Of a stretch of 64,000 bases of DNA, positions 1-64,000 are shown piece after piece. The position numbers and the translations under genes are program-made. Under the pieces are notes generated by a model. That model did no database searches and had not been told where the DNA came from. It saw nothing but the letters and a program-made list of their open reading frames with translations. Each line of letters begins with the position of its first letter. Position 1 is the stretch's first letter. This stretch comes from Branchiostoma floridae. Lineage: Eukaryota > Chordata > Leptocardii > Amphioxiformes > Branchiostomatidae. The DNA is taken from contig NC_049997.1 of the NCBI RefSeq assembly GCF_000003815.2, forward strand, positions 411,096-475,095. The letters run 5' to 3'.

Positions 1-34
1 TTCTAATCCACCTTTATTTTCCTTCCTCCATCAG

Positions 35-3000
35 GTATGCTGTTCGCCCGTTGTTTATCTTTAGGAAAATGGGAGTCCCAGGACCAACCCCTTTACCGGT
101 TATTGGGACTACTTACTTGACTGCGTTTTGGGTGAGCTATCGAGCTATCCGTATAGAAATAATTGTAGCAATGTGTATGTCCTTTCGTGAGAGGTTGGGC
201 ACAGTATCCTGAGCGCACCATTATCCACATAAAAGTTGGCTCTAAGAGCGTTTTCCGACATGGATAATTAGCTGCTCTCTCACACTATATGCCGGATTGA
301 AAGAGACGGAGAAGGAGTGGGATTGGAGTTTTAATGCAAGGTATACTCAAACATTGGAAACCACGTGGAGGGAGGGTGGGTGGTTGAAACAGTGGAGCGA
401 GTGAGACTTATTGTTGGTCGAAGAGGACAGCTTGAGAACACAACCTTGGTCGAGCGTGACTGACCTCGCAGTGGAAGCTCCTGGTCAATGTCACGTGAGG
501 TCCAGGATTCCAGGCCGCTAATCATGTAATTTGCAATACGCTCAAATGTATCCATTTATTAATACTACTGCGTTTTTTTCTCTTGCTGTGCAGGGATTTT
601 ACAACAATAACATTTCTGTCTCAGATGTGGGACCAGTCAAGGGGTGAGTGAATATAAGTCAGGATCAATATACAAATACACAATAACTGAATTTGTTTTG
701 CACTTCTCCAAATGAATGTCATTATTCAGAATTTTTGTTTCTTCAAGTTCCCCACAGTTTATTCTTATTGTATCATATTGTGTTAACTACAGGTTCTTCA
801 ATGGGATGACTCCAGCTCTTGTAATAAGTGATGCAGAGATGATGAAGGAGATTTTTGTGAAACAGTTTCACAAATTCACCAACCGCCAGGTGGGTAACGT
901 ATTCATCATGCAATGATCTATTTTTATTGTCTACCCCCCTCCCCACAAAAATGTGCTTGATACTGAAGATTTCAAACTTGACAGCCGTCATTGAATAAAG
1001 GTACTCATTTTCACAGAGCCATAATTGCTTTCATTCTACCGACTTTTCCTGTGGGATATAGACGTTTGGGGTATTTACATTATTGTAAATTTGACCTATG
1101 GCTTCTTTGTGGTGACCGAGCGCGTATAATTTGACGCATAGGTGTGATAATTACTATTTACTTTATTTTGTTGGAGGTTTCCATTTTAAAAATTGACTAC
1201 ACCATAGTATCCTTGTTGTTATTAGTTTTTTTTTTTTTTTTACACGGCAATCTTTACTATTGCAAGCATCTAACATGTTAGAATTTCTGGTTTCTGCAGA
1301 CAGACTCACAGATGATCAATGTGAAGCCCCTGAGCCGCATGGTGTTCCAGCTACTGGACGATGATTGGAAGAACGTACGGACAACACTTAGTCCGGCCTT
1401 CAGCAGCAGCAAACTCAGACAGGTACGTAGTACTATGTTATCTACGTTATCTACTCTCATTCTACACCATTGCTCCATTGCTATATTTCCACCGACGTTT
1501 TGGTGACCGTCTTCTTCTTCTTTATACATGCTTAACATCATTAGGCTAAGGGCTGCAAGCACAGTACGTAAGATGTACACACGGCTGTAAGTTTTTATCC
1601 ATCACACCGCACCTTCGCACGTGTGGGGGTTCTTTAACGTGCCTGGGATATGGCTCTCCCCAGACACGGGACCTTCATTTAGCGTCATATCCGAGGGACG
1701 GCCCTATTAAAAGCTAGGTACTCATCTTCACCTGAGTAAAGTGAAGAAAGCCGTGTTAAGTGCCTTTCCCAATGGCACAAGATCGGTGACACGCAGCCGG
1801 ATTCGAACTCGAGACCTCTTGGTTGGAAGACAAACACGCTGCCGCTACGCCACGTGATCTCACGTCTGCCACCATTCTCAGTGCGATTCTGACTGGTTCA
1901 CATTGTACTGCAGCACTAGGTGTCGTAGGTAACGTATTTCGGTACTTCAACTTGCTTATGGTAGCAGGGTACAGTATTCCTCCGCGACCCCCCGAAGTCA
2001 AAGACGTAGGGGTTAAAGAGTAGTGCGGCCGATTCTTTGTTTTAAATGCATTTGTCAGGATATGATTGATGTGTTTGCAGATGACAGGTGCCATGAACAG
2101 CTGTGCCGAGCAGCTGGTGGAGAATATAAGCAGCTTCGCGACAACAAAGGAGTCTTTTGATGTCAGGCAGTAAGAATATAATCTTTGATTTCTTCAAGAC
2201 GTTACTATTTCGGGCTTCTAGATACATTTCACTTGCTGCATCTCCGGGGGATATTGTATATTTCATGAACTATCAAATTATCTATGTATTCGTATACTTA
2301 CTTCGTGTATTCAGTAGTCACAGGTACGACTGTCTTACTAATCTGTGTTTAGAAAGAGACAGGAAAAAAACAATACCAATGAAATTTCTCATAGAGATAA
2401 CAAAAATAAAAACGATTTTCAAATAAACTAATTGCATATAAATGTTCTCGAGAATTACGTCTACAGTGTCTGTCACGGTATCAAAGTGACGGGATATGGT
2501 CAGTACTTAAACATTTAAGGGCTACGCTGCCTAGACTCCCATAGTTTCTTTTGTCGGCAGCAAATCTAGCCATCGAATAAGCCATCATACTTAGCTTGGA
2601 GCATCCATTAAACCATATTTTTCCTAACTCCAGGTTGACCGGTGCATTCACTATGGATGTCATCGCAAGGACCATCTTCGGTACTGAGATTAACTCACAG
2701 CGGAATCCGCAGGACCCGTTCGCCATCAATGCAAAGAAATCATCCAACATCAACTTCAATAGTCCACTAATCTGGCTCTACTGTGAGTTTCGTTTTTTTC
2801 CATTATTTTATTCTCTTATTGGTTCAATAAATTCTAAAATAATGTCAAGCTTGTTCAAATATATGTCGTTAATTAGAGCAGGAATTCGAAGTTTTGTCCG
2901 TTAAAAAACAAAAAATTTGATTGCAAATCTTTGAAAGTAGATATAAAACGAGCATATATGTGTTTTAGAATAAAATGGATACTAAATTGCCGTTGCCAAA

Positions 3001-6000
3001 GCCAAAAAAAGAAGATGTGATTTGAAAGAAAATAAGGATGCGCAATTCCGTATACAAAGCGTACTATTTAAGTCATCTGACCAATTCAAACGACCATTAA
3101 ATTGGCATTTTAGAAGCAACTTTTCGCACGCTCGCGTCACTAGCTCAGTGTGACAAGTTATTCAGAGTAATATAACCAGCTGCTGCCGCGCCGTGTGCCT
3201 GCAAAGCTGATGTGCTATGCAGACTGTGATTGTGTCGGCTTTACATTACACAGATACATTTTTTTGCCAAGTAGATTACTAACACATTTCCATCCTATTT
3301 TGGAGACTCCTAAGGACTTCTGGTATATGATGATATACAGTTGGCTGGGAGTGAGGACGCCGCATTGAGTAGATGGCAATTATTTTATTCTCCTTTTATG
3401 GTTTCATAACTTAAAGATTTAACCAACGCCATGTCAATGACCTGCATCTCCCCTTTATAGTGCTGTTTCCCGGTACCATGAAAAGGATTTGCGAGTTCCT
3501 CGACTACCAACTGTTCTTCCCTCGAGAGGCTACCGATTTCTTTAATGGAGTTATGGACCAACTCCTGTCTATGAGGGAGACTGATGGAGGAAAAGTATGT
3601 ATTCTAACACTTCATTCATTTTGGTTTCTTATAGGTAAACATATTTATCTCGAATTCTATTAATCCAATATCAAAGAAAGAAAGAAACATAAGGGAGTTT
3701 GTTATAATTAGTCTCTACCAGACTCCTATAGGTCGCTGGGAAAACCATAGAAATGGAACAAATAGAGAAGTAAGCCGGCCAGAGAAGTATGAGCCGGCTA
3801 GGGAACAGCTTGCGACCTACAAAGAACAGATCTGTGACAGAGTAAAGCCTTTTCTCTCACCTCTGTTTTCTCAGGGACGTGTAGACATGCTGCAGATAAT
3901 GATTGATGCTCATAAGGAGAAGGACGAGGACAGCACGGACGGAGCAAAGGCTCACGGGAAGAAACAACGTATGAATCGTACTAAAAGTATATGTTGCAAA
4001 TGGTGTAACTATTTGCCCTTCAATCTATCTTTACAATTTCAAAAGTGGTCGATCGTTATTAAGATACATATTTTCCATAGAACAAGGTTTTTCGTATACT
4101 TAATTTTTGCGGAGGCATTTTTATATGTACAATGGAATCAAATAATTGCAAATTGCTGTGTTTCCGGATTCCAGCTCTTACTAGAGACGACGTTGTTGCA
4201 AATGGAATCGGCTTCTTTAACGCGGGTTACGACACTGTCTCTATCACATTGTCCTTCCTGTTGTACCATCTGGCTCTCGATCAGGAGATTCAGGACAAAG
4301 TCAGACAGGAGACTTACCAAGTTACTGACGGGGAAGTACGTTATCTTGTGTATTTTATGTACTGTAAGCTATTTCATTGTGGCATAATACATGTACACTA
4401 CAATTAAATGGGTCATTTTTACCCATCTCTTCGTTCATGGCACTTTGAGAAAAGTACTTACACCAGGTACTAATCTGCAAACTACCAATTGAAACGTCGA
4501 TAAAGGTTAGACATCCATATTGTACGACATGCAAAATATCAATTGCTAAAGCAACTGGAACATGAATGATTTACGACTAGACTTAAATATTGATTAAGAT
4601 AAGTGAGAAGCAGCAATACATCAGACAATTTATATTTCTTACGTCTTTACAGTTTTCATCGTTTCTTCTAAAGGAAATCTATTATTAAGCCCACAATTTG
4701 TACCGAGCACAGGAATGCACTTCTTATGTGGATTTCCCAAATTACGAAAGAAGAGTTGGGCTGTTTTCTTTTGTTTCATCGTAAAATTGATGGTCAAGAA
4801 GAAGCATCCATAGAGCTAAGCAAACGTTTCTTCTACAGTCCCAGGTTGACTACGAGGCGGTGCAGAAGATGTCGTACCTTGAGATGTGTGTGATGGAGAC
4901 CCTTCGTCTTTACTCCCTCGTACCATTGTGAGTGCTTACGTTTGTGAAATGGTTAACGTTTGAATTTAACACTGTAGGAAAACAAGTAAATAACTCACCA
5001 ATCCAATTGGTAATTTGCCTCCAACATGCCTGCTGTGATACTGATGCTGAACTTCCTTAACCTATCTTGCGTTTTGCACATGTATAGTCGTGATAGTATG
5101 GTTTTGTATAGTCAATAAATATTCGCATTTGTATCGAATCGAATGGGGACACGAAAATTATTTAACACTAATGGGTATTTTGCAGTCTGCACCACAGTTA
5201 TTATTACTATATTGATGTTGAATACATCCGGAATAATTTGGCACCTTATATTTGATATATGATGCACTTCCTTCTTGTAATATGATTGACCATTGTTTTC
5301 TTATAGCCTTGTTAGGGTTGCTGCTGAAGATGTTCAGCTGAAAGACTTGACCATCCCAAAGGGTATGGGGGTATCTGTGCCCGTCTTAGCCATCCACTAT
5401 GACCCTGCACGCTGGCCAGAACCGAGGAAGTTCATTCCTGAAAGGTGAGTAGATTTATATCCTCATCGTTATGGCAATAACTGCAGGATTTGGAGAGTAT
5501 TTGTTTTAGATAGCAAGAAATGGCACATTGTATAATATCCATATAGCTACTATTTACCACTTTAACCCAGCACCCATTTACTATAGATTCAGGGGGCAAA
5601 CAAAATATAGTCTCACTAATAACTTACTACAATGGAATCTCGACACATTCTATATCCAATCCAGTCTCGTGTTTCTTATTGTGTCAATCTTCGCAATTGC
5701 ATTGAATTTCATTTTTTTCTACACATATTGTATTCTACAAATCGATTATTATCGTAACATCCCTTATCGTTAGGCAGAGCGGAAATATATATTTTTGTCA
5801 CCAACATATGCGGACCGCTTCTTTAAAATGAACAGATGTAATGGGCTCTTCACGTGATCCACTAGTAGTTTTCTGGAAAGTAATGGAGGGAGTCGTATTT
5901 ATAAAACTTGATGTATTAAAATATTATTAATTTACCTAAAGTTTTAGCCACCGATTGCTGTAACTCAAGAGAAGCTTATCACTTTTAAGACAGTAACATT

Positions 6001-6693
6001 ATTTTCAAACTTTTTAACATAGAACGCTTTCTGTTATTGTTGCAGGTTTACAAAGGAAGAGAGGGAGAAGCGGAACCCGTATGACTGGATGCCGTTCGGG
6101 GCAGGGCCGAGGAACTGTGTGGGGATGAGGCTGGCTCTGATGGAGCTGAAGGTTGGAGTGGCGAAGATCCTGATGAAGTTCCGCATCACTACTGGACCAG
6201 ATACGGTGGTGAGATCAATTTTCACTGGCATCGAGTACCGATCGTTGTGTTACCAAAATGGGATTCGTAGTACCCTTGATCTTTAGATTGATAGTAAATA
6301 AACGTCGTTCTTGAAACATAATTATTCGATATTTATTATAGATATATATAAGTTGACCTGTCAATTTTTACCCCTCAAATTTTTGTGTGAAAATGGGCCT
6401 TAAAAGGTAATTTTCCACAGAAGTCTATGAGGACTTCGCTTTTATCATTTTTGCTTTTTAACCTGGCCTGGAAATTTTCTTATGATACATCAGATATATG
6501 CATCTTGTATATGCCTAAATGTAGTTTGCAGGCTACTGGATTGATGTGTGTTGTATGTGTGTTATTTTGTAGTTGATTTCTGTTCATAAATTGCTTGCAT
6601 CTCTTTTACAAGGTTCCTGTGAAGCTCAACAAATGGCAGCAGTTCCCCACACCTGAGATTCCCATCCGACTGATGGTAGAGCCTGTGGACTGA
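35..6693 (+). CDS. Cytochrome P450, CYP3A-like (CYP3 clan), 5'-partial
   Basis: Heme-thiolate monooxygenase, expected in the ER membrane and acting on lipophilic substrates. Exons read in one continuous phase: 35-131, 594-643, 793-889, 1300-1422, 2081-2169, 2634-2782, 3461-3594, 3875-3968, 4175-4335, 4839-4927, 5307-5444, 6046-6208, 6613-6693 (stop TGA). Seen motifs: proline-rich hinge GVPGPTPLP in the first visible exon, WKNVRTTLSPAFSS (C-helix), NAGYDTVS (I-helix with the acid/Thr pair), ETLR (K-helix ExxR), PERF, and heme-loop FGAGPRNCVG with the cysteine ligand. Missing: the N-terminal membrane-anchor exon, left of the window. As I recall human CYP3A4, its exons of 89, 149, 161 and 163 bp are matched exactly here, and 89+138 equals its 227-bp exon 11, so an extra intron splits that exon. 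A thromboxane-synthase role is unlikely because the I-helix Thr is kept. An AATAAA at about 6940 could be the poly(A) signal. Confidence 0.93.
1585..1862 (-). repeat. tRNA-derived SINE copy in a P450 intron
   Basis: On the minus strand the 1790-1862 part has a tRNA-like head: a box-A-like TGGCGTAGCGGCAG and a box-B-like GAGTTCGAATCC, about 40 bases apart, followed by a non-tRNA body extending towards 1585. Related heads occur at 12.9, 22.7 and 23.3 kb. It is not a functional tRNA because no cloverleaf acceptor stem is evident. Confidence 0.65.
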
Positions 6694-8156
6694 TTACCAT
6701 GTCTTCATTATCTTAAGTTGCCTTGGAAATTAGTGCGATTTAGTTGAGAGAAATGCATATATGAATCCAAGGTTGAACCAAGAAGAATAATAGATTAAAT
6801 GATTAGATAATCAATTGAACTGTATCAACATGTGACAATTAACTGCATAGATATTCAGTAATGGTTATCCTGAGATTTCTTGAACGTCGGCTAAAATAGA
6901 ATAGATCGCCGAATGTATAGAAAGATAATTGCGAATGGGCAAATAAATGAATGGACGATGGTAGGAGGGAAGACAATGATAACGTATATCATGATTTGCC
7001 ATCGTGCAGAATCTATTCTTGTTCAACGGTATCCCGCCCCCCCCATAATTTTCTCCGTAATGTTGATACAGTTGTAATAATTATTATTGTTCCTTTGCAG
7101 TTTTGCAATCTGTTTTTGTTTGCGGACTTTGTGTTTTGTTTATGAAATATCATTTCATATTTGATGAAAAAATTACCTATTTTTCGCAACTCCCCAAATG
7201 ATTACTTAGTTATTATAAGCTGCGGTTCAGATCGAATAGAAAAAATATGCACATTATTACGTCATGTTGACGTTTTATGAGTAACATCCTCGCTCGCATC
7301 AATTTGGGCATTTTTACAAAATCTTCAGCCATACTGTTAGTCGCATGAAGAAGCTGCAAATAGGCAAACATGTGTCTTAGATTGCAAATAAGATATTGGA
7401 AAAGTATACTATAGTCATAGAATGCTAACGAAAATTCAAAGAAAGTAAAAGGAAAACATTTGAAAGAATAAAAGTAAAGAGTCTATTCAATTTTTCATTA
7501 CTAACTCTATGTGTGAGGTCATTTATTACACCTTTACTAAAAGCAAGCATAAGGTGGCCAAACTACAAGAAGATGATTTGCAAAGGTGATATTCTGTCTG
7601 CTCTAGATATAATTTCTTGTTTACAAATCCTGGTGCTATAAAAGATTGAAGTTTGCTCTCATAGTTTTACTCGACTAACATAAAAGGGCCAATCTTTTTT
7701 TCATATTTTAATTTCATTTCTGGAATTAAAACATCACAAAGTCCTTTCCCAAGACACGATAACTCTTACTAATTGCAAATACCAAACGTGGCGAGTCACA
7801 GACTAATACCTGCAGTGAATGCTTTGTTGGTGGCATTTAAACACGCTTACGTGTCGTTTGGTCTCTGTCATTTACTGCGCAATACCAAATCCCTCCCCCC
7901 TTTTTTTCTTCCTCTCTACGGAAAATGTTCTGGTAAACTCATTACACATAGCAAAAGTCATACTAAAAGAGACCTAAAGCAAATATAACCGTCGGTCTCA
8001 TGTAAGTGATCTTCACTGTTTTTTTTTCTTCTTCTATAGTGCTGCACTGCTAGTGCCTAGTAACAGGTCCAACTGGAATCGGGTGTTTCAGAGTCACTAC
8101 AAAAAGTGTTCAAACTGCTCAATACTGCTGTACTGAATTCTCCCTTTGTCCTGGTA

Positions 8157-8331
8157 AGGCTTAGGTCACATTTCCGAATCGGGCCCAAGGGGGGTGTTGT
8201 TTAAGGACACAGAAAAATACACACAAATCATGCTCATGGCTATGTTTTCTTACGTTCTGCGGATTTTGGTGTCTTTTATATCATTCCTTTGGTTCCCCGG
8301 TCGGGCCCCGGTTTGTGAATGTAACCTCAGT
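8157..8331. mobile_element. MITE-like element, family A copy 1
   Basis: The left end reads AGGCTTAGGTCACATTTCCG, and the right end is the inverse complement of a near-identical sequence (GGTTTGTGAATGTAACCTCAG), flanking a short non-coding core. The right end of a second copy at 56049-56252 matches the left end here almost base for base. No transposase is present, so it would be non-autonomous. Confidence 0.6.
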
Positions 8332-8562
8332 CGTAGGTGTGCAGATGGATCGGAAACACCAGGCGTTCCGGGTTGACTTCCAGGGACACTTAATGATGCC
8401 TATTCTATTACCGCAAGACTTCCTTTAACAGACAGAAACACAAAGAAAATCAGCTAAAAACTAATACCAGTGAACAAAAGCATCTGCATTGTTGAGAGAT
8501 ATGGAAAAGTTAACAACTTACTGTCTAAAAGTCCTCCATTTATTTTTCTTCCTTATTCTCGG

Positions 8563-8837
8563 TCACAAGTGCGTATACATTCAAGTCCGTATGAGGTCCG
8601 TATTGAATTATCAGCCTCTACACCAGGAAACCAGGAAAACTCAAGACATTGGACAAAATAGAAGGATATAATGCTAAAGGAGTGTCGCAAACGCACTCAT
8701 CGGTCTGTTAGCTCCCCCGACATGACACATATTATCCGTAGTGTCCATTTTCTACTACTTTGTATCTACCTGTGGATCGTTGTAGAGGCTAATAATTTCA
8801 TACGGACCTCATACGGAATTGAATATAGGTGCCAGTG
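8563..8837. mobile_element. MITE-like element with ~60-bp terminal inverted repeats
   Basis: The segment around 8584-8625, with core GTCCGTATGAGGTCCGTAT, recurs inverted at 8780-8825 with few mismatches (ATACGGACCTCATACGGA). The inverted pair extends outward to both ends and inward through a shared AGCCTCTACA. No coding capacity is seen between the arms. Confidence 0.65.
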
Positions 8838-9203
8838 TGACTGCACATAAGGCCGTCACATAGTTAATCAACCGCCCCGAGGTGTATATGGTGTCATAAC
8901 GCCTCGGCCTTTGCCATTACCACCGAATAAAACCACAGAGTGAGCGAATTTGTTTGGTACATACTGTCGTGAGGAGATTAAAGATTGCATTTTGAAACCA
9001 GAATTTCCACAAAAACATTTCAAAACATTGCAGTCTTTGGCTTTTTAGAACAACAGAAGTCATTATCAATGTTAACAGAAGGAGCCATTCCCCCCTTGCA
9101 GGCTGTACTTATTCTCTCTGCTCTGGCATATGTTTCGCTCCTTTTGATTAGCCAATGCTTTTCTTTCTGTATGTATCGCTCCTTCTGATTGGTCAGAATG
9201 AAT

Positions 9204-9303
9204 NNNNNNNNNNNNNNNNNNNNNNNNNNNNNNNNNNNNNNNNNNNNNNNNNNNNNNNNNNNNNNNNNNNNNNNNNNNNNNNNNNNNNNNNNNNNNNNNN
9301 NNN
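9204..9303. other. Assembly gap (100 N)
   Basis: Exactly 100 undetermined bases, the usual placeholder for a gap of unknown size. Repeats of a CTCCTTYTGATTRGYC-like unit lie on the left (9140-9200) and one more lies on the right (9361-9372), so the gap probably covers a collapsed tandem repeat. The next exon of the minus-strand Link-module gene may lie in it. Confidence 0.95.
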
Positions 9304-9413
9304 AACACATGGCTTGCCGGAATCTATGTGTCACGGCATCATAACCAACATTGAAAGGGGCCTTCTGATTGGTACGCGGTGCCTGGCTATATGATAATAG
9401 TCGTTATACTTAC

Positions 9414-12256
9414 TTGCGCTCCCACATGGGATAGTACGCATTCCCGTCCGACAGCCATCCGCAGTCGCACCGCTCCAGCCCGGCCTGCCAGGCCTCGTGC
9501 AGCTGGTCATAGGACGCCAGGACAGCTCCCTTCTCTGCGCATGCCTGCTGAGCTTCATCCCAGTCATACCTGTACCTGCCCTCTGGTGACGTCAGGTGGA
9601 AGAGTTTTCCTGGAACAAGACACATCGTACCTGTTACTGAATGATGCTGGATCAATGCTACGTATGAGGTCGCATTGAACCGGTAATCTTTGGGTATAAG
9701 CGGGCCCGGAAGTCACATATGTCTATGCAGCCTTCGGGATAGAAGGAAACACCTCACAGTGCTTTTTTATTCCGTTCAGTTCAGTCATCCATCTGGTGAC
9801 ACTATTTCTTAAGGTAAGTGGGTTTGTCGCAGGTTTAATTCTAACTAGGAACCGTGCCCAAAACTATCCCGGGAGCCACAGGATAGTGCAAAGCAAGAAG
9901 TAGTAAAGAAACAACTACAGCTAGCCACTACCATTTTGAAACCTTCTGCCACTAGTGACCGTTGTATAAATGGTAACACTTGTGCTTTATGTAAACAATG
10001 AACGCTTTAAAACCTCACTTTCGTAAGTTTCTGGTGATGTCATGGACATTTTCCATCGAAACTTGTTTTGTACCATGAGGTTGTATCACTTCTACACACC
10101 TTGGTTTGGCGTTGCTTTGCACAAGTCAGCTGTTAAGGTTGTCAGCTTGTCCAGCTGGTCCCGAAGAAGCCTAGACACCTGATTCTGCTGTTGGATGACA
10201 AGAGCTGAGCGGTTTTCCAGGGCCCGCAGTTGACTCTCCAAACGGGTGATAAGTGCTTGTCGGGCAACGAGGCGATCTTCAAAGGGCGTTTCTTCATTCA
10301 TTGGGCCAGGATTAAGAGCAGATTGATTGTGCAGCTCTTTTAAAACCATTTGAAACACCTGTTATTGAGAAAATAAAATGAAAAATCTGTCTCATCATCA
10401 TCATCACCAGTCACTGCATTCTACATCCACTGTATATTCTTTGGAAAGTCCTATAGATACATTAAGTCCTATAGCTAGCTGCATTGAGTTTTTCTAGTTA
10501 GTAACTTAATTCAGAGAACTGCGAACTTAAAATGAGTTTGAGAAATTTCATCAGCAGCACATTTTTGTTTCCTGTCTGCTCTATCGTTTACATTTCAGAC
10601 TGCTATGACGTAGAATTTCTACATCAGCACTGATTTATGGAATCGTGTTAAAGTGCGTCTAGATCTGTATTTCTAACATCTATGTCAGTATCCAGCGAGA
10701 ATACTAGATACAGAAAGGGAAGTGACATTTGCAAGCAAATACAAAGTGTTTTACCATAACATGGTCCAGGATAAAACGTTTTACTCAGATATATATATAT
10801 TCATATATATGGTGATCAACTCCTCCAGCTCTCTCCTGTCACTTGCTAAATTATGTGATCGACCAAAGTAGCGTTTAATGTAACAAATAGATAAATATAC
10901 CGTGTCAACATCCGGATGCGGAGTGTTGATTTGCCACACGGTTAGCGTCAGAGATGTTGTTAACATAGCCACGATGACGATCGTCTTCACAGTGGAGCCT
11001 GACGGCAGAAAATCCATTGCCCGGCTACACCATGGCCAGGTATCATTTCCACCTTCGCCGTCTGCAACAAAAGGACTATTTACAATGCGAAAACTCTTTA
11101 CCAAACCATTGTTTTCTATTGTCGTTTTCCCATTGGTAATGAACAAACTCTACCTTGAATTTTAGAAACCAAACTGATCGTAAATAGACAGACAAAGCTT
11201 GTAGAGTGATGCATTTCTTATTTCTTTTTGCTGAAAATTATTTTCTTGGGTCATGTCATGCTCCAAGTTCTACCATTTTCCGAGCTTCAATAATCATACC
11301 AACATTGTTTTGTTTACATGACACACAGTTCCAGTGAATCTGACAGAAAATGTGAACGTTTTTACGGATATCCTCGCTCAACACAAAGTAAACGTGTTAT
11401 CCACATCAACATACACACCACAAGGGCATATGCACCTTGTACATCATCCGACATTTTTTGCTCAAAACATTTGTAAATTTTTTTAATTATATTTTAACAT
11501 TTGATATCTTTGTCACGCGTCCGACTCAACTATTGCGTACCATCATTCAATCTGTATTACATAAAGTACTGAACAGGCTTTCCATAGGTGCCGCAAGTGA
11601 GATTGATGTATTCTTGGACTTTATCAGGGTCTGTCTATTTCCTGTTGTCCCTTGTGGCCCCTGTGTTCTTTCGCAATGTTTTTTTCTTCTTTCTTTTGAG
11701 GTGGGGGGAGGTTTGTTACATTGCTGTTATTATTAGCTTAAATTATGAATCCACAGTAGCGTGTGCCGTAAGCTTCTTTCTAATTAAGTAGTCACTATAC
11801 CCTCACCCTTCCCGTCTCTATTACCGATCCCTGTCTGTCGGTCTAACTAGCTAGCCATCACAATATGCCACAGCATTAATCAGAGAGAGTTTATGTGCAA
11901 AATTATGTCCGTATTTTTATATCTTTAAGTTAATAGATACGAGAAAAAAATTCCCAGTTGCCATTTCACAAATATATTGGTCAATGACCAGCGCAAGAGG
12001 TCGTTTAAATCAGGCAAAAGTCTGCAGATTCTTAAGGGTACGTTGGTTAACCAAAGGCATAGTTTATCTTTTCTTAGATCTCACCTGAACTCTCCCGGGA
12101 GCCGTACATCGGGTTAGCCTGAAGCTGGTTGATGACGTCTTTGGCATCTACTTGCTTGTCCCCAACTGATAAATTTTTCCCTTTGGTTTTGGTTTTGTGC
12201 TGACGATCATTTGGTCCACTGGTTGGAACGGATGTGTCTGGATGCCGCTGTGCCAT
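9414..12256 (-). CDS. Type II membrane protein with coiled-coil stalk and Link module, 3'-partial
   Basis: Four minus-strand exons join in phase: 12256-12085, 11061-10901, 10358-10100 and 9609-9414, giving 262 residues before the last donor. Start ATG is at 12256. Residues 1-81 are hydrophilic and Lys-rich, with an NPMY (NPxY) motif at 48-51. Residues ~82-100 (KTIVIVAMLTTSLTLTV) form one hydrophobic segment with no cleavable signal ahead of it, so a type II signal anchor is inferred. Residues ~112-198 have heptad-like Leu/Ile spacing (stalk). Residues ~198-262 carry a Link-module signature (KLFHLTSPEGRYRYDWDEAQ, CDCGWLSDGNAYYP), the fold that binds hyaluronan in CD44, TSG-6 and stabilins. The final ~35 residues of a normal Link module are absent; they may be in the gap or missed. 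NPxY suggests PTB-adaptor or clathrin-linked endocytosis. Exon identification is firm; the whole-gene join is inferred. Confidence 0.78.
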
Positions 12257-12904
12257 GGCAGCAGCACGTTCCGAATGTGCAGAGTGTGCACGCCACAATA
12301 TGTAATTTATAATCAGTCTAGCGCGCTTCAACGCCGAAAAAATTTTTGTATGCAAATTCTATAATCGACTTTACATCTTTTAAGTCGTATTCTGTAAACA
12401 CTTTCAGTAGAACAAACCAAAGATTAAAGAATTGTTTGAGAAAAAAAAAACTCATTAAATTTGTTCCAGAGAAACAAACACCGGTTTCAATAGTCTTTAG
12501 CTTTCATTTAACAATAAAGAAAGGTTTGCAATCAAAATGTGATATTATGCATTGTTTTAAGCGTTAGTATTTTTCTGTTTAAAGTCGGTTGTGTCAAAGC
12601 ATTCACTGATCCAAGCGTATTCTATGGGGCCATTCTATTTCTGTTTCATCGTCAGTTGTTGTTTTGGTAAGTAAAAGACAGGGCGACACTTACTTAAGAT
12701 AGAAGATTGATGCAATTCAATTTTTGATGGGGAATGCAAGCTGCATATTACAAATGCCAATTGGTCCGCACAAACCAGCTATAACCCCTGTAATTCTTGA
12801 TAGGTGTGGTGGGTTATGTTACGTACAAGACGTGTGGCTCTCCTAAATTTAACGTCCAATCCGGAGCATGGTTTTTAATCAATCCCCAGTAAGGTGAGAA
12901 AATC

Positions 12905-13001
12905 TTTGTTTAGTGCCTTTCTAAGGGCACAGCGTCGGTCTGAACCCAGGATCTCTGGGCTTTAAGCCAAATACCCTACCATTACGCAACGGGTCACCAC
13001 T
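12905..13001 (-). repeat. tRNA-derived SINE fragment
   Basis: On the minus strand it shows a box-A-like TTGCGTAATGGTAGGG and box-B-like GGGTTCAGACC at tRNA-like spacing, followed by the same trailing GTGCCCTTAGAAAGGCACTAAA-type sequence in shortened form as in the 1.6-kb copy. Confidence 0.6.
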
Positions 13002-13614
13002 GGAAACCATGTATGAGTGTATCTCTTATGATGCTTTATTTGCATGTTGGTGCTAACTAAGATTACTATATTGGCATTTATTCTATTCAGGCTCAGCAAG
13101 ATATGTTTGATGAATTTAACACGCATGTTTGACATTTCAAGTCATACCTGATTTCATGATTGCCAGAAGCCTAATGGTAGCAAAGATAATTCTGCCGCTG
13201 AATTCTATATCTACCTTAGCTTTAAATCTTGTTATTTTAAGTTTAAGTTTACTTATTTTATGCTTATTCAATGACACATGAGACTGAAATGTCTACATTT
13301 TTAAGCGGTCACAATTCAAGTTAGAAGTTGCATTTATAATCCAAGTTTACACTGCTATATGTGCTATGGAACCATATGGGCTTTGCGAATTTATGAAACG
13401 GACTTTTTAGTGTACAAATGCGCCGTCTACGTAAATGCCTAATAGTATCGAGGTGAACCGACTGCATCTCCATTAACCTTCGTACAACGTTGTTTAAAAG
13501 AAGTCCTGAAAACTCTATATGCGGACACATGTTTCTTCGACATTTTGTACCTTACTTTGTTAAAATAAGATATTTTCATTTTTTCTGTATCATAAGCCTT
13601 ACCACTTCAATTAC

Positions 13615-13880
13615 CGTGGATGAATGAATGAATGAATGAATGAATAGATGCTTTATTTGATCATCATGATAAGATCATTATGAAAAGACAAAGTGTATAT
13701 GGCAGCCACAGGCTGAATTGCATACCTTTACACTTAAAATCATTGACTTAGGCAAATTACAGCTTTACGTTTAAACGGAGTAATGACGTTATTTGTATTC
13801 TTAAAATCAACACTAAATGCTACCCTAAAACAGATAGGTTTTAAACCGATAAGTTAGTTTACACATGCACAATGCTAGAT
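13615..13880 (-). repeat. Probable retroposon 3' end with (TTCA)n tail
   Basis: A run of six TGAA units (13620-13647) abuts a TTTATTTGATCATC motif. Read on the minus strand this resembles a non-LTR 3' UTR ending in a short tandem tail. No coding remnant is visible, so the family is unknown. Confidence 0.35.
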
Positions 13881-14094
13881 GAGAAGTAGCTTACAACAGC
13901 TGACATATTCAATATACGGTGGCCATACAGAAGGTTGACCATGTAGGGAATAGGACTATTCTTGTACCGATTTGTCCTTGTTTTAATTGTGGTTGATGTT
14001 TGTTTCTAGTGCTCCTATTACTGATGTCACCGCGTGCAGGTGTGGTCTTTAACTCAACAAAACTGTATACCTGCATGTCGCAAACTGTGGTCTG

Positions 14095-17000
14095 CTATTT
14101 TGAGGTCGCGCTTTTCTTGCTACATTCGTAACAGATGATGCCGACTCCAAGTCCAACTATGAATCCAACTGCAGCGCCAATACCACCTCCTGAAAGAACA
14201 TGGGGATATTTTTGATCTCATTGTTGCTTTTATTCTTCTCTCTAAATGTAATATATAAACGTGTCGGAAGATCAAAGAACAAGCAACCAGATAACCACAT
14301 GAATAGTACATTTTTTCGCCATGAGGTTAGAGTATTATATCATTCACAAAGGACAGACTTCGCGTAAGATGTCAGTCTGAGGATGACAGAAACTTTACAC
14401 ACCCATTCTACTAGAGCGGCGAGCTTGCTGAAGGATATAACGCCAATCATTCTACAGTTTTTCCTATTATGGAGTCGAGGGTTATTCAAATCTGATATAT
14501 GTTGCAGCGATGTACACTCGTTCTCATTGAAATGTCGAAAATTGCATTTTTTGGGGTCGAAGATTAAGTCGGCTTTATTTTCAGTGAAAACTACCTGGTT
14601 GTTTAGGAAAATTCCTCTTTTAACCATAACCAGAAAATGGCAACTTATTATTTTCGGTCCCATTGGTAATGCATTACAGGGCATGTAACAAACGTTACCG
14701 GTAACGTTTGTTACAACAGTAGACTTAACCCTGTTTTCTTCGAAATAACTCACCTTATTGACTACATCATTGAGGTATAAGTGGACGTCCCTAGGAACAT
14801 TTAGAAAGTGGGAAGCATTTTTACACCAGGTCAAATAGAAAGCTTAGAGAGCATCGAACAATGGTAATGTTTGATACAGTCATTTCTGTACAACATTTTG
14901 TTAAGCAAGGTGGGATGTAAATGACCGTCAACAACCCTTTCTTGTTTCTTTAGAAAGCCAGAAAAACAGTACAGCGTCACAAAAACGGCCATTTCTAGTC
15001 TTATACGTGGACAATGTAACCGTGGCAACCATAGTACTCATGGTGGTAACGTTTGTTACAGAATCTGGCGACAGACATAAACCACCTCACACAGCCTCCA
15101 AGATCAGTGACAGTAGCGATCTAACGTGATCGGTCAGAGGGCCTAGTTAGCTGGTTTCACCTACCGAACAATCATTCTTGGAACTGAATTTTTACATTTT
15201 TGGCTACTATTTGAATTCTTCGTTTCTTCTCAGGCGACAGCCATTTTTGGGGGGCGAAATTCCACCCGTGGCTATAATAATCTTCTAAGCCATTAACCAA
15301 TACGAATGTTGTTGTGCATCTTTTGTAAAACATTACAGGGGTTGAGGAAAATGAAGGAACCAGTAATTTGCTCCATATTAAGGCGTAATTAAAGTCAGGC
15401 GACAGCATTTCGACATTTAAATGAGAACGAGCCTGTAGTGTTATTTACTGGGACCTTAACGTTACATTCCGTGTTAGTAGAGACTCAATACCTGCCATTG
15501 GTTCATCACTCAACAGTAAATATGACAGCACCCACCTGCCGCGACAGATAAGGTGTGGGTCCAAGACGTGCTGTAGCCCTTCTTTGCTCTTTCGAACTCC
15601 GCTGAGGACCAATGGAATTCCCCACAGGTGGGGAATCCCGGGGGTGGGGGGTTCATCTGTCCCTGTGTCCCCTCCCTGATCATCATGGCCATCCCCTCCA
15701 CCTGATGGATCTCTATGTGACAGTGGACAAACCACCAGCCTGCATCACGGCAAAGATCATTAGCATTGTATACAATTTTGTAAAAAGATTTTGCGTGTTT
15801 TAAACAATAAGTGCGATTTTTTTCTTAGACAGTAAAGCTAAGGGCACAACCCGCCGGACGTGGAAATACATGCTGCCTACGTGTCAAAACGTGGGCAATC
15901 TTTTGGGATCCGTAAGTGGTAACTACTGCCTCCGTATTTTGAACTCGTCGGGAATCCGACGGATTGGAGCACGCAGACACGCCGTAAAATTTTACGTGCA
16001 GGCAAAACTTGTGTTGCCGTACGCGTGTTGACGTACTCCCTCCCTGCTCTTGCCATTCTTTCCCCATATTTTCATTCCCCATACGTGGCGGACATGGCCT
16101 GCCAAGAAAACGTACGGACAAAAAGGACGTACGGTGGGTTGTGCCCTTAGCTTTCTACTCTGCAGAAAGAGTTATCAAGCTTAAGTTGCAATATAGAAAT
16201 GATAAAGAATGACACTGAAAAAGACGCTAAGCATTTCCTTCCGTCTAGAATTGGTCATTCTCCACAAATTACTCGGACTCCAGGAAGAATAGTGACATAT
16301 CAGTCACTAATGGAGATCTGTATTACCAAACCAAACCAAACCGAACCAAACCAAACCAATGATGTGTACAACTAACCCACCTGGGTTATCCGCCGTAAAT
16401 CTGATGACCACGTACCCTCCCACAGGCACGATCACCGTGTCCTTCATCGGCGGGTCCCGTAGGTTCAGTCCCGGCTTGTTCCCGCCCTCCCACGACTGGT
16501 CCGCCCATCGCTTTGCGTTACACCTTTCTGACGTGCCACAGTCGATGTCAGGGTTCTGGCTACTGTAGCGACCATCGCTGCTGTTGTACTCCGGGAATCC
16601 CATATCTAACACGTAGAAGTGGTGTCCGTGGATGTGAACAGGGTGGGCTGTACCGGCAAGACCTGCTCCTGCATATGAGAAGAAATCAGCATGCAGTCTT
16701 TAACTTTATATTTAACTTGCCCAACAGGTCCTGTTTTCCAAGGTTTTCCTATCGTCTAAACGAACACAACTGTCCACTTAAATAGCCATCGGAAGACATC
16801 TTAAATAGACATCGGAATGGTTGGGTCATGTTCTGCGGTTGTCGGATGACCGTATCCCCAAAGTTGCTCTACATTGGGCCCCTGAGGGAAAAAGAAAACG
16901 GGGACGTCCTAAAAGTACATGGAGACGTACTGTGGCTAAAGACCTAGCGGCCATTGGGATCCCCTGGGATGCTGCTCAGCCCCTAGCACAGAACAGACCC

Positions 17001-20000
17001 CAGTGGAGGAAACTTATCACAGTCTTATGTCCCACATGGGATGAAGAGGATAAGTAAGTAAGTAAGTAACAGGTCCTGTTGATCAACCTATCTGGCAGCA
17101 TTATGATCCGTACATTGAGCGGGATAGCATTTCCTTGAAAGTTACTGAGAGCAGATTTCATCAAGAACTAAGCTGATCTGTTATGTGAATAAGCATTAAG
17201 GCATACGCTTGTTGGTAAGCGCTTTATTTTGTGCACGGATATATGGTCTTAAGATTGTAACACAAAAATTAAGGCTTTTCACAAGATAACAGTAACGATA
17301 GATTTCAGAAAGGCGAGACGTTTAGGTGGTACACAATACCCATCTTCAGTGAGTGAGAAAGTAATATCTGTCAATCAACAGGTTTAAACCCAAAAAATCT
17401 GAAAACCGATCAAATGCAAATATAGTGATGAAGAAGTGTCACTGAAAAGTAAAGTAACATCGACTATCATAATTCCACCAGGTGCCATAATACCGCCACC
17501 TCAAAAACGTTAGTATAGAGGTCTTCCCAAGATTATCTTGAACAACGAATGTTAAATATCCTAAATGTAATACAATTCAGATGTTACTTGTTGAAAAAGA
17601 TCTTGAGAAGGCCTCTATAACAACGTTTTTTGAGGTGGCGGTATAATGGCACCTGGTGTAATTATGCGAATATATGTTAGATACCAGCCGAACCATTTCC
17701 GAAATCTATAAAAGTCGTTTGAGTAGCTGTTATTTTTCCTGTCTGAAAATGTAAAATTTAATGAACTTTTGTATGAGTAAGTATGCAAGAAGGCCTGGAA
17801 GCACGTTTCTTTATAATTAGTTAGGTTTTGTGTCATATCCTTCTCAAAAGACTGATAAACATTCGAGTTTACCTGAGCCCATGTTGTAGAGGACCATCTG
17901 CACGACGTTGCCAGGGGTGATGGTCACGTGATAGCTACAGTCACAATACTTCTCCCCGCCGCAAAGCTCGTCGGTACATGGCACCAGACCCTTGTCACCG
18001 GTGACCTAGAGGAACGGTGTAGGGAGAGAACACTGCACTGTGGTAATTATTAGGAGGTGGCATGTTAGTTTTCTAAGCAGTTGAAATGTGTACTTTGGCA
18101 AATTTTCGCCAGTTACTAACTTTTAGTTGTCGCATAAGAGGATGAAGACCTGTTTAAAACAATGACATTGGCATTGGCAAACACTTTCAGGTCTTCAACT
18201 ATGTTAATTTGCTGAAAAAAGTCCTGATTTAACTTCTCTTGACCTCAGTACGTAACCTATGAATTGATATTTTCCAATGGTGTCATTTTCCTCCAATAAT
18301 GACCAATTGTTCTGTTGTTCCTAACGCAAGTTGTGTCTTTTCACAAACCTGTGGGGGTGACGACGGCAGAACAAACCGATGACCATTGACGGATGACCTC
18401 TGGCCTGGGTTTATATCAGACCCAGCGAAGTGGAAATTGATGAAATGTTCCTCCCACTTGTCCCCAGACTCCGACAATGGGACGGACTGGTTATCAGGGG
18501 ACCGAAGCTCGCTGACCGGCAGGCACTCGATGTGCATTGACTGGTCTCCGTACTGCCTAATAGTGTTTGAAATAAAACAAGGTTACAACCATCCATGAAC
18601 AGAGACGGTGGGCGCAATAGACGTCCTGCAACGTATGATACACTGTGTTCTATCTGCATAACGTGACGTCATGACAGCATTGGATTGTTTCTTCGAAGAT
18701 GCTATTTCAAATGTTTTGTGCAAATGGGACGTCTTTCTAATATCTTTATTCCAAACCCAGCTCTGAAAAAGCAGGCGCCTATTTATTGATTTTTAGATAT
18801 AACAAAGTTGTAACTTTTAAGTAATTTCCATATAAAGATTTCTTATCTACCTGCCAAAAATCAAATGCTGCTTGATCCGAAGCAACATATGAAAGAAACT
18901 GTCCTCTAAAGAGGACGCTATCGGCATTGTGCTTGTGTTTGTATGTTTGATAGCATATTAGTGTTTTTACTTGAACGGACAATTGACGGTAGTATCTGTA
19001 TTGTATTTGTCTGTGTGTTTCTTTGCTTGAATTATACTACATGAAGGGACAGAAGACGGTGGTACCTGTATTGTCTTTCTGTGTGTGTGTTTCTTTACTT
19101 GAATTATACTATAGGGGTGCCTAAGCATTTGCACGAACCCTATGAGATTCGTGCGAACATATGTGATACGCACGAATCACTATGCGAAACCCAAGAACCA
19201 TATGAAAATTACACGAATTACTATGCGAAAACGCACGAACCTTATGTGATTTGCACGAACCTTATGCGAATGACGTAATATATAATTTCAATATCATGTG
19301 ACCCAGCAGTGGCCGGTCGGTTTCGCATAAGGCTCGTGCCAATCGCATCAGATTCGTGCGTTTTCACATAGTGATTCGTGCGTATCACATAATGTTCGTA
19401 CGAATCTCATAGGGTTCGTGCAAATGCTTAGGCATCCCTGTACTACCTGAAGGGACAGTTGACGACGACACAGGTGTCATTCGCTGTGCAGGTTTTCCGC
19501 TGGGAGGTCGGTTCAGCGTCTGGAGCTCCTTCATAATGTAGTATAGCCTCAGTATGGTGTTGTCTGTTTACCGGCTGAGAAAAGGTTTAATTTTTGTTAG
19601 CTTCCAGTAAAGAGGTATAGTCTATCGACTTTGACCAAAGCAGATCTCAAGGATTTTTACCCCACCCCATCCAGCACTGTAACCTAAAACAAGTTGTCGT
19701 ATGACCACCAACTTTTAGAATATACTACATAAGTGACTAATAAAATTGCTTTTGCGTCTTGGTGGCGTAATGTAACGTCTCATTTTTGTGGCTAGAAAGG
19801 TCCAAATAGCCTATTCTCATTCAATTAAAAAAAATTAAAGTATTTTCAAAAAGGGTGACTAACAAAATGTAAATGTCTGCTAAATTCCAGTTGTCAATAG
19901 CAACGACAACGACGACAGACGTCATAAAATGACATGTATTAAGCTAGCCGCCATTTTGTACTCACCAAAATATATTTCTAAAAGTGCATTTTTTACAACA

Positions 20001-23000
20001 AATAACTCCAAAACACGATGGCAATAGACAAGAAATGTTTTTGAATGTTTTTTTTAGGAAAATAGCAAATAATGACAAAATTTAAGGTAAAATAATCTAA
20101 TTTTACTAGAGGTATTGATATGGTCCGCTATATAGGATTTGACCTATCGCGACAAAGGTATTAGCACTATTGATAAGTGCATAGAACGTACTCACCATAT
20201 TGTCTGCATACAGTTCGATGGTGTCCGCACGGATCCAGTAGTTACCAGGAGTCTGGTCGGTTGTGATGTAAAAATCGTACCGCTCGCCTGTGTTAATGAT
20301 GAACGACTCCGCTGTCTGCTCAACGATCCTGGTATTGAAGAATTATATGCGGTGACACTAAAAGAGTTTTAAAAAGGTACTAAACAAAACAACTCTACGC
20401 AATTCGACTACATGTGATACAGTAAGAAAATCATGGTTATTTATAGAGCAATTGCACCAGAAACAACTTAATCATGTATATTCTGATTATGCAGGAAGAC
20501 AGTACCATGACATCTGTCATGCATACAAACGAACAAACGCAGAATTCCAAATCACAAGAAAAATGTAGGACTATACCATTTTCCGATTGATTACAACCTA
20601 TCAAATTATTCTTTCAAAAGGTATCATATGAAATATCCAACTATTCTCGAATGATTAGCAAGAAAAGAGGAGAAATAAATGATAGGGGACGGATACAGAC
20701 ATACAGATAACGATAGAGCCACTAGCATAACTCATGCGTCACTAAGTCAAACGGTTAAAACATAGATGTTTGCAGATAGTTAATATAAAGACTTAAAAGA
20801 AAAGGGATAATTGGTAGCAAAGAAGGTTTCCTAGCTTTCCCAGGTTTCAAATTATTGTTATGCTTTAGTCAGTAGGCAGATTAAGTAGATAACTGTCATT
20901 CAATGAAACATAAATACAATCAGTCTTAAAAACATGTTTCAAAAGGGGCATATACTGATGACAATTTCTGAGCTACGTTTTACCTACCTGTCTCCATCCG
21001 TGGCGATCAAGGTCAACTCGTGCTGGTCCACGGACACCCGGAAGGGAAACATCATGGCGGCGCTGATGACCCGGAAGCGATACGTCATGTTCCCCTCCAC
21101 ACTGAACTTTTCCAGAGGCACGAACCTATTCTCCGCATTGTCGTTGTCGTCATAGCTACGACCTGACAACATCGTGACGTAAATCACAGATACATGGTTC
21201 TTTCAATGCAAGTCAAATTTGAAGAATTACGTAACACAGAATAAAATTAGTAACTAAATCTAAAGAACTAATAGAATGAATTCATGTAAATGAAAATAAG
21301 TATAGAAAAAAAAATTATGCCTGTAGAACAGTTCCTGACATACCTGCGAGATTTGGAGAATTCTTGTCAAACTATACTATTAGGCTCGCCCTTAATGCGT
21401 TGCCAAAAAATAAACTTAACAAATCTGACCGTTCAACTGATAAGCAGTCTTTTGGGGGCGAATAACAGGCAGAAAATGACAAATACCCCAACTTGTCACT
21501 TTGATTTTAAAAACACACCAGAATTCACATCCATGTCTATCATTCCTAACAGAAAATTGAACCTTCAAAGCAACTAAAAGAATTCAAACAGAGAAATCAT
21601 GCATAGCCCCTATGTATTTAGCTTGAGGTCCATGTTCAAGGTTCTTTACGGGCCTTACATTTTGAATTACAACAACAAATTCATCATAACGGCATATGCG
21701 CACTAGAAATCAGGAACTGGCTTATCACCTTTTCCGTTGATGAGGCCTGAGGTAAAATGGACCGGTCCCAGGTCCGTGCCGTCAGCCTGTGTTAGTCTCT
21801 TCCTACACGTATTGGTGTCTCCATAGCCGTGAGAAAACCTGCGGAAACAAATACAACCCGGGTGAGGAGGCAGGCATGTAGCTTCGTAGATGACGTTTAA
21901 GCACTTTAGTTTAAAAGGTTTTGGAATGTTCTTAAGTAATCGGGCTCAGTAAACTAACAATGAATGCTACAATCATCATATTTCTAAACCAGGGTCCGGC
22001 CAAGCAGTTGTTAGGAACGAAACGTAAAATATAAGAAACATGGTTTAAAAGTTGGTGTCCTTTATGTTTTAATCAAACGCTAGTTTTAGAATATAATCGG
22101 CTTAACAATATATCAAAGATATTTAGTGTTTTACATTACTTCACCAACAGAGATGTTCTATCTTAAGAAAAAAATCGCTATTCACACGCGCCGCCTCGCC
22201 AGTGCACCACTCAAACTGATATGCAAATCGTGAACTCAAACCATTTTAACTTAACTTAAATGTCCGACGACAATAATTTTTGGCCATCATGAGACTATTT
22301 TCTCTATTTTGTTAGTCACCTGGTTGCCTCCCACTCCACACGCAGGTACGTGTCCAGTGAGTCCTCTCTCTGCCAGTCGTGCAGCAGCATCAGAAACTCC
22401 TGATGAAATACTGGCAGGGGCGGCTGAGAGGATTAAAGAAAACATTGTTGGCATCTATCAGAGAACAATCACAGGCAGACAGTTACTCGCCGTCTGTCTG
22501 ACCTGCACACAACTTTTTAAGGTGAATGAGGGTTTAACAATTCCTTCTCCACTCTCTCGTCTACTGTCACACTACGTCCCATAGGGACAAGAACTACATG
22601 TCACATGTAAGAACGCCCCAGCATATGCATGTTTGTTGTTTGAAATTTCCGTCTCCTAGGAGGGCACAAGATAAATGATACGGCAGGATTCGAACTCAGG
22701 ACCTCTTGGGTCTGAGCCCAATTCGCTGCCGATTGCGCCACTCAAGATCTCACCTAAGAAAACATTATATTATAGGAGTGAGTACGATTTAAGAGTTGGA
22801 CACAGGGTAAACTTGTTGGTAATGTATTCCAAGACGCTTTGAAAATATGAAGGGGATCACACAAGTACACTAACCCTATCGCTAACGCAAAGATACACAC
22901 CGTCCTATAAATAAAAACCGTGGCCTAGATAGGGTTAAGGTTCGTTCCTTGGAATAAGATTATACCATGAACCTCCTTGGTCTATCCATTGCGTGCCATT

Positions 23001-26000
23001 GGTGTCCCTAAGGTGCCTTTTTAATCTGTTTTTTATGTAACAGACATTGTAATTCATTCTATTGTGTTTGGCACTCATAGACAAAGACATTAATTGACAG
23101 TATCAATGCTCTATCTATGAATACGTAGAAATTGTTTATGTCAAAAGGCTTCGACTCCAATCTGATTATTTCAAAGTCACTGATCCCAGACATGAAGAAA
23201 AATGACGTCTTAATGTCTATATCAATATCATTCAACCATTTACGTTCCAACCACAGACACGTGAGATCGCGTGACGTAATCGACAGCGCGTTGGGCTCAC
23301 AACCAAGAAGTTCCAAGTTCGAATCCTGTCGTGTCACCGATCTCGTACTCTTGGGAAAAGCACTTTACTTTACTTTTACTGTCACTTTCACCATAAGCTG
23401 CCACTCACTGCAATAAGCATATATCTGTTAACTGTCAATGTATGTTAGCGCGCTCCATCCATTTAAGTGAATTAGCATGCTTTGTTCACACCGTGATCTT
23501 TTAAACCTAGTCAGGGTTTGCGTCTTTGAACTCCGATTCCGAACCTAGATGATGAACTTTATTTGTCATTTAAATACAAATAAACTTTGTTTTTTAATCA
23601 TTTACTATTTATCGTAATATTTGTAATTGAAATGTTGCTTAGGACACGTTTTTGTAGACTAGTTTATTCATTAGTTTCACAAATACAGAAATGACACGAC
23701 ATAAAAGCAATCATGCAGCCAAGGCAGTCTTCAATGGTACAGAGCGTCTTTAGAGCACAGTTTAGTCGTAAACTATAGTGCGTTTGTAGTGTTCAAAAAT
23801 AAAGGGACTGGGCTAGTAAGGTACCGCTTAGTACCAGCTGGCAGTTTGTGGAGACAACTATGCCTGAGCTGCGTGCATGATGTATGGCTGGTTACGAGCT
23901 GGGGACAGCTAAGGGGCATATCCTGCAGATTTGAAGACAGAAAGGGCAAAGTCCTTGCACAGGGACAGTCTGTGTTCTGTTAGGAGCCCCCCTCCCCCTC
24001 CCCCTCCCCTAAAGTTGTAAAACGCTTGGGGATGGCACCTAGCTTTCGACGACCGTTCATGCACATCAAGGAAAGCAAAGATATGCACATACTGGTTACA
24101 TTACCGCAATACTTCAAAGGTAAAAACATATCTTCAATGCCTTTAAGATGGGTATTAACAGCCACCGTAAAGCCGGCTTTACAATTCATGCGGACGCCGG
24201 CCGAATTTGTAGCTCGGTCAGAGCTCGCCGAATGTCAACATCGCCCGAGTATCGGCTGTATTTTTCGCTGAAAATCTGCCCCCTTTACAAATGGACGGAG
24301 CCCGTCCGACGTCCGTCCAACACAACTGATTATAATTTGTTAATGAGATTGTACTTTGTCTTGAAGATGGACGAAGTCAGAACTGAATAACCTTGTAAAA
24401 AGCCAATATTTGTGTCAAATTTAATTTCTGAGTTGCGGGATAAATGCAGGACATGAGTAGAGTGGACGGGCACACTAAAAACAATAATATCAACAGGAAT
24501 GTTGTGATACACCAATCCGAAAACTACCACAAGAGCCATAAAGTGAACAGACCAGTCTTATTCAACATAATACAATAATTTTGACGTTGCGGAAATCGGG
24601 CGAACCTCGGGCAAACCTTGGTCGAACCTCGAGCGAAGGCCGGCAAAGGCTCGTTCGAGTTTCAGACTGGAAACCTTCAGACATGAAGAATATATGATCT
24701 CACACATCCAAACCTATAGCAAAAAAAATAAATAGGAAGTGCTGTCTTCGTGTCCAATTCCCTTACATTATAAGAGGTACGCAGCTTTCTTAGAAAAGTT
24801 CATACAGTAGTCTTTATTTATCTTATATTTCGGAACAAACTGTTTACTAAAGATGAAAGCCCAAAACAAAGACACGTATTCAACACAGGTGTCAAATTGA
24901 TTAGGTGATAGTTAAAATTCTGCCGGAGCCCTCCCAAGCTCCCAGCGACACCAGCACAACGCTCGCCCAAAGCACGCCAAACACGTTAAAAGTCCGACGG
25001 AATATCGTCCGGTTATTGCAGGAAGCCCGAACGAGTCTGGCGCGAGGCAGAAGACTCCGGGCAAACTCCGACCGAAAAAGAGAGAGTCAAAAACCGTCAA
25101 AATATCGGCCGAGGCCCGCATAATCGCCAAAACGCCGGTCATACTCCGGCCGAAAATGTCCATTTGGAGCTCGCCAACAACTCGGCCGAGCTAAATTCTT
25201 GATTTGTAAAGGGGGCTTAATCACAACCTTTGACGAAGTGTCGTTCTCCAGTACTATAAGCGCCCCGTACAGTCCGTCCGTTCTGAAGGTGCCCAGGTGG
25301 GCGTGCCACCAGTGGGTACCCCCTTCAGACGCAGTGAACCTGGGGGGTGGGGACAAAAGCATTGGTCTATTCTAATTAAAACGTAAGTTTTGATATTACA
25401 CGAAATGTACAGAAGGGTTATTTCCTGTTAGTTACTGGTCAATGGTATCCACTCACACATGTGGGGTCCTCTTGTTTGTTTGAAATACGCCCCTGTGAAT
25501 AAAGTTCTCGTCCAGATTGATACAAAGTAATGGTTAATGTTAATAACACATATGTAAGCTTTTATCCTGGTCGACATCAACTGCTGGTTAACTGGTGGTT
25601 TCATTTGGTGGACCAGGCGTTATCACACTATTAACCCTTAACCATTTACACACATACCTATAAGTAAAGCTTTTCCCAGGACTCATATAGGACTCTGTGA
25701 CACGCTGCCCACCCCGTCCATCCCGTGTGTTTGTGTGTGTGCTTGTGTGTACGCACCTGTAAGTAAAGCTCTCCCCAGGACTGATAGGACACTGTGACAC
25801 GCTGCCCACCCCGTCCATCCAGGGTGTGTTGTGCTGGGTGATACCATGCCAGTGGATCGCCACGCCTTCCTGTATCAGTTTGTTCGTCACAGTAACAGCG
25901 ACCTGGGTGGGAAGGGAACAAGATAAAAACCCGTCTTAGGGTTAGGCTCGTCCCTGAGGGCGTTTGGTGACTGGCACTGAGTGTGTTTGGTGAGTATTGT

Positions 26001-27014
26001 ACATATTATATGGAATCACTAAAGTACACACACACACACGAGCATGCACACAAATGTACACACATGTACATACACGAACATAGTTACACATACACATACA
26101 CATACATATACAGTGTGATTGGAGTACAAACCTGCGCCCCCTTCCACACCACAATGGTAGGTCCCGGGAGCTGTTTGTTGACTAATGTTGTTCTGCGGTG
26201 ATACCCGTCAGCTGTTGTGACCTGGCTGATCTCTGTCAAGGTAAAAAAAAACATGAAGAAATCAGCAAAAGAACGTACTGGATGGTACGTGAAGGTGTAA
26301 GTAAGTCGTAAGTATACGTAAGTATTCTAACCGTTTTTTATACGTAAGTATTCTAACCGTTTTGTGACTGTTAGGTATGTGTACCAGGCTGTAGTGTGCG
26401 CATGCCTGCGTACCTAAAACTGACACAAAACGATTAACATTCGTATATGAGTTGCGCACTGTGCGTACGACTGTGTATGAAATAAAAAATGTCAAACCTC
26501 ATACCGACATGATATACATGCTCGTATGACTGCATATAAACCTTTGTCAATATGCCCAGCAAGGAAGACCCTTGTATAGAACTTTTGGCCATGGATTCGC
26601 GGGATTTGAGCCATGCGGCGAAGTGATCGCCCCCAAGCTGACCAAAAATGCCAAAAATGATCATGATTAAGACATTTTTTACACAAAAACGTATGACTCA
26701 TCTACGTATAAAGCACAGATGAGCCAAACAAAATGTCCATGTCCGAAATGTCACATCCTCAGTTTTGATACAATACAACTTTATTAGATATAGCAGTATT
26801 ACCACTGTATCAAAAACAAGAGTTCGGTGACCTCTTAATGGTGCAAACAAACGCCGTCCGTCTCACCTTCCTCCGACATGGCTGTCAGCTCACAACTCTG
26901 GTTGGAGCTATTGTACTTCCGCTTGCTGTAGACTCCCGTCAGACTGTCGATAATGACCGGGGTTCCCGCCTCTCGCTGCTTGTTGTACAGAAACATGGTC
27001 TCCCAATGTTCCAC
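14095..27014 (-). CDS. Laccase-type multicopper oxidase with C-terminal membrane anchor, 5' end unresolved
   Basis: Copper oxidase that would oxidise phenols or metal ions while reducing O2 to water; substrate unknown. Exons, in transcription order: 27014-26867, 26232-26132, 25902-25757, 25339-25228, 22399-22320, 21838-21729, 21162-20988, 20328-20196, 19574-19447, 18556-18349, 18005-17873, 16668-16381, 15739-15536, 14189-14095. All phases agree; 686 residues plus a TAG stop. Copper motifs are complete: HWHG, HWWHAH, HPVHIHGH, and HCHIEIHQVEGM with the type-1 Cys and axial Met. The last exon gives a Gly/Ile-rich membrane span (IGAAVGFIVGLGVGIICY) and a short Lys-rich tail, so the enzyme should be surface-anchored with its catalytic domains outside. 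The signal peptide and first ~50-80 residues were not found; an exon candidate is at 28585-28640. The exon 18556 start uses TTAG/GCAG because only that keeps phase. Confidence 0.92.
14684..14715. repeat. 32-bp perfect palindrome
   Basis: The 16-base arm TGTAACAAACGTTACC is followed without spacer by its exact reverse complement. The right arm GGTAACGTTTGTTACA recurs at 15045-15060, so 14684-15060 may be an inverted-repeat element whose left end is duplicated head to head. It lies in the last laccase intron. Confidence 0.8.
15834..16154. mobile_element. MITE-like element, family B copy 1
   Basis: The ends are matching inverted repeats: AAAGCTAAGGGCACAACC on the left and GGTTGTGCCCTTAGCTTT on the right. 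The non-coding core includes GGAGCACGCAGACACGCCG, which is shared with a second copy at 41992-42320. It is 321 bp and lies in a laccase intron. Confidence 0.8.
16323..16357. repeat. (CCAAA)n microsatellite
   Basis: Seven near-perfect pentamer copies (ACCAA-type) lie immediately downstream of the laccase exon 16668-16381 in transcription order. Confidence 0.85.
16812..17070 (+). mobile_element. Non-LTR retrotransposon 3' end (ORF2 C-terminus remnant)
   Basis: The plus-strand reading frame 16821-17057 contains the LINE C-terminal signature GKRKRGRPKSTWRRTV followed by QNRPQWRKLITVLCPTWDEED, and ends at a (TAAG)n tail (17051-17070). Only this tail end of the element is present, so it is a 5'-truncated copy. 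It sits in a laccase intron, antisense to the host gene. Confidence 0.85.
18965..19112. repeat. Tandem decayed copies of a laccase exon 3' end
   Basis: Two intronic segments (about 18966-19000 and 19036-19070) resemble the 3' end and splice donor of the laccase exon 19574-19447. Read on the minus strand each has a CYGTCWWCTGTCCSTTCA-like stretch followed by GTAGTATAATTCAAG or GTAAAAA. They are separated by a CACACA-rich linker of about 30 bases. Confidence 0.6.
19113..19440. mobile_element. Foldback element (long imperfect palindrome)
   Basis: The two arms, each about 150 bp, are inverted copies (left TGCCTAAGCATTTGCACGAA; right TTCGTGCAAATGCTTAGGCA) built from short CACGAAYCTATGYGA subrepeats. 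TA dinucleotides flank both ends. No coding capacity. Its right end lies six bases from the splice donor of the laccase exon 19574-19447. Confidence 0.85.
22668..22752 (-). repeat. tRNA-derived SINE fragment
   Basis: The minus strand has a box-A-like TGGCGCAATCGGCAGCG and box-B-like GAGTTCGAATCC, close to the 1.6-kb copy. It lies in the large laccase intron between exons 25228 and 22399. Confidence 0.65.
23262..23372 (+). repeat. tRNA-derived SINE fragment, inverted to the 22.7-kb copy
   Basis: The plus strand reads GTGACGTAATCGACAGCGCG (box-A-like) and AAGTTCGAATCC (box B), then a trailing TCTTGGGAAAAGCACTTTA. It is in opposite orientation to the copy 600 bases upstream. Confidence 0.65.
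24170..25216. mobile_element. GC-rich inverted-repeat element with CCCCCTTTACAAAT ends
   Basis: A perfect 15-base inverted pair lies at 24278-24292 (GCCCCCTTTACAAAT) and 25202-25216. A second, outer left-end-like sequence starts at about 24170 (GCCGGCTTTACAATTCATGC), so the element looks composite or nested. The interior is rich in CGGCCGA-type motifs and has no ORF. It fills part of the largest laccase intron. The internal TTTTTCGCTGAAAATCTG is shared in diverged form with the inner element at 50993-51810. Confidence 0.6.
25658..25722 (-). pseudogene. Decayed tandem copy of the 3' end of a laccase copper-site exon
   Basis: Read on the minus strand it repeats the end of exon 25902-25757 (GACGGGGTGGGCAGCGTGTC through AGCTTTACTTA and a GTATGT donor). 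It carries an extra base after CCTATA, which brings a TGA into the frame used by the real exon. A GT-rich tract separates the copies. It lies in the intron following that exon, so it should be skipped in the mature mRNA. Confidence 0.7.
26029..26117. repeat. Degenerate (CA)n microsatellite
   Basis: ACACACACACACG, then interspersed CACACAAATGTACACAC and ACATACACATACA, within a laccase intron just below the exon at 26132. Confidence 0.85.
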
Positions 27015-27193
27015 CTGGGGCAGAGCAAACACAAAATAATCTAGCATAGGAACACTTAAATGGTACAGAAACATAAAACTCACTGACGTTTCCAAGCAAT
27101 GGCCTTTTGATATTCTTTTACGTAATGGTTACCGCGTAACAGGATCTATCGGTCACTTCAAGGTTACATTGTAAGTATATGAAATAGGGCATA

Positions 27194-27706
27194 CAGTCAA
27201 ACCTGCCCAAGACGACCACCCGGGGGACCGGAAAAAAAGCGGTCGATTTGGACAGGTGGTCGCTGAGAAGAGTATCGACTCAAAACATGCACGATGCAAA
27301 GTATAAATGGTTTCCGTTGTGTTTAATGGCAAATAGCAAGCACGCTGCACGCACGCAAAGAAGCGAGTTATCTAACGTCTAACGTCTAACGTATATCTCT
27401 AACGCACACTGTAAATGACATCTTTATTCTAAAATAACATCGTAAAGGCAGTCAAAATCCGACGCCAACTGGCCGATTTCGGCACAAAATCGCGCCAGTT
27501 ATCATCAAAAATCAATGAAAACCTCAATTTTCAAAATAATGTGGTCGTTATGGGTCCCAATTTGGACCGGTCGCGGTTGCGTTGGCCAGGTGGTCGTTGA
27601 GAAAAGGTCGCTTAATGCTTATGTAAATGGGAAAAAAAATCGGGACCAAGAAAAAGCGGTCGAAATGGCCGCTGAGAAGAGGTGGTCGCTCGGGCATGTT
27701 TGACTG
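27194..27706. mobile_element. MITE-like element with CAGTCAAAC termini and TA duplication
   Basis: The left end is CAGTCAAACCTGCCCAAGAC and the right end is the inverse complement (GGGCATGTTTGACTG). Both are flanked by TA, the Tc1/mariner-type target site. Inner subrepeats GGTGGTCGCTGAGAAG and AAAAAGCGGTCGA appear near both ends in opposite orientation. 513 bp, no ORF of note. Confidence 0.85.
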
Positions 27707-28584
27707 TATTTTCTTCCTTAGTCGCAAACGTCATAATTGAATCAAGCTCAATCCTAACTAGCTAAAGGTGAGGACTAACTGAACAAATATGGGGAGCAAG
27801 GTTTACGTACGGGCCTCGGGAAATTTCTACCAGATTTAACGTGCGGCCTTTAGACTTGAGTACATCGACAGATTCTGATATAAAAGGAATTTAAAATCAA
27901 TGTACTCACTCGATTCAGGTGAAAATGTTTCTAGCCATCGAAAATAAAATGGTGGTCCCGTCTTTGAGGAGAGTCACACATCGAGCACTAATGTTTTAGT
28001 AAATTGTAGAAATGTCCGGACAAAAATAGTGCGAAAACAAGGTTCCGTGAAACGAACCCACCAACAATATTTTGACATCTGTGTCACTGTCAGAGACAAA
28101 AAAAGCTTAAGATCGAGCCAAGTATAAAATAAACAGTGTTCTTGACCTTTTCATAAGGTGAGCCAGTATTTTCATTAGGGTCGTGAACCCGGAAGTATGG
28201 TTACACTGGAAATGTCTGCACAAATCCCACCATTTCTTTACGTCTTTCACTATCTTTAGTACTCAAAGTCATTCCGCAACAGACTCTGAAGGATGTGACC
28301 TCAAAATGAACCCTCCGAGACAAACCCTTCCCTTACTTGGTGATCGTACTGTGATTTACACGGCACCTGTCGTGGTAGAATGGAGTGTGCAAAGTTAAGC
28401 TTTATCCTCATACCACGTACACCTGTTTGAAAAACGTTATGTACAATGGTGGAAGTAACGTGAAGGATAAAAGTAGAATCTTCTTTCTCTTCCTAGCAAG
28501 CGTTTGTCTGAAGTATGCTTGTGGTGTTACAAGCCCTTAGTGTGTAGTATTAGAATAACAGCGAAACAGTCTTACCGTCTAGTT

Positions 28585-28640
28585 GAACACGTACAGGTCC
28601 TGGGGCGGGGGGTAAGGAACGGGGACGGAGTTAACAAACG
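28585..28640 (-). other. Candidate upstream exon of the laccase gene (unresolved)
   Basis: On the minus strand a pyrimidine-rich tract ending CCGCCCCAG precedes a short segment that ends in a strong donor, ACG/GTAAGA. The phase needed to join exon 27014 would carry an in-frame TAG, so as drawn it can only be a 5' UTR exon, use an earlier donor, or be spurious. Confidence 0.25.
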
Positions 28641-31600
28641 TATCCTGTGTAAAAACAGTAGTACATAGGACCGACAATATAACAAGAATCTTTATCGACA
28701 TGCTGGTCATGGTTTAGACACGTAGCAATACGTTGATACCAAATATTCATTCCAAATGTAGTATAGAAACGCAACCGGTTTCTTGCCACGGTTTCGTTCC
28801 ACGAAAAATCGCCCGTGCTTTGTGAGGTCGAAACGCCTCCAGACGCCTCGGATTCCTCGAACGAAACCTTGAAGGTATGAAAGGGGTTTTGGGATCTCTT
28901 GATACTTATACCGCATGCCCTGATTAGAAAGAGGGTGTGGAAGGGTTCCATCTGTGTCGGGATTATATTTGTTGTGTCATTACATCGCTATCAGCATAGC
29001 GACGTTGACTTATGAACGTTGTGAGAAAATATACAGTTGTATCTTATGAAGACCCTAATTAAATGATACTGTTGGGTTTGATCTTTACTCATGTGGTGTT
29101 ACATGAGTAAAGATCAAAAGACGCCACACACACAAAAATCAAGTAGGTACAAATTGACATTTTGATTCTTGAGATAAATTGTAATTTATGGTTCCTCTGT
29201 AAGAGGCCATGGGTAACTTGAAGGTTACTGGTAGTCAGTTTGTACTCCTTAGATGTGCACACCATGCACTTCTGTCTGCCCTTTGCTGCTATGTAAATAC
29301 CAATGAAAGCACATGTTAATTGCTTCGAGGGGTGGGGGGTTGAAGAAGTAACGATAAAGAATGGTACAGGGTAGAACAACAATGATTTAGTTTGACATTT
29401 TTTACAACATAGTCATATGTCCAATGTTTCCGGGTAAGACTAAGAGGGCATAAACACAACCACACTCCCACCCCTCTTCCACCGTGAGTTAGTCCATCCC
29501 AGACAAAAGCGGCACGGATACAAAACACGCCGCCTTTTGTATTATACCTCTGGTCCATAACAAACCATAACAACAGTGGGAAAGTGACAATTTTCATGTA
29601 GCTAGATCTGACTTTACACCTTAAGGGGAGGTTCCATTTGATATCAAGGGGTGTATATAACTTCTGTCAAATCGGACCACCCGGTGACTGGTGACAGCTA
29701 AACTTGTACAACACAGCGAAAGTGTTTGATATACAGTTAAACATTTACATGTGATCACCTCTACATAAGGTAATTGCTATACAATCAAACCTGTAACAGT
29801 GACCACCTCTACATAAGGTCTACCTCTACATAAGGTCTACCTCTACATAAGGACCACCTCTACATAAGGACCACCTCTACATAAAGACCACCTCTACGTA
29901 AGGACCACCTCTACATAAAGACCACCTCTACATGAGGACCACCTCTACATAAAGACCACCTCTACATAAGGACCACCTCTACATAAGGACCACCTCTACA
30001 TAAGGTCTACCTCTACATAAGGTCTACCTCTACATAAGGACCAGCTCTACATAAGGTCTACCTCTACATAAAGACCACCTCTACATAAAGACCACCTCTA
30101 CATAAGGACCACCTCTACATAAGGACCACCTCTACATAAGGACCACCTCTACACAAGGACCACCTCTACATAAGGTCTACCTCTACATAATAAGGACCAC
30201 TATGATATACAATCAAACATGTTGACGGGTTTCTTCTGGTCCATTGAGTGTTAGATATAGGCCGGTCAAGCTGCTATAGATTACATCTAACTGTTCCTTA
30301 TTATTCCCCTCACAAATTCCTGTTTAGGTTAGAGGAAATATCTTTCCCCTAGGCCCTTTAGACATGGCGAACTATTTACCCAGTCATACAGTACATTCAG
30401 CCTATGTGCACAATACCACACAGAGTTTTCTTTTTTAAAACGACGTTCTTAAGATCAAGGATACGGCACTTAGAAAAAACAAACAAATGCACAGTGTATT
30501 GCCGTTTCTTACCTAAGGGTCACTCGCAAGTGGCAATAAAATGACAATGGTAAACAGCATAGATAACTACTCTAGTAGTAAGTATAAATCTTATGATAAA
30601 ACGCATTTTATTCGGTTTGACGTATTTTCCTGAAATAACATTACGTAAGCCAATCATCAAGCCGTGTGTGTTATTTTAATGATTTGCTTATCATACTGTG
30701 GTGGTCAGAGGGGCAACATCACAAAATTTTCTTTCCTTCGTCGCTCGACATGGTGGAAGTATATCTCCCCAAACAGAAATGCTTGCCACCACCCTCTTTT
30801 GTATATGTATAGAATATAATAGAAAGATTATACTAGGGGAATTCTGGTGAGTCATACAAAACAAACAGTCGTGTGTAAACGAACAGTGAGGTCACGGATT
30901 AGCGCAAAGTCTTGTCAAGTGCGTGCATTACCACGGAATAGAATGTAAATTATAAGAACACGTTGCGATTGACTGCCCTAATTCTCTGTCACTGAGACTG
31001 TTGGTTCATAAAGTACAGTCGGGGTTCAAGCAGTGCTGTAGAAATGGTACGATCAACGCTAGACGACACGAGTGGGTGTGATGACGTCATATCCGGAGGG
31101 GTAAACCAAGCCCTGACGAGGCAAACCAGTTTTGGACTCGTCTGACTCACATTTACAGTGTGCCTCGCTATTGATACTCTTGTTACAACTAAAGGTACGT
31201 GTATCGTTCATTTTACTTTTTAATAGTCGTTTCGATACATGTACTGCCAAGAATACAACCAAATTATCAATGAATATAACCTGAGTTTTAATTCATTAGC
31301 GCCGAATGGAGCACGACAATTACATTCCGACAGTGTCACTTCCCTTGCAAAACAAGGTGGCTGCTTAGAATAAACGTAGTTATTTTTCTAACAGCAAATA
31401 ATGTACATGAAGTGTACAGTGCAGAGACACATTAGAGTATGTTATCATACTGTATTCGTACTGTTTAAGTATTAAAGTTGCTTCATTACTTCATTACAGA
31501 AAAGGTGGGGTTATTTCCATAAAGTAGGCTTTCCTTTGGAGTTTGAAGTGGTTGACACTTATTTTTGAATGGTTATTAAGATGACCCTCGCGACTTTCTG

Positions 31601-32229
31601 TGGGGGAAAACATTGTAAGATTGAAATTGGGGATAGTACTTTAATGAAGACTTGTTTCGGTGTATTTTAACATACTAACTCATTGAGAGGTCTAACAAGG
31701 GTACCTGCCGCTATAGCACAGCACAGTTCTAAAAATGTGACATAAAAAAAACAATGACTCACCGGGAGTTTTTATGCGTAGGCGGCGGAAGCCAACATGC
31801 ACCCGTGTTTAAAACTTGCTTGTGAACGCTCACAGGATGGTTAAGTAGTTCAAGGAAAATAAAATTTCCTTAGTTGCGTAAAATTTGTGACTTAACTGAA
31901 AACATTTGTAAATTAATTGCTATGTGCTCATTGGTGGGACCTAGGACAAATTGGCATCGGATTGTGACGTCACAGAAATGATTCATAGCCGCACTGGTTT
32001 ATGGGTAGCCCGTTCTGTGTCACCAAGATACGTTGCCGATTGGTGGCAACAAAGAGATGAATAAAATCTTTCAGAAAACGAGGAATATGCAAGCCACTAC
32101 GGCCATGCTTTAAGTGCAGCATTATTTCCTTTGCCAGAATAGCTAAGGTTATGTCTTAGGCTTGTTCGTCTGTTTGTTCTTTCGTCTGTATAATAGATCC
32201 ACTATTTTTATCGTTTAGAAGACCAGAAG
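28641..32229. other. Spacer upstream of divergent laccase (minus) and RHIM (plus) genes
   Basis: No coding exon was recognised. It holds the 17-bp minisatellite (29800-30198) and A/T-rich sequence. Because the flanking genes are divergent, both promoters and the missing laccase 5' exon(s) should lie here. A splice-acceptor-like TTTAG at about 32213-32217 just ahead of the RHIM start suggests that gene has a 5' UTR exon further upstream. Confidence 0.5.
29800..30198. repeat. 17-bp minisatellite, about 23 units
   Basis: Units of the form ACCACCTCTACATAAGG, with variants TCTACCTCTACATAAGG and GACCACCTCTACATAAA, run head to tail. The flanks read ATACAATCAAACCTGTAAC on the left and ATACAATCAAACATGTTG on the right, close to the CAGTCAAAC element termini at 27.2 kb, suggesting the array grew inside such an element. 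Confidence 0.9.
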
Positions 32230-35200
32230 ATGTCTACGGCAAAGGAGATAGAAAACGAAAGTGCATTTGTCGGTAAGAACAATGTCTTTTTAATTCACCC
32301 TGTATCCCAATGGATCAAATAATGATACCCCCTTACAGTTTCTGTTTATTTAACGAACCAAGATTGTTTGTACATAATAATAAAAGAGACAGTTTACACA
32401 TTTACATTAATCTGAGTTGGTAAATTTCATTATATGAAATCTAAACTGAAGACTAAAAAATGAATTTTCGACTGAGTTCCTCAGTTGCTTTAACTGCATG
32501 GCACAGTCACTCTGGACAAGCGACTTTTTTATGTGTGACGTCAGCAATCGGTCAAAGGTTGTTGATATTGAAAAGTCGTGTAAATAAAACTGTTACATTT
32601 CAGCACCTTCAGACGTTTCCAAGCGAAACTCCAAAGACATAGACCTCTCTGCTGCACTTGCGTCCATTCAACTTACAGGGAAGGAGCGGACAGCTTCATT
32701 GGAATCTGGATACGCAACTGGTAAACACAATGTACTTATATAAGTTATGATACACTCCCTTTTTAAGCAAATTATCAACCCCTCTGTCACAAGATGGACC
32801 GACGATATTGTTCCGATGTTGCTCTTTTAATCCATGAAAGCTCTAAATCTACAGAGCAGGGCCACACACTGCCAACCTCTCTGTCTCCTCACCCCCTACT
32901 GCCCAGTCATGCGCAGTAGGCCTTGGGGATGCCTAAAACTATTACAGTGACTCTGTCACACCCTCATTAAGTGTACATACGTTGCGTTTAGTAACGCATT
33001 TATAAGCAGCGGCACCTGTGTGTAGTTCAATGTGAACCAATCAGAATTGTCCTGCGGAAGGTGACAGACTGTCACTAAAATGTCAATTGATTGAAATACT
33101 TTCTTGTGTACACACTCACTAATATAATTTGAGTTATCAAAATTGCATCGAGGTGTTTAAAATTTGCTTGTCCTTAGAATTCTTGCAGAGTGAATCCCGT
33201 TGCCACCAAATGCTCAAGGGTCTTCCTCATAGTAAATTTTGATGTTAGATGTGCAACGTTTAGGTGTTATAGGTCATTTAGAGTAACAACAAAATAGATT
33301 AATCCATAAGTAACTTTATTCTTCATCCTATTTATATACATTGAAGTAAGGTTCTCTATGCACAACCAGGGGGTACTTACTTCTGTAGCGCCACCTACGT
33401 CGGCTTTAAGTAGCAGCAAGAAGTAGTTTCCAGTTATTCTACCCTGATGATGGTGTCTGAAAGACATCGAAACGTTGGAAGTAAGTGCTCCCTTGCTGTG
33501 CCAAAAGAACCTCACTATAAAAATATTAGGTACATAATCTTCTTCTGCACCAGAAAGCTCCAGTCGCCCCACCAGTGGCTTTGATTTTGACGGAGCGCCC
33601 CAGCCCTCTTCCGGCCCGACAGTGCTCAGCGCATCGAGCTCCGGCAACTCCACTCAACCCACCATCAACTACTTCACTGTGCAGATAACGGGAACAGCAA
33701 CCAACGTGCAAATTGGGTCTAACAACATCATGGACATTACCAAAGCTAAGGGTGACAAGAGGATGGTGCCACTTTCAGAGGGTAATAACGTTAGAAATAT
33801 AATATGTCAGTCTATTATTAAGCAAAGCCATATCTACACAATTTAAGGGGCAATTTATTATCTGTAAGGAAAAATCCATGCCGTTAGTGCTGTAATTATT
33901 TTATTCACTTTGTTTGATGCAACATTTCCCACGGAGATAACAAGACATATAACACATCTTCAAATTCTGGACTTTACGTTATAGACGTTAAAGACACATG
34001 GCCAAAGCAATAAAAATACATGACCACAGCAATAAAGATACATGACCACAGCAATAAAGATACATGAACACAGCAATAAAGATACATGATCACAGCAATA
34101 AAGATACATGACCACAGCAATAAAGATATATGACCACAGCAACGGGTCGTAAAATCCAGATAATCTGTGTCGTTCCCCGTCTCTGCTTGAATCGGATGGC
34201 GGGCTCGAATCCAAACTGATTCCAAATCATTGCATCATCATCATGATTATTCCAATTGCTTGTTCCGTAAAGTTCAGTCCTCTTGCATAATATTATTTAC
34301 CAAGACAAATGATCTTTCGAGCTAACCAATAACAGCTATTGTACAGATTTCATAGCGACCCTCGTCTCAGTTCACGATCCGGCGGGGGAGGAGCTGATGT
34401 TCCGGCGGCTGGCTGACGAGTCGTACCGGCGGGAGTACGTCAGGAGGATGAGGGAGCAGGACGTGCCGAGCACTATCGCGGAGGTCGGGCGGGGATGCAT
34501 ATTCCTCAACCTACAGGTAGAGAATGGATGTTACTGCACCTTACTGGGTATTATCCCCACAGTTCAGGTCCTGGTTCAAATTAGTTGTAACTGGAAGACG
34601 CCGGATTGGATCAATGGTAAGGGCATCTCGATTGAGACTAAAACCGTCTTACAGAAGATATGTAACAAAGGGGTCCCTTGTTCGAGTACCTCGGGCACCT
34701 TTAGACTAGCAACCCTTCCATCTAAAATTATACATAAACAGCATGGAAACTTAGTGATTTATATGGTACCAGAGTCTTCAATGTAAACAACAACAATATG
34801 TACAGGACTCCACTGCACATCCTATAGTACTTTTCGCAACTATACATCATCATCATCACCTGGGCTTGCTGGTTGCACGAATGAACATGACTCTCTAGAT
34901 CTCCCCCATCCATCCCTATCCTCAATCCAAACCATAGAAAAAAGATAAAACTACTTAGACTAGTGTTAACAAAAAGGGATGGGGTAATTTTGAATGTTGT
35001 ATCTTATGTACTGTTCGTTATCTATTTGAATTTATATCTTTTATTGTGAAAACAAGTTAGTAAGAAAACCTAGAAATATCGTCATTCGACCTGTCCTGGT
35101 CTTTGGAAGGCAGCTCAACATTTAAGGTAGACATACAAATAGATTGGTTGATGACACACAAAACATAATAATGTTATATCTTGTATTGGTTTTATAAAAT

Positions 35201-36933
35201 AGTAACTCTCTGACTATGCCCACTGGGCCTCATCTTACTCAATCTCCAGGTGGAAACCCCTGCGGCTGCGCAGAAGCTGCTGGAGATGTGCCGCGACGGA
35301 AGTTACCAGCGGATCCTGATGGAGACATTCCTGCCTGAGTACGTCACTTCCGGGAAACCCATGGAGATGAGTCTGGCCGTGTCGGTGAAGACCCCGGATG
35401 TCCCACCAGTTCGGGTGACCATAGTGGAGGAAAGTGAGACCGGTAAATGGCTTTGTAAAAACACATTTACAACGTTGCAACTTGTAGAAATATCTAGAAA
35501 TCAACACTGAGATTGCTTAGGTAAACGATTTCTAGAAAATGACTGAGTGAGTGGGTTACAATCAAATTAGTGCGTGAGTGAGTGAGTGAGTACGTGAGTG
35601 AGAGTGAGTGAGTGCGTGAGTGAGTAATTTTTGAGTACGCGAGTGGTGAGTAAGTGAATCATTGAAAGTGACTGAGTGAGTGAGTGTAGAGCAAATGAGT
35701 ATTGGGTGATTAGCTATTAGGTAGTTTATAAAGATTGAGTGGTAATTGAGTGACAGTGTGAGTAGCTGTGACTAAGTGGGAGAGTGAGTGTGTGAGGGAT
35801 TAGAGATAGAGTGAGTAATTTTGTAGTGCGTATTGAGTGGGATATGAGTGAGAAATGAGTGAGTGTGTAATGTATGTAAATAGCTTGATGGGCGGGTACG
35901 TCAATGGTTTCAAAGCATGGGTATGAATATGACTTTGTTGAAAACCTAGACCCACAGGACAAAGTTACGGTCAAGACTGACCAGCTACAAGCGGTGAAGA
36001 CATTATCTGACAGCCGGAACTCAGACGGAATCTCCTCAGTGGATGTCCCCGTCCCTGGTACATCCACCACCCGAGCCAAGTCACCTCAGCTGCAGCGGCT
36101 TGTAGCTACTGAGGGCCGGCCGAGACAGACCAGCTCTGACTCTGGTCTGGGCTCTGCTGACTGGGACACTGACGGTGAGATACGAGCAAATATCATGGTT
36201 ACTCCAAATTTTTTACAAGCAATGACTGTTTTCAAAGGCAAGGTACATACCTCCAAATTTTCGACAGCTGACAGTCCATTTTGTTCACGGAGAATGACCT
36301 AGTTTCGATCTCGCGAGGTCTGGGTTGCGTAGATTATCTGCCCCCTCCCCTCGCCTCCTTGCGGAGTAGGGGTAGGTAGAACTTGGGCAGCTCTCCACAA
36401 AATATCATGGTATATTTCAGCAGAGATGTAACTCGCCTAGACAAAAAATGTTATATTGTTTAGGTATTTTCATTTAGGCTTTCTTGAAGTTTATTTGCAA
36501 AAAACTATGCTATTTGAAACAATTACATTGCATCAAGTAGGTAAATGCCTAAATAGAAATGTTCCTTATTCACAACAGGTACATATATTAGAAAGATTTA
36601 ACAGGCAAAGATTCGGCGACAGTCTGTTATCTTTCTCAGGTTTACTTTGCACCTTCACTGCTGGCAAATACAAATGGGCATTTGTGCATATGACTAAATT
36701 TCAGTTTGACAGTTCAGTAGAAAATGGCAAATTATCAGTCAAAAACAAAACAACAATTAAAAGAACATCCTGCAGTCGCTGATTAGCAAGGCTGAAATAT
36801 TAGGTTTGACGTCATGAAATTTTCATTTGAAAATGGTTATCATTTCACTTCATTTACAGAAGAGACTTCTCGATTCAAGTTCCCTGTCAAGCCGAACACT
36901 TCCAGACAAGCACAGAAGAAGCCGCCATTGTAG
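32230..36933 (+). CDS. RHIM-containing adaptor with TRADD-N-like region
   Basis: Seven exons in continuous phase: 32230-32272, 32604-32720, 33554-33781, 34347-34516, 35250-35442, 35950-36174, 36860-36933 (TAG); 349 residues. Ser-rich residues ~15-90 precede a RHIM whose core VQIGSNNIM is at 105-113, matching the (I/V)Q(I/V/L)GxxNxM core of RIPK1, RIPK3, TRIF and ZBP1, which assemble as functional amyloid. Residues ~130-240 follow a strand-helix-strand pattern with GCIFLNLQVETPAAAQKLLE and MCRDGSYQRILMETFLPEYV, resembling the TRADD N-terminal fold; this is an inference by pattern, not alignment. The C-terminal region is disordered and holds DSGLGS at 314-319, a DSGxxS beta-TrCP-type motif. No kinase, death domain or membrane span is seen. 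Likely role: cytosolic adaptor in cell-death or NF-kB-like signalling. ATG choice: first in-frame Met after a plausible acceptor; the exon structure fits the whole length. Confidence 0.85.
33347..33527 (+). mobile_element. Inverted-repeat element with hammerhead-like fold (family C copy 1)
   Basis: The ends are inverted (TAAGGTTCTCTATGCACAAC on the left; GTGCCAAAAGAACCTCACTA on the right), and the next inner segments GTACTTACTTC and GAAGTAAGTGC also pair. The centre holds CTGATGA at 33444-33450, a 7-bp hairpin with GAA loop, and GAAAC at 33469-33473. It lies in an intron of the RHIM gene in sense orientation. A second, rearranged copy is at 47558-47861. Confidence 0.7.
33996..34141. repeat. 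22-bp tandem repeat, about 6.6 units
   Basis: Head-to-tail units of ACATGACCACAGCAATAAAG plus AT, with single-base variants, in the RHIM intron between exons 33781 and 34347. Each unit contains an AATAAA-like hexamer (CAATAAAG), so the intron has several cryptic poly(A)-like signals. Confidence 0.92.
35556..35875. repeat. Degenerate (TGAG)n tract
   Basis: Irregular runs of GAGTGAGTGAGT with frequent interruptions extend across most of the RHIM intron that ends at exon 35950. Many potential GTGAGT donor-like hexamers result. Confidence 0.85.
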
Positions 36934-39391
36934 AAGGTAAGGAAATAAAATACACTCTGGCTACTGATTTCTGTGTCACAGATGTGCAAGGTTCCATTTT
37001 CTAATTTACATGTTCCATTTAATTGTAGTTATGATGTACATTTTTTAATTATTTTAGAGTAAATCGGTTCATTGTCATCAATACTATCAATACCTTCCCG
37101 AAGCGTTACTAAAAATTTGAAAGCTAATGGGCGCCGAAAAAAGGTGGCTTTTCACATAGTTCAAAACCCTAGTCTCTTTTTGATACTTTATGAGTATCAT
37201 AAGTTCGTTTTTAATCGAATATGTTATTATGCCAAACAATAATCCTTAACAAGGCAAGGTTGTGCTAAAAAAAGATTCACATATATAGTACTAACTCAGA
37301 CACTGGAAAGCGGCATTCATTTTGCTGGTAAGCATATTTTGTTGGAGCTTGCAGAGCTAGAGATACAACTAGAAATACCCTGTATCATTTCATTTTATTC
37401 TTTAGCCTCAGGTCACTATCAAAAAGACACAAATTCTGCGATGATACTAGTTTCCGGCGCGTATACGGTCATTGCGTTTTGAAACGGTCGTTGCTTTTTG
37501 GCTTGTATTACCACACTCTGTCACTTAAGTTTTATAACCACGATCTGTCCATACCGCGATGTTTCATGTCGAAATCGATTAGTGTTTAAGGTTTAAGCTT
37601 TGGGGCTGGGTTTCGAAGAATTATGTTACAATCACGGTTTTGTGTTATAGTTATGATTAAAATGTTGCTTTATTCACGACTTTTCTTTCTTGTCAGCACC
37701 AAATGATCTCACATAGACCAGCAAGCGATATGGCGACAGCAGTCGCAGGCAACGACCGTTTACGAGACATGCATGGGTCGAGATGACAACCTTGTCTTGG
37801 AGGGAGGGGAGGACAGAGAGATATCTTATCTTCGAATGTGCTTTAAGCTTTAGTAGTTAAGAGCTTTTCATTCTTATCTTTTTAAGTATATTGTTTTCTT
37901 AAATGCAAAAGTTAATGACCATCATAAACAGAGTTTTTTTCTTTTTGAGTAACTTTTTATTATAATGAACGTTGTTATAACACAAAGTGAACAAATTCTG
38001 CATTCTTTTGTATTGACATTTATGTACTTCATCGGGTTTCAATAGTTTCTACAGATTGTTAAGTCAATTAGAAATAACTTACTTATGTACACAACCTCAA
38101 TTTCTCAAACGTTTTGACAGCCTGTTTAATGTGTGGAAGACACTAGCCAGACAGTTGTTCGTATAGCGGAAACATAATCTAGTGCACAGAAGAAAACTAT
38201 GCTCATGTATTTTCTTTCTTTGATACTTTATAAAGAATCCTTTTTCTTGATTCATCAGATGAGATTGTACAAAATGTTTGGTTAACGTTAATACTTTAAG
38301 GCAAAAGATATCAAATTGTACCAGACATAAAGCTAGAGACTACCTATTCCTACGTGCTTATATATTGGTAAATGGTTCGACTTTCATACTTATGACATAT
38401 GTAATATCATTATCAGTTTACTGTACACCCAACTACATTTTGTATAGCTATTATTCTTCCGCCAAATAATAGAAATTTCACATTATGATGGAGCTTCCAA
38501 CCAGTGAAATATTAAGCAGAACATTAGTTGCATAGTTTATGTAAAAAATACAGGATTATATGATCAATAAAAACTCGCAAGATTTCGCAAAATCATGCGG
38601 TCGCTTCTTTTATACATTGCGATTTTCCTATATATTTGTAGTGTCTTAATTTTCTTTTTGATAAACGAGTTATTATTAGTACTGAGCTACTAAGTTTCTG
38701 ATAATAATATGCATGTCATACGACCCCTTGCGGTCCTTTGAAATTGCGCAAGGGATGATAGCATATCTCAGGAACCTTGCAGTTTTCCCATAATGCACAA
38801 GAGGGCGCTTATGACCACAGTAGTGATAGCTGATTCTTAATTAGGCCTTTTTCCCTAAAAATAATCCATTCATTTATTGCAGTTGCTGTACAATCTTATG
38901 CTTCAGTAGGTGATTTCGAAATAATGTAGACATCCAATGTCGTTTATCGTTATCTGAATTGCTCTAAAACATCCCCTTTATATGGCGGTTTAAGATCCCA
39001 ATGTTCAGTGCTAACACAGCGTCAATTTTGTAAAGTCAACATTTCACTTCACGCTTCTTCGAGCAGTGACACGACCTTTTGGTCGTGCGAATGTTTTGGT
39101 GCATTGTTTGCCTTAGGCCATCTTTAAAAACAGGTTTGGTGAAGCCCCCGGCTAAACAGTACATACCTGTGCTTAATTTTAACAAAGGACGCAACGAGTC
39201 AACCATAAACAAGTAATACGAGCATGCGCTGCTGTACTATTTATGTAAAGTGGTTCACGTTACAGTGTGTCCGGGTCACGAACACAGTGCAGGTAAGGTA
39301 TCAAGACACACGAGAGAACGTTCCTAAATACTATCCAGATTTGAGAATCAAACAAAGACTACGGCGTCTCTGTTGGACGTCAAGTTCGACA
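36934..39391. other. RHIM 3' UTR region, spacer and PTGR1 5' region
   Basis: No coding exon was recognised. Just after the RHIM stop codon there is GTAAGG followed by AATAAA (about 36950), and a further AATAAAA at about 38566; either could end the transcript, the second only with a spliced 3' UTR. No repeat family was recognised apart from A/T-rich sequence. The PTGR1 5' UTR should lie just ahead of 39392. Confidence 0.45.
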
Positions 39392-47511
<8,120 letters not shown>

Positions 47512-47557
47512 TAAGTAGCATCCGTTAATAACTTCATCAGGTTGGCAATTATTCATA

Positions 47558-47861
47558 TAGTAAGGTTTTTAAGGCACAGCCAGGGAGTACTTACTTCCAA
47601 CGTTTCGATGTCTTTCAGACACCATCATCAGGGTAGAATAACTGGAAACTACTTCTTGCTGCTACTTGTAGGCGATGTAGGTGGCGCTGCAGCAGCAAGC
47701 ATGCCGTCCTAAACTTGGCTCAACTTGTACATCGGCCAAAAGTACTAGCAAGAACCAAGAAGTAGTTTCCAGTCATTCTATCTTGATGATGGTATCTGAT
47801 AGACATCGAATGTTGAAACAAGGTACTCCCTAGTTGTGCTTAAATAACCTAACCTTACTAA
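47558..47861. mobile_element. Inverted-repeat element, family C copy 2 (head-to-head arms)
   Basis: Starts TAAGGTTTTTAAGGCACAGC and ends with the inverse (TTGTGCTTAAATAACCTTACTA). The left half is a minus-strand copy of the 33.4-kb unit (hammerhead-like core about 47604-47636), and the right half a diverged plus-strand copy (CTTGATGATGGTATCTGAT at about 47783). The whole forms a long imperfect hairpin about 45 bases after the PTGR1 stop codon, probably in its 3' UTR. Confidence 0.75.
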
Positions 47862-48839
47862 CACACACTATCAGAGACCGATATTCCTTATGCCATGATG
47901 ATTCAAATTTGTGGATGACTTCAGCACGCATCGATGCTCGCCAGTTTCCCGAAAACCTTTTCAACTATAATATATTTCATTAACAAGCAGTGTACTTTTA
48001 TCTACTGCATAATGAGCAAAATCATACAGAAAATTTAGTGAGAGTATCGGAAACTGACATTAATTAATCGTATCATTCCAATGGTAGTTTCAGCTTCAAA
48101 AAAGAAGGTATTTTGGAAAATCATAATAATAGTTTTTTTCATACCTCGTGTTTAGTCGTCTAACATCGAAAGGCAAACTTTGTAAACATCTTAAGGATTC
48201 TCATCCATATGATTAAATTAACATGTACTTAGAGGAAACGATATGTCAAAGCAGCATGAACTGGATTTTACTTTGGATTTTGGATATATGCGTGAATTGT
48301 GAGATGTTTTAAAACCATTTATCTAGAAATATGGTGATAATGACATTTCTCTGAGTCATTGTCTAAAACACACCTCCAAATCTAATTATAGCACAGAGAG
48401 GAATGCTCATACTCTTTTAATGCTGACTTGTAAAGCTAAGGTTAATTTTTTCTGTGTGTATACGTGCAGCCATATTTCAATTCCTTGTCTGTTCCATACT
48501 GTTGTCTTATGTGCATTTTGAAATTGTTTCTAAATGAACACTACTAAGTTAACAATAGTTTAATTCACTAAGTCACATGTAAAAACCAGATAAACAATTA
48601 TAAACGCATGAAGGTACATTTGGCTAGTTCCATTGTTAATAACAAATAAAGACAAGGGTCTATAGAAAACAATCCTACGTGAAGTATTTTTGGTGTTTGT
48701 CTAGTTGGCTAAGGTTTTACCCTGGAAGACAGACAGGACCGGGTAGCTAGCGAGTTTTGTTCGCGAGTTTTGTTCGGGGAGCCAAGGCAGCCAGCCAGCC
48801 CGCCGATCTCACATTAGCGCTCCGGGAGAGTTTAACCCT

Positions 48840-49600
48840 ATCTAGACCGGGCTTTTTTGGTATACCTGGGACGGGGGGGGGGGGTGGTCAAAACGTTAAT
48901 TTCAAAACGGCTTGGGTTACGATCACCAAATTTTGAGAGAATGTACTAGTACAGTTTTATTTTTTCTGTAATTTTTGTATCGTTATGACGTAATATGACG
49001 TAATTATGACGTCATAATGTCATATTTTGGGCCAAAATCGTCTAAATAGGAAATTTCAGCTATACTTACTGGTATTAAACAAAACGATGACTATAAAGGT
49101 TACATTATTGGTGTCTAAGTCTGCCCAGTCTTTTGTTGCCAATGACGACGACACTGATGCCTATATGACGTCAGGAAATGACGTCATTTGGCCGCCATCT
49201 TGGATCGACAAGCTTGAATTTTCTAACATACGAGTTTTTCCACATATAACCCCAAAACCCAATAAGACTGGCCTTAAAAGGTTCAAGTAATTGTGTTTTG
49301 TAAGAATATAAAAGTTTTTGACGGTATTTGAGTAAAAATAACATGTGTTTATCATTGAAAATGTCATTCTCCGCCATCTTGGATTTTGACCCATGACGTC
49401 ATCAAATTAGCATAATTTATGAATATCTAATTAGAAATGTAACTTAGAATTACACAGGATGTTAATGATATAGATAAAAAAGTTTGGTCTAGCAATAAAA
49501 CCTTGAAATCCCATAATTTAAACTGAAATTAGTAAATTTGGTAAAATATGCCTGTCAGAAACCCGTTGCCATGGCAACAGGATAAAAATTACAAATAAAA
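48840..49600. repeat. CRE-rich dispersed-repeat-like segment
   Basis: Contains at least four TGACGTCA or near-identical palindromes (about 49011, 49167, 49181, 49395) plus several TATGACGTAA motifs, a G10 run near 48875, and CCGCCATCTTGGAT twice (49191, 49371). No ORF of substance. It may be a diverged mobile element; no termini were identified. Confidence 0.4.
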
Positions 49601-50032
49601 TTTTTTTTCGCAGAATTGTTGCCAACAATATTTTTGGAAAAGTTTCGCAGTCCTAGTTCTCGCACCTCTAGCGAGAACTAGATGGACTGACAGTCATCGA
49701 AAATTTGGAGGTATGTTTGCTTACCTGTCAAAACTGGTCACTGTTTGATGAAAAATTCTATTAATCCTCCGCACGTATTTGAATCGGTTGGTTAGTTGGT
49801 TGCGGCCGAATGACGCAATAACCATTCATTGCTGATTAATTTGGTGAACGTTCTGACGAAAATATGGATCGCTTGAATGCAATTAAATTATTGTTTTCAA
49901 AGTTTCATTCTCAACATTTTTTTTCTTCGTTCTTGTCAGTTTTGTTGTCCCAATGGATGCCTCATATATTAACAGATCGGTACGGATAATCAAACTCACA
50001 AATATATGTGATATCGTGTGGCACAATCAGTA

Positions 50033-51968
50033 AAGCCCCGGTCGAAAGAATCGTACGACGTCCTTGCGATGGCATATTCCGCGTATCGCACGATGATCGC
50101 AGTGGATCGCAGCTAAATCGTAAGCAAAATCAGCTATTGCAAAGTATCGGATGATGTTCAAAATTTTTCCAACGTCGTACGATTTTTCACTCGTGTCTCT
50201 TCTGAATAGCCGCCTGACCGCTTTTGTGATTCTTTAACCAACCAAATGTGGATCTAGCTGTTGAAAATACCTTCCTATGATGTATTTCACTGTAAAAAGA
50301 AATCATAACAACATGAGTCTTACATGAGTCTTACAAACAAAGGTTCAAATTAATTACAAGTACAAGCATGGTTATCTCGGCCTGCTTGCCAGCTCTACGA
50401 ATCAGGCTTTTCCGAAAATCATATTTTGCTTTTTGGGGGATGAAATGCTATCAAGAAAAAATGCCATAAGACAAAATCATATCAAAAGGATTAAATTATA
50501 AGCCTGCCTTTCTGTTCGAGTTGTCCCCGTGGTTATGGTTATGGTAGACTGACCCGAGACCGGCGAGAGATGAGATCTGATCTAATTATGAACCCACGAG
50601 TATGTAGCCATCAAACAAATGCATGCATCACCTCTGTGTGATACTGAATCTGCCAGATGGAAAACATTGCCTTGAAGGCAGTCTCTTCTTCGGGCACGCT
50701 GTTCTCTGGTTGCTACTGTGAAAAGTTGCGTCTGATGTAGTTCCAGTTTTCGTCAACATGGACAATATTAGGGAAAACTGAAACCATCACAACATGCTAA
50801 AAAATTATGAATCTTTAACGTCATCACTAGAACAAAATGGCCGTAATGAAGTCTGCTATGGGGGCAATAAACATCGTACGACGATGAAGAAACTTTGAAC
50901 ATGTTTAAAATCAATTTCAGCTCTATTTTTAGCATAGGATGCTCCCAAATTTACCATGATTTACCATTCGATTGACGCAGGTACGCTCTTTTATACCCCC
51001 CTCACATTATATATGATCTTCGGACGTACTTCGCGATCGCAGGAAGGTCGGCTGATTTTACGATCTTAAGATGGTATTGCGTATTTTTCGCCCAAAATCT
51101 GTCCCCCTCACATATAAGCGAGCCTTGTGCGATCGACGGTGAGTAAATCTATGATAATGAATCTCCCATGACCTCTTGCACGCGGACAAGGTAACACAAA
51201 ACGTTCCTGAAAAAAGGCAAGAGATCAATAAATGTTGCTTATTTTGTTGTCGGAATCTTTTTAACCAATGAATGGAATGCGCGGGCATAATAGAAATGAC
51301 ACAAGAAAGGGAAGTGTGTCACAAAGCCAGCCTACATACTGTTACAGGGGCCACAATGTTAGAATTACCCTCACATTCCCAGAAATTCAATTTTTGTAAA
51401 CAATCGGAAGTCGGTTGAACGTCGCCTGAACGTCGCCCGACTAACGGGCGTTCGCCATCCGATTTGCGCTCGATGATTAATAACTATGTCTGTGCTCGCC
51501 TATCGGTCTTCAATCGTTGGATTGACTCAAGACTATTGACCGATAGCCTTGCGAGGTACGCACGATTTGCACGCACGATCTGCGACTCGGTAACGAGCTC
51601 TGCGATCTCGGAGATCTCCTGCGACTTGTCGCTTATGTTAAGAACATGTTTCGCTGCACCGCGACCGTCGTAAGACTCCTGAAAATTGCCGGCGATCCCT
51701 AAAAATCGCAAGATGATCGTGAGAACACCGGACGTTTTACTCACGAAAATGTCATTTAGAGCTCGTAAACTAGTCTTCCAATCGAATCGCGCCTAATGTG
51801 AGGGGGTATAATGACCTCATCGTACGATGCATTACGATCCTTGTGAGCACGGCTTCCTATATTTAAACCATTGCTTCTGATTCTTCTCCAACTTACGACG
51901 CACTGCGCTTATACCGCGCGTAAAACCTCCATCGCAGTAAATCGTATGATTCTTTTTACCGGGGCCTA
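50033..51968. mobile_element. Outer inverted-repeat element with GCCCCGGT ends
   Basis: The left end AAGCCCCGGTCGAAAGAATC and right end GATTCTTTTTACCGGGGCCT are inverted copies, continuing into TCGTACGA-type motifs on both inner sides. The interior is interrupted by a second element at 50993-51810. No transposase frame was seen. Confidence 0.7.
50993..51810. mobile_element. Inner inverted-repeat element with TACCCCCTCACATTA ends
   Basis: The left end TATACCCCCCTCACATTA and right end TAATGTGAGGGGGTATA are near-perfect inverses, 818 bp apart. The internal TATTTTTCGCCCAAAATCTG is followed by a further CCCCCTCACATATAAG, echoing the 24.2-25.2-kb element. It appears inserted into the outer element. 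Confidence 0.7.
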
Positions 51969-52400
51969 AGGGGTACGGTTCAAAAAGTACCTTAAAAGGT
52001 TTAAGGAAGTTTTTATACCAAGAATAAACATAGATAACAAACTGAAAAATATAATTTGTTTTTAGAGACACTTGTCGACCTGTTGAAATGTTTTCTGAAG
52101 TCGTTTACAAATACAACTAGAGTTCAACGAATCCATCTCTTCGCCAAATAATCATGCCTTTATTTAAGACTTTAAGGTCTTATTCATGTATTACTAAATA
52201 GCAAATGACTGCATGAACTGTGTTCCTCACATGCAAACACACAAACATTACCAAAACCAGACTGTGACCTGACAGATGACCTGGTAGCATCCCTGGTCAA
52301 TCAGAATTTCATGCTTGTCAATTTAGACTTTGTCCCCAGTGTAAGGGCGTCCTCCAGCAAACCATCTGTATAACAGCTGTGTCCATAGATATAGGTCAAA

Positions 52401-54180
52401 ATGAGATATATAGAGCACAGTTTATTTCTGTTAATATCTAAATACAATTACACTAACAAACGCCTGTATGCATGCTTCGTAGATTTTAAAAAAGCATTTG
52501 ACAGTGTCTGGCGGGAAGGTCTTCGTTATAAATTACTGAACTCAGGAATAGGCGGAAAATTGTACAGTGTAATAAAATCCATGTATAGCAACCCACAAAC
52601 ATGTGTTAAAACGCCAGCTGGTCTGACACCCCTATTCACAACAGACAGAGGCGTAAGGCAGGGGTGTAACCTCAGCCCTGCCCTTTTCAATTTATTCATA
52701 AATGACCTGGTAAAAGATTTAGACAGCCCTGACTGTGCCCCACCCTCCCTGCATAATCTACTTGTATCCTCCCTGCTATATGCTGACGACGTAGTGTTGT
52801 TTTCAGAATCTGAAACAGGTTTACAATGCGCTCTGGATAAACTCCATGCATTTTGCGAGAAATGGAAACTTCAGGTGAACCTAAAGAAAACCAAAGTTAT
52901 GATTTTCAACAAACTCGGACGAATCTTCAAAAACATGAATTTTACTTTCGGTAAAGATACTATAGATATTGCAACCTCCTATTCTTACTTAGGCCTGACG
53001 TTATCCCCCTCAGGTACCTATTCTCTAGCAAAGAAACAACTGTCCTTGAAAGCACGCAAAGCCATTTTCAGTCTGAAATCCCTGATGCATTCATCTCTGT
53101 CTCCAAAGGCTCTGCTCAAACTATTTAGTACATGTATCAAACCTATTATATTATATGGTTGTGAGATTTGGGGTAAAGCTTATTCAGATGACAGTTGCCC
53201 AGCAGAAATTACACAGAACCGTTTTTGTAAAAATGTTCTCGGTGTACATAGAAATTCAAGTAACATAGCTAGTAGAGCAGAGCTTGGAATGTACCCAATA
53301 GACATAGATATATCCATACGTACAGTTAAGTATTGGCTGCGCCTCAAACAGTTGGACTTCTCAACACATCCCTTACAAGTAGACGCTTTACTCTGTCAGC
53401 AATCTATACCGAATAACAGCCGTAAGAAATACTGGTTACAACACGTAAAGGAAATTCTAGACAATACTGGTTACTCTTACCTATGGAACTCTATGAATTC
53501 ACAGCTAGACAATAAGCATATATGTACATCGTTAAGAAAAAGGTTAGAAGATATATATATCCAGACATTTTCTCATAGACTGTCCACAGATAATGGTAAG
53601 TTAAGATTTTTCAAGAAACTAAAGAAGGGATACTCAATGGAAACTTATTTAACGTTACTAGATAAATTCGAGGTCAGATCGGCAATGTGCAAACTTAGAA
53701 TTAGCGCCCACCCCCTTGAAATTGAGAGAGGGCGGTACAAAAAGCTACCTGTGGGCGAAAGAACCTGTAACCATTGTATGGCAAAACCGGTGGAAGACGA
53801 AATACATTTTATTTCTAACTGCCTCTCTAACGATCAGGAAAGAAAGGAGTTATTTGAAGAGGCATGCAAATTCCACAAAAATTTCCAAACGCTTACCGAC
53901 GAAAACAAAACTATAACGCTGTTAACGTCACATAACCCACGCATCATAGAAAAAGTGGGACACTTCGTCTTCCACTGCTTCCAGAAAAGAAGTCAAACCC
54001 TAAATACGTAGATTGTAGCTCTCAGCAGTCCATACCATTGATAGAATAGTCACTCGTTTACACTTGTCACCATTGTTATCTATACCAAAGTATTTCATTT
54101 TATACATGTTTATTATATTCTCTGTATGTTTCATGTTGCAATTAGCCCTCGGGCAAGAACTTGCAAATAAACTTCAATAA
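52401..54180 (+). mobile_element. 5'-truncated non-LTR retrotransposon (LINE) with reverse transcriptase ORF
   Basis: An open frame of 536 residues (52401-54011) encodes most of an RT: FVDFKKAFDSVW (motif A), RGVRQGCNLSPALFNLFIND (motif B), YADDVVLF (catalytic YADD), LKKTKVMIF (motif D/E region). A CNHCMAKPVEDEIHFISNC zinc-knuckle-like block lies near the C-terminus. There is no endonuclease and no start of the RT fingers upstream, so the copy is truncated. The 3' part ends at about 54180 near GCAAATAAACTTCAATAAG. The frame is uninterrupted, suggesting a fairly recent insertion. The clade was not determined; the RT/zinc-knuckle pattern suits CR1/L2/Jockey-like groups. Confidence 0.9.
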
Positions 54181-55255
54181 GTTTTGCTGCAGTACCTTAG
54201 GAAGCCGCTAGGGGGCCCACAATCATAATTTATCTTCGTTTTCCTGACCCCTACCCACCTACCAAATATCATCAGGATTTTTTCAAGGCTTCTCGAGTTA
54301 TGCATTCCACAAACAAAAGGACGCACACACTCGGCCCACTACCGTCCTAACGGAAAATGCTACGTCAACTATTTTCGAACACAACCTTCTTTTCCGCAGC
54401 TGCTACTTAAATACTAAATATCATGAAAATCCATACAGAGCTTCTTGAGTTATATGCTGTTGGCATGGATTTATGAACTTTCCTCATTAATTATGCAAAT
54501 AAGCTACTGATTTGCATAATTAGTATTACATTGTATAAGTCATCACTCATTCTATCTACATACCGAAAATCCTGATGATCTGTTTACACGTTCTCAAGTT
54601 ATCCTCGTCCAAAGTTTGAACGGAAATCGGTGCCTGCAGTTCCCAAAAATCCGCTAGGGGGTCCAAACTCACAGCACTTACTCTCTGTTTCAAGGGCTAT
54701 CTACTACTCAAAAATCATGACCACAGCATGTCCAGAACACGAAGTGCCAAAATTAAACGTTTTGCTGCAGTACCTTAGGCAGACACTAGGGTGCCCATTA
54801 TCGAACTTGACCTTCGTTTTCCTAACCCCAATCCACCTAACAAATATAATCAGGATCCATTCAAGGGTTCTCGAGTTATCTTGCTTACAGACAAACGCAC
54901 TTACATACAAATCCCGCTACAGCACCATAGGTAAGAGCCAGGTAAACCATTTTCGCACTTGACCTTCCTCTCCAAAACCGCTACACACCTACCAAGTTTC
55001 GTGAAAATCGCCCAGCTAGATTTTGACTTATGATGCCAAAAACAAACCGCAAAAAACATACCAAGCTCGCTGCAGTACCGTAGGAAAACGCCAGGTAAAC
55101 CGTTTTCAAACTTGGCATTCCTTTCGACAACTGCTACACACCTACCAAAAATCACAAAGTTCCATCCACAATTTCTCGAGTTATATGCTGTTGACCTACA
55201 TACAGACCCAAGTCAAGCAATCTCATACTCTTCTTGGCGAAGAGAATTAAAGCCG
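54181..55255. repeat. Degenerate tandem array of ~135-bp units
   Basis: Several units share the order CTGCAGTACCTTAGG, CGCTAGGGGGCCC or CGCCAGGTAAACC, CTACACACCTACCAAA, and TTCTCGAGTTATATGCTGTT. The last unit ends CTTCTTGGCGAAGAG. Similar phrases occur at 59750-60110, and the terminus CCTTCGCCAAGAAGGT recurs at 58070. Likely an interspersed repeat with internal tandem structure; no ORF. Confidence 0.65.
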
Positions 55256-55724
55256 GCAAAATCACAACACTGACCCTGTAGAGTTGGCCTAAAAGATCAC
55301 GTTGTGTAGCATTAAAAAACACTACTATCACACTTACCTCATAAAACCACCTCGTTCGCTTCGCTCTCTCGTTGGACTATACTTTGATGGATGTAGCAAA
55401 GAAGCTGGCATTATGACACCATATAAACCGAGGAACGGGCTGGTGATATACGCCGTATACACCGAGGAACGGGCTGGTCATATATACTGTATGCACAGTA
55501 GAACGGGCGGGTCATTCAAGTGGTCATTAAACAGCCTGGGGCGAGAAAAGAGTTCTCAAAAGAGTTCTGAATACTTTCTAAACTCTTTCGCGAGCCCATA
55601 TCGACTAGTCTCACCTTGTGTGTGGATTTTAATAAGAACCAAAGCTCGAATCAGTACAGGTACAATGTCCTCTGGCTTCGGTGCACACTACATGATCTAA
55701 CAGCTTGGTATGATAAAGGTAAAC

Positions 55725-55893
55725 AGGTGGATTTGGCCATATTAGACTCCCGCCATATGTTGTCACATCACCGACACTGAACATCTTCAAGTCTGGGCTT
55801 GCCCAGTATATAGGCCTCCCCGACCCCCAAAATGTAGTTATAACAATCTTTATTGACACGACAAAAGTACAGCGACTTTCGTAAGGTCTACAT
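55725..55893 (+). mobile_element. LINE C-terminal remnant
   Basis: Plus-strand frame PYVVTSPTLNIFKSGLAQYI followed by GLPDPQNVV and a TAA-type stop. The VVTSPTLNIFKSGL block is the pattern typical of the extreme C-terminus of several non-LTR ORF2 proteins. The sequence then runs into ATCTTTATTGACACGAC. Short and broken. Confidence 0.5.
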
Positions 55894-56048
55894 GTATAAC
55901 AACTACAGTTATAGAACAGTAGTGCGTCAATCACCTCACAATTTTTCTTTTGTTATTTTGTTGTTGCTGTATTCAGTATTTGGAGAATCACCACCACCGG
56001 CCGCACAAGTAACGTGAACCTCCTGACACCTAGGCGGGATGCCCGTTA

Positions 56049-56252
56049 AGGCTAAGGGCATATTTCCACAAAGGGACCCGTCCGGGTTGCTTTCAGGAAC
56101 GAAAAGTATGATATAAAAGAGACCAAGTTTTACAAGACTTAAAGAGAATAGTCATGAGCATTATTTGTGAATAATTTTACGTTTACATTTTTAGTGTTCG
56201 TTTTTTTCAAACAGCCCGGCCGGGCCCCGGTTTGGAAATGTGACTTAGGCCT
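56049..56252. mobile_element. MITE-like element, family A copy 2
   Basis: The right end GGTTTGGAAATGTGACTTAGGCCT is the inverse of the left end of the 8157-8331 copy, and the left end AAGGCTAAGGGCATATTTCC pairs imperfectly with it. Both copies share GGGCCCCGGTTTG next to the right end. Non-coding. Confidence 0.6.
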
Positions 56253-56979
56253 AATTGGGCTTTGTTTAGAACAGAATAAAAACTATGTCAGGAGTCCCAA
56301 ATTAGACATATTTGACATATTGTTTTTAGTATGGTGTATAAGATTTGTTTCTTGTATTTTTGCAATGTTTGTCACCATTGGCAATTGACATTTTGCAATG
56401 TTTGTTACAATGTTTGTTGTGGCAAGCTGAACACAACATTTACAGCTAAGTGTTGTATCATATTACATTTGGGCGGGTGAAACCAATTATTTGGAGGGAT
56501 GACAAGAGGAACTCTAAAAATCAGATGTATTTAGATCTATTAGATCTATCCATTTTTAAAACCTCCATCAATATATATCAATTACATACGTCAAAGGGTT
56601 TTAAAGGACCTATGGTTTAGTTTTGAAATGTTTATTAGTAGTCTAAATGTTATTGATAAGGACATTTCCAAAAATCGAAATGAAATGTCAAATACATGCT
56701 GGAGTGGGTGTATCATTTAGACAATTATTGTGTATATTCTGGGCAGGAATACATTCCTGCCTGATACAACGGTTTTAGCCAATGAAGCCACATTATGGCA
56801 TCATAGATATGTCATATTACGTCATACCGATAGCAAAGGTTAAAAAAAGACAAACATTTACCACAAATTTGGTGATCAAAAACCAAGCCACAGATCGAGC
56901 ACGTTAAAGATCCCACCACACTTATCGAAAAGAGTAGGGGTCCTTCTCAGTGTGAGTGGTTGAAAACCTACAGTCCTTT

Positions 56980-57100
56980 GCTGTCGCATTGAGGTCAGCT
57001 GAGTGGCGCCGAATGGCAGCTCGCTCCAGACCCTTGCGACAGTCGTATTGAGGTCACCTGAGTGGCGCCGAATGGCAGCTCGCTCCAGACCCTTGCGATC
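56980..57100. repeat. 59-bp unit in two tandem copies
   Basis: The phrase TGAGTGGCGCCGAATGGCAG, followed by CTCGCTCCAGACCCTTGCGA, occurs twice, 59 bases apart, with two differences. It lies in a non-coding segment with SINE-like surroundings. Confidence 0.85.
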
Positions 57101-57357
57101 AGCCACGCCTATTGCAAGCTCCTCGCAATGCAACCGCTTGCTACTAAGAGAGAGTAGTCGCCCAACCCAATAAAAACAATAAAGCCATTTAGAAGTTACG
57201 AAGGTTGAGCCGAATGAGCCCAGGAATACCTCAAAAGGCCGGTATGCATACGGTTGAAAAGAGAAACTGTATCCTCATTATAGTAATTAGGCATGAATAA
57301 ACCGGTTTGTCCGGATTTTAAACCTTTCTGTGTTTTGGATCATTTGGGTCTTTCTAC

Positions 57358-57404
57358 AGGAGAAGGGACACACGACCGCGTACAAGTCATTCGCAGGTAA
57401 ATAT
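57358..57404 (+). other. Possible 37-nt non-coding exon ahead of the lipoxygenase gene
   Basis: GTCTTTCTACAG, then a 37-base segment, then CAG/GTAAAT: a well-formed acceptor and donor pair. It could be a 5' exon of the downstream lipoxygenase because its frame can join the next exon, but nothing in the peptide is diagnostic. Confidence 0.25.
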
Positions 57405-57840
57405 TATTAGCATATTTTCTTCTTATCATGTTTTTTTTCATTAGATTAGCTGTTATTTTCTATTCTTAATCGACAAAAGTTCATATATTATCCAAATTTT
57501 CCAGTATTTATACTGTTTTTGATCTTTCCAAACATACGGTGGGGGGGGGGGGGCTGTTTGACGATTTTCAACATATGGGTCAGTTTTTCAGTCTCATTCG
57601 CACATTACACTGCACCAATATTTCAACTTCGACCATATCTCAAGCCGTTTCGAACATACATGTACATTCAAAAGAATACAGTCCCTTAAAAGAATTCGTT
57701 CAGGTTCTGGTTTGCATGGCTACGAAATCTGCACTATCATTTGCCCTTTTTGTTCCAGTCTCAAGAGGGGTGAAACGGCAGTCGTATTTAACATACAGTA
57801 AAGACAAGAGACCTACATGTGTTTATGATAGGGTGATGGT

Positions 57841-57844
<4 letters not shown>

Positions 57845-57912
<68 letters not shown>
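57845..57912. repeat. (AT)n microsatellite
   Basis: About 33 uninterrupted AT dinucleotides; likely to extrude cruciforms and to vary in length. Confidence 0.97.
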
Positions 57913-57918
<6 letters not shown>

Positions 57919-58127
57919 TATATGTGTTGACACCTTTATCCTGACCCCATTATCACCATTTACTATTCGGCCAGGCCGGAGTCTGGTAGAGACTACGTGA
58001 TTTTGACGAAGCGCTATGAAATTTACGCTGGAAAGTATCACAGCAGTGTACATAATCTCATTGTTACCTTCGCCAAGAAGGTTATGTTTTTGCTAGAGTT
58101 CGTGGGTTTGGGGAAACACACGTTTAT

Positions 58128-58215
58128 TATTGGGTAGGTACTCTTTATTAGTAATACATAAATAAGACATTAAAGTCTTAAATAAAGGCATAGTCATTTT
58201 GCGAAGGGATGTGTT
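58128..58215 (-). repeat. Dispersed repeat, inverted copy of 52136-52200
   Basis: The minus strand reads GCCTTTATTTAAGACTTTAA then GTCTTATTTATGTATTACT, matching 52150-52195 on the plus strand with about three differences. The copy at 52 kb directly precedes the LINE. Nature unknown. Confidence 0.7.
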
Positions 58216-59438
58216 TGCCGAACTCCAGTTTTCATTCAGTTCAGTTCCGCACAGCTGCTGATATAAGCTAAGGTGTTGGCAACAGCATAGAAAAAAAAAC
58301 ACCATTGTTCTATGGCTGTAGATAAGGTAAGAGCTTTATTTGGTTTCGGGCAGTTTAACAGAAGGTAATGACTGTATACTTATGTATGTCCTGAATGTTG
58401 TTTAATTTTGTGGTCTGGTGTTTTGCGTCTAGCATACAAGCAACTGTATAGATTAGTAAAGGGCCAATCACTGAAACACTGAAACGGGAATCCGAATGCT
58501 GTCTCCAAGCAGACATTAGGGTGAAATATTTTAATGTTTTTTAGTGACAGCCAGGCTTTTAAACCTGTCGGAACAGCCACAGCTGTAACTTTATTGTCCA
58601 TAGAATAAAACATTGTGGAGAACTCCATCCTGAGATTTATCCAAGTCAGGTTCTTCAATGAGATTGTTCATGGTCCGAGGCCGCACTAATTATAGGGTAA
58701 GAACGAGATAATTACATGTAAAGGTCACTTCTTGTTGTCTTCACTGTTGGGGTAGCTTTCTTGGAAGGAGTGCCTTCTGTGTTGTCCTCCTTAACAGGGC
58801 ATAGGGGCGGGGTCCACTTTTGTGGTTGTTTTCTCAGTGTAGCCAAGGACGTTCTATCAGACGTCCTTGGTGTAGCGTATTTAGGGGCGATGCAATATAT
58901 TGTTATGTGTCAAGGTGATGTGCAAATTGGTGCAAAGTGCAAACGTTGTTGTCTAACTATGTCGCTGAAAATACGCAGTTCGGGTTATTGCTAGCCTGTG
59001 TTTACACTGGTTGACTGGGTTATTGAGCGGCGGTACCTGTCGGGCTAGGTGAGCGATTTGAGTCAGGTTATGCATGGTTATTACGACGTCGTTGAGTCAA
59101 CTCGTACTTCAGGCACGTACTTTGGCCAAAGGCCAAGTCGTATTAAAACCCGTTTTGTGAAGTACGAGTAGAGCTCACCAAAGCACGTCGTGCCTTGTCA
59201 AATTACGCCGTAGTTGACTGAAGCACGTCGTATTAGAGTTTTGACCGGGATAGAAAACCATAGTCGTGGGTGGATCCCGGGCGAGTCGGCACCGTGAAGA
59301 GACGCCCGCCCGTTTACGGTCGTCAAAGCCGGCATTAATTACGAATTGTAATTATTAATTATTAATTACAAGGGCCTCTCTTGTACGTGTGATATAATGG
59401 CGTAGATCGCATGGATAAACTAGAGTTCGGCGACCTCA

Positions 59439-60146
59439 TACCTCCATGAAATATATAAGTTTTTGTAATTTTTATGCAAATTTTTATGATTCATGCATGG
59501 TGATGCTCATCATTGACTAACATACACATGTCAAGTATAAATTCCCATCATGAATCATTGAGCGGTTTTGCAATGTTTGCATATATTATGCAAATCAATT
59601 CCTCATTAGCATATTTGACATCTGATTATGTTCCATCTATCATAACTTACATTTGTTACATCTATTGAAGTCAAGTTTTTGAAATTATAGAATTATACAA
59701 TTTATTAATAATTATCTTATCTTGTAGAACATTGTCTAAGGCACGCACATGCCAAAAATCATGAAAATGCGTTGTTCCCTTCTTGAGTTATCCTCTTCAG
59801 AAGTTTTTGACAAAAATGCCCCTGCTATCCCAAAACTAGCCGCTAGGGGACCCAAACTTATGTCACTTCTTGCGGAGCACAAGAGCTATCTAACGGTTAA
59901 AAAATCGTGACCATAGCGTGTTCATGACACGAGATAGCAAAACTGGAAGTTGCGCCTCAGTACCAAGTTAAGCCGCTAGGGGGCCCAAAATCTAATCACT
60001 TCCAGCTTTTATCACACCCTACCGACACACAAAGTATGGAACCAATCCACCCAGGGGTTCTTGAGTTATCTTGTTAACAGACAGACAGACACAGAAACAC
60101 AAACGCTAGTGAAAATATAACCTCCATGACATTTCATGGAGGTAAT
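59439..60146. mobile_element. Inverted-repeat element with CCTCCATGAAAT termini
   Basis: The left end ACCTCCATGAAAT (about 59440) is answered by ATTTCATGGAGGT at 60131-60143. The interior contains CCGCTAGGGG, TTCTTGAGTTATC and CAGACAGACAGAC phrases related to the 54.2-55.2-kb array. No ORF. Confidence 0.6.
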
Positions 60147-61154
60147 CATCATCATATCGTTCCGTGCCAGTACTGCAGCCAGGCCACGACCTTCTCATTA
60201 GCTTCTAGTATGTCCTGGTTGGAGATGTTGGGGCATAGGAAAATGAAGGATTGCAAACTCCAAACATCATCATTATCATCATCCTTTATTGATTTCAACA
60301 TAGCAGACATAATAGCACCCTGAATAACGTTGGAATTTACAACATAAAACCGTTTATACACAATAAGAAACAATATATCAAACAAGTGCTTTAAAAAAAG
60401 CTGTACCTTGCCGGGTAGTAGGGATTTCGTCAGGAAAAGGTACCTCGGCGCTTCACCAGTGTTCATCAGTTAACATGAGGATCACATCAAAATAATCAGA
60501 GACAACCACAGAGTTCCACATGTCGCCCCCCTCCCACCCCAATTCCTGTACGGGAAAGCTTTAGTGACTTCTCCAGCTGTCAATCCAGTCTCAAATCTAT
60601 TTTTCACACAATACAAACTCTATCAAGGACATTCATAGTCACAAATGTCTTTAAAATGTACTTACCTGGCTACTAGTCCCGAAGTTTGCGGCTATTTTTT
60701 TTGTTTCATATTGTTGCAATGTACAAAGAGCGACACCTAGCAACTTCAGTATGAAATGCAGCAAAAATCCCCAAGTGTAGGGAAATTTACCTCATTAAAA
60801 TAATCTATGTCAGATAAATTATTGGCACAATAAACCGGTATTGTAAAACTTTTTGACCCACAATGAGTATGCATTATTCTTTATTACAAAATAAATTCCT
60901 TCTGATGCAATTTTTGATATATCTTTATGATAAACATGGGTTAAAGCGTAGATTTATTTACGCTGGACCACATACGTCTAACTAAGCCATAAAATTGGGC
61001 AAAGAGAAAAGGGCCTTTTGAAGGGCTTTTGGAAGGGCTGGGTTAACATTGAACCACTGATTGAACCATGTAAAGATCGGGCCTCATTACCTTGCCGGGC
61101 TAAGGCCCGGCAAGGCAAAAAGTGAACAACATATCCCACATTAAGTAGCCATCG

Positions 61155-61440
61155 TTACTAACTAGGTGTCTACAGTCTTGTTGTACAGCTTGATGGCTGT
61201 GTGCAAGAAAGAGTTCTGAAGTCTTTTAGTTCTAGCTGGGGGGATGGAGAAAGTGTTTTTATTTCTCAGTGATCGCCCCGTGGCAGTTGATCTGGAAGGT
61301 GGAACCATGGGTGTAGTGGAGGGGAAGTGTTTGCCGGTTAACCGGCCAAGTCCCCATGGATAAAGTCTTAGATGTAGATACAAGATTACACAATCCATAT
61401 ACAGAAATGTCAAATCTAAAGAGTGCACTTTCTTATACCT
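61155..61440 (-). mobile_element. LINE C-terminal remnant, minus strand
   Basis: The minus-strand frame ends IPPARTKRLQNSFLHTAIKL then YNKT, matching the (R/K)T-x-R-x-x-x-SF-x-x-x-A-I-x-L-(W/Y)N block that closes many CR1/L2-like ORF2 proteins. The stop is close behind and no RT core is adjacent. Confidence 0.6.
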
Positions 61441-61686
61441 GGTTAAATTACTCAACTACACACTGCTAGGGTTGTCTTTTTAAACGGGTAGAATCATATG
61501 TCAAAAGTGAAGTTTTATAAAAGTTTGTTAAGTTTAGCTCATGTATGTATGATACTTATTGCTTTTAGATTACTTTTCCTTGTAAACCATAATGCGTTTC
61601 AGTGATTCACGGCTGGTGCTGTACGTATTGCTATGACAAAATATACTATAATCATTTTATCTATTCATGTGTGGTCCCTACAGAAA

Positions 61687-63367
61687 ATGTGTGATAGGCC
61701 GACCACAGAGGGCATTGACGTGCTCGTCAAAACGAAGACAGGAACGTGTCGCGGGGCTGCAACTAATTCTAACGTCTTCATCCGCCTTTATGACGACAAA
61801 GGCCACAAGTCCCGAGCATGTCAGCTGGACGTGTGGTGGTGGAACGACTTTGAAAGAGGAAGTGATGGAGAGTAAGTACAGATTTCGCATTAGTTGAACA
61901 TTTTGACATCAAAGTAGATACGTCTTACTATAAAGAAGTTACACACTAGAAGACTAAGTATGTTAATAAGCATAGCTATTATTGTTTGTGAAATAGTTTT
62001 GTGCCTTTGTACTTTAAAAGTAATAGAACATAACAACAAGGTTTTCAACATTGTCTCACAGAATTGTTTAATGTTCTTTAAGGTACAAGTTGGATGATGT
62101 GAAAGTGACGTCTCCGATTCGGCAGCTGGAGCTGTGGCGGGATGACTCCCACCCTAATGATGACTGGTACTGTGACTCCATCTCTGTCCAACTCCAGCCA
62201 GACAACAACGGTCCTACATACGACTTCCCTGTTCATCGTTGGATGAAGCAAAGTGAGTCATATTTTCTACTCCAACGGAGGATTGTAGTTGGGTGATGTT
62301 TTGCCTGTTCACAGATGTATCACTATGTTCCTTTTACTCCATTCCTGTGTAGTTTGGTGTGTCGTCTACTCGTAGTTGTAAAATGATGCACGTTTTGTAC
62401 CGTTACGGTAGCTTTTTGTATAAGTCATATACATAATCTATGTCACCCCCGTCTCTGGTCAGTTGTGAAATAATGCACGTTTTGTACCGTTACGGTAGCT
62501 GTTTGTATAAGTCATATAAATAACCTATGCCACCCCCGTCTCTGGTCAGTTGTGAAATAATGCACGTTTTGTACCGTTACGGTTGCTGTTTGTATAAGTA
62601 ATACAAATAACCTATGTCACACCCGTCCCTGGTCAATTGTGAAATAATGCACATTTTTGTACATTTACGGTAGATTTTTGTTTAAGTCATGTAAATAACT
62701 TATGTCACCCCCCGTCTCTGATCAGTTGTGAAATAATGCACGTTTTGTATTGTTACGGTAGCTGTTTGTATTAGTAATATAAATAACCTATATCATCCCC
62801 CGTCTCTGGTCAGTTGTGGATTTTTGTCATAACGTCATTTACTAAGACAGGTTAAATTTTACGCCATCCTGTTTGCAGACGATCACGTGTGGTTGATACC
62901 TGGTGACTGTGAGCTTCCTCAGGACGATCTGCATCCCCAGGACCGCGCGGAGGAGATGACCATCATGAGAGAACGTTTTGCGTCAGTAACTCCAGCTCCC
63001 GGGCTGCTGCCTTGGGTATGTTCTCATTACCTTCGACAAGACGGTTGTGTTTTAGGCAGCGTCCATGTTCGTTGTACATAAAATCCACGTAACTACGATA
63101 TGTATATAAAAATATTTCTTTATCAGACGGGAGTTTTAATCAAATATTTTTGTGCTAAGCTTACCACATAGGGCAATCATGTATGGATATAATTATGCGC
63201 AATTCATGTAAATGACTGGAATTGCAGCGACAGAATGCACACGTGACACAGCTAGCTATTGCTGAAGCAGTGACAAAACATGAATATACTGTTTGAAGGT
63301 TATTTATTCTATGTTCTGTTAGGTGAAAACTTTGCCTGCAGAGGAAGAGTTCACAGAACAACGACTG
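61687..63367 (+). CDS. Lipoxygenase with N-terminal PLAT/LH2 domain, 3'-partial
   Basis: Non-heme iron dioxygenase that peroxidises polyunsaturated fatty acids; the PLAT domain gives Ca2+-aided membrane binding. Exons in phase: 61684-61871 (ATG 61687), 62083-62252, 62879-63015, 63323-63367, then off the window. Seen: VKTKTGTCRGAATNSNVFIR and LYDDKGHKSRACQLD, the PLAT beta-sandwich with WWWNDFERGSDGEY; LELWRDDSHPNDDWYCDSI with the Trp that sits at the membrane face in 5-LOX-like PLAT domains; FPVHRWM; then the start of the catalytic domain, WLIPGDCELPQDD. The iron-binding His/Ile cluster lies beyond the right edge. Whether the ATG at 61687 is the true start is open, since an upstream exon could splice in. 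The fold is clear; subclass (5-, 12/15-LOX or an allene oxide synthase fusion) cannot be told. Confidence 0.88.
62360..62815. repeat. ~88-bp minisatellite, about 5 units
   Basis: Units share CAGTTGTGAAATAATGCACG, TTTTGTACCGTTACGGTAGC, TTTGTATAAGTCATATAAAT and TATGTCACCCCCGTCTCTGG, with 5-15% differences. It fills most of the lipoxygenase intron between 62252 and 62879. Confidence 0.92.
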
Positions 63368-63694
63368 GTATGTGTATTTAAACAATGTGTTTTTCATATA
63401 CTTTGAAAACTACATAAATTTTATTACCGTCCGTAACGTTACAAACTAACGTTGTTTTTTTTTTCATTTGCTGTTACCTATGAGAGTCCATTCTATGTTC
63501 AGCCTCTGTTTGCATAGACTCGATCTACGGACTTCTCACTGCTTTGTGACCTCTTTTTTATTGGCCTGGAAATCAGACAGCGTAGTGGAGAAAATCTTTT
63601 GTCTCTAACATGTTCTTGTTTCCAAATATTCAGAATTAAAGAATAATGGTCTTTAGTAACATTCAGTTAAAAATATTATGTACATAAACAGGTT

Positions 63695-63740
63695 TTTATA
63701 CCGCCGACGTTTCGTTGACTGCCTGTCATCTTCCTCAAGA
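63695..63740 (-). repeat. Hammerhead-like repeat motif (related family)
   Basis: The minus strand reads CTTGAGGAAGATGACAGGCA then GTCAACGAAACGTCGG. This has the same CTGAxGA-hairpin-GAAACGTYGG plan as the 33.4-kb and 47.6-kb motifs but a different hairpin, so it is a second family. It lies in the lipoxygenase gene region. Confidence 0.5.
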
Positions 63741-64000
63741 AGTTCACACATCAATGCAGCAGAGGTGCTGCAGCTTACAGATGTTGTTCAAGACGTTATG
63801 CACGTATAGATAGTTGATGAAGTGTTTAAAATGCAGTCCCAAACGAAGAGTCGTGTATTGTATACGTGCAATGGTACTAAGTTTGGCAAGTTTTACATTC
63901 AAGGCAATCCATTGTGGACGAAAATCGCTAATTTCAGTTCTAACAATGTATTTTTTAGGTATTATTGCTACACCACTGCTACATTCAAACATAAATAAAA

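Follow-up and report, generated by a model that had tools for sequence, protein, structure and literature searches.

The window, a 64,000-nucleotide stretch of the lancelet genome (C19:411096-475095), carries on its plus strand a gene of seven exons at positions 32230-36933. With GT-AG introns and consistent phases, the exons join into one open frame of 346 amino acids, from a start ATG at 32230 to a TAG stop ending at 36933; the coordinates that an earlier note on this DNA gave for the joined gene were exact. Exon 1 (32230-32272) supplies the start codon and residues 1-14 and is the same in two copies of the gene, L062 and L063, and exon 2 (32604-32720) encodes residues 15-53. Exon 3 (33554-33781; residues 54-129, phase 1-1) bears a RHIM. 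It is followed by exon 4 (34356-34516; residues 130-183), which contains the first helix and the first half of a TRADD-N-like domain, including G176-C177, and by exon 5 (35250-35442; residues 184-247), which contains the second half; the segments GCIFLNLQ and MCRDGSYQRILMETF correspond to residues 176-183 and 196-210. Exon 6 (35950-36174; residues 248-322) encodes a weakly constrained tail, and exon 7 (36860-36933) encodes residues 323-346 and the stop codon. These assignments follow the spliced frame and comparison with the copies. Tandem repeats, a 22-base unit repeated seven times and an AGTG-like run, lie in introns at 33989-34142 and 35569-35686. Elsewhere, the window contains an extracellular link domain exon (9413-9712, minus strand), multicopper oxidase exons (15513-25935, minus strand) and a reverse transcriptase frame (52395-54008, plus strand).

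The whole genome (513 Mb in 431 contigs), the sole eukaryote sequence collection compared, was searched with the window protein. This search revealed three near copies (L061, L062 and L063) and a fragment (L064) on C19, as well as four diverged loci (L065, L066, L067 and L068), which we refer to by their contigs as C135, C148, C11 and C235. What had been described as one single protein is instead one member of a family that counts eight loci or more, plus a fragment. Among Pfam matches of the window protein with E up to 10, we found no kinase, Z-DNA, TIR or Death domain, in agreement with the earlier note; neither the kinase domain of the RIPKs nor the C-terminal Death domain of classical TRADD is represented. 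The sole match of the protein or its domain was a weak one to cyclophilin (E 0.019-0.16).

Such a protein could act as a decoy or brake, which would co-assemble through its RHIM and cap or dilute the filaments of effector-bearing relatives and of RIPK1. The lack of an effector domain in the Pfam search is in keeping with this, as are the several near copies on one contig and a possible phosphodegron, DSGLGS (36138-36155, plus strand; residues 311-316, exon 6). This motif, which resembles the beta-TrCP phosphodegron of IkB proteins, is unchanged between the window and four further copies on C19, in a tail that otherwise shows weak constraint. However, the TRADD-N-like region, for which a decoy acting by RHIM alone would have no use, appears constrained: between the window and L062, the one comparison made, dN/dS is 0.17 over residues 130-247 (6 replacement and 11 silent changes). 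By the same measure, residues 1-53 come to 0.66 (2 and 1), the RHIM exon to 0.71 (7 and 3) and the tail to 0.91 (16 and 6). We consider the decoy or brake unlikely, yet worth keeping in mind.

The identity of the domain was assessed by profile comparison. Alignment A1 comprised six sequences (the window, the near copy L062 and the four diverged loci), and alignment A2 comprised 16 TRADD-like_N sequences from the same genome, 14 of which score above the PF20694 cut-off. Eleven A2 sequences derive from the 13 loci of one fetch, excluding the near-duplicate L075 and the low-complexity L080, and five from the 30 loci of another, in which a C17-type group and others were left out by choice. With hhalign, A1 and A2 matched with a probability of 91.4%, an E-value of 9.1e-7 and a score of 40.5, compared with at most 19.1 for 200 column-shuffled versions and 11.5 for the reversed profile. 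The window sequence alone scored 29.9 (62%, E 7.5e-5), and for A1 and a set of five more remote TRADD-like rows the score was 25.6 (probability 24%). The earlier note had placed the TRADD-N region at approximately residues 130-240; a core within it is aligned with TRADD-like_N, but the alignment is restricted to residues 166-213, with the flanking helix and last strand less certain.

PF20694 itself (gathering score 23.7) did not match the window protein or its domain. It was matched by four of the six family members, the diverged relatives (best E 0.0018), which scored 18.5, 17.7, 12.4 and 12.3 bits, all under 23.7; for three of them it was the first-ranked Pfam family and for one the third. 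The TRADD-N signature described in PMC8195603 pairs a tiny residue with Ser (or Cys) at the turn between beta2 and beta3. In the window protein this turn holds G176-C177, and both residues are unchanged across all six A1 sequences. The profile-profile similarity, the sub-threshold matches of the relatives and the turn support homology of the window domain to TRADD-like_N at the profile level.

The tie is to the invertebrate TRADD-like_N family; the one with vertebrate TRADD is weak. A further alignment, A5, combined five family members with seven A2 rows. When a joint profile was searched against the PDB, the human TRADD-N chains 1F2H and 1F3V ranked second and fifth among 15, aligned in register, with E about 0.3 (0.29 for 1F2H), amid unrelated chains scoring alike. 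The C135 domain used as a query reached two PF20694 loci on C13 (E 0.18 and 2.0); its other weak matches lie at C15:14620585-14620701 (E 0.05), C19:13703409-13703591 (E 0.02) and C19:13685728-13685910 (E 0.14). Genome-wide, TRADD-like_N gave 98 matches (E up to 10), 50 of them in a single 600 kb array at C17:18.30-18.90 Mb, with more clusters on C215 and C13. The RHIM pattern was not found within 1.5 kb of the 30 TRADD-like_N loci that were fetched among these 98.

For comparison with the RRM-like, four-stranded fold of TRADD-N, structures were predicted without an alignment for contiguous window stretches, with the two half-domains apart, and the inputs included one intron-read residue for exon 4 and eight for exon 5. 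Models of the exon-5 half showed a strand, a broken helix and two more strands (pLDDT 80 for the best and 55-73 for the remaining four), and the exon-4 half was modeled as helices only, even where strands were expected (pLDDT 76). In the fold comparison, which covered one half-domain modeled in this way, no TRADD chain was among the matches. These results, together with the weak cyclophilin match and the fact that no family member reaches a Pfam cut-off over the domain, would fit another small alpha/beta fold that resembles TRADD-N. Against this stand the hhalign score, more than any of the 200 shuffles produced, the high rank of PF20694 among the diverged relatives and the in-register human chains, even at their E-values of about 0.3. 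A different fold is in our view improbable.

The near copies also bear on whether the gene belongs to a recent, non-functional duplicate cluster. Across aligned segments they are 73-99% identical, and between the window and the copies the exons with short flanks are 90-100% identical. A fifth, partial copy on C19 (L064, 1877-8678) contains an in-frame stop and large assembly gaps. The exon borders of the window gene, however, recur in L061, L062 and L063 wherever the assembly has the exon, and the readable exons keep an open frame; exon 1 of L061 and exon 4 of L063 are missing from the assembly, the remaining splice dinucleotides are all AG/GT, and L062 is a complete copy free of stops. With the low dN/dS of the domain in addition, a cluster without function is very unlikely.

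The RHIM segment, VQITGTATN-VQIG-SNNIMDI (33679-33738, plus strand), was examined by pattern scan, PF12721 and a PDB profile search. Its core tetrad VQIG (residues 105-108; window positions 33706-33717) conforms to the definition (V/I)Q(V/I/L/C)G given in PMC9444067, and VQIGSNNIM (residues 105-113), the core named in the earlier note, to the extended pattern [IV]Q[ILV]GxxNx[MLI] given in PMC9440496. A six-frame scan of the window gave a single match to [VI]Q[VILC]G..N.[ML], compared with a mean of 0.05 in 60 Markov-simulated windows, three of which contained one. The looser core [VI]Q[VILC]G carries no evidential weight, since it was seen 5 times against 5.1 expected. The 20 residues around the RHIM are the same in the window and its three near copies.

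The window segment scored 16.1 bits against PF12721, under the gathering score of 20, and eight of the nine 20-residue family RHIM segments matched this family (best E 3.2e-5). A profile of nine family motifs, chosen by the tetrad and in one case by eye, matched RIPK1 (E 4.8e-5) and RIPK3 (E 1.1e-3) in the PDB; because the motifs were chosen by the tetrad, the core match is partly built in. Nine of its ten PDB matches (E up to 10) were RIPK1 or RIPK3, five of the ten under E 0.01, and the tenth, a ribonucleotide-reductase-like chain, belongs to an entry in which RIPK3 is also present. A genome-wide PF12721 scan, which is independent of any motif choice, scored 32 candidates and gave seven matches (E 0.23-9.3), none significant singly. 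The top three lie in C135, C148 and C11, as do five of the seven in total; C135 (21.0 bits, E 0.23) and C148 (20.2 bits, E 0.42) exceed the cut-off of 20, and the seven do not include the window RHIM. Although the sub-threshold PF12721 score and the absence of strong constraint on the exon overall (0.71, from ten changes) would suit a chance string within a disordered linker, the expectation of 0.05 per window, the RHIM-like motifs that the four diverged loci carry at the corresponding position, the concentration of the top genome-wide matches in family loci and the RIPK1/RIPK3 matches make that explanation scarcely credible.

The four diverged loci are 30-36% identical to the window over the domain, and all four carry RHIM-like motifs upstream of it on the same strand. 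Together they contain seven pattern matches, against 0.025 expected per 9.9 kb strand: two each in C135, C148 and C11, and one in C235, where a second, imperfect motif was recognized by eye. The RHIM exon and the domain exon meet at a phase-1 junction in the window, C135, C148 and C11, and joining the exons into gene models confirmed it for C135 and C148; the C148 donor at the joined exons is a weaker GTTAGC. At C235 the reading frame changes within the domain region, and this locus may be damaged or wrongly assembled.

The architectures of C135 and C148 are gene models, in which phase-1 exons were joined without a stop. In the C135 model, RHIM-RHIM-TRADD-N continues in frame into a RING, a B-box and NHL repeats, as in a TRIM-NHL ligase, and zero methionines occur between the splice site and the RING. 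The C148 model (L066 3708-9507) runs in frame from RHIM-RHIM-TRADD-N through linkers to a Death-like exon of 17.6 bits, under the Death cut-off of 22.6; a second Death exon (37.4 bits) lies further downstream on the same strand, outside the joined model. In this gene model the relative, unlike the window gene, has a Death-like exon. TRADD and RIPK1 features occur together in the C148 gene. At C11, a same-strand downstream exon matches the DUF294 nucleotidyltransferase (23.4 bits, cut-off 21), outside any joined model, and repeat-rich exons lie downstream of RHIM-RHIM-TRADD-N beside this match (L067 5-3637, minus strand).

Given these features, we propose, with a probability of roughly 60%, that the window gene, presumably transcribed, codes for a soluble adaptor working in a pathway of innate immunity or cell death. 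Most probably it is an adaptor without an effector, belonging to a RHIM/TRADD-N signaling family in which the RHIM occupies the usual site of a death-effector domain. Through its RHIM it would assemble into amyloid, both with its own kind and with other RHIM proteins, and so be recruited to a filamentous platform, and its TRADD-N-like domain, by analogy with published TRADD-N, would bind a partner through the sheet face and the conserved G-C turn. Because the tail holds no recognized effector, the C19 branch may act as a bridge or brake. The diverged relatives seem to bear effectors in the same chain (a TRIM-NHL ligase, a Death-like domain and perhaps a nucleotidyltransferase), and mixed RHIM filaments could therefore unite several outputs. 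More tentatively, and at somewhat less than even odds, the lancelet may possess a modular amyloid system in which a constant RHIM and TRADD-N unit carries interchangeable outputs (TRIM-NHL ligase, Death domain or nucleotidyltransferase) or none, its members co-polymerizing with one another and with RIPK1. If so, one polypeptide would unite RIPK1's RHIM with TRADD's TRADD-N, two modules that vertebrates carry in separate proteins.

RHIM adaptors without a kinase are exemplified by TRIF and ZBP1. The window protein resembles these two, described as such in PMC9444067, but the TIR and Z-DNA domains were not found in it. With RIPK1, including the lancelet RIPK1 reported to have a RHIM tetrad and a death domain (PMC12119088), the family shares the RHIM core and, in C148, a Death-like exon; the window protein differs in lacking a kinase and having a TRADD-N-like domain. 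A SMART-based account finds the RHIM in vertebrate RIPKs only (PMC9573974), which counts against our assignment. Vertebrate TRADD likewise shares the TRADD-N-like domain and the Death-like exon of C148, whereas the window gene has a RHIM and no Death domain was found in it. The proposal of RHIM and TRADD-N in one chordate protein is supported, with a weak direct sequence tie to TRADD. Titles and abstract openings in the literature yielded no report of such a fusion, and the word RHIM is absent from the main text of PMC8195603, whose supplementary tables may list family proteins. What we describe appears, from sequence, to be a pairing of two known modules in one gene family, for which we found no earlier description.

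The closest parallel is offered by the invertebrate DEDD2/NCOA6-clade TRADD-N proteins (Kaur et al. 2021, PMC8195603), which share the TRADD-N-like domain with its uS/uC turn, a lancelet expansion, and the position of the domain, flanked by a homotypic-interaction module on one side and a variable C-terminus on the other; that source describes TRADD-N beside homotypic-interaction domains, with variable C-termini. The difference lies in the module, which in the window family is a RHIM. Published TRADD-N proteins adjoin death-fold or similar domains, whereas the neighbor here is an amyloid motif. The family thus offers a directly testable link, beyond the vertebrates, from necroptosis-type amyloid signaling to the TRADD adaptor fold, and its members are candidates for an earlier-chordate wiring of TRADD and RIPK1 functions.
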